Shown here: positions 1 through 64,000 of the stretch, one piece after another
How the letters are laid out: each line of letters opens with the position of its first letter
How positions within the stretch are numbered: position 1 is the stretch's first letter
From: Albidovulum sediminis
GTDB taxonomy: Bacteria; Pseudomonadota; Alphaproteobacteria; Rhodobacterales; Rhodobacteraceae
Length of the DNA stretch: 64,000 bases
Assembly (NCBI RefSeq): GCF_025380365.1
Contig: NZ_JAOCQF010000001.1
Location: forward strand, 1,538,245-1,602,244
Reading direction: 5' to 3'
The notes under the pieces: generated by a model
The model's input: only the letters and a program-made list of their open reading frames with translations
Database searches by the model: none
What the model was told of the DNA's origin: nothing
Program-made: the position numbers and the translations under genes

Positions 1-1091
1 TGGCTGGCGCCCCCGGTCAGCACGACCTGCTGGCTTGGCAACTGGTCGAATCCCGCCGCGTCGAGGATGGCGCGGACCTCCTCGAGGATCTCCTCCACCC
101 GCGGGCGCATGATGCCGATCAGTTCGGTCCGGCTGACCCGGCGGCGGTCCTTTTCCCAGTCGCCGCTGTCGCCGCCGATCTCGATCATCTCGCGGTCGTC
201 CATCCCGGTCGCATGCACCCCGCCGTGGACGGTCTTGATCCGCTCGGCGATGGCGAAGGGCACCTGGAGGCCCTTGGCGATGTCGGAGGTGACGTGATCG
301 CCCCCCATTCGCACGCTTTCGGCAAAGATCATGTGCTTCTTGATGAAGATCGACAGGCCGGTGGCGCCGCCGCCCATGTCGATGCAGACCGCGCCCAGTT
401 CCTGTTCGTCCTCGACAAGGCTCGAAAGACCCGAGGCATAGGCCGACGACGCGATCCCGGCAAGCTCCAGGTCGCAGCGCTTGATGCAGTAAAGCAGGTT
501 CTGCACCGCGGCGGTGTCGATCGTCAGCAGGTGCATGTCGACGGCCAGCCGGTTGCCGACATGACCGCGCGGATCGCCGAAGCCGGTGCGGTGATCAACG
601 GCGAAGTTGACCGGGTGGGCGTGCACCACCTCGCGCCCGCCGCCGTAGTCCGGCACGTCGCAGGCGGCGAGCACGCGCGCCACGTCATGCTCGCTGACCT
701 GCCCTTCGGTCAGCTGGACCTCGCCGGCAAGCCCGTAGCTGCGCGGATGGGCGCCGGAGAAGCAGGCGATGACGTGGTCGACCCGGACCTGCGCCATCTT
801 CTGCGCCGCCTGCACCGCGGTGCGGATCGCGCGTTCGGTTTCCGCCATCGCGTCGATCTCGCCGAATCGCACCCCGCGCGAGCGTGTGGTCGCCGCGCCG
901 ATGACGCGGAACTGCGACTGCCCGGCGAGCGGGCCAAGACCGTCCTCGCGGTCCGGTTCCGGCCCGTCGAACTTCAGCACGAGGCAGGCGATCTTCGACG
1001 TTCCCACGTCGAGGATCGCGATCACGCCCCGCTGCATGGCGGCGCGGCGCATGTTCCGCATGGCCCGTTGCGACTGATAGAGGTCCGTCAT
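1..1091 (-). CDS. ftsA: Cell division protein FtsA (C-terminus cut by window edge)
   Basis: Actin-like ATPase that tethers FtsZ rings to the inner membrane and recruits later divisome proteins. About 363 residues are visible. The phosphate-1 motif reads AILDVGTSKIACLV near residues 25-38, and a second nucleotide-binding motif CIDMGGGATGLS follows around residue 225. A glycine-rich VVLTGGAS motif lies close to the window edge. The N-terminus has a basic, Arg-rich leader before the ATPase fold. The ATG overlaps the ftsQ stop as ATGA, so the two are translationally coupled in the order ddl-ftsQ-ftsA. The C-terminal membrane-targeting helix lies outside the window. ftsZ would be expected next, but that is inference. 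Confidence 0.95.
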   Translation of the reverse strand, partial: MTDLYQSQRAMRNMRRAAMQRGVIAILDVGTSKIACLVLKFDGPEPDREDGLGPLAGQSQFRVIGAATTRSRGVRFGEIDAMAETERAIRTAVQAAQKMAQVRVDHVIACFSGAHPRSYGLAGEVQLTEGQVSEHDVARVLAACDVPDYGGGREVVHAHPVNFAVDHRTGFGDPRGHVGNRLAVDMHLLTIDTAAVQNLLYCIKRCDLELAGIASSAYASGLSSLVEDEQELGAVCIDMGGGATGLSIFIKKHMIFAESVRMGGDHVTSDIAKGLQVPFAIAERIKTVHGGVHATGMDDREMIEIGGDSGDWEKDRRRVSRTELIGIMRPRVEEILEEVRAILDAAGFDQLPSQQVVLTGGAS

Positions 1092-1981
1092 TGCCCGCTC
1101 ACCTTCGTCTCGTCCAGAACCTCGCCCCGAAGCGTGGCCATCGCGGCCGCGCTCAACCGGATCGTGGGGCGGTAATCGTTGCGCAGATCAACCACGGCGA
1201 CATCGCGCGCGAGCAGGTCCTCGGCGCGGTCCAGTTCGATCACCCGGTTCAGTGCCGCGATCGCACCCGTCTCGGGCAGCAGGATCCGCTGGTCGCGGTC
1301 CAGCACCAGGTCCCAGCGCCGCTCACCCATCAGCACCAGACCCCGCAGCCGTGGCGCAAGCGGCCGCGCCGCCGCCAGCAGCGTCAGCGCTTCGGGCACG
1401 CGGTCCTCCGCCCCCTCGCCCGCGATGACGGCCAGGTCGGGCCGCGCCTCGCGCGCGGTCAGCGTGGCCACGCGGTGCCCCCTCGCGTCCAGCATCTCGA
1501 GCCGGCCCGAGGCGGTGCGCCACAGGATCGCCGGCTGGCGTTCGGTAACGTCGACCTGCAGCACCCCGCCGGGGCGGATGCGCAGGTCGACCGCCGCGAC
1601 GGCGTCGATCTGGGCGATGGCGGCGCGGAAGGTCTCGAGGTCGATGCGGAAGGACGAGGCCGGAAGCGCGACAGGCAGCATCGACCGGATGCCCTCCGCC
1701 ACCGGCTCGGACGCACCGTCGATGCGCATCAGGGTGACCATGAATTCCGGCCGTTCCTGCAACTCCCGCTTGATGTCCGCGATGCCGGAGACCAGATCGC
1801 CGCGGCGCCCGTCGTCCTTCAGGTAGAGTCCGACGGAAAGCGCCAGCGCCAGCGCCGGCAGGCCGACCCGGGTGAAGCGACGGACGAGCGGCGTCAGCCA
1901 GAGACGGTTCAGCCGGTAGGCCAGACGCGACGGCGCCGGATCCTGCCAGCCTTCGCCCCGCTCTCCCTTCAGCGCCCGCAT
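1088..1981 (-). CDS. ftsQ: Cell division protein FtsQ
   Basis: Bitopic divisome scaffold that links FtsA/FtsZ-side proteins to the septal peptidoglycan synthases. The predicted product is 297 residues: a basic cytoplasmic tail (1-38), one membrane segment around 39-54, then a POTRA-type domain (roughly 75-150) and the FtsQ beta domain. I chose the ATG at 1981, which gives the usual cytoplasmic tail. An in-frame extension further upstream would lie inside ddl and has unrelated composition. The start overlaps the end of ddl by 13 bases, and the stop overlaps the ftsA start by 4. Sequence conservation in FtsQ is low, so gene order carries much of the assignment. Confidence 0.93.
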
Positions 1982-2892
1982 GACGCATCCTCCACGATCC
2001 AGCGGCAGAGGTCGGCAAAGCTCATCCCCTCGGCCGCCGCCTGTTCGGGGGCGAGCGAGGTGGGCGTCATGCCCGGCTGGGTGTTGGTCTCGAGGATGTA
2101 AAGCCCGCCGAGACCGCGGCTGTCGTCCCAGCGGAAGTCGGACCGGGAAAGCCCACTGCACCCCAGCGCGCGGTGGGCGCGCAGCGCGTAGTCGCGGCAG
2201 GCCGCCGTGATTTCGGCCGGAATCTCGGCCGGGCAGACGTGGCGCGACCCGCCGGGGGCATACTTGGCGTGGTAGTCGTACCAGCCCGCGGTGACGATCT
2301 CGGTCACGCAGAAGGCGCGGTCACCGAGGACCGCGCAGGTCAGCTCCCGCCCCGGAACATAGGTTTCCACCATCACCTCGTCCGGCATCTCGGGGCCAAG
2401 CTGCGGCGGCGTGTTGGCATTCGCCGGCACGATGTAGACGCCAACCGAAGACCCTTCGGCGTTCGGCTTGACGACATAGGGCGTCGCCATGACGTGGCGC
2501 GCCATCACCTCGGACCGGGGCGCGATCAGGCTTTCGACGACCGGCAGTCCGGCCGCGGCAAAGGCGGCCTTGGCGCGGGTCTTGTCCATGGCAAGCGCGG
2601 AGGCGAGAACGCCCGAGTGGGTATAGGCGAGCCCGAGCCATTCGAGCAGGCCCTGCACGCAGCCATCCTCTCCCCAGCGGCCATGCAGCGCGTTGAAGCA
2701 GACATCGGGGACGATCTCGGACAGGCGCGCGGCAAGGTCGCGGCCGGCATCGACCTCGACCACCTCGTAACCCGCCTCCCGCAGCGCGGCGGCGCATTCG
2801 CGCCCGCTGACAAGCGAAACCTCGCGCTCGGCCGAGCGCCCGCCCATCAGTACCGCAACCTTGGGGGCTGTCCTGCTCGACCTGCCCGCCAA
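1969..2892 (-). CDS. ddl: D-alanine--D-alanine ligase
   Basis: ATP-grasp enzyme joining two D-alanines to make the terminal dipeptide of the peptidoglycan stem peptide, in the cytoplasm. At 307 residues it matches the short DdlB type. Visible motifs are [16 protein letters not shown] near the N-terminus (substrate loop), [11 protein letters not shown], the ATP-grasp stretch [13 protein letters not shown] around residues 140-152, and ETNTQPGMT near the C-terminus (metal and phosphate binding). It lies between murB (61-base gap) and ftsQ (13-base overlap), the usual dcw-cluster setting. Only one ddl is seen here; whether the genome has another cannot be judged. Confidence 0.96.
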
Positions 2893-2953
2893 TTCCGCCT
2901 CTGCCCGGGGCTTTTGCGCCCCTGTTATCGGGCCTTTTCGGCCCTGATTTCGT

Positions 2954-3883
2954 TCACTTATCCGCCGCCGGTTCGCCGACGCGCATGATTTCCCACTCTA
3001 GCCTCAAACCGCTCTGTTGGAAAACCTTTTTTCTGACCTCCTCGCCCAATCCTTCCAGATCGGCGGCGGTGGCCCCGCCGGCGTTGATGAGGAAGTTCGA
3101 ATGCTTCACGCTCATCTCCGCGCCGCCGCGCCGCGCGCCGCGCATTCCCGCGTCGTCGATCAGCTTCCACGCCTTGAGGTCGTGCGTGTCGTCCGCCCGC
3201 CCGGTCGAGGAAAACCCGGCCGGATTGCGGAAGGTGGAGCCTGCCGAGCGCTCCTTCGTCGGCTGGCTCGCGTCGCGCCGCGCGATCTGGTCCTCCATCT
3301 TCGCGGCCAGCGCGGCAGGGTCGCCCGAGGGCCCCTCGAAGGTGGCGCCGGTGATGACCCAGCCTTCGGGCAGGTCGGTCTGGCGATAGCGGAAGTTCAG
3401 GTCGCGCGCCGTCAGCGTGACGCGGCGGCCGTCCCGCGCGATAGCGGTGGCAGAGACGAAATGATCTGCGACATAGGACCCGTAGCAGCCCGCGTTCATG
3501 CGGACCGCGCCGCCGATGGCGCCGGGAATGGTGCGCAGGAAGGTCAGGTCCACCCCCGCCTCCGCCGCGCGGCGCGCGACATGGGCGTCGAGCGCCGCCG
3601 CCCCGGCCGTCACCCGCCGCCCCTGAACCTCGATCGCGTTGAAGCCGCGCCCCAGCCGGACGACCACTGCCCGGATGCCGCCATCGCGCACGATCAGGTT
3701 CGACCCGACCCCCATCGGAAACACCGCCACCCGCGGGTCGAGGGCGGCCAGGAAGGCGGCCAGGTCCGCCTCGTCCGCCGGCTGGAACAGCCAGTCCGCC
3801 GGCCCGCCCACGCGCAGCCAGGTCAGATCGGCCAGCGGCCGGTCGGGCGTCAGTTGCCCGCGCACGGGCGGCATTGCGGTCAT
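2954..3883 (-). CDS. murB: UDP-N-acetylenolpyruvoylglucosamine reductase MurB
   Basis: FAD enzyme that reduces UDP-GlcNAc-enolpyruvate to UDP-MurNAc with NADPH. The predicted product is 309 residues. FAD-binding motifs are [11 protein letters not shown] near residue 25, [14 protein letters not shown] around 58-71, and the [17 protein letters not shown] stretch. The catalytic serine sits in the [12 protein letters not shown] motif, typical of the short type I/IIb-like MurB of alphaproteobacteria. I start at the ATG at 3883. A longer in-frame reading would run back across the hairpin terminator at 3906-3927 and add unconserved residues. That terminator separates murB from the small-peptide genes upstream, so murB probably has its own promoter or depends on read-through. 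Confidence 0.95.
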
Positions 3884-3905
3884 CGGGCAGGTTCCGAACA
3901 GACAA

Positions 3906-3927
3906 AAGGGGCCGTCGCCGGCCCCTT
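3906..3927 (-). terminator. Rho-independent terminator between small-peptide genes and murB
   Basis: A 9-bp stem with a 4-base loop: AAGGGGCCG at 3906-3914 pairs with CGGCCCCTT at 3919-3927. Read on the minus strand, the stem is followed by TTTTGT. It lies 50 bases after the last small-peptide stop and 22 bases before the murB start, so it should end transcripts of the small-peptide genes. This is a pattern call without an energy calculation. Confidence 0.75.
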
Positions 3928-3977
3928 GCCAGAAATCAGATCGGCAATCCGCACACAAGTGCGGGCATGCACGGAAA

Positions 3978-4205
3978 TCAGAAGGCGGTATCCACGATGG
4001 TGCTGCCACCGCCACCGCCCGACGACGAAGCCGCCGCGGCAATCAGCAGCAAGAGCAGCAGGGGAATGACGATCCCCGCGTTCGAAGAGCTTGCGGCCTC
4101 GACGACCGGCTCTTCCTCCATGATCGGCTCGGCCATGCCGCCCGCGAAGGCCGCCCCCGAAACCAGGACCAGCGCCGCGGCGCCGGCCAGAACTTTCGAC
4201 TTCAT
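3978..4205 (-). CDS. Small secreted/membrane peptide, tandem paralogue 4 of 4 (nearest murB)
   Basis: A 75-residue protein of unknown function. It has a clear Sec signal peptide ending AFA-GG, then an acidic segment ([14 protein letters not shown]), a hydrophobic run with six leucines in a row (about residues 44-60) and a Ser/Gly-rich tail ending in TIVDTAF. The start at 4205 is set by a good ribosome-binding site (GGAGG five bases upstream). An in-frame ATG a few codons earlier would overlap that site. It is the most distal of four tandem paralogues on this strand and is followed by a strong terminator. I recall similar tiny proteins in Rhodobacterales genomes, but no characterised role. Confidence 0.8.
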
Positions 4206-4241
4206 CTTTACCTCCAGCACAGGGTTGAGAACTGTCTTGCC

Positions 4242-4454
4242 TTAACGAACTTGCGCCGAACCGCCGCCCGAGGACGAAGCCGCCGCCGCGATCAGCAGCA
4301 GGAGCAGCAGGGGAATGACGATCCCCGCGTTCGACGAACTTGCGGCCTCGACGACCGGTTCCTCTTCCATGACCGGCTCGGCCATGCCGCCTGCATGACC
4401 CACACCCGACATCAGCATCAGGGCCGCAGCACCGGCCACCAGCTTCGACTTCAT
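4242..4454 (-). CDS. Small secreted/membrane peptide, tandem paralogue 3 of 4
   Basis: A 70-residue paralogue with the same plan: signal peptide (MKSKLVAGAAALMLMSGVGH then AGG), acidic [14 protein letters not shown] block, [16 protein letters not shown] hydrophobic run, Ala-rich stretch and a short SSSGGG tail. The start at 4454 is supported by GGGAG a few bases upstream. Its mature region is almost identical to paralogue 2, which implies recent duplication or gene conversion. The hydrophobic run could be a membrane anchor, giving a short acidic periplasmic segment between the cleaved signal and the anchor. Function unknown. Confidence 0.8.
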   Translation of the reverse strand: MKSKLVAGAAALMLMSGVGHAGGMAEPVMEEEPVVEAASSSNAGIVIPLLLLLLIAAAASSSGGGSAQVR

Positions 4455-4518
4455 TCCGATCTCCCGATCCAGACGGTTGCCGTCACGCCAAGGCCACGGG
4501 GCCACGGCACCCTTCCTC

Positions 4519-4734
4519 TCAGCCCGGCGTCTGCACAGGTCCGCCACCACCCGACGAAGCCGCCGCCGCGATCAGCAGCAAGAGCAGCAGGGGAATGACG
4601 ATCCCCGCGTTCGACGAACTTGCGGCCTCGACGACCGGTTCCTCTTCCATGACCGGCTCGGCCATGCCGCCTGCATGGCCCACACCCGACATCAGCATCA
4701 GGGCCGCAGCACTTCCTAGAAGTCTGGCTTTCAT
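4519..4734 (-). CDS. Small secreted/membrane peptide, tandem paralogue 2 of 4
   Basis: A 71-residue paralogue: MKARLLGSAAALMLMSGVGH signal peptide, [17 protein letters not shown] acidic block, an [15 protein letters not shown] membrane-like segment and a GGGG-PVQTPG tail. AGGAG upstream of 4734 marks the start. The central 45 residues match paralogue 3 nearly exactly, while the extreme N-terminal codons and tails differ. This is consistent with duplication followed by drift at the ends. No catalytic motif or cysteine is present. Function unknown. Confidence 0.8.
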   Translation of the reverse strand: MKARLLGSAAALMLMSGVGHAGGMAEPVMEEEPVVEAASSSNAGIVIPLLLLLLIAAAASSGGGGPVQTPG

Positions 4735-4769
4735 CAATCGCTCCTGTCCCAAAGCCCGGAAAGCGGATG

Positions 4770-4982
4770 CTATTCCGGGGAAATCCCGCTGCCGCCGCCC
4801 GAGGACGCCGCCGCAGCGACCAGAAGAAGCAGCAGCAGCGGAATGACGATCCCCGCGTTCGAGGCGCTTGCCGCCTCGACCACGGGCTCATCCTCCATGA
4901 TCGGCTCGGCCATGCCGCCCGCCAGACCCGGCCCCGCCGTCAGCGCAAAGATCGCCAGCGCCGCAACAATCTTACCCCGCAT
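4770..4982 (-). CDS. Small secreted/membrane peptide, tandem paralogue 1 of 4 (promoter-proximal)
   Basis: A 70-residue member and the most divergent of the four: signal peptide MRGKIVAALAIFALTAGPGLA, then [16 protein letters not shown], an [20 protein letters not shown] hydrophobic run and a GGGSGISPE tail. A GTG directly precedes the ATG at 4982. GGGGAG lies six bases from the ATG, which I prefer. It is first in the row of four, next to the inverted repeat at 5033-5057 that may control the set. Function unknown. Confidence 0.78.
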   Translation of the reverse strand: MRGKIVAALAIFALTAGPGLAGGMAEPIMEDEPVVEAASASNAGIVIPLLLLLLVAAAASSGGGSGISPE

Positions 4983-5032
4983 CACGTTCTCCCCTGTCCC
5001 CGAATGGGCAAATACAACGTAAGGCTGCGTCC

Positions 5033-5057
5033 ATCACGAGATTGTGTCAATCGTGAT
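5033..5057 (-). promoter_or_regulatory. Inverted repeat around a TTGACA box upstream of the small-peptide genes
   Basis: ATCACGA (5033-5039) and TCGTGAT (5051-5057) form a 7-bp inverted repeat with an 11-base spacer. On the minus strand, TTGACA (5050-5045) lies at its centre, as a -35 box covered by an operator would. I could not find a convincing -10 hexamer at 17 bases; the nearest AT-rich hexamer is about 23 bases on. The promoter reading is therefore tentative. Confidence 0.4.
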
Positions 5058-5095
5058 GATGCGGGGAGGCGCTTTTTGCAGGCAGATGATGCGCG

Positions 5096-5112
5096 TTTGT
5101 CCCCGGGACAAA
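5096..5112. promoter_or_regulatory. Perfect 8-bp palindrome between murC and the small-peptide genes
   Basis: TTTGTCCC-C-GGGACAAA is a perfect palindrome with a single central base. It sits 116 bases past the murC stop and 114 bases before the first small-peptide start. It could be a protein-binding site or a short hairpin. No T-run follows, so I do not call it a terminator. Confidence 0.4.
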
Positions 5113-5227
5113 GGGCGCGACCATGCGATCGGCGTTCGGGACGGCACGGCGGGCCGCCGGCCGCGCCAGTTTGCCGCCCTTGCGGCGGCGCGTCCCCGGC
5201 GAGGGGAACGCGACGGGAATCGGCGCC

Positions 5228-6634
5228 TCAGCCGTTCAGGCGGCCGGGCAAGGCATTTGCCCAGGCGCTGATCGTGCCCGCGCCCAGACAGACGACCATG
5301 TCGCCCGGGCGGGCCTGCTCGCGCACCAGGCGTTCGAGGTCCGCCTCGTCCATGATGGCGCGGGCGTGGCGGTGGCCGTGGGCGATCAGCCCGGCCACCA
5401 GGTCGTCGCGCGAGGCGCCGGGGATCGGGTCCTCTCCGGCGGCGTAGACTTCGGCGATGGCGACCACGTCGGCCTCGTTGAAGCAGGTGCAGAAATCCTC
5501 GAACAGGCTCGACAGCCGGGTGTAGCGGTGCGGCTGATGGACGGCGATGACGCGGCCCTTCGTCGCCTGCCGCGCGGCCCGGAGCACAGCAGCGATTTCC
5601 ACCGGGTGATGGCCGTAGTCGTCGATGATGGTGACGCCGCCCACCTCGCCCACCTTGGTGAAGCGGCGGTTGACGCCGCCGAAGGCCGCCAGCGCCTCGC
5701 GTATCTCGTCCTTCTTCATGCCGAGGTGCCGTGCGACCGCGATCGCGGCCAGCGCGTTCGAGACGTTGTGGTCGCCCGGCATCGGCAGGGTGCAGCCTTC
5801 GATGTGCGAATCCGCGCCTTCGCCCTGAAGCAGCACATCGAAGAGCGACTTGCCGTCCTTGAAGGTCAGGTTCACGGCACGCACATCGGCCTGCGCGTTG
5901 AAGCCGAAGGTGACGATGCGGCGGTCGGTGACCCGGCCCACCAGCGCCTGCACCTCGGGGTGATCGGTGCAGCAGACCGCGAGCCCGTAGAAGGGAATGT
6001 TGGAGACGAAGTCGTAGAAGCCCTTTCGCAGCGCCTCGATCGTGCCCCAGTGTTCCATGTGCTCGGGGTCGATGTTGGTGACGATCGCGATGGTGGCGGG
6101 CAGGCGGTTGAAGCTGCCGTCGCTTTCGTCGGCCTCGACCACCATCCATTCGCCCGCCCCCGCCCGCGCGTTCGAGCCGTAGGCGTGGATGATGCCGCCG
6201 TTGATCACGGTCGGGTCGAAGCCGCCCTTGTCCAGCAGCGTGGCGACCATCGTCGTCGTCGTGGTCTTGCCGTGCGTCCCGGCGATGGCGACGTTCGACT
6301 TGAGCCGCATGAGTTCGGCCAGCATCTCGGCCCGGCGCACGACGGGCAGGCCGCGGCGGCGCGCCTCCTCAAGCTCGGGATTGCCCTTGCGGATCGCCGA
6401 GGAGATCACGACCACGGCCGCCTCGCCGACGTTCTCGGCCCGCTGGCCCTCGAAGACCACGGCGCCGAGCGAGGCGAGCCGCTCGGTGATCTTCGAGGCC
6501 TTCGCATCCGACCCCTGCACCCGGTAGCCCAGCGTCATCAGCACCTCGGCGATACCCGACATGCCAATGCCGCCGATGCCGACGAAATGGATGGGGCCAA
6601 GCTCTCCGGGAAGTTTCGTCGCTGCTGCGCTCAT
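5228..6634 (-). CDS. murC: UDP-N-acetylmuramate--L-alanine ligase MurC
   Basis: Mur ligase adding the first stem-peptide residue (L-Ala) to UDP-MurNAc with ATP. At 468 residues it is the normal length. The N-terminal nucleotide-sugar fold begins [12 protein letters not shown] (16-27). The ATP P-loop is GTHGKTTTT at 119-127, and the central motif [10 protein letters not shown] and [10 protein letters not shown] follow. Later, a [11 protein letters not shown] motif marks the start of the C-terminal domain region. The ATG overlaps the murG stop by four bases, so it is last of the ftsW-murG-murC run. Downstream lie the small-peptide genes rather than murB directly. Confidence 0.97.
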
Positions 6635-7725
6635 CTCGCTTCTTTCGCTGCCAGGGACTCGACCATCGCGGCAAGGCGCCCGGTCGCGTCCGGGATGCCG
6701 TAGGCGAGCGCCGCATGGGCCATCTTCACCGCGGCATCGGGGTGTTCGAGGATCGCGGCGACATGGCCGGAAAGCGTGGCCGCGTCAAGCCGGCTTTCGG
6801 GGATCAGCACCGCGGCGTCGGCGGCGGCAAGGCCATGCGCGTTGGCGCTCTGATGATCGCCCGCGGCGGCGGCGAAGGGAACGAGGATGGAAGGGCGGCC
6901 GATCACCGTGATGTCGGCGACCGAGGACGCCCCCGCGCGCGAGATGACCAGTTGCGCCTCGCACAGGCGGCGGGGCACGTCGGCGAAGAATGGCGCCACC
7001 TCGGCCTTGATCCCGGCCGCGGCATAGGCGGCCTCGACGCGGTCGCGGTCCTCGGGACGGGCCTGGTGGGCGACGCGCAGAAGCCCGCGCAGGCCCTCGG
7101 GCAGCGCGCCAAGGGCGACGGGCACGACATCGGACAGGATGCGCGCGCCCTGGCTGCCGCCGATCACCAGAAGGCTGAGCGGATAGTCCCCCGGCGGAAT
7201 GTAGGGCGACCCCGCGCGGTCCAGCACCGCGGCGCGGACGGGGTTGCCGGTATGGCTGGCATCGACGCCCTCGGGAAGCTGGGTGGGCCAGGTGCCGCAG
7301 GCGATCCGGTGGACCCGGCGCGCGAAGATCCGGTTCACGCGGCCGAGGACGCCGTTCTGTTCATGGATCATCCGCGGCAGGCGCAGGATCGTCGCCGCGG
7401 CCAGCGCGGGAATGGTCGGATAGCCGCCGAAGCCGACGACGACGGCGGGCCGGTCACGGCGGAGCGCCCAGAGCGCCGAAAGCACGCCGCCCGCGATGCG
7501 GAACGGCGCGATGAGCTTGGCCGCCACGCCGCCCCTCGCGAAGGTGGCGGAGGCGACCGTCTCGATCTCCACGTCCTTCGGGAACCCGCCGACATAGCGC
7601 GCGCCGCGCTCGTCGGTGGAAAGCTTTACCCGCCAGCCCTGCGCCAGCATCGCCTCGGCCAGGGCCTGGGCCGGAAACATGTGCCCGCCGGTGCCCCCGG
7701 CAGCGATCAGCAGCAAGCGCGCCAT
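6631..7725 (-). CDS. murG: UDP-GlcNAc:undecaprenyl-PP-MurNAc-pentapeptide GlcNAc transferase MurG
   Basis: GT28 glycosyltransferase making lipid II from lipid I on the inner face of the cytoplasmic membrane. The predicted product is 364 residues. The first glycine loop is [12 protein letters not shown] (residues 8-19), followed by HEQNGVLGR and the second donor-binding loop GGSQGAR. The C-terminal RAGASS and the DHQSANAH motif complete the family signature. The start at 7725 shares one base with the ftsW stop (TGATG), giving tight coupling. An open reading frame continues far upstream of this start but only through ftsW in another frame. Confidence 0.96.
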
Positions 7726-8891
7726 CAGCGCCCCCGCCGGCCGATGATGTCGCCCATCCGGCCCTGCGGCCGCGCGCGGGTGAAGGCCAGGAGCATCCCC
7801 ACCGCGATGCCGCTGGCGATGACCGAGGAGCCGCCGTAGCTGACGAAGGGCAGCGTCATGCCCTTGGCCGGCAGCAGCCGCACCGCGACGCCCATGTTGA
7901 TCAGCGCCTGCACCCCGAAGGCGCAGGCCAGGCCGGTGCCGGCGATGCGGATGAAGGGATCGCGTTCCCTCATCAGCCGGAAGAGCGAGCGCACGGTGAC
8001 GAAGGCATAAAGCGCGATGATCGCCAGAACCATGATCAGGCCGTATTCCTCGGCCGCGACGGCGATGATGAAGTCGGTATGCGCGTCGGGCAGCGACCAC
8101 TTTACCGTCCCCTCGCCCACGCCGACGCCGAAGATGCCGCCTTCCTGGATCGCGTTCGTGGCATAGCCGATCTGCGTGCGCGGGTCTATTTCCGATGACA
8201 GGAACCCGTCGATCCGGCGGGCGAAATGCTCCGACCCGTTGTAGGCGGCGAGGCCGCCCGCGACGACCATGCCGGCCACCACCGTCAGCAGGAGGAAGGG
8301 CGCGCCGCCGACGAAATACATCACCCCCCAGGCGAAGAGGACAAGGCAGGCCTGCCCGAAGTCCGGCTGCAGCGCGAGGAAGAGGACGATGACGAGCGTC
8401 AGCACGAAGGAATAGAGCCGCCCCGGCGGGCCGTTGATTTCCTGCGCCGCCGCCATCAGCCAGGCGGTCAGGACGACATAGCCGGGCTTGAGGAACTCCG
8501 AGGGCTGGAACGAGGCGAAACCGAGCGAATACCAGCGCACCGCGCCCTTGCCGAAATCGGTGCCGAAGAGCGGCAGGAAGACGAGCGCGGCGAAGGCGAC
8601 CAGAAAACCGAGGACACCCAGCCGCCGCACCATGTCGGGCGACAACATCGAGGTGACGGTCATCGCCACGATGGCCATGATCCCGAAGGCCGCCTGCCGG
8701 GTGACGTAGTAGAACGGGTTCAGGCCGTTCTTCTCCGCCAGCGGCACCGAGGCCGCCAGCCCGAGTAGAAGACCAAGGCCGAAAAGCGCGATCACCGCAC
8801 CCAGCGCCCAACGGTCGATCGTGCGCCACCAGCGTGGAAGAATGGGCTCACCCGCGCGCGCGGGGATGGAGCCAAAGACCATCTCAGTCAT
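7725..8891 (-). CDS. ftsW: Septal peptidoglycan glycosyltransferase FtsW (SEDS family)
   Basis: Polytopic membrane enzyme that polymerises lipid II at the septum together with its partner PBP3. At 388 residues with about ten hydrophobic segments it fits the SEDS family. Conserved stretches include [25 protein letters not shown] (with the catalytic Asp of the loop), [18 protein letters not shown] and [15 protein letters not shown]. It is the first gene of the ftsW-murG-murC run; the rpoH terminator at 9058-9082 lies upstream. Its promoter is therefore probably in 8892-9057, although I see no strong consensus boxes there. Confidence 0.95.
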
Positions 8892-9057
8892 GGGATACCG
8901 CCGTCACTGCCTCTGTCCGCCCGTTTTCCGGGTCTGTGGCAAAGTCTAGCGAAGTGTCGGTGGAAACGCCAGAAAAGTCTTTCCCCGGCAAAGCGGGAAA
9001 CGCGGCGCCGGCGGGCATCCGCGCGCAGGCCGGCGCGGGGTGGCGGGGAAATGGAAA

Positions 9058-9082
9058 GGCCGCCGGCAGGGAACCGGCGGCC
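9058..9082 (-). terminator. rpoH terminator
   Basis: A 9-bp perfect stem, GGCCGCCGG at 9058-9066 and CCGGCGGCC at 9074-9082, with a 7-base loop. It is followed on the minus strand by TTTCC. It starts 46 bases past the rpoH stop and isolates rpoH from ftsW. The T-run is short, so efficiency is uncertain. Confidence 0.65.
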
Positions 9083-9127
9083 ATGTATGGAAAGGGCGTG
9101 ACTGGGGCGTTTACGGGGGGGGGCGGA

Positions 9128-10021
9128 TCAGCCCGAGGTCAGCATGCCCCGTTCCTTCGCCAATTGCTTCATCCGCGCTTGCAGCTTCTCGAACGCCCTG
9201 ACCTCGATCTGGCGGATGCGTTCACGGCTGACGTCGTAGCGCGCCGACAGGTCTTCAAGCGTGACCGGATCGTCGCGCAGGCGCCGTTCGATCAGGATGT
9301 CGCGCTCCCGCTCGTTCAGCGTGTCCATCGCGCGTTCCAGAAGCGCGCGGCGCGCATCCATTTCTTCCGCCTCGGCGAAGGCGCCGGCCTGGTCCGCGTC
9401 CTCGTCCTCGAGCCAGTCCTGCCACTGGCTGCCGCCATCCTCGGACCCGACCTGCGCGTTGAGCGAGGCGTCCGAGCCCGCGAGGCGCCGGTTCATGTCG
9501 ATCACCTCGCCCTCGGTCACGTTGAGGTCCCGGGCGATCTGGGCGACGTTTTCAGGCCTCAGGTCGCCCTCTTCCAGCGCGCCGATCTTCGACTTGGCCT
9601 TGCGCAGGTTGAAGAACAGCTTCTTCTGCGCCGAGGTCGTGCCCAGCTTGACCAGGCTCCAGGACCTGAGGATGTATTCCTGGATCGAGGCGCGGATCCA
9701 CCACATCGCATAGGTCGCCAGCCGGAACCCACGTTCGGGATCGAAGCGCTTGACCGCCTGCATCAGGCCCACGTTGGCCTCCGACACGACCTCGGCCTGC
9801 GGCAGGCCGTAGCCGCGGTAGCCCATGGCGATCTTGGCGGCGAGGCGAAGGTGAGAGGTCACCAGCCGGTGCGCGGCCTGCGGATCCTCGTGGTCCGCCC
9901 AGCGCTTTGCCAGCATGTATTCCTCTTCCGGCTCCAGCAGCGGAAACTTGCGGATCTCCTGGAGATACCGGTTCAGCCCCTGTTCGGGGCTGGGCGCGGG
10001 AAGGTTGGCATAACTCGTCAT
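9128..10021 (-). CDS. rpoH: RNA polymerase heat-shock sigma factor RpoH
   Basis: Alternative sigma-32-type factor directing transcription of chaperone and protease genes. The product is 297 residues. Region 1.2 starts near residue 14 (GLNRYLQEIRKFPLLEPEEE). Region 2 follows (TSHLRLAAKIAMGYRGYGLP, then FDPERGFRLATYAMWWIRAS). The RpoH box QKKLFFNLR lies at the region 2/3 boundary and distinguishes it from RpoD. Region 4 carries the helix-turn-helix LEDLSARYDVSRERIRQIE. Alphaproteobacteria often carry more than one rpoH; this one is monocistronic, with a candidate promoter at 10052-10080 and its own terminator. A GTGGGG site precedes the ATG. Confidence 0.95.
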   Translation of the reverse strand: MTSYANLPAPSPEQGLNRYLQEIRKFPLLEPEEEYMLAKRWADHEDPQAAHRLVTSHLRLAAKIAMGYRGYGLPQAEVVSEANVGLMQAVKRFDPERGFRLATYAMWWIRASIQEYILRSWSLVKLGTTSAQKKLFFNLRKAKSKIGALEEGDLRPENVAQIARDLNVTEGEVIDMNRRLAGSDASLNAQVGSEDGGSQWQDWLEDEDADQAGAFAEAEEMDARRALLERAMDTLNERERDILIERRLRDDPVTLEDLSARYDVSRERIRQIEVRAFEKLQARMKQLAKERGMLTSG

Positions 10022-10051
10022 TCTGACCCCACTTGTCCCATCGGACCCGTG

Positions 10052-10080
10052 AAACTAGGTCCGCGTTCGTTGATCTGCAA
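10052..10080 (-). promoter_or_regulatory. Candidate rpoH promoter
   Basis: On the minus strand, TTGCAG (10080-10075) is followed by exactly 17 bases and TAGTTT (10057-10052), giving a short leader of roughly 25 bases before the rpoH ATG. The upstream base makes the -35 read CTTGCAG, which also resembles the CTTG core of heat-shock promoters, so autoregulation is possible. This is motif-level evidence only. Confidence 0.45.
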
Positions 10081-10183
10081 GACGTATCGGGCACGCCTGG
10101 CACAGATAGTTTAACGTCAGATGACCATCGCTCCGTCGCGATGCGAGGATTGTGTCACCCCGCTCACAGGCTTGTCAGGCGTG

Positions 10184-11221
10184 TTACGCCGCGCCCAGCG
10201 CGGACAGCAGGCCCGCCATGTCCGCCGGCAGCGGGCTTTCGAAGTCGAGCCGCTCGCCGCTGACCGGGTGGTCAAAGCCCAGCGTGGCGGCGTGCAGCGC
10301 CTGACGGGGAAAGGCCGTCGCCGCTTCGGCCGCCGCATCGCCCACCGCGCGCGCCGACAGCTTGCGGCGCCCGCCGTAGGTCTGGTCGCCGATCAGCCCG
10401 TGGCCCACGTGGGCCATGTGCACGCGGATCTGGTGCGTCCGCCCGGTTTCCAGCCAGCATTCGACCAGCGCCGCGACGGGCGGCACGCCGAAGCTTTCGA
10501 TCACCCGGACCCGCGTCACCGCATGGCGCCCGCCGTGGAACAGCACCGCCTGGCGCTGGCGGTCGGTCTTGTGGCGCGCAAGCTGGGTGGTGATCTTCAG
10601 GATGCCGCCCGGCTCGAAGCTGGTCCCCTTCACCCCGTGCAGGCGCGGATCGTTCGCATCGGGCACGCCGTGAACAACGGCCAGATAGCGCCGCGTCACC
10701 GTGTGCTTTTCGAACTGCTTGGCAAGCGCGTGGTGCGCCCGGTCCGACTTCGCCACCACCAGAAGGCCGGTCGTGTCCTTGTCGATCCGGTGGACGATAC
10801 CCGGCCGGCGTTCCCCCCCGATCCCCGACAGCGTGTCGCCGCAGTGATGCAGAAGCGCGTTGACCAGCGTGCCCTCGTGCGAGCCCGGCGCGGGATGGAC
10901 GACCATGCCGGCGGGCTTGTCGATCACGATCAGGTCGGCGTCTTCCCAGACGACGTTGAGCGGGATCGCCTCGGCCCGCGTCTCCACCGCCTCGGCCGGG
11001 CCGAGGGCGATCTCGTAGACCTCGCCCGCCGCGACGCGGGCCTTGGGGTTGTCGATCACCTGACCCGCGCGGGAAACCGCCCCCTCGGCCAGAAGCCTGG
11101 CCAGCCGCGACCGCGACAGCGCCGCTTCCTCTGGCACATCGCGGGCCAGCGCCTTATCAAGGCGGTCGGGCGGGTTTTCCCCGATCGTCACGCTCAGGAT
11201 ACGGTCCGAAAGGTCAGACAT
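10184..11221 (-). CDS. rluD: 23S rRNA pseudouridine synthase, RluD family
   Basis: Isomerises specific uridines of 23S rRNA. The product is 345 residues, with an N-terminal S4 RNA-binding domain (about 18-75) and a catalytic domain opening [15 protein letters not shown] (99-113). The catalytic aspartate is D147 in the [11 protein letters not shown] motif. The C-terminal [26 protein letters not shown] stretch (read here in pieces) is the family hallmark. The start codon at 11221 overlaps the start codon of the divergent gene at 11220, so each gene has its ribosome-binding site inside the other's coding sequence. RluD (positions 1911/1915/1917) is the likeliest orthologue; RluC-type specificity cannot be excluded. 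Confidence 0.92.
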
Positions 11222-11540
11222 GAACGATGCTCCGGAGACCGGGACGGGTGTCAGCCCCGCCGATCTGAGATTTCTCAAAGGGCTCGTCACGGTTCTTGCC
11301 GGGACGATGGTTGTCGGCCTGATAGCGGTGATCGTGCTGCTTGTCATCCGCCTGCAGGCGATCCCGTCGCAGGCGCCGCTGCTGCCCGACACGGTCAGCC
11401 TGCCCGACGGCGTCACCGCCGGGGCGATCACCTTCGGGCGCGGCTGGTACGCGGTGGTGACCACGGACGACCGCATCCTGATCTTCGACGCGGAAAGCCA
11501 CGCGCTTCTGTCCGAAACGCAGGTGACCCTGCCGGAGTAG
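11220..11540 (+). CDS. Small single-pass membrane protein (DUF6476-like)
   Basis: A 106-residue protein with a short cytoplasmic N-terminus, one membrane helix (about 22-44, rich in Val/Leu/Ile) and a roughly 60-residue extracytoplasmic domain. That domain contains [15 protein letters not shown] and a [11 protein letters not shown] strand pattern resembling one blade of a beta-propeller-like repeat. I recognise it as a small protein found beside rluD in Rhodobacterales, probably the family named DUF6476; that name is from memory. Its ATG shares two bases with the divergent rluD ATG. AAAGG lies upstream. Function unknown. Confidence 0.8.
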
Positions 11541-11555
11541 CGCCCGCCCGGCGTG

Positions 11556-11629
11556 GGCCCCCAGCCGTTCGCCATCCCGCGCTTCCCCCGTCGTGGGGGA
11601 GGGAGAGGGCCATCCGGGCAGTGGGGGCC
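11556..11629. terminator. Convergent-gene hairpin region
   Basis: Between two convergent genes, GGCCCCCA (11556-11563) can pair with TGGGGGCC (11622-11629), and inside it TCCCCC (11584-11589) pairs with GGGGGA (11595-11600). Neither has a T-run, so this is a possible bidirectional transcription stop only. Confidence 0.3.
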
Positions 11630-11644
11630 AAAGAGCCCCTGCGT

Positions 11645-13633
11645 TCACCGCGCTTCAGGGCCGGCGCGCTCGCTCCCCTCCCAGGCGGCGACGCCTGCGG
11701 GCGGAAGGACGCGTCCGCCGATCAGGAACCGCGCGCCCGCGGGGGCCGGGGCCGTGGCGGGGTCCGGCCCGTAGTTGAAGGCAAAGGTGACCTCGCCCCG
11801 GCGGGTCAGGCGGATGTCGCCCAGGTCGGGTTGCCAGGCCACCCCCGCCCAGTCGAGCGCGCCGGTGATGACCGGCAAAAGCCCCTCGGGCGGCATCAGC
11901 GCGGCCAGATAGCGCGCGCGGTCGTTGCCCAGAAGCGCCGGGCTCCCGCCGCGATGGTCGCCCGCGAAGGTGGCCAGCACCTCCTCCCGCGTCTCGACCG
12001 TCTCGCGCCAGCGGTGGGCGGGCAGCGCAAGGTTGCCCAGCATCACCGTCTCGGCGTGGTAGCCGGGCAGGCTTTCCACCCGGCTCACCCGCATGTCGAG
12101 CATCGCGCGCAAGGGGCCGGGGGCCAACCCCTCGGGCGTCTGCATCTCTGCGGTCTTCGACCCCGACCGCGGGCCGAACAGGATCTTCGCGCCCGCGGCC
12201 TTCACCCGGCCGAGGAAGCCCGCGTCCGCCATGATCAGGTCGGGCGCCAGGATCAGGTCATAACCCTCAGGGTCCGAATGCTGGCCGATGATGTCGACCT
12301 CTACCCCGTGCCGCCGCGCCGCCGCATACCAGTCGAGCGCGACGTGGGCGGGGTTGCAGCCCTGCCCCTGCGGCAGCGCCTGCCCCGCCCAGCGCGAGGG
12401 ATAGTCGAGCACCAGCGCCACCCGCGCCTGCGCGCGGGGCGGCAGCGGCGGCAGCGCCTGCGCCTCGGCCACCACCGCCGCCACCTCGTGAAACGCCTGG
12501 TCGGGGGTGGAGTCGGGGTGAAGCAGGCCCGTGTGATACTGTTCCTGCGCGAAGGGCGCCTGGCGCCAGCGGAAGTAGCTGACCATCTCGCAGCCATGCG
12601 CGAAGGCAAGCCAGGTCCAGAGCCGCACCATCCCGTCCCGCGGCGCGGGGTTCGCCACCGCCCAGTTGACCGGCCCCGGCTGCTGTTCCATCACCCAGAC
12701 CCGCCCCCTCCCGACGGCGCGGTAAAGGTCGTGGTTGAACGCGGTCTGGTCGGGGTCGCCGGTGCGCAGATAACGCGCCTTCATCGCCTCGGGCAGGCGT
12801 CCGTGGACAAGCCCGCCCAGCGGATACACATCCCAGGATGCCAGGTCGAGATCCTCGCCCACCGCGAAATGGTCGAAATCCGTGTTCTGGTTCATGTAGT
12901 TGTGCGTCACCGGCCGGCCGGGGCTCAAGCGCCGGATGATCCCGACCTGGGCGCGGTTGAAGCTGCGCACCTGGTCGGAGGAAAAGCGCAGGAAGTCGAC
13001 GCGGTGGGTAGGCGAGGGTTCCTCCACCAGGTTGTTGGGCAGCTCGATCTGGCCGAAATCGCTGTAGGCCATCGACCAGAAGCTGGTGCCCCAGGCCCGG
13101 TTCAGCGCGCCGATGGTGCCGTAGCGGGCGCGAAGCCAGTCACGGAACGCGGCCAGGGCTGCGGGCGAGTAGGAATGGACGGTGTCGTGATCGCCGTACT
13201 CGTTGTCGGTCTGCCAGGCCTGGACATGCGGATTGCGGCCATAGCGTTCGGCGACCGCGCGGGTGATCCGCGCCGCCTCCTCGCGGTAGCGGGGGGAGGA
13301 AAAGCAGTAGTGCCGCCGCGCGCCGAACTTCCGGACCGTGCCGTCCGCCGCCACCGGCAGGATGTCGGGGTGAAGGTCCACCAGCCACTTGGGCGGTGCC
13401 GCCGTCGGCGTGCAGAGGATGACCTTCAGCCCGGCGCTCCCCAGCACCTCCACCGCCCGGTCGAGCCAGCCCCAGTCGAACCGGCCCGGCGCCGGTTCGA
13501 TCCGCGCCCAGGCGAATTCCGCGATGCGGACCCAGGTCAGCCCCAGCGCCACCATGCGCGCCGCATCCTCGGCCCAGAGGCTCTCGTCCCACTGTTCGGG
13601 GTAGTAGCAGACGCCAAGCGCCGGCCCGCTCAT
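11645..13633 (-). CDS. Beta-galactosidase, glycoside hydrolase family 42
   Basis: Retaining beta-galactosidase, cytoplasmic, with no signal peptide. At 662 residues it is the normal GH42 size: a catalytic TIM barrel (about 1-370), a trimerisation alpha/beta domain (about 375-590) and a small C-terminal beta domain. The N-terminal GVCYYPEQW motif is typical. The acid/base is Glu145 in QTDNEYG and the nucleophile is Glu316 in VMEQQPG. It overlaps the kinase/aminotransferase fusion gene by four bases and is downstream of a LacI regulator, so the three form an operon. The real substrate may be a galactoside or arabinoside other than lactose. Confidence 0.93.
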
Positions 13634-16600
13634 GCCCCGCCCCCGGCGGCAAGGTCAGCGAAGGCCACCTCGAGCGCGTCGATCAGGATGTCGGCCTCGG
13701 CCCGGCCGAAGACCATCGGCGGCTTGAACTTCAGCACGTTGTCGAACGGCCCGTCGGTCGAGGCGAGCACTCCCTGCCGGCGGATGTGGTTGACGATCCA
13801 CCCCGCTTCCGCCGTCGCCGGTTCCAGCGTCGCCCGGTCGCGCACCAGCTCGACCCCGGAAAAGAGCCCCCGCCCCCGCACGTCGCCGATAAGCGGATGG
13901 CGCGCCGCCATGTCGCCGAAGCGGGCGAGCATGTAATCGCCGGTCTCCAGCGCCCTGGCCTGCAGCCCCTCGCCCTCGATCACGTCGAGAACCGCCATGC
14001 CCACCGCCATCGACACCGGGTTGCCGCCGAAGGAGTTGAAGTATTCCATACCGTTGGCGAAGCGCGCCGCAAGATCGGGCGTGGTGACGACGGCGGCCAG
14101 CGGGTGGCCGTTGCCGATCGGCTTGCCCATCACGACGATGTCGGGCACGACGCCCTGCAACTCGAACCCCCAGAAGGCGGCGCCAACGCGCCCGAAGCCG
14201 CATTGCACCTCGTCGGCGATGCAGACCCCGCCCGCCGCGCGGACATGGGCATAGGCGGCCTTCAGGTAGCCGTCGGGATAGACGACTTGCCCGCCCACGC
14301 CCGAGATGCTTTCGGCGATGAAGGCCGCGGCCGGGGTGCCGGTCTTGGCCCGCACCGCCTCCAGGCAGCGCGCCACGTCCCCGGCATAGGCGCGGCCCGA
14401 GGCTTCGGACATGCCGCGGTGGGTGCCGCGGTAGGGGTCGGGAAAATCGGCGATCTCGACGAAGTCCGGCTGCGGATAGCCGCCCTTGCGCTTGAACTTG
14501 TAGGGGCTGACATCGACCATCCCGCCCGAGTTCCCGTGATAGGCCCAGTCGAGCACGACGGTTGATTTCTTGCCGATCGCGGTCCGCGCGATGCGCAGTG
14601 CCAGCTCGTTCGCCTCGGTCCCCGAGTTGACGAAATAGGCCACGCGCAGATCGCGCGGCAAGGTCGCCGTCAGCCGTTCGGAGAAGTCGAGAATCAGCTC
14701 GCTCAGATACCGCGTGTTGGTGTTGAGGCGTGCCGCCTGTCGGGCGATGGCCGCCACCACGTGGGGGTGGCAATGCCCGACATGGGTGATGTTGTTCACC
14801 GCATCCAGGTAGCGCCGACCGGTGTGGTCGATCAGCCACGGCCCCTGCCCCCGCACCATCTTCAGCTTCTCGGCGTAGGAGATCGAGAGCGAGGGGCCGA
14901 TCGCCCGCGCGCGGCGCGCAAGAAGCTTCTCCGGGGGATGCGGATCGACGGCAAAGCTTTCGGGCGCGAGCCGCAGGATCAGGTTGGCGTCGGGGATGAC
15001 GTCGGACCAGACGTCCCACAGGCTTTCGTGCCCGACGCCGAAGAAGTTGCCGGCCTGCGACAGCATGTCGGTCATGATCTGGAAATGCAGGTGCGGCGCC
15101 CAGCCGCCGTTTTCGTGCCAGTCGCCGAAATGCGCGACAAGCTGGCCCGCCGCGACCTGCTGGCCGGGACGGAGCAGTTCGGGCAGGGTTCCCGCGAGGT
15201 GGCCGTAGAGGGTAAAGAAGCGCACGCCGCCGGGCGCCTCGTGCTCCAGGATCAGCGTGTGGCCGTAGTCGAGCGGATCGGCGTTGTAGGTGACCGACAG
15301 CACCCTGCCCGAGAGCGGCGCGAAAACCTCGGTTCCCTTTGGGGCGAAGATGTCGATGCCGGTGTGGCGCGTGCGCCGTTCGGGGCTGGCGGCATCGGCG
15401 AACTGGTCAGTCGCATAGACCGACCGCCGCTCGCCATAGGGTCCGAAGCCGAGGAAGGCGACATTGGCGGGCAGGCTTGCCGGGCGCTGCGCCGCGAACC
15501 AGGCGTCGAAGGCGCGGTCGGAAAAGGCGGGCATCTCCGGGTGCGTGCCGTCGGTCAGAAGTGCCAGGCGGGCCGCACGGCCGGGGTCGGGCCGGACGAC
15601 CGGGGCGACTGCGGCACCGGCCAGAAAGCCGCGCACCGCCGCCACCCCGCGCGTGGCGTCGAAACCCGCCGCCTTGCGGCAGAGCGCCACCATGAACTCC
15701 GCGTCGATCCGGCCCAGCCGCTCCAGCAGCGCGAAGGCGGGGCGCTGGCTGATCGTCAGGTAGTCGTTCCCCGGATGCTCCCGCGCGCGGCGGGAGGAGA
15801 TACAGACGCTCATCGCCAGGCGCATCCGCATCAGGTCGTAAAGCACCTCCGCCTCGTCCTCGGTGATCGCGAACTCGGCCACGTGGCCCGCGATCATCGC
15901 CCGCATCGCGGCGTAAAGGTCGGGCGCGTCGAGCAGCGCATAGGCCATCGCGATCGCCAGTTCGTTGATGGTGCGGCCATGGGCCATGTCGCCGAAGTCG
16001 ATCAGCCCCGCCACGCGGTCGGGGTTCGCGGCATCGACGATCACGTTGTTGTCGTTCGCGTCCTGATGCAGGACCGAGGCGCGCAGGCCGGCCAGGCGCG
16101 GCGCGATGCGGGTCCGGTAGCGCGCGAATAGCCCCGCCACCAGCGCCCGGCGTGCGGGATCGGCGATGTCGGCCACCCAGCCCTCCACGCCACCCGCATT
16201 GTCGAGCGACCAGAGGAAATCGGCGCGGAACGCCGCCGGGTGGCCGAAGCCCTGCATGGCGCGGGTAAAACGCCCCACGAACGCGCCGAGGCTTTCAAGC
16301 TGCGCCAGGCTGCGCGGCGCGGCGGACAGGAGTGGCCCCTCGACCCAGGTCACCAGCCGGACCGCGCCGGGACCGTGGCCCGTCTCCTCCTCCGCCGCGT
16401 CGGCGCCCGCAAGCGTCGGGATCAGCCGCGGGATCCCCTCCATCCCCTGCCCTTCGAGGTGCCGGAGCACCGCCGCCTGCAGCGCAAGCTGCCCCCGATC
16501 CTCGCCCGCGTTCGACAGCTTCAGCACGAAGCGGCGCCCCTCGGCATCGAGCCGCGCGTTCTGGTCGCGCTCGGAGATGAGCGGGCGGAGCGAGCCGGAC

Positions 16601-16677
16601 AGGCCCCAGTGGCGGCGAACGAACGTGGCGAGCGTTTCGACGTCAAGGGCGGGCGGCGGGGTTTCGAAGGCGGACAT
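13630..16677 (-). CDS. Three-domain fusion: APH-type kinase / M23 domain / class III aminotransferase
   Basis: A 1015-residue protein joining three enzymes' folds. Residues 1-330 are an APH/hydroxylysine-kinase-like phosphotransferase, with the catalytic loop HQDANDNN at 204-211 and IDFGD at 226-230. Residues about 420-540 are an M23 (LytM-like) domain with HTGIDI (438-443), YGHLAG (491-496) and HLHFQI (529-534), so its zinc ligands look intact. Residues about 590-1015 are a class III PLP enzyme, with DEVQCGFGR and the PLP lysine K852 in [11 protein letters not shown]. The family relatives of this pair (hydroxylysine kinase plus the AGXT2L phospholyases) suggest phosphorylation of an amino alcohol followed by phosphate elimination. 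That is inference. It has no signal peptide, so the M23 domain appears cytoplasmic. Confidence 0.88.
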
Positions 16678-16700
16678 GGGGATCTTTCGTCTTGGCAGGG

Positions 16701-17744
16701 TCAGGGATGAAGGCGGTCGTCGGACCGGACGATGAGGTCGGGCACCAGCAGTGTCTGGAGCGTCTCTGCCGGCTCACCGGCGATGGCACGCAGGATGTGG
16801 TCGCCGAGAAGCGCGGCGGGGCGGGCGATCGGCAGGTAGAAGGTGGTGATGGGCGGGGTGAAGTAGGCGGAGATGTTGAGGTCGTCGCTCGCGTGGATGA
16901 CCGCGTCGCGGCCATGGACCAGCCCCGCCGCCGCAAACCCCGAAAGCGCGCCAAGCGCCACGGCCTCGTTCGCGCAGACGTAGGCCGTGGGCGGGTCGGC
17001 CAGCGCGGACAACGTCAGAACCTGCGCCCGGCCGAATCCCGGCGTCAGGCGGCCATGGGCGACCAGTGCGGGGTCGAAGGGCAGACCCGCCCCGGCCAAC
17101 GTGGCGCGGTAGCTTTCCAGCCGCGTCACCGCGTAGGAGAGATGCGCGGGCGGGTTGAGCAGCGCCGCGCGGCGGTGCCCGGCCGCGATCAACCGCGCCA
17201 TCGACCGGCCGATGACCGCCGTGTTGTCGGTATCGACGAACGGGTGCGGCGGACTCAGGTGCGTGGTGCCGTAGGTGACGAAGGGCAGGCCCCCATCCTG
17301 AAGGAGCCGCACCCGGGCGTCGTCCGGCTGCGTCCCGGCCAGCACGACCCCGTCGGCCAGCCGGTTCGTGGCGATGCGCGCCGTCGCCTCGAGCGCCTCG
17401 TCGTCATCGCGCACCGGGAACAGGGCGATCCGGTAACGGGTATGCTCCACCGCGCGCGACAGGCCCGACAGGAGCAGCGCGTATTCCACCCCTTCCCATT
17501 CGTCGCTGTCCGGCCCCGGCGCGGGCAGGATCGCCGCGATCTGATAGGTCTTGCCGGTGCGCAGCTGCACCCCGTGCAGGTTCGTGGCATAGCCGACGCG
17601 CCGCGCCGCATCCTCGACAAGGCGGCGTGTCTCGGGGCGGACATGCGGCGACTGGCGCAGCGCCTTGGACACGGTCGCCGTCGAAAGCCCGGTCAGGGCG
17701 CAGATCGTCCTGATGGTCGGCCGGCCTGCGGAACGCCCGGTCAT
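16701..17744 (-). CDS. LacI-family transcriptional regulator (upstream of fusion and GH42 genes)
   Basis: The product is 347 residues: an N-terminal LacI helix-turn-helix (TIRTICALTGLSTATVSKAL, about 10-29), the hinge region with YATNLHG, and a periplasmic-binding-protein-like effector domain to the C-terminus. The ATG at 17744 follows AAGGG; a TTG further upstream is less likely. It heads a minus-strand row with the fusion enzyme (23-base gap) and beta-galactosidase. It is clearly paralogous to the divergent regulator at 17962: both share GVEYA and LRTGKT wording and similar HTHs. Between them lie several TAAACG(A/T)TTA-like palindromes that probably serve as shared operators. Confidence 0.9.
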   Translation of the reverse strand: MTGRSAGRPTIRTICALTGLSTATVSKALRQSPHVRPETRRLVEDAARRVGYATNLHGVQLRTGKTYQIAAILPAPGPDSDEWEGVEYALLLSGLSRAVEHTRYRIALFPVRDDDEALEATARIATNRLADGVVLAGTQPDDARVRLLQDGGLPFVTYGTTHLSPPHPFVDTDNTAVIGRSMARLIAAGHRRAALLNPPAHLSYAVTRLESYRATLAGAGLPFDPALVAHGRLTPGFGRAQVLTLSALADPPTAYVCANEAVALGALSGFAAAGLVHGRDAVIHASDDLNISAYFTPPITTFYLPIARPAALLGDHILRAIAGEPAETLQTLLVPDLIVRSDDRLHP

Positions 17745-17787
17745 CTGCCTGCCCTTCGGGTGCCGCCAGCACAAGGCGGGGTGAAGT

Positions 17788-17797
17788 TAAACGTTTA
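17788..17797. promoter_or_regulatory. Putative LacI operator 1
   Basis: TAAACGTTTA is a perfect 10-bp palindrome with the central CG typical of LacI-family operators, 44 bases upstream of the minus-strand LacI start. A flanking GT...AC extends the symmetry. Confidence 0.6.
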
Positions 17798-17811
17798 CGG
17801 CGATCAGCATA

Positions 17812-17821
17812 TAAACGATTA
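17812..17821. promoter_or_regulatory. Putative LacI operator 2
   Basis: TAAACGATTA has one mismatch to the perfect palindrome at 17788 and is centred 24 bases from it, about two helical turns. The two are likely bound by the same or paralogous regulators. Confidence 0.55.
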
Positions 17822-17866
17822 CATCTTCCGCAACCGATTCCCGAAGCGCGCGCCCGGCCACGGAAA

Positions 17867-17910
17867 TGAATCGTTGACAGCCCGGCGAAGCCCATGAAAA
17901 AACGATTTTA
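17867..17910. promoter_or_regulatory. Two weaker operator-like sites near the plus-strand LacI promoter
   Basis: TGAATCGTTGA at 17867-17877 and AAAACGATTTTA at 17899-17910 resemble the operators at 17788 and 17812 and lie 52-95 bases before the plus-strand LacI start. A plus-strand TTGACA (17874-17879) overlaps the first, which fits autorepression. The -10 box is not clear. Confidence 0.4.
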
Positions 17911-17961
17911 TCGCGCCACCGGACAACAGAATTCCGGGCCGCCTGGGGGAGATGGCACCGC

Positions 17962-19026
17962 ATGACGGTCCGGTTTTCAGCTACCGACAACGGCCCGCGC
18001 CGTCCGACGGTCAAGACGCTGGCCGAACTGACGGGCTATTCCATCGCGACCGTCTCCAAGGCGCTGCGCGACAGCCCCGCCGTCACCAGCGAGACCAAGG
18101 CGCGCATCCGCGCCGCGGCCGAGGAAATCGCCTATGCCGCCAACCCGCGGGCAGCCTCGCTGCGCACCGGCAAGACGATGCAGGCGGCGGTCCTGGTGCC
18201 GGTCTCGGTCGCCGCCGGCAGCGAGTGGAACGGCGTCGAATATGCCGAGATCCTGTCGGGCATCGCGCAATCGCTCGAAGGATCGCCCTACCAGCTTTCG
18301 GTCCACATCGTCCGCGATGCCGAGGACGGGCGCACCACCGCCGAACGCATCGTCACCCAGGGGCTGGCCGACGGCATGATCTTTTCGGGCATCCTCGTGC
18401 GCGATCCGCGCATCGACTTCCTGACCGGGCGCGACTTTCCCTTCGTGTCGCTCGGTCGCACCGCGCAGTCCCGCGGCTATGCCTATGTCGACATCGATTC
18501 CGGCTGGGTCGCGGCCGAGGCGACGCGGCGCCTGATCGCGGGCGGCCACCGGCGCATCGCGCTCATCAACCCCGAGGGGCGCTATGCCTATGCGCAGGAG
18601 CGGATCGAGGGTTTCCGCGCCGCCTTCGCCGAGGCGGGGCTTCCCGGCTGCGACGACCTCATTGCCGAGGGCGACCTGACCGCGCGCTTCGGCCGCGACA
18701 GCGCCCTTCGCCTGGCCGCGGGGGACGCCCCGGCCACCGGCTTCGTCTGCGTGAACGAGCCGACGACACTGGGCGTACTGGCCGGTCTGCGCGACCTGGG
18801 CCTGTCGGCGGAAACCGATGTCTCGGTCATCGCCTATGACGACCTCAACGTCTCGGGCTACTTCTCGCCACCCCTGACGACCCATTTCCAGCCGGTGGAG
18901 GAGTTGGGCCGCGCGCTTGGCGCGTTCCTGATCCGCCGCATGGCCGGAGAACCGCCGGAGGCCCTTGTCAAGGTCTTCCGGCCCCGACTGATCGCCCGGA
19001 GGCCCGACCGTCTGGCCGCCGCGTGA
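17962..19026 (+). CDS. LacI-family transcriptional regulator (upstream of amino-acid ABC genes)
   Basis: The product is 354 residues. The HTH is TVKTLAELTGYSIATVSKAL (about 16-35), followed by a hinge with YAANPRA and the sugar-binding-protein-like core (MIFSGI, GHRRIALINPEG, GFVCVNEPTTLG, VIAYDDLN). It is divergent from and paralogous to the regulator at 16701-17744, and probably controls itself and the following binding-protein/permease genes, which begin 29 bases after its stop. LacI regulators usually sense sugars, so control of what looks like a polar amino-acid transporter is unusual. Effector unknown. Confidence 0.9.
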   Translation: MTVRFSATDNGPRRPTVKTLAELTGYSIATVSKALRDSPAVTSETKARIRAAAEEIAYAANPRAASLRTGKTMQAAVLVPVSVAAGSEWNGVEYAEILSGIAQSLEGSPYQLSVHIVRDAEDGRTTAERIVTQGLADGMIFSGILVRDPRIDFLTGRDFPFVSLGRTAQSRGYAYVDIDSGWVAAEATRRLIAGGHRRIALINPEGRYAYAQERIEGFRAAFAEAGLPGCDDLIAEGDLTARFGRDSALRLAAGDAPATGFVCVNEPTTLGVLAGLRDLGLSAETDVSVIAYDDLNVSGYFSPPLTTHFQPVEELGRALGAFLIRRMAGEPPEALVKVFRPRLIARRPDRLAAA

Positions 19027-19055
19027 CCTGAAAGCACCCAGCAAAGGAGACTGAC

Positions 19056-19802
19056 ATGAAATCCACCCTCATCGCCGCTGCAATGGCCGCGCTCAGCTTC
19101 ACCGCAGCGCAGGCGGCGGACCTCGGCGGCGCCCACCTCAAGGTCGGGTCCGACACCACCTATCCGCCGATGGAAACCATCGACCCGGCCACCGGGCAGG
19201 TCGTCGGCTTCGACGTCGACGTGATCAACGCCATCTGCGAGCGCGTCAACTGCACCGCCGAATTCGTCACCACCGCCTGGGACGGCATCTTCGGCGCGCT
19301 CCAGCAGGGCGACTTCGACCTCGTCGCCTCGGGCGTCTCGATCACCGACGAGCGCAAGCAGACGATGGACTTCACCGACCCCTACATCATCGTCAGCCAG
19401 TCGATCATGCTGCGCGTCGAGGACGAGGGCCTGACCATCGAGGACTTCAAGACCAAGGGGCTGAAGCTGGCCTCGCAGACCGCGACCACCAACGCCACAC
19501 TGGCCGAGGAACTGGTGGGCCGCGACAACATCGCGCTTTACGACAGCTTCGCGACCGCCGTTTCGGCGCTCCAGAACGGCGATGTCGCCGGTCTGGTGAT
19601 CGACGGCACCTCGGCCGCCGCCTACGAGAAGGAATTCGCGGGCGAGCTGATCGTCGGCATCACCGGGCTTCAGGCCGACCCGCTGGGCTTCGTGTTCCAG
19701 AAGGGCGACGAGCGGGTGGCAGCCTTCAACGAGGGACTGGCCGCGATCCAGGCCGATGGCACGCTGGACGCGCTGGTGGCCAAGTACTGGGGCACCGAGT
19801 GA
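19056..19802 (+). CDS. ABC transporter substrate-binding protein, polar amino-acid family (SBP_bac_3)
   Basis: A 248-residue periplasmic protein. The signal peptide ends AAQA-AD near residue 21. The family 3 fold shows KVGSDTTYPPMETID, VGFDVDVINAICERV, TAWDGIFGALQQGDFDLVAS and the DFTDPY motif. The two Cys residues in EVCERVNC-like context (ICERVNC) may form a disulphide. An AAAGGAG-type site precedes the ATG. It binds a small polar solute, probably an amino acid or derivative, and hands it to the permease encoded 110 bases downstream. Two hairpins lie between them, which would favour higher expression of this protein, as is common for binding proteins. Confidence 0.92.
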   Translation: MKSTLIAAAMAALSFTAAQAADLGGAHLKVGSDTTYPPMETIDPATGQVVGFDVDVINAICERVNCTAEFVTTAWDGIFGALQQGDFDLVASGVSITDERKQTMDFTDPYIIVSQSIMLRVEDEGLTIEDFKTKGLKLASQTATTNATLAEELVGRDNIALYDSFATAVSALQNGDVAGLVIDGTSAAAYEKEFAGELIVGITGLQADPLGFVFQKGDERVAAFNEGLAAIQADGTLDALVAKYWGTE

Positions 19803-19818
19803 CCTGACCCGTCGGGTG

Positions 19819-19844
19819 CGGGGGCCGGCCGGGTTCGGCCCCCG
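19819..19844 (+). terminator. Intercistronic hairpin after the binding-protein gene
   Basis: CGGGGGCC (19819-19826) pairs with GGCCCCCG (19837-19844) around a 10-base loop, 17 bases after the stop codon. There is no T-run. It is probably an mRNA-stabilising or attenuating hairpin rather than a full terminator. Confidence 0.5.
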
Positions 19845-19857
19845 TCACCGCTTCCTT

Positions 19858-19880
19858 CTCCGGTTCCGCCGGAACCGGAG
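19858..19880 (+). other. Second intercistronic hairpin (10-bp perfect stem)
   Basis: CTCCGGTTCC (19858-19867), loop GCC, GGAACCGGAG (19871-19880). It ends 32 bases before the permease start. With the hairpin at 19819 it forms a double structure that could block 3' exonuclease decay of the binding-protein mRNA and lower permease expression. Confidence 0.55.
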
Positions 19881-19912
19881 CCAACTCGCTGCCGCGCAAC
19901 CAAGGCCCGTGC

Positions 19913-21574
19913 ATGAAAAGCATTGCCCGCATCCGCCCGTCGAACCTCGTCATCCTGTCGGCGCTGCCCTTCGTCATCTACCTGTTCACCATGGTTCCGA
20001 ACTACCGCCGGTCGATCGTGTCCATCGTCGGGATCGAACGCGGTGCGCCGCAGCTGTTCGTCGATTTCGTCACGGTGATGGCGATCCTGATCCTGGGGCT
20101 GGTGTTTCCCTTTCTGGCGCGCGGCAACGGGGTGCTTGAGGGGCGACGACGGATCGTTGCCCTGACGGCCGTTCTGGCCAACGTCCTTCTCGCCGCGGCC
20201 GTCGCGGCCTATGGCGACGTGTCGCAGCTGATGGGCTCGATCATCGCCAACGCGGTCGATGCCGAAACCTCGGACCTGGTGGCAAAGGGCGTATCGCCCC
20301 GCGACCTGACCCCCGAAGGCCATGCGATCGTGGCCGCGGCAACAGCCTACCACGTCTGGCAGTATCTTGCCGCCACGGCGGTCCTGGCGCTGCCGGTGAT
20401 CGCGCATCTGACGGCGGGCGGCATGCAGACGCCGGCGCGCTGGGCGGCGCGGGGCATGGTGCTCCTGAACGGCGCGGCCTTCGCCTACCTGATCCTGGGC
20501 GCCCACCTGGGCTTTGCGGCGGGCCTGTTCACCACGCTGCGCGCCGGGATATTCGGCTACATCCTGGCCTGCTGCCTCGGGCTCCTCTGGGCGGGCCTTC
20601 TGCATGTCACGCCGACCGCCCGAACGATCCGCAACTGGTCGATCGCCTGTGTCCTCAGCTTCGCCGTCTCGGCCGTCTTCTGGGCCCAGCCGCATACCTC
20701 CTACGTGCTGGTGGGATCGCTCGACAAGCGTGTCGCGATCATCAAGGGCACCCCTAAGACGCTGGTGGACACCGTCCGGTTCGGCCAGTTCGACGAAACC
20801 CTGACCCAGGAAATCGGGGTCCGTTCGGCGGCGAGCCCGGAACAGGCGGTGGACCTGCTGGCCAAGGGCGATCAGGTTTCCGGCGCACTGCTTCCCGCCG
20901 AATTGGCGCCGGCCGACAAGCCGGTGCTGTGGGAAACCAGCTTCCTGCCCGCGCGCTTCCAGCTTCCGGCCGTGTTCCTTCTGGTCGGCGGCCTGCTCCT
21001 GTCTCTCCTGACCTTCTCGGCCTGGCAGCATGGGCGGCACCCGCTGTCGGTCTCGGCCGAGTTCTTCATCGACACCGTGCGCGGGATCCCGATGCTGGTC
21101 ATCATCCTGTTCGTCGGCCTGCCCTTTGCCGGCTCGCTCAAGGATGTCTCGGGCGGGGCGATCGACATGCCGAACGTGCTCAGGGGCGTGATCGCGATCG
21201 CCATCGGCTATTCCGCCTATCTGGCCGAGATCTTCCGCGCCGGCATCGACGCCGTGCCGAAGGGCCAGATCGAGGCGGCGCGCTCGCTCGGGCTCAACAA
21301 CTACAAGGTCGCGCGGCTCGTCGTGCTGCCGCAGGCGTTCCGCATCGTCCTGCCCGCGCTCGGCAACGAGTTCATCGCGATCCTCAAGGATACCTCGCTG
21401 CTCTCGATCCTGTCGGTGCGCGACGTGACGCAGCGGATGCGCGAATTCCAGTCGGCGAGCTTCCTGCCCTTCGCGCCCTTCAACTCCGCCGCGATCCTCT
21501 ACGTCTTCCTGACGCTGGCCGCGGCAAGCCTCATCGCCTCGATCGAGCGGCGCTTCGATGTCAAGAGCCGCTGA
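19913..21574 (+). CDS. ABC amino-acid permease with long N-terminal membrane extension
   Basis: A 553-residue protein in which only the last ~215 residues match the HisM/GlnP permease fold. The EAA loop reads EAARSLGLNNYKVARLVVLP and is followed by PAFGNE-like PALGNEFIA. The first ~330 residues hold about seven further hydrophobic segments and a soluble stretch of ~85 residues (near 255-340) with wording like SPEQAVDLLAKGDQVSGAL, which resembles part of a solute-binding lobe. Normal permeases of this family are 220-400 residues. No ATPase gene follows; the next gene is an unrelated dehydrogenase overlapping by 17 bases. The ATPase must be elsewhere or shared. Confidence 0.85.
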   Translation: MKSIARIRPSNLVILSALPFVIYLFTMVPNYRRSIVSIVGIERGAPQLFVDFVTVMAILILGLVFPFLARGNGVLEGRRRIVALTAVLANVLLAAAVAAYGDVSQLMGSIIANAVDAETSDLVAKGVSPRDLTPEGHAIVAAATAYHVWQYLAATAVLALPVIAHLTAGGMQTPARWAARGMVLLNGAAFAYLILGAHLGFAAGLFTTLRAGIFGYILACCLGLLWAGLLHVTPTARTIRNWSIACVLSFAVSAVFWAQPHTSYVLVGSLDKRVAIIKGTPKTLVDTVRFGQFDETLTQEIGVRSAASPEQAVDLLAKGDQVSGALLPAELAPADKPVLWETSFLPARFQLPAVFLLVGGLLLSLLTFSAWQHGRHPLSVSAEFFIDTVRGIPMLVIILFVGLPFAGSLKDVSGGAIDMPNVLRGVIAIAIGYSAYLAEIFRAGIDAVPKGQIEAARSLGLNNYKVARLVVLPQAFRIVLPALGNEFIAILKDTSLLSILSVRDVTQRMREFQSASFLPFAPFNSAAILYVFLTLAAASLIASIERRFDVKSR

Positions 21575-22280
21575 CCCCGGCGGCCCGGCGGAGGCGCCGG
21601 GCCGTTCGCCCGTCGTCCTGATCACCGGCGCGAACCGGGGCCTTGGCCGTGCCCTGGTTCAGGCCTTCGCCGCCGCGGGCGCGCAGGTGCTGGCCGCCTG
21701 CCGCACCCCGCAGGCAACCACCTTCGCCGATGACGGGGGCCGCGTCCGCGCCCTGCCGCTCGACATGGGCGACCCGGCCAGCATCGAGGGGCTGGCGGCG
21801 GCGCTGGCCGGACAGCCGCTCGACATCCTCGTGAACAATGCCGGCATCCGCGGGGCGATGGGCGGGATCGACACGCTGACGCCGGCCGATTTCGCCGAGG
21901 TGATGGCGGTCAACGCGCTGGGCCCGCTGATCCTGACGCGCGCGCTGCGCCCCAACCTCATGGCCGGCCGACACCGCACCGTGGCGATGATCTCGTCCAG
22001 TTCCGGGTCGATGACGGAGGGGCTGGACGACGACGGCGACTACGCCTACCGCGCCTCGAAGGCGGCGCTCAACATCCTGACGCTGAAACTCGGCTACGAC
22101 TTCCCCGACCTGACCTGCCTGCTGTTCCATCCCGGCTGGGTCGCGACAGAAATGGGCGGGCCCGAGGCCACCATCGACGCCGACACCGCCGCGGCCGGTC
22201 TGGCCGGGCTGATCCTGTCCGCCACGCCAGAGGACAGCGGCAGCTTCCGCAGGTGGAACGGCGAGCCGATGGGCTGGTAG
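21558..22280 (+). CDS. Short-chain dehydrogenase/reductase (C-factor-like)
   Basis: The product is 240 residues. It has the Rossmann motif VVLITGANRGLGRAL (about 19-33), NNAG (about 93-96), a serine-rich ISSSSGS and the YRASK catalytic motif. The fold matches classical SDRs of the C-factor/SniffER subgroup, which bind NAD(P). The first ~17 residues lie within the end of the permease gene, and an internal start near the Rossmann motif is possible. It ends 9 bases before the convergent hydrolase stop. The substrate is unknown; co-transcription with the transporter suggests it may act on the imported compound. Confidence 0.85.
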   Translation: MSRAADPGGPAEAPGRSPVVLITGANRGLGRALVQAFAAAGAQVLAACRTPQATTFADDGGRVRALPLDMGDPASIEGLAAALAGQPLDILVNNAGIRGAMGGIDTLTPADFAEVMAVNALGPLILTRALRPNLMAGRHRTVAMISSSSGSMTEGLDDDGDYAYRASKAALNILTLKLGYDFPDLTCLLFHPGWVATEMGGPEATIDADTAAAGLAGLILSATPEDSGSFRRWNGEPMGW

Positions 22281-22288
22281 GTCGCCCC

Positions 22289-23176
22289 TCAGGCCAGCTT
22301 TTCCCGGAAGAAATCCAACGTCCGGCCCCAGGCCAGTTCCGCCGCCGCCGCGTCATAGCGCGGCGTGGTGTCGTTGTGGAACCCGTGGTTCACGCCCTCG
22401 TAGATGAAGGCCTGGTAATCGGTCCCCGCCGCCTTCAGCGCCGCCTCATAGTCCGGCCAGCCGGCGTTTACCCGATCGTCGAGCCCGGCGTAGTGGATGA
22501 GGAGCGAGGCCCGGATCTTCGGCACGTCCGCCGGGTCGGGCTGGCGACCGTAGAACGGCACCGCCGCCTTCAGCTCCGGATAGGCCACCGCCGCCGCGTT
22601 GCACACGCCCCCGCCATAGCAGAAGCCGACGATGCCGACGTTTCCGGTGGACCCGTCATGCGCCATCAGGAATTCCACCGCCGCGAAGAAATCGTTCATC
22701 AGCTTGACCGGATCGACCTGCTTTTGCAGTTCGCGCCCCGCGTCGTCGTTGCCGGGATAGCCGCCGACCGAGGTCAGCCCGTCGGGTGCCAGCGCCATGA
22801 ACCCTGCCTTCGCCAGCCGCCGCGCCACGTCCTCGATATAGGGATTGAGGCCGCGGTTCTCGTGCACCACCACCACCGCGGGCAGCGCGCCCTCGGCCGC
22901 GGCCGGGCGCACCAGATAGCCGCGCACCTCGCCGTGGCCGTTGGGCGAGGGATAGGTGACATACTCGCCCCGGATATCGGGGTCGTCGGCCCGAACCTGT
23001 TCGGCCAGCGCATAATTCGGGCTCATCAACCCGAGAAGGGCCGAGGCTGTCAGGCCACCCGCGGCGTATTTCGCCGCGCGGTCCAGAAACTCGCGCTTGG
23101 TGATCATTCCGTGCGCGTAGAAATCGTAAAGCTCCAGAAGTTCGGGCGCGAAGTCGCGCGCGCTCAGGCGTGTCAT
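22289..23176 (-). CDS. Dienelactone hydrolase family protein
   Basis: Alpha/beta hydrolase of 295 residues. The catalytic triad is visible as Cys186 (GFCYGGG), Asp233 (AGLDDR) and His264 (GVNHGF). It has an N-terminal segment of about 60 residues ([17 protein letters not shown], then a hydrophobic run ending YALA) that resembles an export leader of the group of secreted DLH proteins, without a twin arginine. The start at 23176 follows GGGAGAG. Substrate unknown; relatives hydrolyse lactones or esters. Confidence 0.88.
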
Positions 23177-23403
23177 CCGGTCTCTCCCTGTCTGTGCATG
23201 CCGCATGCTAGCACGGGAACGCCGCGCGCGGACCTCACGGCCGCGTGAACAGGCCGCCCCGCCGATGCGCCCACCCTGCTGAGTCCCGGAAGCCACACGT
23301 TAACCTTTCAACATCTGGGGGCCGGGCCTTCCCACTACCCAACGAATCGCAGCGGCCCTATAGTGCCTGTGGAAAACCCCAGTCTGACCCCGAGGGAGAG
23401 GCG

Positions 23404-23871
23404 ATGCGTTGCCCGTTTTGCGGAAATGTCGATACGCAGGTGAAGGATAGCCGCCCGGCCGAAGACCATGTCGCGATCCGCAGGCGCCGCTTCTGCCCGG
23501 CCTGCGGCGGGCGCTTCACCACCTACGAGCGGGTGCAGCTGCGCGACCTCGTGGTCATCAAGTCCTCCGGCAAGCGCGAGGACTTCGACCGCGGCAAGCT
23601 CGAACGTTCGATCCGCATCGCCATGCAGAAACGCCCGATCGAGCCGGAGCGGATCGACCAGATGATCTCGGGCATCGTCCGGCGGCTGGAAAGCCTTGGC
23701 GACACCGACATCCCGTCGAAGACCATCGGCGAGATCGTGATGGAAACGCTGGCCCGCATCGACACCGTCGCCTACGTGCGCTTCGCCAGCGTCTACAAGA
23801 ATTTCCAGGCAGCCGACGACTTCGACAAGTTCGTGTCGGAGTTGCGCCCGACGGCCCCGGCGGACGAGTGA
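23404..23871 (+). CDS. nrdR: Transcriptional repressor NrdR
   Basis: Zinc-ribbon/ATP-cone repressor of ribonucleotide reductase genes. It is 155 residues, the standard length. The zinc ligands are Cys3, Cys6, Cys31 and Cys34. The ATP-cone domain begins [17 protein letters not shown]. An internal ATG-to-stop reading with GGGAGAGG upstream of 23404 fixes the start. It overlaps ribD by GTGA, a conserved pairing in proteobacteria. No NrdR box is seen in front of it. Confidence 0.97.
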
Positions 23872-24965
23872 ACCCGGAGGAAGACCGCCGCTTCATGGCG
23901 CTGGCCATCGCGCTTGGCGCGCGCGGGCTTGGTCGGGTCTGGCCGAACCCGGCAGTGGGCTGCGTGATCGTGAAGGACGGGCGCATCGTCGGCCGCGGCT
24001 GGACCCAGGACGGCGGGCGTCCGCATGCCGAAACGGTGGCGCTGTCACAGGCCGGGTCGGCGGCGCGCGGTGCCACCGCCTATGTCAGCCTTGAGCCTTG
24101 CGCCCACCACGGGCAGACCCCGCCCTGCGCCGGGGCGCTGGTGGCGGCGGGACTGGCGCGTGTCGTCACCGCGGCGGGCGATCCCGACCCCCGCGTGGCG
24201 GGTCGCGGCCACGCGATCCTGCGCGATGCAGGAATTTCCGTGACGACCGGGCTTCTCGCGGATCAGGCGGAAGCGGTCCAGACAGGCTTTCTGACCCGCA
24301 TCCGCGAAGGCCGGCCGATGGTGACGCTGAAGCTGGCCACCAGTGTCGACGGGCGCATTGCCACCGCCACGGGCGAAAGCCGCTGGATCACCGGGCCCGA
24401 GGCGCGGCGCATGGTCCACGCGCTGCGCGCCAGCCATGACGCGGTGATGGTGGGCGGCGGCACCGCGCGGGCGGACGACCCGGCGCTGACCGTACGCGAC
24501 ATCGGCGTGACCCGGCAGCCGGCCCGCGTGATCGCGGCGCGCACCCTCGACCTTCCTGAGGGCGGCACGCTGGCGCGGTCGGTGGCACAGGCGCCGCTCT
24601 GGCTGCTGCACGGCGCCTCCGCGCCCGACGCGGCGCGGGCCGCGTGGAATGCGCTGGGCGCGCGGCTGATCGAGGTCGCGGAAGATGGCGGCGCGCTGTC
24701 GGCGCCCGCGCTTCTGGCGGCGCTCGGCGCCGAGGGGCTGACGCGGGTCTTCTGCGAAGGCGGCGGGCAGTTCGCCGCGGCCCTTCTGCGCGCGGACCTC
24801 GTGGACGAGATCCGCCACTTCTCCGCCGGCCTTGGCCTTGGCGCCGACGGGCGGCCCGCGCTCGGCCCGCTGGCGCTTGCAGCGCTCGCCGATGCGCCAC
24901 GCTTCCGCCTGCAAGACCTCCGCCCGGTCGGTCCCGACACGCTCGCCCACTGGGTCCGCGCCTGA
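23868..24965 (+). CDS. ribD: Riboflavin biosynthesis bifunctional deaminase/reductase RibD
   Basis: Converts the GTP cyclohydrolase II product by deamination (N-terminal domain) and side-chain reduction (C-terminal domain). It is 365 residues. Zinc ligands of the cytidine-deaminase fold are His53 and Glu55 (HAE) with Cys78 and Cys87 ([11 protein letters not shown]). The reductase domain starts near residue 150 ([14 protein letters not shown], then GESRWITG). The start is GTG, overlapping the nrdR stop. ribE, normally close by, is 4.7 kb downstream, separated by three opposite-strand capsule genes. Confidence 0.95.
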
Positions 24966-24975
24966 AACCCAGGCG

Positions 24976-27021
24976 CTAACGCCAGAGCCAGCTCTGGCTT
25001 GCGAATACACCCTGAAGCTTTGACAGCAAGCGGTTGGCCGGCCCCGGCGCCGGGATCTCGCCGCCCGCCAGCCGGTCCACGATCACCTCGACCGGGCACG
25101 GCAGGCCCGTCAGCGGATCGACATAGCGCGGATAGGCGATGAGGGCTGCATGCACCAGCGCCAGAAGCGTCGCCCGGCCGCGCCGTTCGGGCTGCGGGAA
25201 CAGGTCCTCGGTCAGGCCCCAGCCCGCGTAGAACGGCATCCCGAGCGTGACCACCGGCTTGCCCCGGATCAGCGCCTCGAACCCGAGGCCCGAGGTGATG
25301 GTCCAGACCTCGTCCGCCGCCTCGGTCAGCCGCACCGGATCGGCCTGCGCGACGAATGCATCGGCCAGGCGCAGCGCCTCGGCCTCGGGCAGATGGCCCG
25401 GGCGCAGCCCCGCCTCGACGTCCGGGTGCGGCTTGTAAAGGATCACCGCCTTCGGGTTCTCCTCCCGCACCCGCTCCAGCAGCGCAAGGTTCGTCCGTTC
25501 CCGGCCCGCGCCAAGGCGGACCGAGGCGTCATCCTCCACCTGGCCGGGGACAAGGATGCGGCGCCCCTTCGGAAGCTCCGGCAGGTCGGCGGCGGCAAGG
25601 TTGTACTTGGAGACCCCGGTTTCGGTCAGCCGCCGCAGCAGCCGTTCGGCCCGCGCCTCGCCGCCCGGCAGCGGCCCGGCAGCGATCAGCCGCTCCAGAT
25701 CGCTGGGGCGCGAAGGGTCGTAGTAGATCCCGGCCCGGTCCGCGACCAGCGCGAGCGGCGGCACAAGGTCGGCGCCCAGCCCGCGCGAACGCAGGAACCC
25801 GTCCTCCACCCGGCGCACCGGCGTGGCGCCCGCGGCCTGGCGCAGCGTCTCGCCCTCCTGCCCCGCCCAGACGAGGATGTCGCGCCCGTCGCGATGCGCC
25901 CGCGCCGCGGCGCGACCGGGATCGTCGATGAAGACAAGCCGCCGCTCGCGTCCGAAGGCGCGCTGCAAGTGCGCCCGCTTCCACAGCCGCATGCCGACGG
26001 CCACATGGCCCCGGCGGTCGTCGCGGAAGGCGCGCACCTCGGCCTCTAGCTGGTCCACCGCGCCCTCGAACGTGGTCAGCCGGTCGCGCGCGCGGTCGTA
26101 CCATGCCGGCGCGAGGATCATCGCGGCGGCGAAAAGCTGCGCCCGCGTCAGCCGCTTCTGGCGCCTGGCAACCGGGTTCTCGTCCTGCGTCAGGCCCCAG
26201 CCGGCGTAGAAGGGCTGGCCGAAGACGCGGGGGCGGTGGCCGGCCAGGATCGCCTCGAACCCCATCTGGGAAGAGACGGTGTAGACCGCGATCGCGCCAT
26301 CGAGCAGCGCCCAGGGCGACACCGGGTCGCGCAGGACGGTGATGCGCCCGTGGGCATGGCCGTCGGTGTAATGGCCAAGACGGTGCCCGGCGACCGCCTC
26401 GGGGTGCGACTTGATCACGATCCGGGCGCCCGGATGTTCCTCCTGCGCGATGACGAGCATCTCGCGGAAGGTTGCGGCCGAGGCCCCGCCGTGCCGGATC
26501 GAGGCATCGTTGCGGGTCTGGTCGACGACCAGCACATAGCCTGGCGCGGGAACTTCAAGATCGGGGTCGAAGCCGTTGTATTTGGACAGATGCAGGTGCT
26601 TCAGCCGCGCGATCCCGTCGCGCGCCCGCGACAGCACGGCGGTGTCGTCAAGCGGGTTGGTCCGGATGATCTCCTCGATCAGCGAGGGCGCGGAGCCGTC
26701 GAAATGGATGCCGGTCGGATCGATCAGCAGGCCAAGCGGCGGATCGCCCGCCCGCCCCGGCCGGACCGACCGCAGGAAGGCATCCTCGACCCGCACGATC
26801 CGGGCCCCGGTCCGCGCCGCCATCGCCTCTCCCCTGGGCGCGGTCGGGCTCTTGCCCCATACGGCGATCAGGTCGTCCTTGCGCGGGATGCCGAGACGCA
26901 GGTCGTAGCCCGCGCAGGTCAGGATACGCCGGACCCGGTCGTTGGTGAGGAAACCGCCATTGTAGACGTAGAGATTGCGCGCCGGGGCGCCGCCGGCAGT
27001 GCCCGGGCCGGTGCCGGTCAT
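24976..27021 (-). CDS. kpsC: Capsule polysaccharide beta-Kdo transferase KpsC-like
   Basis: A 681-residue cytoplasmic protein with two homologous halves, as in KpsC. Each half has a GVSKYN/HLSKYN motif, an ILVPGQVEDDASVRLG or VLVVDQTRNDASIRHG motif, a KPHPDVEAG or KSHPEAVAG motif and a TPVRRVEDGFLRSRG/VEDAFLRSVRP motif. KpsC builds the beta-linked Kdo linker on phosphatidylglycerol that anchors group 2 type capsules, with two distinct transferase domains. Its ATG overlaps the export-lipoprotein stop by four bases. Neighbour kpsS encodes the partner enzyme that adds the first Kdo. Confidence 0.9.
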   Translation of the reverse strand: MTGTGPGTAGGAPARNLYVYNGGFLTNDRVRRILTCAGYDLRLGIPRKDDLIAVWGKSPTAPRGEAMAARTGARIVRVEDAFLRSVRPGRAGDPPLGLLIDPTGIHFDGSAPSLIEEIIRTNPLDDTAVLSRARDGIARLKHLHLSKYNGFDPDLEVPAPGYVLVVDQTRNDASIRHGGASAATFREMLVIAQEEHPGARIVIKSHPEAVAGHRLGHYTDGHAHGRITVLRDPVSPWALLDGAIAVYTVSSQMGFEAILAGHRPRVFGQPFYAGWGLTQDENPVARRQKRLTRAQLFAAAMILAPAWYDRARDRLTTFEGAVDQLEAEVRAFRDDRRGHVAVGMRLWKRAHLQRAFGRERRLVFIDDPGRAAARAHRDGRDILVWAGQEGETLRQAAGATPVRRVEDGFLRSRGLGADLVPPLALVADRAGIYYDPSRPSDLERLIAAGPLPGGEARAERLLRRLTETGVSKYNLAAADLPELPKGRRILVPGQVEDDASVRLGAGRERTNLALLERVREENPKAVILYKPHPDVEAGLRPGHLPEAEALRLADAFVAQADPVRLTEAADEVWTITSGLGFEALIRGKPVVTLGMPFYAGWGLTEDLFPQPERRGRATLLALVHAALIAYPRYVDPLTGLPCPVEVIVDRLAGGEIPAPGPANRLLSKLQGVFASQSWLWR
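24981..24998 (+). terminator. Hairpin after ribD, inside the 3' end of kpsC
   Basis: GCCAGAGC (24981-24988), CA, GCTCTGGC (24991-24998) forms an 8-bp stem 16 bases past the ribD stop. On the other strand it encodes the last residues of KpsC. T-run weak, so moderate support as a terminator. Confidence 0.4.
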
Positions 27022-28154
27022 CCGCCCCCGGCCACGCTGCTGATCGCATTGGCCGAGCTTGCAGTGCCGGTCAGCACCGAAAGCGTCTTCTGCCACTGCA
27101 CATAGGGTGCCTCGGTCACGTAGATCGTATCGCCGTCGCGGATGACAAAGTCGCGGGCGTTGAAGATCCCGTCCGGCTGGGTAAGGTCGAGCACGTAGGC
27201 CATGCGCTGCGACCCCTGAAGCCCGGGCTTGCGCAGCACCGCCGCGGCGACAGGTGCCGGTTCGTCACGCAGGATGAACACGCCCTTGGGGTCGGCGAGA
27301 TTGGTGTTGAGGCCGCCCACCCGCGCGATCGCCTCGAGCGCGGTGAGGTTCGGCGTGTCGAAGTCGATCCGCGTCTGCGCCCCGGTGGCGCCTAGCGCGG
27401 TGAAGGTGCGGGTGTCCTTCTCCACCAGGATCACGTCGCCGCCGCGCAGCGCGATGTCCATGCGCGGGTTGCTGTAAAGGTCCTTCAGCCACACGCTGCC
27501 GGTGCGCCCGTGCCTCGTGACCGTGATCTGCGCGGTTTCGGGATCGACCGCCACGCCGCCCGCGCGGGCCAGCATCGCCGACAGCGTGCGCGTCGGCCGC
27601 TCGATCGGGAAGACGCCCTGCGCGCCGGTGTTGCCCAGGACCGAGACGGTCGCCCCGTCCCCCGCCGCGCGCGCCACCAGCACCTGCGGATCTGGCGTCT
27701 GGTCCTTCAGCTTGTCGGTGATCGCCAGGCGCAACGCATCTGGCGTGTTGCCGGTGGCGCGGATACGCCCTGCGTAGGGCACGAAGATGAAGCCCTCGTC
27801 GTCGACCTGAAGTTCGCTCAGCCCGGTGGCGTTCAGGCCCTGGTTGGTCAGAAGGCCGTCATCGACGTTTTCCCAGATCGTCAGCGACAGCGTGTCGCCG
27901 GGGCGGATCACGTCGGCGCCCACTGGGCCCGCGGTCACGAAGTCGGCGGAAAACCCGAGCGTGGGCGACTTCGACGCCTCGCGCGCGACGCGGGCATCGA
28001 CGGCGACGATGTGGGTCGAGCCGGAGTCCTCGACCGATCCGGCCAGAAGTTCCTTCATGTTCGGACCCGAACGCGGCAAAGCGCATCCGGCAAGCGCTGT
28101 CGTAAGGAGAATCGCAAAAATCGATTTCGCCCCAAGGCTGCAAGTTCTGATCAA
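27018..28154 (-). CDS. Polysaccharide export outer-membrane lipoprotein (Wza/KpsD family)
   Basis: A 378-residue lipoprotein: signal peptide with lipobox LAGC near residue 24, a Poly_export domain (DVIRPGDTLSLTIWENVD, FVPYAGRIRATG) around 80-180 and two SLBB-type domains (VSVLGNTGAQGVFPI, LGATGAQTRIDF). I start at the TTG at 28154, because GGGGGA lies five bases upstream and the frame then opens straight into the signal peptide. No ATG is available before the signal. It probably forms the outer-membrane channel for the capsule made with the flanking kpsC and kpsS. No kpsM, kpsT or kpsE is in the window. Confidence 0.88.
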   Translation of the reverse strand: MIRTCSLGAKSIFAILLTTALAGCALPRSGPNMKELLAGSVEDSGSTHIVAVDARVAREASKSPTLGFSADFVTAGPVGADVIRPGDTLSLTIWENVDDGLLTNQGLNATGLSELQVDDEGFIFVPYAGRIRATGNTPDALRLAITDKLKDQTPDPQVLVARAAGDGATVSVLGNTGAQGVFPIERPTRTLSAMLARAGGVAVDPETAQITVTRHGRTGSVWLKDLYSNPRMDIALRGGDVILVEKDTRTFTALGATGAQTRIDFDTPNLTALEAIARVGGLNTNLADPKGVFILRDEPAPVAAAVLRKPGLQGSQRMAYVLDLTQPDGIFNARDFVIRDGDTIYVTEAPYVQWQKTLSVLTGTASSANAISSVAGGG

Positions 28155-28230
28155 AGAATCCCCCGTCTGCCCGGCGTAATGCACCTGTTTAGCGCGCAGC
28201 CTAAAGAAGTCCCGATGCAAAAACCAGAGC

Positions 28231-29523
28231 CTAGGCGGTGCTGCGCAGCGGCTGTCGCGGCGCAGCCATACCGGCGGCGAGCGCGTCGTAGGGGTCGAGG
28301 TCGGACAGCACCATGTCCACCACCTGGCGCAACAGGATTCGGCGCCCGCGGGCCGAATAGAAACCACCCGGAACCTGTGATGTTTCAAGAAGATACTGCC
28401 GGTAATCGGCATAGGCCGCCATATCGGGGCGGTCGCAGGTCGCGAAGAATGCCTCGATCGGCAGGTGCGAGACGAACTCGGGCTTCGAGTAGACCGCACG
28501 GCCGAAGGCCTTGAGCGGCAGCCCCCGCCAGAGCGCCTGCTGCGCGGCGGTCGAATTGACCGTCACCACCGTGCGGGCGGCCCCCAGAAGGTTGGCAAGC
28601 TTGCCCCCGCGCAGGAAATGCACGCGGTCCGCCACGCCGAGGCGCCGGGCGGCATCGCGAATCTTCGTCCGGACCGGCGCGCGCCCATCCTCGAGCGGGT
28701 GTGCCTTGAACACCAGGTGATGGTGGCGCGGGGCGCCGGCGGCGAACCCTTCGAGGCAAAGCTCGATGAACTCGGTCTGCGAGGCAAACGGCGAATGGGC
28801 GCGAAAGCTCGCGTCATGTTCGAGTTGCAGCAGCACCAGGTGATAGGGAAACCCGCCGTACCTGACCCGGCGCGTGCTGATCCAGCGTTCCAGCCGGTGC
28901 AGCGGCATCATGAGGAGCCGGCGCAGGTGCAGCCGGAATTCCTGCCGCACGGTGATGCCGCGATGGGAGACGAAGTTCTGGTAGCGGCGGTTCATCGCCA
29001 TGACGAAAAAGTGATAGGCCGCGCCGTAAAACACATGCTGCCTGAGATCGCCCCAGTGGGCGGGCGCCTCGGGCGTCTCCACCCGGCTGCGGGCCAGTGC
29101 GGCGCGCATCGGGGCCACATCCATGTCCATCAGCCGGGAATGTCCGTTCGAGCCGCCGCGTTCGTAGGTGGCCCAGTAGGGCCGCAGGTACCCTTCCTCG
29201 AACACATGGACGCGGATGCCCCGGTCCCGCGCCAGCCGCACCGCCTGGGCATGGATCGGCCGGGTATCGCCGTAAAGGATGATGTCGCTGATGCGCATGG
29301 TGGCCAGCATGTCGGCGCAGACCGCGGGCCAATCCTCCACCCGGCCGAGGAAGGGGACGTATCCCTTGCGCCCGCGCCAGAAGACTTCGTCGCCGCGGTT
29401 GAAGCCGACGCGCCAGACGGTCGCGCCCGCGGATCGCAGCGCATCGGCCAGCAGGCCGAAGAAAGGCCCGTGCGGCCCTTGCAGCATCAGAATCCGCCGG
29501 TCTTCCACGCGCCCCCGTATCAC
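28231..29523 (-). CDS. kpsS: Capsule polysaccharide Kdo transferase KpsS-like
   Basis: A 430-residue soluble protein. It has MLQGPHGPFFGLLADALR near the N-terminus, EEGYLRPYW, FKAHPLEDGR and TVNSTAAQQALWRGLPLKAFG, the pattern of the capsule synthesis family containing KpsS. KpsS transfers the first Kdo onto lysophosphatidylglycerol. The start is a GTG at 29523; a GTG five codons later is also possible and I cannot decide. It is first in the minus-strand kpsS, lipoprotein, kpsC row and is divergent from ribE. Confidence 0.87.
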   Translation of the reverse strand: MIRGRVEDRRILMLQGPHGPFFGLLADALRSAGATVWRVGFNRGDEVFWRGRKGYVPFLGRVEDWPAVCADMLATMRISDIILYGDTRPIHAQAVRLARDRGIRVHVFEEGYLRPYWATYERGGSNGHSRLMDMDVAPMRAALARSRVETPEAPAHWGDLRQHVFYGAAYHFFVMAMNRRYQNFVSHRGITVRQEFRLHLRRLLMMPLHRLERWISTRRVRYGGFPYHLVLLQLEHDASFRAHSPFASQTEFIELCLEGFAAGAPRHHHLVFKAHPLEDGRAPVRTKIRDAARRLGVADRVHFLRGGKLANLLGAARTVVTVNSTAAQQALWRGLPLKAFGRAVYSKPEFVSHLPIEAFFATCDRPDMAAYADYRQYLLETSQVPGGFYSARGRRILLRQVVDMVLSDLDPYDALAAGMAAPRQPLRSTA

Positions 29524-29698
29524 CTGCCTGCCCGCCTATGCCTCAATAGACCGTCTGCCGCGTGTCTGTCACCAAGGCCGTTCGATCCCGATCCGCTTTC
29601 TCACCGCATTCGGGTTAATTCATGGCTAATTCGGGCCGGGACTTGCGACGCTGCCGCCCTCGGGCTAGGCATTTCCCGTCAGGAAGGGGGGGCTTGCC

Positions 29699-30307
29699 AT
29701 GTTCACCGGTATCGTCACGGACCTCGGCGAGGTGATCGCGCTCAGGCAGGAAGGCGACCTGCGCGCGCGGATCGCGACCGCCTATCCGATCGAGACGGTC
29801 GACATCGGCGCCTCGATCGCCTGCGACGGCGTCTGCCTGACGGTGATCGAGACCGGCACCGAGCCGCGCAACTGGTTCGATGTCCAGATCTCTGCCGAAA
29901 GCCTGTCGAAGACGAACATCGGCGGCGGCGGCTGGCACCCGGGCAAGCGCGTCAACCTCGAACGCGCGCTCCGGGTCGGGGACGAATTGGGTGGTCACAT
30001 CGTCTCGGGCCATGTCGACGGGGTGGCGGAGATCCTGAGCGCGGTTCCAGAGGGCGATTCCACCCGCTTCACCTTCCGCGTGCCGGATCATCTGGCGGGG
30101 TTCATCGCGCCCAAGGGATCGGTCGCGCTGAACGGCACCTCGCTGACCGTGAACGAGGTCGACGGCGCCACCTTCGGCGTCAACATCATCCCCCACACCA
30201 AGGCGGTGACCACCTGGGGCACCGCGCGGCCGGGCGATGCCGTCAACATCGAGATCGACACCCTCGCGCGCTATGTCGCGCGGCTCAGGGACTGGGCGGG
30301 GAAGTGA
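29699..30307 (+). CDS. ribE: Riboflavin synthase alpha chain
   Basis: Dismutates two 6,7-dimethyl-8-ribityllumazines to riboflavin. It is 202 residues, with the two tandem lumazine-binding repeats: MFTGIVTDLGEV with CDGVCLTV in the first, and GGHIVSGHVDG with LNGTSLTVNEV in the second. A strong AGGAAGGGGGG site precedes the ATG. It overlaps the following hypothetical gene by GTGA. I looked for an FMN riboswitch in 29524-29698 and saw none. Confidence 0.95.
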   Translation: MFTGIVTDLGEVIALRQEGDLRARIATAYPIETVDIGASIACDGVCLTVIETGTEPRNWFDVQISAESLSKTNIGGGGWHPGKRVNLERALRVGDELGGHIVSGHVDGVAEILSAVPEGDSTRFTFRVPDHLAGFIAPKGSVALNGTSLTVNEVDGATFGVNIIPHTKAVTTWGTARPGDAVNIEIDTLARYVARLRDWAGK

Positions 30308-30909
30308 GCGGGGCGCGGGCCGGAGCGGGCCACAACGGCGGCCCCACGATGGAGCCCGGCGCGGGCTGGCGCCGGCACTGCTGGCGCACCGCGCGCGCGG
30401 CACTCCTTCCCACCCTGCCGATCGAGGTGGTGCGGGCCCGCGTGCGCCGCGCGGCCGAACTTGGGCTCGACTACAAGACCTATGCCGGCGTGCGCGCCAC
30501 CACGGGGCGCGACCTCGTGGCCTTCCTCTTTTCCACCAATGCGCTGCGGCTCCTGCGCGAGGGCGAGCGGATCGCGCGGGACGAGGCGGCCCGCATCGCG
30601 GCCCTGCGCGGGGCGGAGCGCCTGCTGGCCGTGCAGCCGCCGCTGGCGTCCGAGGTGACGGTCGCGACCCTCGCCGGGCAGGGCGTGGCCTTCGACGCGG
30701 CGACGCGCGCGCCCGGACTGGGCGACAGCTGGTCGGAAACCGGGCGCAGCCTGCGCGCCTTCCTGGCGGCGCGGCGCCATCCGGCGGACGCCGTCCTGCT
30801 GATCGGGGACACGGCGCTGGAACGCGACTGGGTGGCGGCCGCGCGGCTGGCGGGCTACCTGTCCGCGGACGCCTATTTCGGGCGCCCCGTGGCGGCAGCG
30901 GCGCGATAG
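30304..30909 (+). CDS. Conserved-looking hypothetical protein between ribE and ribB
   Basis: A 201-residue protein starting at a GTG that overlaps the ribE stop. The N-terminus carries GHNGGPTMEPG, a motif I recall from unrelated small alphaproteobacterial proteins. After it come RRHCWRTARAALLPTLPIEVV, a basic helical region (VRARVRRAAELGLDYKTYAGVRATTGR, quoted here in parts), an FLFSTNALRLL segment, and a C-terminal half with alternating helices and strands (DAVLLIGDTALERDW). I cannot name a domain. Its position suggests co-expression with riboflavin genes. No catalytic motif is evident. Confidence 0.7.
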   Translation: MSGARAGAGHNGGPTMEPGAGWRRHCWRTARAALLPTLPIEVVRARVRRAAELGLDYKTYAGVRATTGRDLVAFLFSTNALRLLREGERIARDEAARIAALRGAERLLAVQPPLASEVTVATLAGQGVAFDAATRAPGLGDSWSETGRSLRAFLAARRHPADAVLLIGDTALERDWVAAARLAGYLSADAYFGRPVAAAAR

Positions 30910-30985
30910 GGGTCGCGTCCGGGCTGGCCAAATCCCGCCGCTTCGGCTATCGCCTGACCAATCATTCCCCGAAGTGGCCTGGACG

Positions 30986-32080
30986 ATGACCGACGACCTC
31001 AGATCAGCGATTGCCCCGACCGAAGACATCATCGCCGAGGCACGCGCGGGCCGCATGTTCATCCTTGTCGACCACGAGGATCGCGAGAACGAGGGCGACC
31101 TTGTCATCCCCGCGCAGATGGCCACGCCCGAGGCGATCAACTTCATGGCGATGCATGGGCGCGGGCTGATCTGCCTGACCCTGACCGAGGCGCGGATCGA
31201 GGCGCTTGGCCTGTCGCTGATGTCGACCAAGAACTCTTCCCGCCATGAAACCGCCTTCACCGTCTCGATCGAGGCCCGCGAAGGGGTAGAGACGGGGATT
31301 TCCGCGCACGACCGCGCGCGCACCGTCGCGGTGGCGATTGACCCCGACAAGGGCCCCGCGGACCTTGCCACGCCCGGCCATGTCTTCCCCCTGCGTGCGC
31401 GCGACGGCGGCGTTCTGGTCCGCGCCGGCCATACCGAGGCCGCGACCGACGTGGCGCGGCTTGCCGGGCTGACCCCGGCCGGCGTGATCTGCGAGATCAT
31501 GAAGGACGACGGCACCATGGCCCGCCTGCCCGATCTGGTCGCCTTCGCGCAGAAACACGGGCTGAAGATCGGCACGATTTCCGACCTCATCGCCTACCGC
31601 CGCCGCCACGACAACCTGGTGCGGGAAACCGACCGGCGGAAGGTTCAGTCGGCCTATGGCGGCGAATGGACGATGCGGATCTACACCGACCAGACCGAGG
31701 GGACCGAACATGTCGTCCTGACCAAGGGCGACATTACCACCTCCGAACCCGTGCTGGTGCGGACCCATTCGCTGAACGTGCTGGAAGATGTCCTGGCCCT
31801 TGGCCCGGCGCCCGAGGGGGAACTGGCCCGCGCGATGCGCATCATCGCCGATGCCGGCCGCGGCGTGGTCTGCCTTTTCCGCGACCCGCGCGCCAAGCTG
31901 ATCGTGCCCGAGGATGACGGGCCGCGCACGGTCAAGCAGACCGGCCTCGGCGCGCAGATCCTGTCGTCGATGGGCCTCAGGAAGCTGATCCTGCTGACCG
32001 ATTCGCCGATGACGCGCTATCTGGGTCTCGATGCCTACGACCTGCACATCGTCGATACCCATCCGATCTCGGGGGCCTGA
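30986..32080 (+). CDS. ribB: 3,4-dihydroxy-2-butanone-4-phosphate synthase with degenerate GTP cyclohydrolase II-like domain (RibBX-type)
   Basis: The N-terminal ~205 residues are a complete RibB: DHEDRENEGDL (29-39), HGRGLICL, SRHETAFTVSIEA and GHTEAATDVARL, so it should form 3,4-dihydroxy-2-butanone-4-phosphate from ribulose-5-phosphate. The C-terminal ~155 residues align with RibA (VLVRTHSLNVLEDVLAL, IIADAGRGVVCLFRD) but lack the three zinc cysteines of CxLTGD...RCDCG and the RQEGRGIGL motif. GTP cyclohydrolase II activity is therefore unlikely, and the domain resembles the X domain of alphaproteobacterial RibBX proteins. The real RibA must be elsewhere. Start at the ATG at 30986; a GTG four codons upstream is possible. 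Confidence 0.9.
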   Translation: MTDDLRSAIAPTEDIIAEARAGRMFILVDHEDRENEGDLVIPAQMATPEAINFMAMHGRGLICLTLTEARIEALGLSLMSTKNSSRHETAFTVSIEAREGVETGISAHDRARTVAVAIDPDKGPADLATPGHVFPLRARDGGVLVRAGHTEAATDVARLAGLTPAGVICEIMKDDGTMARLPDLVAFAQKHGLKIGTISDLIAYRRRHDNLVRETDRRKVQSAYGGEWTMRIYTDQTEGTEHVVLTKGDITTSEPVLVRTHSLNVLEDVLALGPAPEGELARAMRIIADAGRGVVCLFRDPRAKLIVPEDDGPRTVKQTGLGAQILSSMGLRKLILLTDSPMTRYLGLDAYDLHIVDTHPISGA

Positions 32081-32083
32081 GCC

Positions 32084-32635
32084 ATGGCTGGAAGCGAAAG
32101 CCACCACATCCTCGACCTGCCGCGGTTCGACAAGCCGGTCAGGCTGCTGATCGTCGTCGCGCCCTATTACAAGGACATCGCCGACAACCTCGTGGCCGGG
32201 GCAGTCGCGGTCGCCACGCAGGCGGGGGCAAGCACGGAAGTGGTCGAGGTGCCGGGCGCGCTGGAGGTTCCCACCGCCATCGGCATGGCCTTCCGCATGG
32301 CCGACTACGACGGTTTCGTCGCCCTTGGCTGCGTGATCCGGGGCGAGACCACGCATTACGACACCGTCTGCAACGACAGTTCGCGCGGGCTGACGATGCT
32401 CGGCCTCTCCGGCGCCTGCGTCGGCAACGGCATCCTGACGGTCGAGAACCGCGAACAGGCGGTCGTGCGCGCCGATCCCCACGGCCAGAACAAGGGCGGC
32501 GGGGCTGCCGCTGCGGCCTTGCATCTGGTCGCACTTTCCCGCAAGTGGGCGCGCCAGACCAAGGGGATCGGCTTCAAGCCCGCGGGCGAGGAGTTCCGCA
32601 TCGCCGGAGACAGCGAAGGACCCGCCCGCGCATGA
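32084..32635 (+). CDS. ribH: 6,7-dimethyl-8-ribityllumazine synthase
   Basis: Condenses the ribitylaminouracil with dihydroxybutanone phosphate. It is 183 residues, somewhat longer at both ends than the core family. Motifs visible are VVAPYYKDIADNLVAGA, VPGALEVPTAI, ALGCVIRGETTHYD and NGILTVEN, including the catalytic His of the ETTHYD motif. It starts 3 bases after ribB and overlaps nusB by ATGA. The last 30 residues (GIGFKPAGEEFRIAGD onward) extend past the usual end. Confidence 0.95.
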   Translation: MAGSESHHILDLPRFDKPVRLLIVVAPYYKDIADNLVAGAVAVATQAGASTEVVEVPGALEVPTAIGMAFRMADYDGFVALGCVIRGETTHYDTVCNDSSRGLTMLGLSGACVGNGILTVENREQAVVRADPHGQNKGGGAAAAALHLVALSRKWARQTKGIGFKPAGEEFRIAGDSEGPARA

Positions 32636-33114
32636 GCGAGACGCCGCGAAAACTTTCCATCGCCGAGAAACGCCAGCGGCGCTCGGCCGCCCGGCTTTAT
32701 GCCGTGCAGGCGCTGTTCCAGATGGAGGCGGCGGGCCAGGCCGTGGACCGCGTCGCGCGCGAGTTCGAGACACATCGTTTCGGCGCCGTCTATGAGGACG
32801 ACGAGATGGCCGAGGGCGACCCCGCCCTGTTTCGCGCCATCCTGGAAGAGGCGGTGAACCTGCAGGCCCGGATCGACCAGATGACCGACCGCGCGCTGGT
32901 GGCCAAGTGGCCGATCGACCGGATCGACCCGGTCCTGCGCGCACTGTTCCGCGCCGGCGGGGCGGAACTCTTGCTGCCCGACACGCCGCCGAAGGTCGTC
33001 ATCACCGAATATGTCGACGTCGCCCGCGCCTTCTTCCCCGACGGCAAGGAACCGAAGTTCGTCAACGCCGTGCTTGACCACATGGCGCGCGAGGCGAAGC
33101 CCGAGGCATTCTGA
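32632..33114 (+). CDS. nusB: Transcription antitermination factor NusB
   Basis: All-helical RNA-binding protein that acts with NusE(S10) at BoxA sites of rRNA operons. It is 160 residues. The N-terminal AARLYAVQALFQMEAAG and the C-terminal motif TEYVDVARAFFPDGKEPKFVNAVLD (split: VVITEYVDVARAFF, KFVNAVLDHM) are diagnostic. It overlaps ribH by four bases, the conserved ribH-nusB arrangement. Confidence 0.95.
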   Translation: MSETPRKLSIAEKRQRRSAARLYAVQALFQMEAAGQAVDRVAREFETHRFGAVYEDDEMAEGDPALFRAILEEAVNLQARIDQMTDRALVAKWPIDRIDPVLRALFRAGGAELLLPDTPPKVVITEYVDVARAFFPDGKEPKFVNAVLDHMAREAKPEAF

Positions 33115-33193
33115 TCTGCGGCCCGACCTGCGGCGTCGCGCCGCTGGCGCGCGGTTTGATATGGACTAGAATGCCCCCCGACAGGAGGTAGCC

Positions 33194-33520
33194 ATGCCCG
33201 CACTCGTCCGCCTTTACATCGTCAACGTGCTGATCGGGTTCGCCCTGTCGGCGGTCTTTACCGCGCTTCTGCTCTGGCTCGACGTCGCGGGGCTCCGCCA
33301 TCTGGCAACCTCGGTGAAGGGTGGCTGGATCGGCGTCGCGATGCTCTTCGTCTCGAACGGCATCGTCTTTGCCGGGGTGCAGTTCGCGATCCGCATCATG
33401 GGCATGGCCGAGGATGGACCGGGCGGCGGCAGCCGCCGCCCGATCGGGCGCGTTCCGGCACTGGTGCGCGCCGCCGCACACCGCGCCAGCGGACGCAAGG
33501 AGCCGCTCAGCCGGCTCTGA
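33194..33520 (+). CDS. Small membrane protein, two predicted helices
   Basis: A 108-residue protein with two hydrophobic segments (about 8-30 and 42-66) and a basic, Arg-rich C-terminal tail (residues 75-108) without hydrophobic segments. AGGAGG lies just upstream of the ATG, a strong site. It follows nusB by 79 bases and its last 14 bases overlap the 3' end of the convergent phosphotransferase gene. I recognise no family with certainty; small proteins of this kind occur after nusB in related genomes. Confidence 0.75.
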   Translation: MPALVRLYIVNVLIGFALSAVFTALLLWLDVAGLRHLATSVKGGWIGVAMLFVSNGIVFAGVQFAIRIMGMAEDGPGGGSRRPIGRVPALVRAAAHRASGRKEPLSRL

Positions 33521-34409
33521 CCGCGGCGAGGTGGCGGGCAAACTCGGGCGAGGCCATGAGCGCCTTGCAGCGGGCGAAGCGCCCGTCGGCATAGGCGCGG
33601 AAGTCGTCCGCCGGATTGCCGTTCGCAAGCTGGATCAGCCCCCAGAGCGTCCACAGAAGGTCGCACATCGCCTTGTAGATCACCATGCGGCCGCGGTCGC
33701 GGTCCGATGGCGCGCCGCCAAAGTAGGCCGCCAGCATCTCCTCGTCCTGGCCCGCGTCGAATCCGCCCTCGACCGAGAGGTCGCCAAGATCCCACATCGG
33801 GTCGTTCATGCCGGAATATTCCCAGTCGACGATCCACATCCGGTCGCCGGTATCGAGGAAATTCTCGCACAACGGGTCGCAGTGGCAGGCGGTCAGCGGC
33901 AGGGGATGCGCGGCGAGCGCGGCGCGCACCGCCCCGGCCTCGCGCACCACGTCGTGATAGCCCTCGGGCAGGGCCACGTCCTTGGTGGACAGGATGCGCA
34001 GATAGTCGTCGATCATCGCGAACAGTTCGAACCGGAAGGGAAAGACCGCCCCGGCATCGTGCAGCTTGCGAAAGGCGGCCCCCGCCCGGCCGGGGGCGCC
34101 GGGGCGGGCGCGGAAGTTCTCCGGGCTCATCGTCACGGCGCCGTCGATGAAGCGGGTGACCATCACGCCGGTCGCCGCGTCGGCATGCATCACCTCGGGG
34201 CTGACACCCGCCCGCGCCGCCTCGCGCGCGGCCACCGCCTCGTTCGCGCGGTCGATGTATTCCTCGGTCCCCTTGCCGGGGATGCGAAGGCACCAGTCGC
34301 CGACCCGGAAGACAAGATTGGTCAGCCCGCCCAGCCGCTCCGGCTCCCCCGAGCCATGAAGGGCGGGAATGCCGCGGATCGCCGCGCGGGCAAGGTCGAT
34401 GTCGCTCAT
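33507..34409 (-). CDS. APH/choline-kinase-like phosphotransferase (operon-distal)
   Basis: A 300-residue aminoglycoside-phosphotransferase-fold kinase of the choline/ethanolamine kinase type. It has GGLTNLVFRV near residue 27, LRIPGKGTEEYIDR (nucleotide region), the catalytic loop CHCDPLCENFL (HxDxxxxN) and the metal-binding DWEYSGMNDPMWDLGDL. Its start overlaps the stop of the GcvT-domain oxidoreductase by ATGA. It ends the run that begins with the binding protein at 44297. Substrate not known; an amino alcohol or similar nitrogenous alcohol is the family expectation. A second, different kinase of the same fold lies at 39246-40133. Confidence 0.87.
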   Translation of the reverse strand: MSDIDLARAAIRGIPALHGSGEPERLGGLTNLVFRVGDWCLRIPGKGTEEYIDRANEAVAAREAARAGVSPEVMHADAATGVMVTRFIDGAVTMSPENFRARPGAPGRAGAAFRKLHDAGAVFPFRFELFAMIDDYLRILSTKDVALPEGYHDVVREAGAVRAALAAHPLPLTACHCDPLCENFLDTGDRMWIVDWEYSGMNDPMWDLGDLSVEGGFDAGQDEEMLAAYFGGAPSDRDRGRMVIYKAMCDLLWTLWGLIQLANGNPADDFRAYADGRFARCKALMASPEFARHLAAVRAG

Positions 34410-36814
34410 GCCTTCAGCCTTTCCATCTTCGCATCGTAAAGGCACCGCGGGCCGCGCGTGGCGGCATGGGGGGTGCCGAAGGCCTCGATCACGAAACCCT
34501 GTTCCCCCGCAAGCTCCGCGGGCAGGTAGGCAAAGCCGATGGTCTTGCCGAGGTGGTGGCCGTAGCCCGCGCTGGTCAGCGAGGCGACCGGTTTGCCCTC
34601 GTGCAGGACGGTTTCCCCCGACAGGAAGGGTGCGAAACCCTCGACCGTCAGGGTCACCAGCCTGCGTTTCGGCGCCCCCATGGCGGCCAGCGCGGCGCGG
34701 CCGGTGAAATCGCCCTTGCCCATCGCGACGGCAAAGCCCAGGCCCGCCTCGGATGGCGTCGTCTCCGGGGTGATGTCGGAGGACCAGTAGAGATACCCCT
34801 TCTCCAGCCGGCAGCTTTCGATCGCGCGGTAGCCGGCGTCGCGGATGCTGTGGGCGGCCCCGGCCTCTTTCAGCACCTCGTAGACATGCGCCGCATATTC
34901 GACGGGGATGTAAAGCTCCCACCCCAGTTCGCCGACATAGCCCACGCGCACGGCCAGCGCGGGCGCGTGGCCCACCACGATCTCGCGCGCGGCGAGGAAC
35001 GGGAAGGCCGCGTTCGACAGGTCCGCGTCGGTGACGGCGGCCAGAACCTCCCGCGCCTTCGGTCCGCAGATGTTGAGGACCGCGTGGGCGTTGGTGACGT
35101 CGCGCGGGCGCAGGCCATCTGGCAGTTGTCGGGTTATCCAGTTGCCGTCGCGCACCCCGAAGCCCGAACCGGTGACGATCAGGAAATCCTCCTCGCCCCG
35201 GTGCAGGATGGTCAGGTCGGCCTCGATCCCGCCCCTGTCGTTCAGAAGCTGGGTGTAGATCGCCCGGCCCGGCGCGCCCGAGATGTCGGCGGCGGCGATC
35301 CGGTTCAGCGCCACCTGCGCGCCGGGGCCGGACAGTTCGAACTTGGAAAACGAGGTCTGGTCGATCAGCGCCACGCCGGTGCGGATGGCCTTGACCTCGG
35401 CGGCGACGGCGGCATGCCAGCCGGGCTTGCCCTCGAAGCTGGGCGTATCGGTCGCGGCCGGATCCGACGTGGTGAACCAGTTCGCCCGTTCCCAGCCGAA
35501 GCGGGAACCGAAGACGGCGCCGGCGGCCTTCAGCGGCTCATGAAGCGGTGAACGGCGCAGCCCGCGGCCGGCGTGATGTTCCTCGCCCGGCCAGTGGACC
35601 TTGTAGTAGGCCGCATAGGCCTCGACCGCGCGCGCGGAAAGCCACGCGGCACGCGCATGCGGCGCGCCGAAGCGGCGGGCGTCGAAGGGCCAGAGGTCAA
35701 GCCCCGGATCGCCCTGCAGGATCCAGTTCGCCATCGCCTGCCCCGCCCCGCCAGAGGCGGCGATCCCGGCGGTGAAGCCGCAGGCGAGGTAGAAGTTGTC
35801 GAGTTCCGGCGCCAGCCCCATGATCGGCTCGCCATCGGCGGAAACCGGGATCGGGCCGTTGATCACCGTCCTGATGCCGATGTCGTTCAGGATCGGCAGC
35901 CGTTCGGCGGCGGGCAGCGCAAACAGTTCCAGCCGGTCCATGTTCGCGGGGAACAGTTCGCGCGCGAAGTCGAAGGGTGGCCACTGGTTCCAGGGCGCGC
36001 GGGTCCCCTCCTCCCACCCGCCGATGGCCCAGGCACCGCCGACATCCGGCTTGAGGTAGAAGTTGTGGTCGGGGTCGCGCAGCGTCGTCAGGGTGTCGGG
36101 CACGTCGAGGCCCTTTTCGGTGACGAAATACTGATGCTCCACCACCCCCGCGGCGACCGGGACGCCCGCCATCGCCCCCACGCGCCGCGCCCAGTAGCCC
36201 GCGGCGTTGACCACGATGTCGGCCGAGATCGTGCCATGGTCGGTCACCACTCCCAGCGCCCGGCGCCCCTTCACGGGAATGCCGGTGACGGTCACCCCCT
36301 CCTCGATCCGCACACCGCCCTTCCGCGCGCTCGCGGCGAAGGCCATCGTCACTGCGTAGGGGTCGATGTAGCCGTCGGAGGGGATCCAGGCCGCGCCGAC
36401 GACGCCCTTCGGGTCGATGTGGGGAAACATCCGCTTTGCCTCGTCGGGCGAGACCAGATGCGCCTCGAAGCCGAAGCTTTTCGCAAGCTGGACCGAGCGG
36501 CGGATCTCGCTCCAGCGCGCGTCGGAGGCCGCGAGCCGCAGCGAGCCCACCTTCTTCCAGTCGGTCGCCATGCCGGCCTCCGCCGCCAGCCCGTCGAAGA
36601 CCGCGACCGAGTTCTGCATCAGCCGCGTCAGCGCCCGCTTGCCGCGCAACTGCCCGACCAGCCCCGCCGCGTGCCAGGTGGAGCCATGCGTGACCTGCGC
36701 CTTTTCCAGCACCAGCACGTCACGCTCACCCGCGCGCGCCAGGTGGTGGGCGATGGCGCAACCGATGGCGCCCGCGCCGATGATGACGATCTTCGCGTGC
36801 CGGTCGGCCTTCAT
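34406..36814 (-). CDS. FAD oxidoreductase with GcvT domain (dimethylglycine/sarcosine dehydrogenase-like), paralogue B
   Basis: An 802-residue two-domain enzyme. The N-terminal FAD domain starts KIVIIGAGAIGCAIAHHLAR and holds GSTWHAAGLVGQL, whose His is the covalent FAD attachment site in dimethylglycine dehydrogenase. The C-terminal ~380 residues are a GcvT-like folate domain (YVGELGWELYIPVEYA, RAIESCRLEKGY, SDITPETTPSEAGL). Family members oxidise N-methyl groups and pass formaldehyde to tetrahydrofolate. It overlaps paralogue A and the kinase by four bases each. Which methylamine it uses cannot be told from sequence. Confidence 0.88.
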   Translation of the reverse strand: MKADRHAKIVIIGAGAIGCAIAHHLARAGERDVLVLEKAQVTHGSTWHAAGLVGQLRGKRALTRLMQNSVAVFDGLAAEAGMATDWKKVGSLRLAASDARWSEIRRSVQLAKSFGFEAHLVSPDEAKRMFPHIDPKGVVGAAWIPSDGYIDPYAVTMAFAASARKGGVRIEEGVTVTGIPVKGRRALGVVTDHGTISADIVVNAAGYWARRVGAMAGVPVAAGVVEHQYFVTEKGLDVPDTLTTLRDPDHNFYLKPDVGGAWAIGGWEEGTRAPWNQWPPFDFARELFPANMDRLELFALPAAERLPILNDIGIRTVINGPIPVSADGEPIMGLAPELDNFYLACGFTAGIAASGGAGQAMANWILQGDPGLDLWPFDARRFGAPHARAAWLSARAVEAYAAYYKVHWPGEEHHAGRGLRRSPLHEPLKAAGAVFGSRFGWERANWFTTSDPAATDTPSFEGKPGWHAAVAAEVKAIRTGVALIDQTSFSKFELSGPGAQVALNRIAAADISGAPGRAIYTQLLNDRGGIEADLTILHRGEEDFLIVTGSGFGVRDGNWITRQLPDGLRPRDVTNAHAVLNICGPKAREVLAAVTDADLSNAAFPFLAAREIVVGHAPALAVRVGYVGELGWELYIPVEYAAHVYEVLKEAGAAHSIRDAGYRAIESCRLEKGYLYWSSDITPETTPSEAGLGFAVAMGKGDFTGRAALAAMGAPKRRLVTLTVEGFAPFLSGETVLHEGKPVASLTSAGYGHHLGKTIGFAYLPAELAGEQGFVIEAFGTPHAATRGPRCLYDAKMERLKA

Positions 36815-39249
36815 GCCTTCACCTTGAGGTTTTCGGGGTCGTAGAGGGGGGCGAGCGCGATCCGCGCCGGGAAGCGTTCGTTGGCGACAACCAGTTCATA
36901 GTCGCCCGAAGCGAGGAAGTCGTCGCTGACCCCTTCGGCGTTGCGGACATAGCCGTAGCCGATGGACCGGCCGAGCGTATAGCCGTAGCCGCCCGAGGTC
37001 AGATAGCCGACCGCCTGCCCGTTCCGCAGGATCGTCTCGCGCCCGACCAGGACCGCGGCAGGATCGTCGAGCGTGAAGCCGGCCAGGCGCTTGGTCAGCG
37101 GTTTGCCCGCCACCGCCTCAAGCGCCTTGCGCCCGATGAAATCGGCGTTGCGGCGCATCTTGACCGCCCAGCCCAGCCCCGCCTCGAAGGGCGTGTCGTT
37201 GGGCGTGATGTCCGACGACCAGGCGCGATAGCCCTTCTCCAGCCGGAGCGATTCGATCGCGCGGTAGCCGACGGGCCGGATCCCCTCGCCCGCCCCCACC
37301 GCCATCAGCGCGTCGAAGACGGCACCCGTGGCAGCCAGCGGCACGTGCAACTCCCACCCCAGTTCGCCCACATAAGTGACGCGCAGCGCCCGGACCGTCG
37401 CCCCGGCAATCGCGATCTCGCGCACATGGCCGAAGGGGAAGCCCGCGTTCGACACGTCCGCGTCCGTCAGACGCGCCAGCACGTCGCGCGCCTTCGGCCC
37501 CATCAGCGACAGCGTCCCCCATTCCTCGGTGATGTCGCGGATGGTCACGTCGCCCGCAGGCAGATGCTCGCCGATCCAGGCAAGGTCATGGGTGCGGAAG
37601 CCGGTGCCGGTGACGATGTAGAACCGGTCTTCCGCCAGCCGCGCCACCGTCAGGTCGGCCTCGATCCCGCCCCGCGTGTTCAGAAGCTGGGTATAGGTCA
37701 GACGCCCCGGCGCCTTGGTCACGTCATTGGCGCAGACGAAGTCGAGCGCGCGCACCGCGTCCCGCCCCGTCACCTCGTACTTGGCGAAGGATGACTGGTC
37801 GAAAAGCCCGACCGCCTCGCGCACGTGCCGGTGCTCCTCGCCCACGTGGGGGAACCAGTTCTGCCGGCCCATCGAATAGACGTCGCGCGGCTCCACGCCT
37901 TCGGGCGCGAACCAGTTCGGCCGCTCCCAGCCCAGCTTCGATCCGAAGACGGCGCGATGCCCCTTCAGCCGCTCATAAAGCGGCGAGACGATCCGCGGTC
38001 GGCCCGAGGTGTATTCCTCGTGCGGGAAGCCGATGGTGTAGTGCTTGCCGTAAGCCTCGCAGGTGCGGTCGCTGACCCATTGCCGGTCGCGGTGCATCTC
38101 CGAGAAGCGGCGGATGTCCACCACCCAGAGGTCGAGCGGTGCCTCGCCGTTCACCACCCAGTCGGCCAGCACCCATCCCGCGCCGCCCCCGCTCGCGATG
38201 CCGAAGGCGTTGAAGCCCGCGCCCACGAACATGTTCACGCATTCCGGCGCCGGCCCGAGGATGAAGTTGCCGTCCGGCGTGAAGCTTTCCGGCCCGTTGA
38301 TCATCTGCTTGACGCCCACCTCCGACAACGCCGGAACCCGCTCGATCGCCTGCACCAGGTGCTGCTCGAAATGGTCGTAGTCGTCCTCGAACAGGTGGAA
38401 CTGCCAGTCGTTCGGGATGTCGCCGGTGGGCAGCGGCTGCGGGTTGGGCTCATACCCGCCCATGACGAGGCCGCCCACCTCTTCCTTGAAATAAGTGCGC
38501 CGGTCCGGGTCGCGGATGGTCGCCGCGTCGGCCGAAAGGCCGGGGATCTTCTCGGTCACGATGTACTGGTGGCGGACCGCCTGCAACGGCACGTTGATTC
38601 CGGCCATCGCGCCCACCTGCCGCGCCCACTGCCCGGCGCAGTTGACGACCTTCTCGCAGGCGATCTCCCCTTGCGAGGTGCGGACCGAGGTGATGCGGTT
38701 GCCCGCCATCCCGAAGCCCAGGACCCGCACGCCCTCGAAGATCTTCGCTCCGTGCATCCGCGCGCCCTTGGCCAGCGACTGCGTGATGTCCGAGGGGCTG
38801 GCCTGCCCGTCCGTCGGCAGCCAGCTTGCGCCGACCAGATCCGATGTCTCCATCAGCGGCCACATCTGCCGGACCTCCTGCGGAGAGATCAGGTGCATCT
38901 CCATCCCGAAGCTGCGCGCCGTGGTCGCCAGCCGCTTGTATTCGGTCCAGCGGTCCTCGTTCGTGGCCAGGCGCAGGCAGCCGGTCATCTTCCAACCGGT
39001 CTCGAGGCCCGTCTCGGCGGCCAGCCCCTTGTAAAGCTCGACCGAATATTTCAGCACCCGCGTGATCGAGGCCGAGGACCGCAACTGCCCCACCAGCCCC
39101 GCCGCGTGCCAGGTCGAGCCCGAGGTCAGCCGGCCCTGCTCCAGCAGGACGACATCGGCCTTGTGGTCGCGCGCCAGGTGATAGGCCGTCGATGCGCCGA
39201 TGATCCCGCCGCCGATGACGACGATCTGGGCGTGCGTGGGTAGGGTCAT
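36811..39249 (-). CDS. FAD oxidoreductase with GcvT domain (dimethylglycine/sarcosine dehydrogenase-like), paralogue A
   Basis: An 812-residue protein, a clear paralogue of the downstream gene with the same domain order: IVVIGGGIIGASTAYHLAR, GSTWHAAGLVGQLR (covalent-FAD His), then a GcvT domain with YVGELGWELHVPLAA, RAIESLRLEKGYRAW and SDITPNDTPFEAGLGW. It is more like typical dimethylglycine dehydrogenases (FEGVRVLGF, PGLSADAATIRDPD) than paralogue B. Two such enzymes in tandem could act on successive N-methyl groups of the same substrate, e.g. dimethylglycine then sarcosine. That is inference from the tandem arrangement. Confidence 0.88.
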   Translation of the reverse strand: MTLPTHAQIVVIGGGIIGASTAYHLARDHKADVVLLEQGRLTSGSTWHAAGLVGQLRSSASITRVLKYSVELYKGLAAETGLETGWKMTGCLRLATNEDRWTEYKRLATTARSFGMEMHLISPQEVRQMWPLMETSDLVGASWLPTDGQASPSDITQSLAKGARMHGAKIFEGVRVLGFGMAGNRITSVRTSQGEIACEKVVNCAGQWARQVGAMAGINVPLQAVRHQYIVTEKIPGLSADAATIRDPDRRTYFKEEVGGLVMGGYEPNPQPLPTGDIPNDWQFHLFEDDYDHFEQHLVQAIERVPALSEVGVKQMINGPESFTPDGNFILGPAPECVNMFVGAGFNAFGIASGGGAGWVLADWVVNGEAPLDLWVVDIRRFSEMHRDRQWVSDRTCEAYGKHYTIGFPHEEYTSGRPRIVSPLYERLKGHRAVFGSKLGWERPNWFAPEGVEPRDVYSMGRQNWFPHVGEEHRHVREAVGLFDQSSFAKYEVTGRDAVRALDFVCANDVTKAPGRLTYTQLLNTRGGIEADLTVARLAEDRFYIVTGTGFRTHDLAWIGEHLPAGDVTIRDITEEWGTLSLMGPKARDVLARLTDADVSNAGFPFGHVREIAIAGATVRALRVTYVGELGWELHVPLAATGAVFDALMAVGAGEGIRPVGYRAIESLRLEKGYRAWSSDITPNDTPFEAGLGWAVKMRRNADFIGRKALEAVAGKPLTKRLAGFTLDDPAAVLVGRETILRNGQAVGYLTSGGYGYTLGRSIGYGYVRNAEGVSDDFLASGDYELVVANERFPARIALAPLYDPENLKVKA

Positions 39250-40133
39250 GATGAGGTCTTTCCGTAACGGGTGTGATAGCGGTCAAGCGCGGCGCCAAGC
39301 CGCCCCAGGTAGTCGCGCGCGTGCGCGTCGTAGTCGGCGCCGGGCGCGGCCAGGAATATCTCCGAGACCATCGCCCACATCGCCTCCCGCGCGAGAGAGG
39401 CGCATTGCATCGCGTCGAAGGCGCGCACCGTCGCCTCGTCGGGCGGATGGCCGAGATAGGCGAACAGCATCGCGCGGGCCTCCTCCGCGCTCATCCCCGC
39501 GTTCGAGGCGGCGCCGGCAAGATCGAACATCGCCGTCCCGAAGGCCGCATATTCGAAGTCGATCAGCCAGAGCTGCCCGCCCGGGCTTTCGAGGAAATTG
39601 CCCGGCAGAAGATCGTGATGGCCGAAGACGATCGGCAAGGGCACCTGTGCCGCCTCCATCTCGGCCGCCACCGCCGTCAGCCAGGGCAGGTCGGCGGCAA
39701 AGCGGCTGCCCCGCGCGGCCAGCGTGCGGGCATAGTCGCGGATGACGTGGAAAACCCAGAAGATCGCGCCGGGCCCCGACACCTCGGCCGGCATCTTCGT
39801 GTGAAAATCGCGCAGGAGCCGGCCGATGCGGCCGGGATTTGCGCGCATGTCCGCCTCGCCCCAGGTCCGCGCCGGCAGGAACTCCGACACCATGACGCCG
39901 CGCCTGGTGTATTCGACCGCGGGGGCGAACCCCGCCCGGTGCGCGGCCGCCGCGGCCATGACCTCGGCCGCCCGGCTGACGTGGTGAAAGGGAAAATCCT
40001 TGCCGAAGCGCACGACATGGACGCCCGCGGCATCGGTGACCTTCCAGCTTTCGTTCGACAGCCCGCCCTTCAGCCGCTCGGCCCGGATCTCTCCCTGCCA
40101 GCAAGGCAGCGCGCGGATGCGTCTCAGCGACAT
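39246..40133 (-). CDS. APH/choline-kinase-like phosphotransferase (operon-proximal)
   Basis: A 295-residue kinase of the aminoglycoside phosphotransferase fold: GGLSNESWKV, VRFGKDFPFHHVSR, the catalytic loop VFGHHDLLPGNFL and the LIDFEYAAFGTAMFDLA metal site. Its start at 40133 follows AAAGGTGG. It lies 79 bases after the permease gene and overlaps paralogue A of the GcvT oxidoreductases. It differs substantially from the kinase at 33507, so the two probably phosphorylate different substrates or act at different steps. The order kinase, GcvT, GcvT, kinase is striking. Confidence 0.87.
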   Translation of the reverse strand: MSLRRIRALPCWQGEIRAERLKGGLSNESWKVTDAAGVHVVRFGKDFPFHHVSRAAEVMAAAAAHRAGFAPAVEYTRRGVMVSEFLPARTWGEADMRANPGRIGRLLRDFHTKMPAEVSGPGAIFWVFHVIRDYARTLAARGSRFAADLPWLTAVAAEMEAAQVPLPIVFGHHDLLPGNFLESPGGQLWLIDFEYAAFGTAMFDLAGAASNAGMSAEEARAMLFAYLGHPPDEATVRAFDAMQCASLAREAMWAMVSEIFLAAPGADYDAHARDYLGRLGAALDRYHTRYGKTSS

Positions 40134-40212
40134 GATCCACCTTTCAGTCTGGCCCAAATACTCCCGCCGGAGGCTCCCGCAGCCGGCCACCGCGCCAACG
40201 CCCGTGACCTGG

Positions 40213-42216
40213 TCATGCCGCCTCCAGCCCCAGCCGCGCCCGCGCCGCACGGGCGGAGGCCGAGATCAGCCGGTCGGTGATGATGGCGATGAAGGCGACG
40301 GCCAGCCCCGCCACGATCCCGCGCCCCGGATCGGCCTTGGTCAGCGCGATGTAGACCTCCTGCCCGAGGTCGCGGGTGCCGACGAGCGCGGTGATGACCA
40401 GCATCGAAAGCGCGAACATCACCGTCTGGTTCAGCCCCAGCAGTATCTCGGGCAGCGCCAGGCGCAGCTTGATCCGCCGCAGGATCTGGCCGCGCGTGCA
40501 GCCCATCGCCTGCCCGGCCTCGATCAGGCGCGGGTCGACGCCCTTGAGGCCAAGGACGGTATAGCGCACCGCCGGCACCAGGGCATAGGCCACCACCGCG
40601 ATCATCGCGGTGAAGTCGCCGACGCGGAACAGCATCACCGCCGGCATCAGGTAGACGAACGAGGGCAGCGTCTGCAGCGTGTCGATGATCACCCGGACCG
40701 GGGTCCAGACGCCCTCCCGCTCGGCCGAGAGGATGCCGAGGGGAATACCGATCAGCATGGCGAACAGGGTCGAGATGCCGCAGAGATAGACGGTGATCGC
40801 GGCCTTCTCCCACTGGTCGGTCGCGGCGATGAGGAAGGCGAGTGCCGCGACCAGCGCGGCCAGCCGCCAGCCGCCCAGCCGCCAGCCCGCCCAAGCCAGA
40901 AGGGCCGTCACCCCCGCCCAGGGCAGCCCGCCAAGGAAGCGCTTGAAGGGCACCAGAAGGTTCAGGAGCACCGCGTTCTTCACCGCCTCGATGGTGTCGA
41001 AGAAGTTGACGTTGATCCATTCGACGACACTGCTCCAGAAGGTGCCGGTCGACAGTTCCAGCGCCTCGGGCCAGGTCTGGAGCGCCGGCACCGCCGCGCC
41101 CGCGATCCCGGCCCCGAGGATCAGGGCGAGGCCAGAGATCAGGTAGGGGTGGCGCGCGGCCAGACCGGTCCCGGCGGCGGGTTCGGGGCGCAGATGCGCG
41201 AAGGCCTGGCTCAGCCGGTCCAGCGCCACGGCGAGGGCGACGATAGCGAACCCCGCCTCGAGCCCAGCGCCGAAGTCGAGCCGGCGCAGCGCCGCCAGCA
41301 CGTCGAAGCCAAGCCCCCCCGCCCCGATCATCGAGGCGATGATGACCATGTTGAGGCTGAGCATGATCACCTGGTTGACCCCCACCATCAGCGCGTCCTT
41401 GGACGAGGGGATCATCACCCGCCACATCATCTGGCGGCGCGTGCAGCCGACCATGTGGCCAAGGTCGGTCAGTTCCGACGGCACCCGCCGGAGCGCGAGT
41501 TCGGTGATCCGCGTCATCGGCGGCATCGCATAGATCAGCGTCGCCACCACCGCCGCCGTCGGCCCGAAGCCGAACAGGATCAGGATCGGCACGAGGTAGG
41601 CAAAGACAGGGATCGTCTGCATCAGGTCGAGAACGGGCCGGATTGCCCGCTCGAACCAGGGGTGGCGGAAGGCGAGGACGCCCAGCAGAAGCCCGCCCGC
41701 CACGCCAAGCGGCACCGCGACGAGGATCGAGGCCAGGGTCACCATGGCGCTTTGCCACTGGCCGAAGACCAGCACGAAGGCAAGGCAGCCCGCAACCAGC
41801 GCCGCCAGCCGCCAGCCGCCGGCGTAGCGCCCCAGCAGCGCGCCCGACCCGATCAACGCGACCCAGGACAGCGGCGGCAGGATCTGCACCGCCTGCGACC
41901 CCTCCCCCCGCAGGAACCCGGTCGAGATCAGGCTGAGGACGAAGCGGTAGGGCACGTCGAGCATCGCCGCGATGAAGCGGGTGAACTCCGAAAAGGTGAA
42001 AAGGCCGAAGGTCGCCTCGTTCAGCAGCCACTTGGTAAAGGCGGTAATCCAGCGCGCGGCGGGGATGCGCAGCGCCTTGGGGTAATCGAAGGCCCAGGGG
42101 AAAGCCCCGGACCCGAAAAGCCACAGGAGCGCAAGAAGGCCCAGCGCGATCGCCCAGCCGAGCCAGGCCGGAAACCGTCGGGCGGCAGGGCGGGCAGATG
42201 GGCCTGCGGGGGTCAT
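40213..42216 (-). CDS. Glycine-betaine/proline-type ABC permease with two fused permease domains
   Basis: A 667-residue membrane protein carrying two complete ProW-like permease domains in tandem. The first EAA-type loop reads LTDLGHMVGCTRRQMMWRVMIP (here in parts) and the second IEAGQAMGCTRGQILRRIKLP-like. Residues 1-340 and 370-667 correspond. It would serve as a single-gene equivalent of a permease dimer. It starts 3 bases after the ATPase 3' fragment and is followed by the kinase. Family members transport glycine betaine, proline, choline or related quaternary amines. Confidence 0.92.
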   Translation of the reverse strand: MTPAGPSARPAARRFPAWLGWAIALGLLALLWLFGSGAFPWAFDYPKALRIPAARWITAFTKWLLNEATFGLFTFSEFTRFIAAMLDVPYRFVLSLISTGFLRGEGSQAVQILPPLSWVALIGSGALLGRYAGGWRLAALVAGCLAFVLVFGQWQSAMVTLASILVAVPLGVAGGLLLGVLAFRHPWFERAIRPVLDLMQTIPVFAYLVPILILFGFGPTAAVVATLIYAMPPMTRITELALRRVPSELTDLGHMVGCTRRQMMWRVMIPSSKDALMVGVNQVIMLSLNMVIIASMIGAGGLGFDVLAALRRLDFGAGLEAGFAIVALAVALDRLSQAFAHLRPEPAAGTGLAARHPYLISGLALILGAGIAGAAVPALQTWPEALELSTGTFWSSVVEWINVNFFDTIEAVKNAVLLNLLVPFKRFLGGLPWAGVTALLAWAGWRLGGWRLAALVAALAFLIAATDQWEKAAITVYLCGISTLFAMLIGIPLGILSAEREGVWTPVRVIIDTLQTLPSFVYLMPAVMLFRVGDFTAMIAVVAYALVPAVRYTVLGLKGVDPRLIEAGQAMGCTRGQILRRIKLRLALPEILLGLNQTVMFALSMLVITALVGTRDLGQEVYIALTKADPGRGIVAGLAVAFIAIITDRLISASARAARARLGLEAA

Positions 42217-42219
42217 CGC

Positions 42220-42792
42220 TCAGCCCCCCAGCATCAGCGCGACGACATCGGCGCGGTGAAGGTGGCCAAGGGTTTCGCCCCCCGCCCCGGTCACGCGCAG
42301 CGCCTCGGCCCCGTCGAGGAACAGCGGCGCAGCCTCGGCGACGGTGGCGCGCGCGGCGATCCCGGCCACGGGATCGGGACCGGCGGCGGCGCGCATCGCC
42401 GAGGCGACCCGCACCACCTTGGCGCGCGGCACAGCGCGGGTGAACTCGCGCACGTAATCCGTCGCCGGGTTCAGCACGATATCCTCGGGCGTGCCCTGCT
42501 GGACGATCGCGCCGTCCTTCATGATGGCGATGCGGTCGGCCAGGCGGATCGCCTCGTCGAAGTCGTGGGTGATGAAAACGATGGTCTTCTTCAGGACCGA
42601 TTGCAGGCGGATGAACTCGTCCTGCATCTCGCGCCGGATCAGCGGATCGAGGGCCGAGAACGGCTCGTCCAGGAACCACAGTTCCGGCTCGACGGCGAGC
42701 GAGCGGGCGATGCCCACGCGCTGCTGCTGGCCGCCCGACAACTGGCGCGGAAAGGCGTCTTCCCGCCCCGAGAGGCCCACCAGCGCGATCAT
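42220..42792 (-). CDS. Betaine-type ABC ATPase, C-terminal part (separate frame)
   Basis: A 190-residue fragment holding the signature LSGGQQQR (18-25), Walker B FLDEPFSALD (40-49), the switch histidine ITHDFDEA and a short C-terminal CBS-like region. It lacks Walker A, so it cannot bind ATP alone. It begins at an ATG overlapping the upstream stop as ATGA, and the wording MIALVGLSGRED is exactly what should follow the end of the upstream fragment in an intact ATPase. A one-base change in the alternating GC run at the junction is the likely cause. See the upstream half at 42789. Confidence 0.8.
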   Translation of the reverse strand: MIALVGLSGREDAFPRQLSGGQQQRVGIARSLAVEPELWFLDEPFSALDPLIRREMQDEFIRLQSVLKKTIVFITHDFDEAIRLADRIAIMKDGAIVQQGTPEDIVLNPATDYVREFTRAVPRAKVVRVASAMRAAAGPDPVAGIAARATVAEAAPLFLDGAEALRVTGAGGETLGHLHRADVVALMLGG

Positions 42793-43271
42793 CCGGCGCG
42801 CGCGATCCTCGCGCTCAGCCCGCCCATGCCCTGCACGTCGAGCGGGAAGGCCACGTTGTCGAGCACGCTGAGGTGCGGCAGGAGCGCGAAGTGCTGGAAC
42901 ACCATGCCCATCTTGTGGCGGCGGATCTCGATCATCTCCGCTTCTGAGGCCGCCAGCAGGTCACGCCCGTTGAACAGGATCTCGCCCGCCGTCGGCTCCA
43001 CCAGCCGCGACATCAGCCGCACGAGCGTGGACTTGCCCGACCCCGACAGCCCCATGATGACGAAGATCTCGCCCTCGCGCACAGACAGGCTGACCGCGCG
43101 CACCGCGGGCACGAGGCCCGCCGCCTGAAGCCGCTCGGCCGTCGCCCCGGCGCCCAGCCCGGTCAGGGTTTCGCGCGCCCGGGGTCCGAACAGCTTCCAG
43201 ACATTGCGGCAGGTCAGCTTCGCGTCCGCGCTCGCAGCATGCGTCGCGTCTGTGGCGGGCGTGGGGGTCAT
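42789..43271 (-). CDS. Betaine-type ABC ATPase, N-terminal part (separate frame)
   Basis: A 160-residue fragment with Walker A GLSGSGKST at 74-82 and the Q-loop GMVFQHFALLPHLSV, then a stop directly after LSARIARAG. Its family has about 340-400 residues with one continuous frame, so it lacks signature and Walker B. The two halves together make one ProV/OpuAA-like ATPase. Start at 43271 with AGGA upstream. Either the gene is frameshifted, the sequence has an error, or translation of the two halves is coupled and they associate. I favour the first or second. Confidence 0.8.
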   Translation of the reverse strand: MTPTPATDATHAASADAKLTCRNVWKLFGPRARETLTGLGAGATAERLQAAGLVPAVRAVSLSVREGEIFVIMGLSGSGKSTLVRLMSRLVEPTAGEILFNGRDLLAASEAEMIEIRRHKMGMVFQHFALLPHLSVLDNVAFPLDVQGMGGLSARIARAG

Positions 43272-43343
43272 GGGCGGTCCTGAGGGTGCAGCGTCAAGGC
43301 CGCCCGCTTGCACGGGCGGTCCCATTCCTTTCGGATCAGCGTG

Positions 43344-44297
43344 TTACTGGCCGATCCAGCCTTTCCAGCGGCCCTCGTTCGCGGCCATCCAGTCGGCCGT
43401 CACCTGTTCGACGGTCTTGCCGTTCAGGTCGACCTCGGTGATCATCTGGCCCATCTCGTCGTTGTCGATGGTGAAGGCCTTGACCGCCGCGTAAGCGCCG
43501 GGCCACTTGTCCTTCACGCCGGCCCAGCCGACCTTCCAGATCTCTCCGAACGGCTTGCCGCAGTCATAGGCGCTGTCGGGGTTCGAACCCCAGGCCGGGT
43601 CGTTGTAGCATTCGGCGGTGTATTCCGGGAACTCGACCCATTCGCCCTCGTACTTCGCGGGCGCCCAGTGCGGCGCATAGATCCACAGCATGATCGGCGC
43701 CTGGCGCTGGTAGGCGCTTTCCAGTTCGGCAAAAAGGGCCGCGTCGGTGCCTGCGTGGATCACCTCGAACGGAAGGTCCAGCGCCTCCACCCGTTCGTCA
43801 TCGAACCCGCCCCAGGTCACCGGGCCACCCAGATAGCGGCCTTTCGGCGCGGTTTCGGCGGTGGAGAACGCCTCGGCGCAGGCCTCGTCCTTCAGCGCCT
43901 CCCAGTTGGGCAGGCCGGGGCACTTTTCCTTCATGTAGGTCGGATACCACCACTCCTCCTTGGCCTTCATGCCGGTCGGGCCGAAGACCTCGGTCTTGCC
44001 GGTAGCGGTGGAGGCGTCCATGGCGTCGCGGCCTGTCGTCTCCCACATCTCCATGGCGACGTGCAGGTCGCCCGATTCCAGCCCGGCGAACTGCGCCAGG
44101 TAGTCGGCCTGCACGTATTCGACGTTGTAGCCCGCCTGCTTCAGCACCTCGCCCATGATCTGCGTCGTGATGAGCTGGCCGGTCCAGTCATGCAGCGTCA
44201 GCTTGATCGGGTCGGAGGATTCCTGCGCCCAGCCGGCACCGGCCATCAGCGCGAAGGCAGAGGCGGCAAGGCTGCGCTTCAGCAACGTTGTGGTCAT
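43344..44297 (-). CDS. Glycine-betaine-type ABC substrate-binding protein
   Basis: A 317-residue periplasmic protein with a signal peptide ending AGAGWAQ-ES near residue 24. OpuAC-type motifs follow: LTLHDWTGQLITTQIMGEVL, LESGDLHVAMEMWETTGRDA, and late Trp-rich stretches (WWYPTYM, WAPAKYEGEWVEFPEY) that could form the aromatic cage for a quaternary amine. It starts the minus-strand module and is separated from the ATPase by 72 bases. GGGAG precedes the ATG. A candidate promoter lies about 90 bases upstream at 44385-44413. Confidence 0.9.
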   Translation of the reverse strand: MTTTLLKRSLAASAFALMAGAGWAQESSDPIKLTLHDWTGQLITTQIMGEVLKQAGYNVEYVQADYLAQFAGLESGDLHVAMEMWETTGRDAMDASTATGKTEVFGPTGMKAKEEWWYPTYMKEKCPGLPNWEALKDEACAEAFSTAETAPKGRYLGGPVTWGGFDDERVEALDLPFEVIHAGTDAALFAELESAYQRQAPIMLWIYAPHWAPAKYEGEWVEFPEYTAECYNDPAWGSNPDSAYDCGKPFGEIWKVGWAGVKDKWPGAYAAVKAFTIDNDEMGQMITEVDLNGKTVEQVTADWMAANEGRWKGWIGQ

Positions 44298-44384
44298 CGC
44301 AATCTCCCTGTTCGGCCGGCCTGCGCCGGTCATGCTGGGACGCCATGACCGGGGCCTGCCGCCCCGCCCCCGTCCCTTGCCCCA

Positions 44385-44413
44385 AGTAGGGACTGCGCGG
44401 GCGATTCCGTCAA
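44385..44413 (-). promoter_or_regulatory. Candidate promoter of the betaine-type module
   Basis: On the minus strand TTGACG (44413-44408), 17-base spacer, CCTACT (44390-44385). Immediately upstream lies an A-rich stretch (plus strand 44417-44441, a T-rich tract with seven T in a row) like an UP element or a DeoR-type operator region. Sequence evidence only. Confidence 0.4.
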
Positions 44414-44486
44414 TCCTGTTTGTGGTTTCTTGTGTTTTTTTCGCCCGAAACGCGCCCGATGATTGTGCATCCGCGTGAGATTTCCT

Positions 44487-45272
44487 ATGATCTCCAAGAA
44501 ATTCGGTCACGCCATGCTGTCGAAACGTCACGCCGACATCCTCCAGATCCTCGAGGCCGAAGGCTCGGTCTCGATCGCGGCCCTGGCCGAACGGCTCGGC
44601 GTGTCGCTGGAAACCGTGCGCCGCGACGTGAAACCGCTGAGCGAGGCGGGATCGGTCGTGCGCATCCATGGCGCGGTCGGGCTTGCCGGCCAGATCGGCG
44701 AGGCGCCGTTCCAGAAGCGGATGCGCGAGAATGCGGCCGCCAAGCAGGCGATCGCGCGGGCGGTGGCAGAGATGATCCGCGACGGCGATTCCGTGATGCT
44801 CGATACCGGGACGACGACAAGCTATGTCGCGCGCGAACTGACGCGGCGTCGGCGGCTGACGGTCGTCACTAATTCGTCCGACATCGCGCGGACGCTGGCC
44901 ACGGTGAACGGCAACCGCGTCTACATGGCGGGCGGCGAGTTGCGCAGCGATTCAGGCGCGGCCTTCGGAAAGTCGGCGCTCGACTTCGCCGGCCGCTTCA
45001 CCGTCGCCCATGCAATCATCTCGGCCAGCGCGGTCGACCCGTCCGGCGTGATGGACTTCGACCTTGAGGAAGCGGAGTTCGGGCGCCTTCTGCTGACGCG
45101 GGCCGAACGGCGGATGGTCGTCACCGACCACACGAAATTCGGCCGTCGCGGCTTGATCCATGTCTGCGGTTTCGCCGACCTCGACATGCTGGTGACGGAC
45201 CGGGCGCCGCCTGCCGCCATCGCCTCGGCCCTTGACGCGGCGGACACGGCGCTGAAGGTCGCCGCGACCTGA
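44487..45272 (+). CDS. DeoR/GlpR-family transcriptional regulator
   Basis: A 261-residue regulator with a DeoR helix-turn-helix (QILEAEGSVSIAALAERLGV then ETVRRDVKPL) and an effector domain containing SVMLDTGTTTSYVARELT and VTNSSDIARTLA. Proteins of this family usually respond to a phosphorylated small molecule. It is divergent from the betaine-type importer, 189 bases apart, and presumably controls it. Start choice: the ATG at 44487 has a weak GAGA upstream; an internal ATG at 44514 (MLSKRHADILQ) would still keep the whole HTH. Confidence 0.88.
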   Translation: MISKKFGHAMLSKRHADILQILEAEGSVSIAALAERLGVSLETVRRDVKPLSEAGSVVRIHGAVGLAGQIGEAPFQKRMRENAAAKQAIARAVAEMIRDGDSVMLDTGTTTSYVARELTRRRRLTVVTNSSDIARTLATVNGNRVYMAGGELRSDSGAAFGKSALDFAGRFTVAHAIISASAVDPSGVMDFDLEEAEFGRLLLTRAERRMVVTDHTKFGRRGLIHVCGFADLDMLVTDRAPPAAIASALDAADTALKVAAT

Positions 45273-45283
45273 CCCCGCTCTGG

Positions 45284-46540
45284 TCAGCCCGGCAGCATGT
45301 GGGTCAGCGTTGCCCCCGCCTCGTAGTAAAGCGCGCGCAGGCCCGGCAGCGTCTCGGGCTTCGCGGCGCGGATCGCGGTTGGAAAGGCGTCGGCATCGCC
45401 CATCGCCCAGCGCGCGGCGGCGCGGCCGAAGACCGTGCCGGGCGAGATGCCGCGCCCGGAATAGCCCCAGATACTGACCGCGCCGGGGCCGATTTCGGCG
45501 ACCTTGGGCATGTGGTCGCCCGTCATCGCGATCCGCCCCGACCACGCGGCCTCGATCCCGATGCCGCGCAGCGCCGGGAAGGCCCCCGCGATGCGCCGGC
45601 GCGCCCAGCACTGGTGGACGCGGGCGCCGAAATCCTCGAGGTTGCCGACCGAGCCCAGCAGCAGCCGCCCCGCCCGGTCGAGCCGGTAGGAGGTCATGAC
45701 CGTCGCCGTGTCCCAGCACCCCTCGCCGCCAGGCAGGATGGTTTCGCGCTGCGCCGCACTCAGCGGGGCGGTCGCGATCTGGAAATAGTGCACGGGCGTG
45801 AAGGGGCCGGGCCGGGCGCCCGCCGCCGCATAGGCATTCGTCGCCTGGATCAGCCTTGGCGCCCGCAGGCAGCCCGCCGCGGTGCGGACCACCCAGTCGG
45901 CGCCTTCGCGCGCGACCGACAGCGCAGGGCTTCTCTCACGCACCGTTGCACCCGCCGCCATCGCCGCGCGCGCCATCCCCATGGCATAGGCCAGCGGCTG
46001 GATCGTGCCCGCGCGCCCGTCCCAGAGCGATCCGGCGAAGCGCCCGGTGCCCACGCGGCGCGCGGTCTCTGCCGAGTCCAGCAGCTTGACCGGCGCCCCG
46101 CGCCGGCTTTGCTGGGCATGGCGCGCGCGCAGGTCGCGCAGGCCGGCCGCACTGTGGGCCAGGTGCAGCGTGCCGTTGCGCACCGCCTCGCACTCGATGC
46201 CATGGCGCCCGATCAGGTCGAAGACGAGGTCCGGCCCCGCCGCCAGCGCGCGGTTGAGGGCCGCGCCCTCTTCGGCGCCCAGCGCCGCCTCGACCTCGTC
46301 GGGGGGCGTCCAGAGGCCCGCGTTCACCAGCCCGACGTTGCGGCCCGACCCGCCGTGGCCGATGGTTTCGGCCTCGACCACGACGACGCGCGCGCCGGCC
46401 TCGGCCAGGTGCAGCGCCGCCGAGAGGCCGGTAAACCCGCCGCCGATCACGGCGACATCGGCGGCCGCATCGCCCGCCAGCGGCGGCAGGTCCAGCGCCG
46501 GCCCGCAAGTCATCCGCCACAGGTTCTGGATCGACGTCAT
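45284..46540 (-). CDS. FAD-dependent oxidoreductase, DAO family
   Basis: A 418-residue glycine/D-amino-acid oxidase-type flavoprotein. FAD motif VAVIGGGFTGLSAALHLAEA (30-49), GHGGSGRNVGLVNAGLW motif (PuuB/DadA style) and the C-terminal WGYSGRGISPGTVFGR. It ends 12 bases from the convergent DeoR stop. It resembles gamma-glutamylputrescine or D-amino-acid oxidoreductases. Position beside the methylamine-like module suggests it oxidises an amine from the same pathway; that is inference. Confidence 0.85.
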   Translation of the reverse strand: MTSIQNLWRMTCGPALDLPPLAGDAAADVAVIGGGFTGLSAALHLAEAGARVVVVEAETIGHGGSGRNVGLVNAGLWTPPDEVEAALGAEEGAALNRALAAGPDLVFDLIGRHGIECEAVRNGTLHLAHSAAGLRDLRARHAQQSRRGAPVKLLDSAETARRVGTGRFAGSLWDGRAGTIQPLAYAMGMARAAMAAGATVRERSPALSVAREGADWVVRTAAGCLRAPRLIQATNAYAAAGARPGPFTPVHYFQIATAPLSAAQRETILPGGEGCWDTATVMTSYRLDRAGRLLLGSVGNLEDFGARVHQCWARRRIAGAFPALRGIGIEAAWSGRIAMTGDHMPKVAEIGPGAVSIWGYSGRGISPGTVFGRAAARWAMGDADAFPTAIRAAKPETLPGLRALYYEAGATLTHMLPG

Positions 46541-46732
46541 CGCCCCGCCTCCGTTCCGTTGCGCGCGTCACTAAGCATGGATCGCGCGGGGTTGGAATAG
46601 GCGCCATCGCATCTGCCCGGTTGTGCCCGGGGCGCCGCCCTGCGACACTTCGCCCGCGCCTTGCGCCAGATCAACGCGGGCAGACCTGTTCAGGCACAAG
46701 GCTTGGACCGGACCAGGGGACGAGCGGGCGGG

Positions 46733-47440
46733 ATGGCACAACCGATCTTCCGGAGCGAGGGGCTGACAAAGGTCTACCGGACCGGGGATGTGAGCGTGCA
46801 TGCGCTGCGCGGGGTGGACCTGTCGCTTTACCCCGGCGAGTTCACCGTGCTTCTCGGCCCCTCGGGCAGCGGCAAGTCGACGCTTCTGAACATCCTCGGC
46901 GGGCTTGACCGCGCCAGCGGCGGCCGGGCCTGGTTTGCCGATCACGAGCTGACCGCCATGTCCGACCGCGAGCTGACGCGCTACCGGCGCGATCACGTCG
47001 GTTTCGTCTTCCAGTTCTACAACCTTGTCGCCTCGCTCACCGCGCGGGAAAACGTGGCGCTGGTGACCGAGATCGCGCGCAACCCGATGCCCGCGGACGA
47101 GGCGCTGGCGCGGGTGGGGCTGGACCAGAGGATGGACCATTTCCCCGCCCAGCTTTCGGGCGGCGAACAGCAGCGCGTCGCGATTGCGCGCGCCATCGCC
47201 AAGCGGCCCGACGTGCTGCTCTGCGACGAGCCGACCGGCGCGCTCGACAGCAAGACCGGGGTGCAGGTGCTTGAGGCGCTGAACGCGATCAACAGTGATC
47301 TGGGCACCACCACCGTCGTCATCACCCACAACGCGGGCATTCAGGCGATGGCGCACCGGGTCGTCTTCTTTGCCGACGGGCGGATCGCCGAAGTGCGCGA
47401 GAATGCCAGCCGCGCCCGCCCCTCCGACATCACCTGGTGA
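46733..47440 (+). CDS. MacB/LolD-type ABC transporter ATPase
   Basis: A 235-residue ATPase: Walker [11 protein letters not shown]-loop [12 protein letters not shown], signature [15 protein letters not shown], Walker [13 protein letters not shown]-loop VVITHNA. The FYNLVA wording is typical of MacB/LolD/FtsE-like export systems. Start at the ATG at 46733. Four bases separate it from the FtsX-type permease, and the adaptor follows, giving a complete ATPase-permease-adaptor set. Confidence 0.92.
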
Positions 47441-47444
47441 CGCC

Positions 47445-49808
47445 ATGTCCGTGCTCGACCGCAAGCTCCTGCGCGACCTGAGGCGGATGTGGGCACAGGT
47501 GCTGGCGATCGCGCTGGTCCTGGCCTGCGGGGTCACCATCCTGGTGCTGGCGGTGGGCGCGCAACGCTCGCTCGAAGACACGCTCGACGCCTATTATGAG
47601 CGCAACCGCTTTGCCGAGGTCTTCGCCAACGTGCGGCGGGCGCCCGACAGCCTGCTGCCCGACATCCGCGCCCTGCCGGGCGTGCGCATGGCCGAGACGC
47701 GGATCGTGGGACAGGTGGTGCTGGACCTGCCCGGACTGGCGGAACCGGCGGCGGGGCGGGTCGTATCGCTGCCAGACTTCGGCGACCCCGCGCTGAACCT
47801 GCCGATGATCGTGGCCGGGCGCCCGCCCGACCCCGACCGTACCGACGAGGTGATGGTCAGCCGTGCCTTCGCCGAGGCGAACGGCTTTGTCCCCGGCGAC
47901 CGCTTTGCCGCGAACCTGAACGGGCGCAAGCGCGTGCTGACCATCACCGGCACCGCGCTGTCGCCGGAGTTCGTCTATGTCCTCGGCCCCGGCGCGATGC
48001 TGCCCGACAACCGCCGCTACGGCATCCTGTGGATGCCGCGCCGCGCACTTGCTGCCGCCTTCGATCTTCAGGGCGCCTTCAACGATGTAGCCCTTGCCCT
48101 GACCCGCGAGGGCCAGGCCGAGGCGGTCATTCCCGCGCTCGACCGCCTGCTTGCCCCCTATGGCGGCGCGGGCGCCCACGGGCGGGCGGAACAGGCGTCC
48201 CACGTCTTCATCGAGGGCGAACTGACGCAGCTTCGCGCGATGGCGCGGATCCTGCCGCCGGTGTTCTTCCTGATCTCCGCCTTCCTCGTGAACATGGTCC
48301 TGCAAAGGATCGTCTCGCTGGAACGCGGGGTGGTCGGGCTGATGAAGGCGCTGGGCTATTCCGACGCCGCGGTGGCGGGTCACTTCCTCAAGCTCGCGAT
48401 GCTTGTCGCGATCATCGGGATTGTCATCGGATGGGGGATGGGAAGCTGGCTTGGCCGTGGAATGGCAAGGCTTTATACCGAGTTCTTCGAGTTTCCGTAT
48501 CTCGTCTTCCAGCCCCGCGTGGGCAGCTATGCCACCGCCGCCGCCGCGGGGCTTCTGGCGTCCGGTCTGGGCGCGCTTCAGTCGGCGCGACGGGCCGCGG
48601 CGCTTCCCCCGGCGATCGCCATGGCCCCGCCCGCGCCCCCGGTCTTCCGGCGCGGCCTCAGCGACCGGCTGGCGGCCTTCGCGGGCCTGTCGCAACCCTC
48701 GATGATGGTGCTGCGCGGGATCACCCGCTGGCCCGGCCGGGCTGCGTTTTCCGTGCTGGCGATGGCCGCCGCGGTCGCCATGCTGATGTCCGCCTCGTTC
48801 TTCCCCGACTCGCTCGACGAGATCATCGACACCGCCTTTTTCGAACAGAACCGGCAGCACGCGATGCTGATCCTGGCCGAGGATCGTGCCGACGACGTGG
48901 TGGAGGATGTGCGCCACCTGCCCGGCATTCTTGCCGCCGAACCGCTCCATGCTGTGCCCGCGATCCTGCGCAGCGGCACCCTGTCGCGCCGCCTGGCGGT
49001 CGAGGCGCGCGATCCCGACGCGCGGCTGTCGCGCGTGACGGACGCCGCGGGGCGGCCCGTCGAGCCTGCGGGAAGCGGCATCGTGCTGTCCGAACGGCTG
49101 GCCGAGCGGCTGGGCGTCGGCCCCGGCGACCGCATCGAGATGGAGATCCTGACCGGACGGCGCGAGACGCTGCTCCTGGAGGTCAGCGGCACCGCCTGCA
49201 TCCATTTCGGCCTTGGCGCCTACATGGACCGCGCGGCGCTCGCCCGGCTCCTGCGCAAGCCGCCGCAGGTCAGCGTGGTCAACGTCGCGATGGACCCCGC
49301 GCAGGCCGATGCGCTTTACGCCGCCGCCAAGAACACGCCCGGACTGGCGGGCACGGTGCTTCTTTTCCAGACGCGTGCGTCCTTTCGCGCGACGATCGGG
49401 GAAAACGTGCTGATCACCACGATGGTCTATGTCGTCATCGCCGTCCTGATCACGGTGGGCGTGGCCTACAACAGCGCGCGCATCCAGCTTTCGGAGCGCG
49501 CGCGCGAACTGGCCAGCCTCAGGATCATCGGCTTCACCCGCGCCGAGGCCTCCTACATCCTGATCGGCGAACTGATGGCGCTTGCCATCCTCGCGCAGCC
49601 GGTGGGCTGGATCCTGGGCTGGATCTTCGCCTATGCGCAGGTCGTGTCCTTCTCCTCCGACCTCTATTCGTTACCCTTCGTGATGAACCCTGCCACCTAT
49701 GCGCGATCAAGTCTGGTCGTGCTGTCTGCCTCCGCCTTCTCCGCACTCATCGTGCGGCGGCGGATCGACCGTCTGGACCTTGTCGCGGTCATGAAAACAC
49801 GGGAGTGA
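47445..49808 (+). CDS. FtsX-type ABC permease (MacB-like exporter)
   Basis: A 787-residue membrane protein. A helix near 16-37 is followed by a large extracytoplasmic domain, then three helices with an FtsX domain (about 250-390), a second extracytoplasmic domain and a second FtsX domain at the C-terminus (about 680-780). It thus contains two FtsX domains in one chain, unlike MacB, where one domain dimerises. LRIIGFTRAEASYILIGE is a typical FtsX coupling motif. Likely substrate a lipophilic molecule or peptide; unknown. A TGACGCC-ATG junction links it to the ATPase. Confidence 0.9.
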   Translation: MSVLDRKLLRDLRRMWAQVLAIALVLACGVTILVLAVGAQRSLEDTLDAYYERNRFAEVFANVRRAPDSLLPDIRALPGVRMAETRIVGQVVLDLPGLAEPAAGRVVSLPDFGDPALNLPMIVAGRPPDPDRTDEVMVSRAFAEANGFVPGDRFAANLNGRKRVLTITGTALSPEFVYVLGPGAMLPDNRRYGILWMPRRALAAAFDLQGAFNDVALALTREGQAEAVIPALDRLLAPYGGAGAHGRAEQASHVFIEGELTQLRAMARILPPVFFLISAFLVNMVLQRIVSLERGVVGLMKALGYSDAAVAGHFLKLAMLVAIIGIVIGWGMGSWLGRGMARLYTEFFEFPYLVFQPRVGSYATAAAAGLLASGLGALQSARRAAALPPAIAMAPPAPPVFRRGLSDRLAAFAGLSQPSMMVLRGITRWPGRAAFSVLAMAAAVAMLMSASFFPDSLDEIIDTAFFEQNRQHAMLILAEDRADDVVEDVRHLPGILAAEPLHAVPAILRSGTLSRRLAVEARDPDARLSRVTDAAGRPVEPAGSGIVLSERLAERLGVGPGDRIEMEILTGRRETLLLEVSGTACIHFGLGAYMDRAALARLLRKPPQVSVVNVAMDPAQADALYAAAKNTPGLAGTVLLFQTRASFRATIGENVLITTMVYVVIAVLITVGVAYNSARIQLSERARELASLRIIGFTRAEASYILIGELMALAILAQPVGWILGWIFAYAQVVSFSSDLYSLPFVMNPATYARSSLVVLSASAFSALIVRRRIDRLDLVAVMKTRE

Positions 49809-49811
49809 ACC

Positions 49812-51023
49812 ATGTCTGCAAACGCTCGTTCCGTCGCGATGGGGGTGGCCGCGGTAGCGCTGGTCGCCGGGCTGGTCTGGGTCGCCTTGCGGCCCGAGGC
49901 GGTGCCGGTCGATCTGGCGACGGTGGCAACCGGGCCGATGCGGGTCACCATCGACGGCGACGGCGTCACCCGCATCCGCAACATCTACGAGGTCGCCGCC
50001 CCGGTCTCGGGCAAGGCTCTGCGCTCTCCGGTCGAGGTGGGCGATGAGGTCCGGCGCGGCCAGACCATCGTCGCCCGGGTCGAACCCGTCGATCCGGGCC
50101 TTCTGGACCTGCGCAGCCGCAACCAGGCCGAGGCCGCGGTGAAGGAGGCAGAGGCGGCGGTCAGCCTCGCGCTGACCCAGATCGCCAAGGCCGAGGCCGA
50201 CGTGGCGCATGCGAAATCGCAATACGATCGCACCCAGGCCCTGTCGGATCGCGGGGTGTTTTCGCTGACCCAGCTTGAGGATGCGGCCCAGCTTCTGAAG
50301 GTGCAGGAGGCAGCGCTGGCCGCCGCACGCGCGCAGCACCAGCTGACGATCGGGGCGCTGGAACGCGCGCGCGCCGCGCTGATCGGGCCGGGCGGCGGCG
50401 CCGCGAACGGAACATGCTGCGTGGAAATCCCCGCGCCCGCCGATGGCGTCGTCCTCTCGGTCGCCAATGTCAGCGAACGCCCGGTCGCGGCGGGAAGCCC
50501 GCTGCTGTCGATCGGGCAGCCGCAGGACCTGGAGATCGTCGTCGACCTGCTGTCGGCCGATGCGGTGCGCGTGCGCCCCGGCGCGCGGGCCGAGATCCTG
50601 CGCTGGGGCGGCGGCGGCGCGCTCGAGGCTGCGGTGCGCGAGGTGGAACCCGCGGGCTTCACCAAGATCAGCGCGCTGGGGATCGAGGAACAGCGCGTCA
50701 ACGTGATCCTCGACCTTGTCACGCCGGCAGAGGCGCGGGCGGGCCTCGGCGACGGCTTTGCGGTCTATGCCCGGATCGTGGAATGGGAAACCGACGCCGC
50801 CCTTCTGGTTCCGGTCGGCGCGCTGTTCCGCAACAACGGCGACTGGGCGGTCTTTGCCGCCAAGGACGGGCGCGCGAGCGTGGTGCCGGTGCGGATCGGA
50901 CGGGTGAACGACACCGTCGCGGAGGTGCTGGACGGCCTGGCCGAGGGCGCCCGCGTCATCACCCATCCGAGCGACCGGATCGCGCAAGGTACCGAAATCG
51001 CCGACCGCCAGACGCTCGACTGA
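49812..51023 (+). CDS. HlyD/MacA-type membrane-fusion protein
   Basis: A 403-residue periplasmic adaptor with an N-terminal membrane anchor (about 8-26). The lipoyl/barrel-sandwich starts EVAAPVSGKALRSPVEVGDEV, and a coiled-coil hairpin of roughly 100 residues follows (AAVKEAEAAVSLALTQIAKA to QLTIGALERARAAL). The second lipoyl half is IPAPADGVVLSVAN. It would link the ATPase/permease pair to an outer-membrane channel. No TolC gene is in the window. It overlaps nothing and is convergent with the dipeptidase gene, 13 bases apart. Confidence 0.9.
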   Translation: MSANARSVAMGVAAVALVAGLVWVALRPEAVPVDLATVATGPMRVTIDGDGVTRIRNIYEVAAPVSGKALRSPVEVGDEVRRGQTIVARVEPVDPGLLDLRSRNQAEAAVKEAEAAVSLALTQIAKAEADVAHAKSQYDRTQALSDRGVFSLTQLEDAAQLLKVQEAALAAARAQHQLTIGALERARAALIGPGGGAANGTCCVEIPAPADGVVLSVANVSERPVAAGSPLLSIGQPQDLEIVVDLLSADAVRVRPGARAEILRWGGGGALEAAVREVEPAGFTKISALGIEEQRVNVILDLVTPAEARAGLGDGFAVYARIVEWETDAALLVPVGALFRNNGDWAVFAAKDGRASVVPVRIGRVNDTVAEVLDGLAEGARVITHPSDRIAQGTEIADRQTLD

Positions 51024-51036
51024 GGCGAAGGGGCCC

Positions 51037-52089
51037 TCAGCCGCCCCAGGTCCGCTGGAGAAGGGCGAGCCAGTTTTCGTGCGCGATCTTCCTGACCAGA
51101 TCCTCGCCGTAGCCATGCGCGGCCAGCGCCGCAAGAAGGCGCGGCTGGCCGGTGACATCGCCGATTGCCTCGGGCATAGTCGCGCCGTCGAAATCGGAGC
51201 CGAGGCCCACGCGATCCTCGCCCAGGACGCCGAGCAGGTGGTCGAGGTGGCGCAGGATCGGGTCCCAGCCGGCGAAGGGCGACTTGCGCCCGTCCTCGCG
51301 CAGGAAGACGGTCGCGTAGTTCAAGCCCACCATCCCGTCGGAATCGCGGATCACGCGCAACTGCCGGTCCGTCAGGTTCCGGGTCGAGGGCGTGACGGCG
51401 TGGGCATTGGAATGGGTGGCGACAAGCGGCGCGTCCGAGATCGCCGCCACGTCGTCGAAACCCTTCTCGTTCAGGTGGCTGAGGTCGATCATGATGCGCA
51501 GCGCGTTGCATTCGCGCACCAGCCGCTTGCCGGCCTCGGTCAGCCCCTCGCCGGTGTCGGGATCGCCCGGAAAGCGGAACGGGACGCCATGGCCGAAGAC
51601 GGTCGGGCGCGACCAGACCGGCCCGAGCGAGCGCAAGCCGGCGGCATGCCAGACGTGGAGCGCGTCAAGGTCCTCGCCGATCGCCTCGGCGCCCTCCATG
51701 TGCATGATCGCCGCAATCCGCCCCTCGGACATGGCGTCGCGGATGTCCGCGACCGACCGGCAGATGGTCAGGTCTCCGGTCCGTTCCAGCCACATCAGGT
51801 GGCCTGCCATCGCCATGGCTACCGGCTGCGCCGCCTCCGCGCCGATCAGGTCGTCCAGCGGCAGGTCATAGGGCGGCGCATCCATGATCGCCTCGAAATC
51901 GGGGCTGTCATGCGCCTCGGGCGAAGGGATGTAGATGGCGAAGAAGCCGCCCGCAAAGCCGCCCGCCCGCATCCGCGGCAGGTCGAGGTGTCCCTTGCCC
52001 TCGCCGGGGTTCCAGATCGTCTGCCGGCCGGCGGGGTTGCGCAGGAGCCGCAGCAGGAAATCGTTGTGGCCGTCGAACACCGGGATCAT
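51037..52089 (-). CDS. Membrane (renal) dipeptidase, peptidase family M19
   Basis: A 350-residue zinc hydrolase. The HxD zinc motif is DGHNDFLL (H8, D10), with Glu in IMHMEGAEAIG and the late motifs IDLSHLNEKG, VATHSNAHAV and GLGSDFDG. Bacterial M19 enzymes cleave dipeptides or D-amino-acid-containing dipeptides. No signal peptide. A GAGGA site lies upstream of the ATG at 52089. It is separated by ~100 bases from the M15 peptidase gene on the same strand, so the two may be co-transcribed. Confidence 0.92.
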   Translation of the reverse strand: MIPVFDGHNDFLLRLLRNPAGRQTIWNPGEGKGHLDLPRMRAGGFAGGFFAIYIPSPEAHDSPDFEAIMDAPPYDLPLDDLIGAEAAQPVAMAMAGHLMWLERTGDLTICRSVADIRDAMSEGRIAAIMHMEGAEAIGEDLDALHVWHAAGLRSLGPVWSRPTVFGHGVPFRFPGDPDTGEGLTEAGKRLVRECNALRIMIDLSHLNEKGFDDVAAISDAPLVATHSNAHAVTPSTRNLTDRQLRVIRDSDGMVGLNYATVFLREDGRKSPFAGWDPILRHLDHLLGVLGEDRVGLGSDFDGATMPEAIGDVTGQPRLLAALAAHGYGEDLVRKIAHENWLALLQRTWGG

Positions 52090-52191
52090 GGCTGTCCTCT
52101 TCCTCTGACGCGACTCGCCCGGCGTTCGGGCGGTGTCAGACTGCCCCGCGGACGGGTGGAGAGGCAAGGGCCCGCTCTCCGCCGGCGGGGG

Positions 52192-53022
52192 TCAGATCCG
52201 GCCTTCCGCCCGCCACTCCTCCAGCTTTTCGCGGCTGACCTCGAAATGCATGCTGTCCTCGCGGCCGAAGCCCGCGCCCCAGATCCAGCCCGCCTCGCGG
52301 AAGAAATCGGCAAGGATGGTCAGGCCAAGCTGCGTCTGGCCATCGCCCAGCGTGTCGAGATGCCCGTCGATGTTGAGGTCGATCGACAGGCCGAACGCAT
52401 GGGACGACAGCGAGGTGTCGGACCCGCGCACGAAGCGCACGCAGAGCGAGCCTGCGGTGTTGATGCGGTCATAAAGGTCCTGGTCCACCTGGCGGATACG
52501 CTCGAACACCTCGCCCAGGGATTCGGCGGCGGGCCTGAGCATCTTGACCTGGACGGGTCCCACCTGCTCGGTCACCAGAAGCTCTGCCAGCGTGGGGTTC
52601 GTCATCGGCTGGCACTGTTCGTTGTAGTCCTCGCGCGGGTGGCCGAACATGTCGATCAGGAAATCGGTCGTCGGCGCGTGCAGCGTCGTGTTCAGTTCGC
52701 GCCGCCCCGCGACCAGCACGACCTGCGCATAGGAATCGATGATGCTGTTCGGGCCGGAATTGTCGACGAAGCCCTGGTCGTCGAGCGGAAGCGTGGCCAT
52801 CGGGCCGGCGCCGATTCGCGCCACCTCGCCGCGCAGCCCCTCGACCGTGGTGCGCAGGGCTTCCACCTGTTCGCGCAGCATCTCGATCTCGATCCGCGCG
52901 CCGCTGTCGACGGCAGGCCCGCCGAATTCGTCCTCGGACCCGAGCACCAGGGGGGTGACGTACCAGAGAACGGGGGCAAGCAGGATCGCGACCGCGATCA
53001 GGATGGCCGGCAACAGACGCAT
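52192..53022 (-). CDS. Membrane-anchored M15 (VanY/ChiX-like) peptidase
   Basis: A 276-residue protein with one N-terminal membrane helix (about 3-24) and a coiled-coil-like segment (EIEMLREQVEALRTTVEGLR, about 45-64). A C-terminal metallopeptidase domain follows. The M15 zinc motif SSHAFGLSIDLN (His and Asp) is near residues 210-221 and DSMHFE (second His) near 256-261. M15_4 enzymes cleave L-Ala-D-Glu or D-Ala-D-Ala links in peptidoglycan. The anchor places it in the periplasm. It lies next to a T6SS locus and is divergent from an OmpA-domain gene; a role in wall opening for T6SS is conceivable only. Confidence 0.85.
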   Translation of the reverse strand: MRLLPAILIAVAILLAPVLWYVTPLVLGSEDEFGGPAVDSGARIEIEMLREQVEALRTTVEGLRGEVARIGAGPMATLPLDDQGFVDNSGPNSIIDSYAQVVLVAGRRELNTTLHAPTTDFLIDMFGHPREDYNEQCQPMTNPTLAELLVTEQVGPVQVKMLRPAAESLGEVFERIRQVDQDLYDRINTAGSLCVRFVRGSDTSLSSHAFGLSIDLNIDGHLDTLGDGQTQLGLTILADFFREAGWIWGAGFGREDSMHFEVSREKLEEWRAEGRI

Positions 53023-53202
53023 GATGAACTCTCTTGCAATGCCGCTTGCGGGAAGCGGCCTGATGATTCTGAATAAGCCGTCGATACAAGTCAACAAAGG
53101 CGCGATCGCGTCATGGAGGGGACGCAAATTCGTTGTCGCCTTGGCGCCCGTGGTATAGAGTTTTGGGCGAGTACCCCTGACATATCGGGAAAGAACAAGT
53201 CG

Positions 53203-53775
53203 ATGTTTAGAAACGCGCTCCTTGCCTCAGGCCTGACGCTGGCACTTTCCGGCACCTGCCTTCCCGCTTTTGCCCAGTCCACCGACGGCGAACTGACGGC
53301 CGAGCAGATCTCCGATCTTTTTGCCAAGCAGCAGAAGACCCGCGGCCTCGTGCTGGCACCCTCCACCGCAGCCACGACCGTGACCGACACCGCCGTGGCC
53401 GCGACGGCGACCGAGCCCGCCTATCAGCCCGTGGCCGCCGATGCCCAGGTCAACCTGAGCATCTCGTTCGACTACAATTCCTCGGCCCTGCGCGACGACC
53501 AGAAACCGCGGCTCGCCACCATGTGCGAGGCGATGAAATCCATCGACGTCAGCCGCTTCCAGGTGATCGGCCACACCGATTCCTCGGGCAGCGCGGACTA
53601 CAACCAGTCACTGTCGGAAGCGCGCGCCGAGGCGGTGATGCAGTATCTGGTCAGCGACTGCGGCATCAGTTCGGACCGCCTGATGGCGATCGGCGCGGGC
53701 GAGACGGCCCCGCTCGATACGGCGAACCCGGCGGCCGACGTGAACCGGCGTGTCGAATTCCAGGCCCTGGGCTGA
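53203..53775 (+). CDS. OmpA-family peptidoglycan-associated protein
   Basis: A 190-residue secreted protein: signal peptide MFRNALLASGLTLALSGTCL ending PAFA-QS near residue 24, a low-complexity Thr/Ala linker (about 45-70), then an OmpA C-like domain with NLSISFDYNSSALRDDQ, VIGHTDSSGSADYN and NRRVEF. No lipobox is clear. It binds peptidoglycan by the OmpA fold. The start at 53203 has only a weak site (GGGAAAG). It precedes the T6SS kinase by 37 bases on the same strand. Confidence 0.85.
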   Translation: MFRNALLASGLTLALSGTCLPAFAQSTDGELTAEQISDLFAKQQKTRGLVLAPSTAATTVTDTAVAATATEPAYQPVAADAQVNLSISFDYNSSALRDDQKPRLATMCEAMKSIDVSRFQVIGHTDSSGSADYNQSLSEARAEAVMQYLVSDCGISSDRLMAIGAGETAPLDTANPAADVNRRVEFQALG

Positions 53776-53812
53776 ACGACGCGACCCGGAACCCGAGGAC
53801 GGATAGCCGCCG

Positions 53813-55975
53813 ATGAACGACTCACGCCCAGGCGACGCCTTCCGGCCCGGGGACCTGCTGAACAACACCTACCGGATCGAGGCCCTGCTGGGGCGCGGTG
53901 GCACCTCCGAGGTCTACCGCGCCCGCTCCGAGATCTCGGGCCGGGTCGTGGCGCTCAAGGCGCTCCGGTCGGAGTTTTCGCGCAACGAGGACTTCCTGCT
54001 GCTGATGACGCGGGAAGAAGAAATGCGCGACATCCGCCACGATGCGGTGGTGCGCTATTCCGACAACCAGCGCACACCCGAGGGCACGGTCTATCTGGTG
54101 ATGGACTATGTCGACGGGCCGGGGCTTGACCACAAGCTGAAGGAAGGCGGCCTGTCGGCGGAGGATCTTCTGGTCATCGGCGCCCGCGTGGCCGAGGGGC
54201 TTCAGGCCGCCCATTCAAAGAACATCGTCCACCGTGACCTGTCGCCCGACAACATCATCCTGAGGAACGGCAACCCGGCCGAGGCCGTCATCATCGACTT
54301 CGGCATCGCCAAGGACACCAACCCCGGCGCGGCGACGATCGTGGGCAACGAGTTCGCCGGCAAGTATGCCTATGCCGCCCCCGAACAGCTCAGCGGCCGG
54401 ACCGATGCCCGGTCGGACCTCTATTCGCTGGGCGCGCTGCTGCTTGCGGGCTTCCGCGGCCGCCCGCCGAACGCCGGGTCGAACCCGATGGAGGTCCTGC
54501 AGAAGAAGGGCGAGCCGCTGGATACTGAGGGCGTGCCCGAACCGCTCAAGTCGCTGATCGGGAAGCTGTCGCACCCCGATCCGGCGCAGCGGTTCCAGAG
54601 CGCGGCCGAGGTTCTGGCGGCGATCCGCGGCGGGCCGGCGGCGGCCCCTGCGGGGCTGCCCGCGGGACTGGAAGACCGGACGGTCATCATGCCCGGCAAG
54701 GCCGCGGCCGCAAAGCCGGGCGCCGAAGCAACGAAGGCCAAGGCGGCCGGCAAGGCCGAGGCCGCGGCGGGGAAAAGCCGCCTGCCGCTCGTCCTCACGC
54801 TGCTCGTGCTGCTGGCTGGCGGGGGCGGCGCCGGGGCCTACTTCTCCGGCATGTTCGGACCTTCGCTGCCGCTGGCCGAACCCTACACGTTCCGCGTGAC
54901 CAAGGCCGAGGGCGGCGTCCCCGAGGCGGTGGGCTATGCCCCTTCGGAGGCGGTCCAGCGCACGCTGTCGGAAGATATCGCGCGGCTGAGCGGCACGGCG
55001 GAACTCTCGCTTGCCCGCGGAGAGATCGGCGAAGGCTGGGGGGGCGATGTCAGCCTGCTCATGTCGACGCTGGCCACGCTGGACGAATGGTCGCTGTCCG
55101 TCGACGGCATGACCTTCACCGCCACCGGATCGACCGCGGATGCGGCCCGCCAGGACAGCGTGACCGCGCTTCTCGGCACCACGCTTCCGGGCGGGATGAG
55201 CGGGACGGCAGACATCGCGCTGAAGTCGCAGCTTCTGGCCGCCACCGCCTTGCAGCCGATCCTGGACCAGATCGCCGACTGCGGGCCGCTGGTGCAGCAA
55301 TCGGTCCCGTCCGAGGGCTACGCCGAGGCCGACCGGATCGTCGTCGCCGGGCGCCTGGCCGACAACGGATCGCGCATCCGCCTGTTCGACGCCCTGCGCG
55401 CGGTGGCGGGCCCGCGCGAGGTCGTGATCGACGCCGAGATCCTGAACCCCGCGCTCTGCCTGATAGAGACCCGCCTGCCCGCCGCGCCGGCCGGCGGCTT
55501 CGACATTTCCTTCGGCTTCGGTGACAGCGCCGACCCGAACCCGTCGGGGCGCTATTTCGTGGGCGAGAACCCGGTGATCGACGTGGATATCCCCGCCGAG
55601 GTGACGGACGGCTATCTTTATGTCTCCGTCCTCGACGTCTCGGGCAACGTTTTCCACCTGCTGCCGAACCAGACGCGGCCCGACAACTCCGTCGCGGCCT
55701 TGCGGAGTGGCCAGCCGGGCGCGGTTCCGGTGCGTGTCGCCTATGGCCTGACCGAGGCGCAGGGGACATCGAAACTGGCCTTCACCGTCGACGCAAGCTC
55801 GCTCGGCAAGAGCAAGGTGATCGCGCTTTACGCGAAGGCGCCGCTGTTCGCCACGATGCGCGAGATTTCCGAACCCGCCGCCGATTATGCGCAGGCGCTC
55901 GCCGATCTGGTGGCCTCCGGGACGACCACGGTCACCTCGATCGACAGCCGGATCCTGACCACCGCGCAGCCCTGA
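53813..55975 (+). CDS. ppkA: PpkA-like serine/threonine kinase of the T6SS
   Basis: A 720-residue transmembrane kinase. The kinase domain (about 20-275) has the Gly loop GRGGTSEVY, ATP-binding Lys49 (VALKAL), catalytic loop HRDLSPDN (140-147), DFG at 162-164 and APE at 189-191. The juxtamembrane part contains EDRTVIMP around Thr290. One helix lies at about 324-345. The periplasmic part ends in a DUF4384-like domain (NPSGRYFVGENPVIDVDIPA, about 545-640). In other species PpkA activates T6SS through Thr phosphorylation and PppA reverses it. A PP2C gene lies 20 bases away, convergent. Confidence 0.92.
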   Translation: MNDSRPGDAFRPGDLLNNTYRIEALLGRGGTSEVYRARSEISGRVVALKALRSEFSRNEDFLLLMTREEEMRDIRHDAVVRYSDNQRTPEGTVYLVMDYVDGPGLDHKLKEGGLSAEDLLVIGARVAEGLQAAHSKNIVHRDLSPDNIILRNGNPAEAVIIDFGIAKDTNPGAATIVGNEFAGKYAYAAPEQLSGRTDARSDLYSLGALLLAGFRGRPPNAGSNPMEVLQKKGEPLDTEGVPEPLKSLIGKLSHPDPAQRFQSAAEVLAAIRGGPAAAPAGLPAGLEDRTVIMPGKAAAAKPGAEATKAKAAGKAEAAAGKSRLPLVLTLLVLLAGGGGAGAYFSGMFGPSLPLAEPYTFRVTKAEGGVPEAVGYAPSEAVQRTLSEDIARLSGTAELSLARGEIGEGWGGDVSLLMSTLATLDEWSLSVDGMTFTATGSTADAARQDSVTALLGTTLPGGMSGTADIALKSQLLAATALQPILDQIADCGPLVQQSVPSEGYAEADRIVVAGRLADNGSRIRLFDALRAVAGPREVVIDAEILNPALCLIETRLPAAPAGGFDISFGFGDSADPNPSGRYFVGENPVIDVDIPAEVTDGYLYVSVLDVSGNVFHLLPNQTRPDNSVAALRSGQPGAVPVRVAYGLTEAQGTSKLAFTVDASSLGKSKVIALYAKAPLFATMREISEPAADYAQALADLVASGTTTVTSIDSRILTTAQP

Positions 55976-55994
55976 CCCGCCGCGGGCGCCGCGC

Positions 55995-56717
55995 TCAGAC
56001 GGTGTCGACCACGATGATCGAGATGTTGTCTGCCCCGCCCCCGTCGAGCGCGATCTGAAGAAGCGTTTCGGCGACCGTCTCGATCGGGTCGCGCGCAAGG
56101 ACCCGGCGGATCATGTCGGAGGTGGCGTATTTGTTCAGCCCGTCCGAACAGAGCAGGAAACGGTCGCCGGGAAGCACCTCGCCCCGGATCTTGTCCAGCT
56201 CAAGCTCGTCGCCCACGCCTACCGCGCGGGTGATCGCGTTCGACTGCGGATGCGCGTCGGCCTCGTCCCAGGTCATCTGGCCGGACAGGACGAATTCGGC
56301 GACCAGCGAATGATCGGTCGTCAGCACCTCGAGCCGTTCGTCACGCAGGCGGTAAAGCCGGCTGTCCCCGGCCCAGAAGCTCAGGAAATGACCGTTGGCA
56401 AGCATCAGCGTCACCACAGTCGCGCCGATGGTGGTCACGCCGCGCCGGTCAGCCTCTTGCCGGATGATGGCGTGCGCCCGCTGGATCGCGCCGCGCAGTT
56501 CATGCATCTTCTCGCGCGGCTCAAGCCCCGGCGCCAGCATCGCGATGGCCTCGATCACGGCCTGGCTCGCGAAGTCGCCCCCCTCGTGCCCGCCCATGCC
56601 GTCCGCGACCACCCAGATGTCCTGCTCGGGCATGGCGAGGATGGAATCCTCGTTCATCTTGCGCACACGCCCGACATGGGTCGTGGCGCTGTAGCGGACG
56701 TGAAAGCCAGAACTCAT
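55995..56717 (-). CDS. pppA: PP2C-type protein phosphatase of the T6SS (PppA-like)
   Basis: A 240-residue metal-dependent phosphatase. Motifs are RVRKMNEDSIL, WVVADGMGGHEGGDFASQ (metal Asp), GATVVTLMLANG, FWAGDSRLYRL and GADNISIIVV. It is the expected partner of the PpkA-like kinase. The start at 56717 overlaps the tagF stop by ATGA; the alternative upstream extension would run through tagF in another frame. It sits downstream of tssK-tssL-tssM-tagF and probably shares their transcript. Confidence 0.92.
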   Translation of the reverse strand: MSSGFHVRYSATTHVGRVRKMNEDSILAMPEQDIWVVADGMGGHEGGDFASQAVIEAIAMLAPGLEPREKMHELRGAIQRAHAIIRQEADRRGVTTIGATVVTLMLANGHFLSFWAGDSRLYRLRDERLEVLTTDHSLVAEFVLSGQMTWDEADAHPQSNAITRAVGVGDELELDKIRGEVLPGDRFLLCSDGLNKYATSDMIRRVLARDPIETVAETLLQIALDGGGADNISIIVVDTV

Positions 56718-57400
56718 GCGGCCTCCCTTTTCTGCCAGATGGCGGCGTTCGGATCGAACAGCCCGACCGTCGCCGCCTCGTCCGGCATCCCTTCCAGGAT
56801 CATCAGTCGCGTGCCACCCTCGCCCTGCGCGCTCCACACGCTCGGCGCGCGGAAATCGCGGCCCAGACAGCGGGCGGCCAGATGCGGCAGACCGCCCTCG
56901 GGCCCGGCGTCGCTGACCAGCGCACGCCCCGGCGCCATGACCACCTGCCCCGGCGCCGGCGCGGACGGCGCGGCGATCGCGGCCAGCCGTTCGACCAGGC
57001 CCTCGCGCGGCAGGTCGTCCAGCGCCTCAAGCGCGAGCGTTTCGAGCGCGTGAAAGCAGCCCTCCGCCGCGAAATGGGTGGCGACGGGGTCCACCCCCTC
57101 TGTGAGCGTGGCGGCAAGCGTCAGCGGGAACTGCCGGCCCACGCGGTCGACCGAGGGCATCATCACGCCCAGTGCCGCCTCTGCCCCCGCCAGCCCCGGC
57201 GCCAGCGCGAAGCGCCAGATCGGTGCCGTCATGTAGCAGTCCTGCCAGCCCTCCCCCAGCCGGTCGCGCCCGGCCAGGATCCCGCGCTGCAGCCAGTCGT
57301 CCCAGGCCGCGACAAAGCCCGGCGCCATGCCGAAGCGGAAGAAATCCCCCAGCGCGGGGATCTTTCCGAAGGCACCGAAGGCACCGGACGCAGCCGCCAT
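56714..57400 (-). CDS. tagF: T6SS accessory protein TagF
   Basis: A 228-residue protein of the TagF family: N-terminal GAFGKIPALGDFFRFGMAPG and IWRFALAPGLAGAEAALGVM, then VDRVGRQFPLTLAATL. TagF is a post-translational repressor of some T6SS, working with the Thr phosphorylation pathway. The start at 57400 shares one base with the tssM stop (TGATG). An ATG in a longer reading would lie inside tssM in another frame. Confidence 0.9.
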   Translation of the reverse strand: MAAASGAFGAFGKIPALGDFFRFGMAPGFVAAWDDWLQRGILAGRDRLGEGWQDCYMTAPIWRFALAPGLAGAEAALGVMMPSVDRVGRQFPLTLAATLTEGVDPVATHFAAEGCFHALETLALEALDDLPREGLVERLAAIAAPSAPAPGQVVMAPGRALVSDAGPEGGLPHLAARCLGRDFRAPSVWSAQGEGGTRLMILEGMPDEAATVGLFDPNAAIWQKREAA

Positions 57401-60400
57401 CAGAACGACTTCGGGCAGGAGAACTTGGACAGGGCCTTCAGCTTGAACGGGTTGAAGACCGAGCCTGACTGAAGCTGGAAGATGGAGATCCGCCCGCCGA
57501 CGCTGAAGATCACCCGCAGCCGGTCCGCCGCCGGTGTGTCGCGCACGTTCGCCGCGTCCAGAAGCCGGAACCAGGCCCAAGGCCCGTCCATGCCCATCTG
57601 GTTTTCGGCATTCTTCACCTGCGGCTCCAGCGCGACCCGCGCCAGCCCCACCGATCCGGGCCATGTCACCGCCGTCGGCGTCGCGCCGCGGTGGTTGAAG
57701 ACGATGTCGGTCCCGTCGATGGTCAGCGTCACCTGCTTGGACTTTTCGTCCAGCGCCTCGGGCGTGACCTGGAAGCTGATCGCAGGCACCGGTCCGGCGG
57801 CGAAGAAGGCGTCGCGAATCTCGGCCGCGTACTGGAACTGCTCCAGCACGCTGGCCGAAATGCCCAGATCGGTATCGCCCACCTTCTTCCACTGCCAGGG
57901 CCTGACCGACATGTCGACATGCGGCAGCAGGTTCTCGTTGAAGAAGGCGTCGATCTGTCCGCCCGGCCCGAAGAGCTTGGAGAAGTCCGCGATGGCGATG
58001 TCGGCCGCGGCGCCGCGCGCGAACGGATAGCGGTCGGTCGTGGCCTGTTCGCAGAACGGCAGGACCGCGGCCTGCCAGCGCGCGTTGATCGCCGCCCGCG
58101 TGCCGTCGACGGTGATGCCCGACGACCCCGTGGCGATCTGCGTGGCCCAACGCTGCATCGGCCCCGGCAGGCGCGCCGCGGCCTGCGTGAACTGCTGAAG
58201 CGCAGTCGGTTCCCCGGCGATGCCGGGTGTCGCGAGCCCGCCCGAGAACGACATCTTGTTCAGCTCCTGGTAGACGAGCGTCAGCGTCTGCATCAGGTCA
58301 TCGAGTTGCGAGGGTTTGCCCTCGGCCCGCGCCACCAGGTCGTTCAGCCAGGCGAAGCGGTCGACCACATACTGCCCCGGCTCCTTCGGCGGTTCGGCAT
58401 TGGTTCCGTTCACGAGGCTCGAACTGGCCAGCGCGTTGACGAAGACCTGCGCCTGCACGCTCAGGTTCGACTGGATCTCCATCGCCCCGACACTCGACAC
58501 GCCCTCGCTCAGCCCCGTCGCATCCGCCAGGCCGCGCTTTTCCGTCAAGCGGGTTTCGGCCGCGATCGCGGTCAGCACGTTGGCAATGGGCGAGGTCGGG
58601 CCGGAAAGCACGTTCGTCACCTCGACCGCATGGCTCAGCGACTGCATCGGGATGATGTCGAGGTCCGACAGGATCCCGTCATAGCGTTCGATGAAGTCGT
58701 TGTAGTAGAGGTCCAGCACGTCGCGGCTGATCGACACCAATGCGGCCTCGCTTTGCGCCGCCTCGGCGGTCGGCCCGAGGACCCAGCTTTCGTTCTGGAT
58801 CCGCTGCGCCACGCCCAGCGCCTCGGCGAGGAAGACGTTGTTGAAGCCGTTGTAGGTGAAGATGCCCTCGACCCCATCGGTCAGGGGCTTGCCGGAGTTG
58901 CGCTGCATCACCCGGCCGATGGCCGGCCCGCCGACGTCGGACAGGCGCCATGCGGGCAGCGCCTTCGCCGCCGGGCTGGAGATGATGCCGTTGTAGACAC
59001 GCTGGGCAATCGACATTTCGGTCAGGATGCCCCGCACCTGGTCGATCAGCGGCCCGTTCAGCGGGATCTGCTGCATCGGCTGGGACAGCATCGCCTGAAG
59101 GTGCGATTCCAGATCGGCCCGCAGCCCGTCGCGTTCCGGGCCCTTGTAGTAGGCACCCCAGACCGCCCGCATCCACTCCTTGACCAGATCCGGGCTGAGG
59201 TGGTCCCCCTGGCCCAGCATCAGATAGATCTTCAGCGACTCGTAGAGGAAGTCGGGGTTGTTCATGTTGGCCTGCATCTGCTCCTCAAGGCTCAGAAGCA
59301 GGCGCGGCAGGAAGTGGGTGTTGAGCGCGGAGCGATAGGTCTGCTGCGCCTGCGTCCCGATCACCTCGCCCTGGTAAAGACCCCAGGTCAGCCGCCCCTC
59401 CGGCTCCGGATCGCCCAGCGCGGGATTGCCGGGCATGTCGCGCAGGACGTTCAGCGCGGGCACGACCGAGGGCAGGTCGGTGTCGCCGATGGGGCTTCCG
59501 GGGATGGTCTGGGACATCTGCTGGAACGTGTCCGCCAGCGTCGAGGCGTCGGCGATCATGTCGCGGTTGCCAAGGAAGCTGCGCGTCCAGAGCCCGAAGG
59601 CCGCTATGGTCAGAAGCGTCATCGCGGTGATGGCGATGCGCTTGGTCCAGCGATAGCGCCGTTCGACCTTGTCGTCGGCCGACACAAGCCCCGCCTCGCG
59701 GAAGATCACGTTGTCGAAAAGACGGGTCAGGAAGAAGGACCGCCCCGTACCGCGGCCCGAGCCGATGGCCTGGCGCCCGATCCCGAAGGTTCGCGCCATG
59801 TTCATCATCAGCCGGTCGATCGGCGTGCCTTCCTGCGTGCCCGAGGCGAAATAGACCCCGCGCAGCATGTGGCGCTGTTCGAACCGGTTGTCCTGGAAGA
59901 CCTGCGCGAGGAAGTCGCGCGCCACCTGCCGGACCGAGGCCACCTGGCCAGGGAAGGCCGCGATCAGACTGCGGCGCTGGTGGTCCGTCTCGGCCTGGAG
60001 CTTTTCGAGCGACTGCGCGTTCAGCCGTTGCAGCAGCAGCGAGAACTCCTGGTCGAAGTTGGCGATGGGCGACACCTCGCCCTTCGACTTCTCAAGCGGG
60101 AAGGTGAAGCCCCAGACCTGTTCGCGATCCTCCTTGCCGAGCGTGTCGTAGAACTCGGTAAAGCCCGCGATCAGGTCGGCCTTGGTGAAGAGCACGTAGA
60201 CGGGGAAGCGCACCCCCAGCTTCTCGCGCAGCTCGTGCAGGCGGCGGCGCACGGCGTTGGCGTGGCCCTTCTGGGTCGTCTCGTCCTGCATCGACAGGTC
60301 GGAAAGCGAGATGGCGATGATCGCGCCGTTGATCGGCTGGCGCTTGCGGTGCTTCTTGAGAAGCGACAGGAACCCCAGCCAGGCGCCGCTGTCGGCCTCC

Positions 60401-60972
60401 GCATCGCTTTCCTGCGTGGTGTAGCGGCCGGCGGTGTCGATCATCACCGCGTTGTCGGTGAACCACCAGTCGCAGTTGCGGGTGCCGCCGACGCCGCCGA
60501 TGGCCGACTTGCCCATCGCCTCGGCCAGCGGGAACTGCAGGCCGGAATTGACGATCGCGGTGGTCTTGCCCGCGCCGGGCGGGCCGATCATGACGTACCA
60601 GGGCAATTCGTACAGGTGCCGGCGCCCCAGCTTGGACTTGCGCAGGGCGCCCAGCGCCTCTTTCATCTTGTCGCGCAGTTCGGTCAGTTCCTGCGCGGTC
60701 ATGTCGGGCGCCGCCTCGACCGCGGTCAGGTCCTCTTCCATCTTGCGGTTGCGGCGGCGCCGGATGACCCAGCGCAGCAGCATGATCAGGAAAGCCAGCG
60801 CCACGACGATGGCGATGGCGACGACCCGCGCCGTGACCGTGTCGAGCGGGCGCCATTCCCCCCAGTGGAACAGCGGGCCGAAGTACCACAGACATGCCCC
60901 GATGATCAGCGCGAGCAGCAGGATCACGAAGTTCAGCGTGCCGAGGATGTGGCGTATTCTGCGAAAGATCAT
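57400..60972 (-). CDS. tssM: T6SS membrane protein TssM (IcmF)
   Basis: A 1190-residue inner-membrane protein of the T6SS membrane complex. Two helices at about 13-33 and 47-69, then the cytoplasmic NTPase-like domain with Walker A GPPGAGKTT (130-138) and VMIDTAGRYT. A third helix lies near 445-465 (AITAMTLLTIAAFGLW), followed by a large periplasmic domain ending in the C-terminal IcmF region. Length matches the family. Its ATG overlaps the tssL stop (TAATG). Walker A is complete, so nucleotide binding is likely preserved. Confidence 0.95.
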   Translation of the reverse strand: MIFRRIRHILGTLNFVILLLALIIGACLWYFGPLFHWGEWRPLDTVTARVVAIAIVVALAFLIMLLRWVIRRRRNRKMEEDLTAVEAAPDMTAQELTELRDKMKEALGALRKSKLGRRHLYELPWYVMIGPPGAGKTTAIVNSGLQFPLAEAMGKSAIGGVGGTRNCDWWFTDNAVMIDTAGRYTTQESDAEADSGAWLGFLSLLKKHRKRQPINGAIIAISLSDLSMQDETTQKGHANAVRRRLHELREKLGVRFPVYVLFTKADLIAGFTEFYDTLGKEDREQVWGFTFPLEKSKGEVSPIANFDQEFSLLLQRLNAQSLEKLQAETDHQRRSLIAAFPGQVASVRQVARDFLAQVFQDNRFEQRHMLRGVYFASGTQEGTPIDRLMMNMARTFGIGRQAIGSGRGTGRSFFLTRLFDNVIFREAGLVSADDKVERRYRWTKRIAITAMTLLTIAAFGLWTRSFLGNRDMIADASTLADTFQQMSQTIPGSPIGDTDLPSVVPALNVLRDMPGNPALGDPEPEGRLTWGLYQGEVIGTQAQQTYRSALNTHFLPRLLLSLEEQMQANMNNPDFLYESLKIYLMLGQGDHLSPDLVKEWMRAVWGAYYKGPERDGLRADLESHLQAMLSQPMQQIPLNGPLIDQVRGILTEMSIAQRVYNGIISSPAAKALPAWRLSDVGGPAIGRVMQRNSGKPLTDGVEGIFTYNGFNNVFLAEALGVAQRIQNESWVLGPTAEAAQSEAALVSISRDVLDLYYNDFIERYDGILSDLDIIPMQSLSHAVEVTNVLSGPTSPIANVLTAIAAETRLTEKRGLADATGLSEGVSSVGAMEIQSNLSVQAQVFVNALASSSLVNGTNAEPPKEPGQYVVDRFAWLNDLVARAEGKPSQLDDLMQTLTLVYQELNKMSFSGGLATPGIAGEPTALQQFTQAAARLPGPMQRWATQIATGSSGITVDGTRAAINARWQAAVLPFCEQATTDRYPFARGAAADIAIADFSKLFGPGGQIDAFFNENLLPHVDMSVRPWQWKKVGDTDLGISASVLEQFQYAAEIRDAFFAAGPVPAISFQVTPEALDEKSKQVTLTIDGTDIVFNHRGATPTAVTWPGSVGLARVALEPQVKNAENQMGMDGPWAWFRLLDAANVRDTPAADRLRVIFSVGGRISIFQLQSGSVFNPFKLKALSKFSCPKSF

Positions 60973-62543
60973 TATCCGTCAGCCTTCACCAGCAGGACCT
61001 CGATGCGGCGGTTCTTGGCCCGCCCCTCTTTGGTGTCGTTGGATTCGATGGGTTCCTTGTCCGCCCGGCCCTCGGCCGTCATCCGCGCCGTGTCAGTCAG
61101 GCTTTGGGCCATGACTTTCATCACGCTTTCGGCGCGGGCCAGCGACAGGTGCATGTTCGACGGGAACCGGGAGGACTTGATCGGCACGTTGTCCGAATGG
61201 CCGACGACGATGATCGGCCCCTTGGAATCGTTCAGCGCCTCGGCCACGCGTTGCAGCTTGACCAGGAATTCTTCCTTCACCTGGTCGGAGCCCGAGCCGA
61301 ACATGCCCGCGCCCGCGATGCGCACGGTCACCACGTTGCCCTTCTCGATCACCGTCACCAGCCCTTCCTCGATCTCGGGCTTGAGGAATTCCGCCACCTT
61401 GACGGATTCGCTCTCGGGCGCAGGCGGTGGGGGCGGCGGCGGCGGCGCGCGGCGCAGCAGTTCGGGCACGACTGAGGATTCGAGCGCCGACAACTGGCCA
61501 ATCAGCCGCTCGGAACGCACGCCGAGCGCGTAGGACAGCCCGGCATAGCCAAGCCCCATGATTACCGTGGCGACGCCCGCCGCGATCCAGACCGCCTTCC
61601 AGGCGGACAGCGGCTTGTGCGGCATGTCGAGCCCCGCCCAGTGGGGCGAGAGGTCGCGTTCCACCGGGCCACGCTGGCCGCGGATGATCCGGGCCAGGCC
61701 GTTGCGGATCTGCAGGTGCTTGTCGGTGCCGCCCTGTTCGACGCGCAACCGCCCCTCGAAGCCCAGCGACAGGCACATGTAGAGGAATTCGAGCATGTCG
61801 ATGTTCGGACCCGGCGCCTGTTCCAGCCGCGCCAGCAGGTCGTAGAAGCGGTCGCCGCCCACCGTTTCGCGGTGGAAGGTGGCGACCATCGACTGCACCG
61901 CCCAGGACGACTGCCCGCCCCAGGGCGTGTTCAGCACCACGTCGTCGAGTGTGGCGCAAAGCGCGTAGCGCGCGACCTTGACCGTCTGCGCCTCGATCCC
62001 GGCCTGAAGCGCGCGGTTCTCGAAGGCGCGCACCTCGGCGATCACGCTCTGGCGCAGCTTGTCGGCGTCCATGTGCTGGGCGCGGTTGCGGATGCGCCCG
62101 ATCAGCGAAAACAACGTCGCGGCGCAGGCGTTGAGCGTGTTGAGCCCGGTCATCGACAGGGCCATCGCCGCCTCTCCGTCCGCGTCGGGACGCGGGCCGG
62201 GTGCAGCGGCGGGCTGTGCATGCTGGGGCACGCCGTAGGACATCGGATCGGCCATCGCGTCCTGCCCAGGTGCCGCGGCCTGCGGGGGCTGCGGCTGGCC
62301 CGGATAGGCGCCCTGCGGGGGATAGCCAGGTTGCGGCGGATAGCCCGGCGCAGGGGGGTAGCCGGCCTGTGGCGGGTAGCCGGGCGGGGGGGGATAGCCC
62401 GGCTGCGGCGGATAGCCCGGTTGCGGCGGATAGCCCGGCGGTGTCGGTGCGGCACCGCCCGCCGGCCGGCGGCCGCCGGGGTTCGGCCGGATCACCGTCC
62501 GTTCGTTGTCGTTGGGTTCGGCAAAGGGATCCTTGTTCGACAT
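60972..62543 (-). CDS. tssL: T6SS protein TssL with N-terminal Pro-rich tail and C-terminal OmpA domain
   Basis: A 523-residue evolved TssL. Residues 1-110 are a disordered tail. It contains ERTVIRP with Thr16 (14-19), then eight hexad repeats of the PGYPPQ type (36-83). The DotU domain occupies about 130-310 and the membrane helix about 318-341. A poly-Pro stretch (368-376) precedes an OmpA peptidoglycan-binding domain (about 395-520) with VVGHSDNVPI and NRRIEVLLV. TssL, TssM and TssJ make the trans-envelope complex. The stop overlaps tssM start. Confidence 0.95.
   Translation of the reverse strand: MSNKDPFAEPNDNERTVIRPNPGGRRPAGGAAPTPPGYPPQPGYPPQPGYPPPPGYPPQAGYPPAPGYPPQPGYPPQGAYPGQPQPPQAAAPGQDAMADPMSYGVPQHAQPAAAPGPRPDADGEAAMALSMTGLNTLNACAATLFSLIGRIRNRAQHMDADKLRQSVIAEVRAFENRALQAGIEAQTVKVARYALCATLDDVVLNTPWGGQSSWAVQSMVATFHRETVGGDRFYDLLARLEQAPGPNIDMLEFLYMCLSLGFEGRLRVEQGGTDKHLQIRNGLARIIRGQRGPVERDLSPHWAGLDMPHKPLSAWKAVWIAAGVATVIMGLGYAGLSYALGVRSERLIGQLSALESSVVPELLRRAPPPPPPPPAPESESVKVAEFLKPEIEEGLVTVIEKGNVVTVRIAGAGMFGSGSDQVKEEFLVKLQRVAEALNDSKGPIIVVGHSDNVPIKSSRFPSNMHLSLARAESVMKVMAQSLTDTARMTAEGRADKEPIESNDTKEGRAKNRRIEVLLVKADG
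62295..62438 (-). repeat. Tandem 18-base coding repeats in tssL (PGYPPQ hexads)
   Basis: Eight imperfect 18-base units encode residues 36-83 of TssL, with consensus PGYPPQ and changes at units 3-5 and 8. Such repeats change length easily by slippage. The region is low-complexity and the tail is likely unstructured. Confidence 0.8.
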
Positions 62544-62561
62544 CTCGCGTCCTTCCCGTCC

Positions 62562-63899
62562 TCAGCCCTGACGGATCGCCCAAAGCTCCATCGAGAGCCC
62601 CGGATACTCGCCCGACACATGCACCGCGATCCCGCCCGAGGTGGTCATCTTGCCCCAGTATGCGCTTTCGCCGTCCAGTTCGAAATAGACCACGCCCGCG
62701 TGATAGGGGATCTGGCGCGGCGCCACCGGCAGCGGGCGCAGCGTGATCCCCGGCAGGGCGGAGTTCACCAGTTGCCGGATCTCCTCGACCGGGCCGATCT
62801 TCGCATGGCCGGAGAAATGCCGCCGGATCGTCTCGGCCGGGACATCCGCCTTGACCGCCAGCACGAAGCCCGCGCGGTTGATCAGCTTGCGGTCGGCGAT
62901 GACGCCGACGCTGATGCCGTACTTGCGCGGATCGAGCGGGATCGCCACCGCCGTCTGCTCGATGACCGAGGAGAGGTACTGCCTCAGCGTGCGGATCACC
63001 GGGTTGAAGGTCGAGGTCAGCTCGCCATGCCGGTAGGCCGGAAACTCCGGCGGGTGCTTTTCGCCCGCCATGAACGACGCCAGCTCCCCGGCCAGCGCCA
63101 CGCATTCGCGGTAGGCGCGTTCAGGGTGGATGTTCTCGATCGAGAGCATGTGGCGGAAGACCGGCAGCGCCCGGTTCACCACGGTCAGCAGGAGGAAGTC
63201 GGAGACATCCGCAACCCCCTTCGCCCCGCCTTCCGAGAGCCGCCCCGCAAGCGCCACCATCCGATGCGCCAGAAGCCCCTCGATCTCGCGCAGGAAATCG
63301 TTGAGCGGGGGCGCCGCGCGCACGTCGATGGCCGAGGCGATGAATCCCTTGTCCAGCACGATCTCGCGATCCGACCGCACCTCGATGATGCGCGCGACCG
63401 GGATCACCAGCCGGTCGGCGAGGTCATCGACCGCCAGCGCGAACGAGAGGCGCAGCTTGGCCACGCCGACGGTGGCGGCCTTGCGGTCGCGCCCCATCGA
63501 GTCCATCACCTCGACCTCCGCGGGCTTGTAGCGGCTGGCGGACTGGTCTGCGCCGGACAGGTCCACCTCGATCGCGCCGGCGCGGCGGGACGGGACGGTC
63601 AGGTAGACGACGCAGTCCTTCACCGACTCGGGCACCTCGAGCGCGACGGGATGATCCTCGACCTGCGGCACGCGGAAGATCGCGCCATCGGGCGTGATGC
63701 CCGAACAGGTTCGGATCGCGAACTTGCCGATCTTGAGAAGCTCGTCATCGATCTCAAGCGTCGAGCAGCCCCAGACATAGGGCAGGACGCGCCGCGCAAG
63801 ACCGGACACCAAGGCCTCGGCATACCGGTCGGACTGCTGGAAATGATGCGGCTGAAGGAACAGGCCTTCGGTCCACAGAACCTTGCTTTCCCAGGACAA
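62562..63899 (-). CDS. tssK: T6SS baseplate protein TssK
   Basis: A 445-residue baseplate component that connects the baseplate to the TssL/TssM membrane complex. Family motifs are VLWTEGLFLQPHHFQQSDRY near the N-terminus, FLLLTVVNRALP in the middle and a C-terminal LRPLPVAPRQIPYHAGVVYFEL (parts). The start is TTG at 63899 supported by GGGGAGA about seven bases upstream; no ATG lies in a suitable place. The stop is 19 bases from the tssL start. Confidence 0.92.
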   Translation of the reverse strand: MSWESKVLWTEGLFLQPHHFQQSDRYAEALVSGLARRVLPYVWGCSTLEIDDELLKIGKFAIRTCSGITPDGAIFRVPQVEDHPVALEVPESVKDCVVYLTVPSRRAGAIEVDLSGADQSASRYKPAEVEVMDSMGRDRKAATVGVAKLRLSFALAVDDLADRLVIPVARIIEVRSDREIVLDKGFIASAIDVRAAPPLNDFLREIEGLLAHRMVALAGRLSEGGAKGVADVSDFLLLTVVNRALPVFRHMLSIENIHPERAYRECVALAGELASFMAGEKHPPEFPAYRHGELTSTFNPVIRTLRQYLSSVIEQTAVAIPLDPRKYGISVGVIADRKLINRAGFVLAVKADVPAETIRRHFSGHAKIGPVEEIRQLVNSALPGITLRPLPVAPRQIPYHAGVVYFELDGESAYWGKMTTSGGIAVHVSGEYPGLSMELWAIRQG

Positions 63900-63962
63900 A
63901 CGCGCTTCTCCCCGCTTTCCATTGCCGGACCGGCCGGCCTTTTTACGTCGATCCGGACCGGG

Positions 63963-64000
63963 CTATTTCAGCCGGTCCAGCTGTTCCTGATAGGCGCGCG
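63963..64000 (-). CDS. C-terminal end of a further gene (probably tssJ)
   Basis: The last 11 codons and a TAG stop read RAYQEQLDRLK, 63 bases upstream of the tssK start on the same strand. tssJ, the outer-membrane lipoprotein, is usual before tssK, so this is my guess. Too little is visible to name it. Confidence 0.35.
   Translation of the reverse strand, partial: RAYQEQLDRLK

Follow-up and report, generated by a model that had tools for sequence, protein, structure and literature searches.

A threonine motif shared by TssL, the kinase PpkA and Fha points to a candidate phosphorylation switch in a type VI secretion locus of Albidovulum sediminis

The type VI secretion system (T6SS) locus of Albidovulum sediminis codes for a TssL with an ERTVIRP motif in its N-terminal tail, a Hanks-type kinase, PpkA, with a matching EDRTVIMP motif in its juxtamembrane linker, and the only FHA protein of the genome, Fha, which has a third similar threonine. 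The reading that we consider the most probable, and hold with reasonable though far from complete confidence, is a T6SS threonine-phosphorylation switch in which PpkA would phosphorylate TssL at Thr16 (T16), within a cytoplasmic tail predicted to be disordered, and itself at Thr290 (T290), within the juxtamembrane linker; Fha would dock with the R31/S47 pocket of its FHA domain on the resulting pThr-[VI]-[VI] sites of both proteins, and the phosphatase PppA would take the phosphates off again. Bound to PpkA, Fha would be kept at the membrane close to its substrates; bound to TssL, it would be brought, and the baseplate with it, to the TssLM complex in the membrane. The phosphorylation, the binding, the order of events and the part played by PppA are what we infer from the sequences. 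The TssL half of this switch would extend a pathway shown experimentally in Agrobacterium, and the kinase half is suggested by conservation, by T6SS specificity and by data from Acidovorax citrulli, with the mycobacterial PknB-FhaA pair as a precedent. New here are the wide distribution of the motif and its presence on the kinase itself, the general scheme being already known from a few bacteria.

The window, i.e., the whole 64,000-nucleotide stretch that was analyzed (G000:C11:1538245-1602244), comes from a 4.29-Mb genome, and its relevant features are collected in Table 1. TssL, which begins with MSNKDPFAEPNDNERTVIRPNPGGRRP, is of the long form, with a DotU domain and a C-terminal OmpA domain that exceed curated cutoffs; its TIGR03349 and TIGR03350 matches in the profile search are both above cutoff. 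PpkA has the makeup of a T6SS kinase, namely, a kinase domain with HRD and DFG motifs both readable in the translation, a membrane helix predicted from hydropathy only and a locus shared with PppA, TagF and TssM; no PpkA-specific model is among its profile matches. The neighbors of ppkA code for an OmpA-like and an M15-peptidase-like protein, named after relatives in Ruegeria, Parasedimentitalea and Leisingera, and because the same order is repeated in the annotation of these three genera, the two genes may belong to the module. Outside the window, a single 1349-aa frame (L002:9258-13307, minus strand) codes for a fused sheath protein with VipA and VipB domains, between which lie many acidic EDTSTDDALAALRxAAPEA-like repeats; a long sheath protein is also annotated there in three plasmid relatives.

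Table 1. Positions in the window of the T6SS genes and motifs discussed in the text
Feature	Positions	Strand	Evidence and remarks
M15-peptidase-like protein	52192-53127		neighbor beside ppkA
OmpA-like protein	53113-53775		neighbor beside ppkA
PpkA, Hanks-type Ser/Thr kinase, predicted membrane helix, 720 aa	53813..55975	+	PF00069 6.7e-36, residues 20-267
EDRTVIMP, PpkA juxtamembrane linker, residues 287-294	54671..54694	+	translation, linker table; T290 codon 54680-54682
PppA, PP2C-type phosphatase	55995..56720	-	PF13672 2.4e-13; Stp1 model NF033484 7.7e-61, below its cutoff
TagF	56714..57400	-	PF09867 1.8e-39; TIGR03373 above cutoff
TssM (IcmF)	57400..60972	-	TIGR03348 above cutoff
TssL, long form (DotU + OmpA domains), 523 aa	60972..62543	-	PF09850 2.3e-65, PF00691 7.6e-14
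TssL N-terminal tail, residues 1-132, predicted disordered, Pro/Gly/Tyr repeat	62148..62543	-	AlphaFold2 pLDDT
Tandem 18-bp repeat in the TssL tail	62313-62439		about 7 copies
ERTVIRP, TssL residues 14-20	62484..62504	-	translation; T16 codon 62496-62498
TssK	62562..63899	-	TIGR03353 above cutoff
fha/tagH 3' end, RAYQEQLDRLK*	63963..64000	-	window edge cuts gene; full gene L002:4208-5857, minus strand, 549 aa

A preliminary description of this DNA had noted ERTVIRP with Thr16 in a disordered tail of TssL and EDRTVIMP with Thr290 just before the membrane helix of PpkA, a protein with no other relationship to TssL, and translation bears out both motifs, at residues 14 to 20 and 287 to 294, respectively. 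The coordinates that it gave for the former, 62487-62504, cover residues 14 to 19; the full motif reaches 62484. The PpkA motif lies in the linker between the kinase domain and the helix that hydropathy predicts near residue 324, i.e., from about residue 268 onward. The predicted disorder agrees with an AlphaFold2 model built from 6 sequences (mean pLDDT, 64.8), in which 106 of the 132 tail residues have a pLDDT of <50; the alignment behind it (A2) took 5 loci from a contig scan by a pattern that included the motif itself. Because its pattern held the motif, that scan was not used for counts and served only for names (25 of its 80 loci were read) and for the structure alignment.

For the counts, TssL was located by domain and not by motif, using TIGR03350 in 149 genomes of the same family and PF09850 across the phylum, where 90 of 348 genomes had a match. 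From part of the listed places, 140 stretches of up to 20 kb were fetched (the family list supplied 40 and the phylum list 100); 133 of them contained a TssL, to which our own locus was added, and 7 did not. With our own included, 76 loci have a kinase, 93 an FHA domain and 90 the Fha C-terminal domain; the group labels of sampled loci (Rhodobacterales, Pseudomonas-like, enterobacterial) are inferred, in part from named relatives. The exact (E/D)(R/K)TVIxP motif occurs in 18 of the 33 other TssLs of the family. Among those of our own type (same family, DotU score of at least 250), T[VI][VI] is kept at the site by all 21 and the exact motif by 18; conservation across TssL orthologs accompanied by PpkA had been set beforehand as the test of the claim, and these counts bring no refutation. 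The phylum sample seldom has the exact motif (3 of 100), and there related forms such as DRTVMIPTPG, DRTQFMPRPGG, DATIIKPRPG, DRTFIRPNP and LPTVVEL are common.

Plasmid replicates, taken as the first three of 499 records and matched through the TssL core (residues 129 onward) and not the motif, bear comparable sites on TssL, PpkA and Fha alike: Ruegeria conchae has DKTVIRP in TssL and DATIIVP in PpkA, Parasedimentitalea psychrophila EKTVIRP and EATVIAV, and Leisingera aquaemixtae DKTVIKP and DATIIVP, each with QTMI..NNPLKF in Fha. Further afield, Pseudomonas species other than P. aeruginosa contribute four named loci in which TssL reads DDRTQFMPRPGG and PpkA contains a related T-L-V-R-P. Five TssL tails (L059, L165, L167, L168 and L171) carry two tandem motifs (e.g., DKTVFGG ... 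DRTVIGG); the same five genomes code for FHA proteins with RTM[IM]G..NNPLKF (L270, L274, L273, L265 and L267), and Gly at +3 is common to this Fha site and to the second tandem TssL motif.

T16, P20 and P22 do not vary in a hand-picked 12-row TssL alignment (A1; eight rows from the family, ours included, and four from the rest of the phylum), in which identity to our TssL is 80% over residues 12 to 25, 15% over residues 26 to 130, 59% over DotU and 54% over OmpA. Gaps in this alignment suggest that an expansion of the 18-bp repeat, which encodes PGYPPQ-like units in our tail, is absent from the 11 other rows. The conservation of PNPGGR past the threonine leaves room for an extra binding partner, so that the whole DPFAEPDD..TVIRPNPGGR stretch might instead be a peptide on which another T6SS part, such as TssK, TssM, TagF or the baseplate, docks independently of phosphate. 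Beyond the high identity of residues 12 to 25 among these chosen rows, this alternative draws on two loci, L075 and L076, whose TssLs, which we take to be Burkholderia-like, have GGFVPPNPGG, i.e., the frame of the motif without its threonine, PpkA being nonetheless present. We consider it improbable: the PpkA stretch lacks both DPFAEP and PGGR and has the Thr core alone in common with TssL, T16 itself is among the invariant residues and the strict motif is missing from all 32 tails without a kinase.

The motif in TssL goes with the kinase. Among the fetched stretches alone, T[VILM][VILMF] is found in 59 of the 76 tails with a kinase and 13 of the 58 without. Motif-but-no-kinase cases were followed up in 17 genomes: a kinase lies 14 to 35 kb away on the same contig in 10, on another contig in 4 (G037, G087, G118 and G122) and elsewhere in the genome in 3 (G267, G274 and G300). 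In a separate check, an FHA domain is present in all of 17 genomes, mostly motif bearing, that were chosen because the fetched stretch showed no Fha or kinase, or as extras. After these checks, 19 loci were relabeled by hand as kinase positive, including L166, L169 and L170, because each of their genomes has a second TssL about 14 kb away and a kinase is present in the stretch fetched around that one, and 7 were dropped as ambiguous at contig ends. The broad T-x-hydrophobic motif is then present in 83 of 95 TssLs with a kinase within about 35 kb versus 7 of 32 without, and a stricter form in 65 of 95 versus 4 of 32. Tails with a kinase have a median length of 64 residues and those without one 46; within the first 45 residues only, the broad motif is found in 82 of 95 versus 6 of 32. 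The Fisher p-values for kinase and motif are small in tests that ignore phylogeny, the loci being related. On the TssL tree, kinase presence changes in just 7 places; an independent-pairs test with the 3 well-supported pairs that it offers (7 if weak branches are counted) is underpowered and not significant. Co-occurrence across the sample, along with the invariance of T16, is in line with what the preliminary description expected of motif and kinase.

The stronger rule that a kinase implies a TssL motif was rejected, the broad motif being absent from the TssL of 12 of the 95 kinase-linked systems (L068, L075, L080, L093, L095, L096, L105, L106, L107, L110, L119 and L163), 8 of which have tails of only about 16 to 22 residues. 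Because these 12 lack it, the TssL, PpkA and Fha sites look partly interchangeable. The motif also tracks the FHA pocket, which a regular expression scored as intact in 74 of 76 loci with a kinase and 4 of 14 without. By eye, two of the kinase-less loci scored as intact (L108 and L147) are artifacts and two scored as lost (L115 and L117) seem intact, so these offset each other and the total stays at 4 of 14. The broad TssL motif accompanies the pocket in 76 of 81 cases and occurs in 2 of 12 without it. The two truly intact ones among the four kinase-less loci scored as intact, L077 and L148, have the TssL motif and kinases elsewhere in their genomes; L115 and L117, whose pockets seem intact by eye, lack the motif, which counts against the switch. 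In eight loci with no kinase within about 35 kb (L099, L102, L103, L104, L112, L116, L118 and L130), the TagH FHA domain is without its Arg/Ser pocket, which suggests that it has taken on a changed role there.

On the kinase, the strict T[VIL][VIL]xP form is present in 12 of 20 scored linkers of T6SS kinases from the family and a looser form in 14, the linker sites reading, e.g., DATVIVP, DRTVIAP and DQTVIMP. Among 11 control Hanks kinases the strict form is absent (Fisher p=0.0014), and one has a looser TVI distant from its kinase domain. These controls are the second kinase of our own genome, in which the Hanks kinase cutoff is exceeded only by PpkA and by an open frame of 977 aa (870 aa read) on contig C17, and 10 short stretches from family genomes without an above-cutoff TIGR03350 match, drawn from 17 places over the kinase cutoff in 14 of 49 such genomes. 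As 33 of these 49 are without any Hanks kinase match, many genomes of the family do not have such a kinase. In the whole sample, where 47 of the 76 kinases could be scored, having both a detected helix and a linker of sufficient length, the strict form occurs in 19 of the 47, and several kinases with no detected membrane helix lack the linker motif yet keep one in their TssL; the PpkA site is therefore not universal.

Chance resemblance between low-complexity tails could be entertained, the TssL tail being Pro/Gly rich and a match of 5 residues short, had the counts been otherwise; we regard it as very remote and reject it, for shuffles, control stretches, the 21 of 21 conservation and the rarity of the motif in the genome all contradict it. 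T[VIL][VIL]xP is found in 37 of the 95 kinase-linked TssL tails, our own TssL clade supplying 17 of these, versus a mean of 0.52 and a maximum of 4 in 1000 shuffles, and in none of the 32 tails without a kinase; the 19 of 47 PpkA linkers compare with a shuffled mean of 1.06 and a maximum of 5. Per 10,000 residues, this amounts to 54.6 in kinase-linked TssL tails and 54.2 in PpkA linkers, compared with 2.74 for TssL outside the tail, 1.13 for TssM, 0 for PppA, 2.28 for TagF, 2.48 for kinase domains and 0.65 for the part of Fha that follows the FHA domain, an enrichment of about 20-fold or more over these six T6SS control stretches. In the 4.29-Mb genome, the RTVIxP DNA pattern occurs 6 times and the reversed pattern 0 times; three of the six places look like real genes, their frames judged by eye, namely, TssL, PpkA and a regulator that we named DeoR-like by eye, in which the motif is mid-chain.

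The reader of the switch would be Fha. The window holds the last 12 codons of its gene, stop included, adjoining TssK; the full protein is an Fha/TagH, with an FHA domain (PF00498, residues 28 to 95) containing the pThr-binding Arg and Ser, the T6SS_FHA_C domain (PF20232) and a TIGR03354 match above cutoff. Its phosphothreonine-pocket residues, taken from the sequence, are R31 and S47. One of 5 candidates scored, it is the sole FHA match of the whole genome; a PDB search returned general FHA-domain chains only. No other FHA protein being encoded in the genome, this product of the locus is the only FHA candidate for the "same FHA protein" earlier proposed to dock on both sites. With one FHA protein and one T6SS kinase in the genome, the PpkA/Fha wiring is close to unambiguous.

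The preliminary description missed a third similar threonine, T417, in the C-terminal domain of Fha (QTMIGAGGNNPLKF; context, NQTMIGAGGNNPLKF), and many PpkA systems carry only some of the three sites. The position equivalent to T417 reads QTMI(Q/R)PAENNPLKF in the four named Pseudomonas loci, and judged by position, T417 is probably the known Fha phosphosite Thr362 of P. aeruginosa, a match that uses the distance from the C terminus and what we take to be the length of P. aeruginosa Fha1. Where the TssL tail is Agrobacterium-like (LPT[IV]VEL; four of the fetched loci, L132, L137, L140 and L145), the Fha C-terminal anchor is missing or there is no C-terminal hit. The notion that kinase-less Fha proteins have lost their threonine was rejected, the residue being kept in 6 of 11 such systems, which also counts against the switch. 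So does the residue at Thr+3, the usual FHA specificity position, which differs among the three sites (R, M and G).

These differences at +3, set beside hydrophobic +1 and +2 residues common to all three sites, are what a substrate consensus only would leave: PpkA would recognize T-[VI]-[VI], T290 would be autoregulatory and Fha would dock only on TssL or be a substrate itself. Fha is indeed a substrate in P. aeruginosa, Serratia and A. citrulli, the phosphosites being given as Thr362 of Fha1 in P. aeruginosa (PMC5995506) and T640 in A. citrulli (PMC12607579). Two results reported for the latter species in PMC12607579 speak against it, in that Fha foci depend on active PpkA and not on Fha T640 and that kinase-dead PpkA pulls down less Fha, although the authors explain the weaker pull-down by catalytic residues that themselves stabilize the complex. 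The tracking of the FHA pocket by the motif also speaks against it, with kinase and pocket confounded. We give this alternative perhaps a one-in-several standing, well behind the switch.

For the TssL half of the switch, the closest parallel is Agrobacterium tumefaciens, where TssL is phosphorylated at Thr14 in a PpkA-dependent manner and Fha binds the phosphopeptide (Lin et al. 2014, PMC3953482). The preliminary description had quoted this precedent correctly; the site there reads DLPpTVVEI and not ERTVIRP. Both systems have a kinase of the locus, a conserved threonine in the cytoplasmic N-terminal tail of TssL (T14 there, T16 here), hydrophobic +1 and +2 residues (TVV there, TVI here) and an FHA protein with equivalent Arg and Ser (R30/S46 there, R31/S47 here); R30A/S46A abolish phosphopeptide binding (PMC3953482). 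The affinities, 0.5 to 2.2 mM, are weak and count against the switch. The two differ in the context of the site and in the C-terminal threonine of Fha, which is present here and said to be missing there, and the cited portion of PMC3953482 describes no kinase site. It gives the TssL site as conserved in Agrobacterium and Rhizobium and not in distant TssLs, with TssL a possible target elsewhere too; in Vibrio alginolyticus TssL is also reported as a PpkA substrate (PMC5995506).

With P. aeruginosa, Serratia and Acidovorax, our locus shares the PpkA, PppA, TagF and Fha set, and differs in that Fha is the named target there and matching TssL and PpkA sites are found here. According to a 2023 review (PMC10482370), each bacterium phosphorylates its own specific target, Fha in some and TssL in Agrobacterium, and PpkA autophosphorylation falls on a conserved serine and not a threonine, which speaks against our reading of T290. 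For the kinase half, the precedent is mycobacterial PknB, whose juxtamembrane pThr is bound by FhaA (described in PMC12077195). Common to both are a membrane Hanks kinase with a threonine in its juxtamembrane linker, which as part of the strict motif is found here in 12 of 20 family T6SS kinases, 0 of 11 controls and only 19 of 47 linkers of the whole sample, and an FHA protein whose docking is predicted here; the mycobacterial pair serves cell division and not secretion. In the open-licence papers searched, we found nothing joining PpkA, juxtamembrane and type VI secretion or PpkA, T362 and Fha1, nor the written-out motif strings.

A more detailed order of events, in which a single linear motif would govern the entire switch, is tentative: autophosphorylated PpkA could be the first landing site of Fha, through pT290, followed by handover to pT16, with pT417 competing for or cross-linking FHA domains. 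If the T6SS scaffold lands first on PpkA in this way, it would be understandable that Fha foci in A. citrulli depend on the active kinase and not on Fha phosphorylation.

The earlier proposal that both threonines are phosphorylated and docked by the same Fha thus appears plausible and in part supported, and we widen it to a third site, T417 of Fha, and to other genera. That TssL, PpkA and Fha have a motif in common, and that it is rare in the absence of the kinase or the pocket, suggests a single pathway whose phosphosites can stand in for one another. The recruitment of Fha by PpkA is called intriguing in the A. citrulli study of 2025 (PMC12607579), and T290 would offer a single-residue entry to the question of how PpkA recruits Fha.
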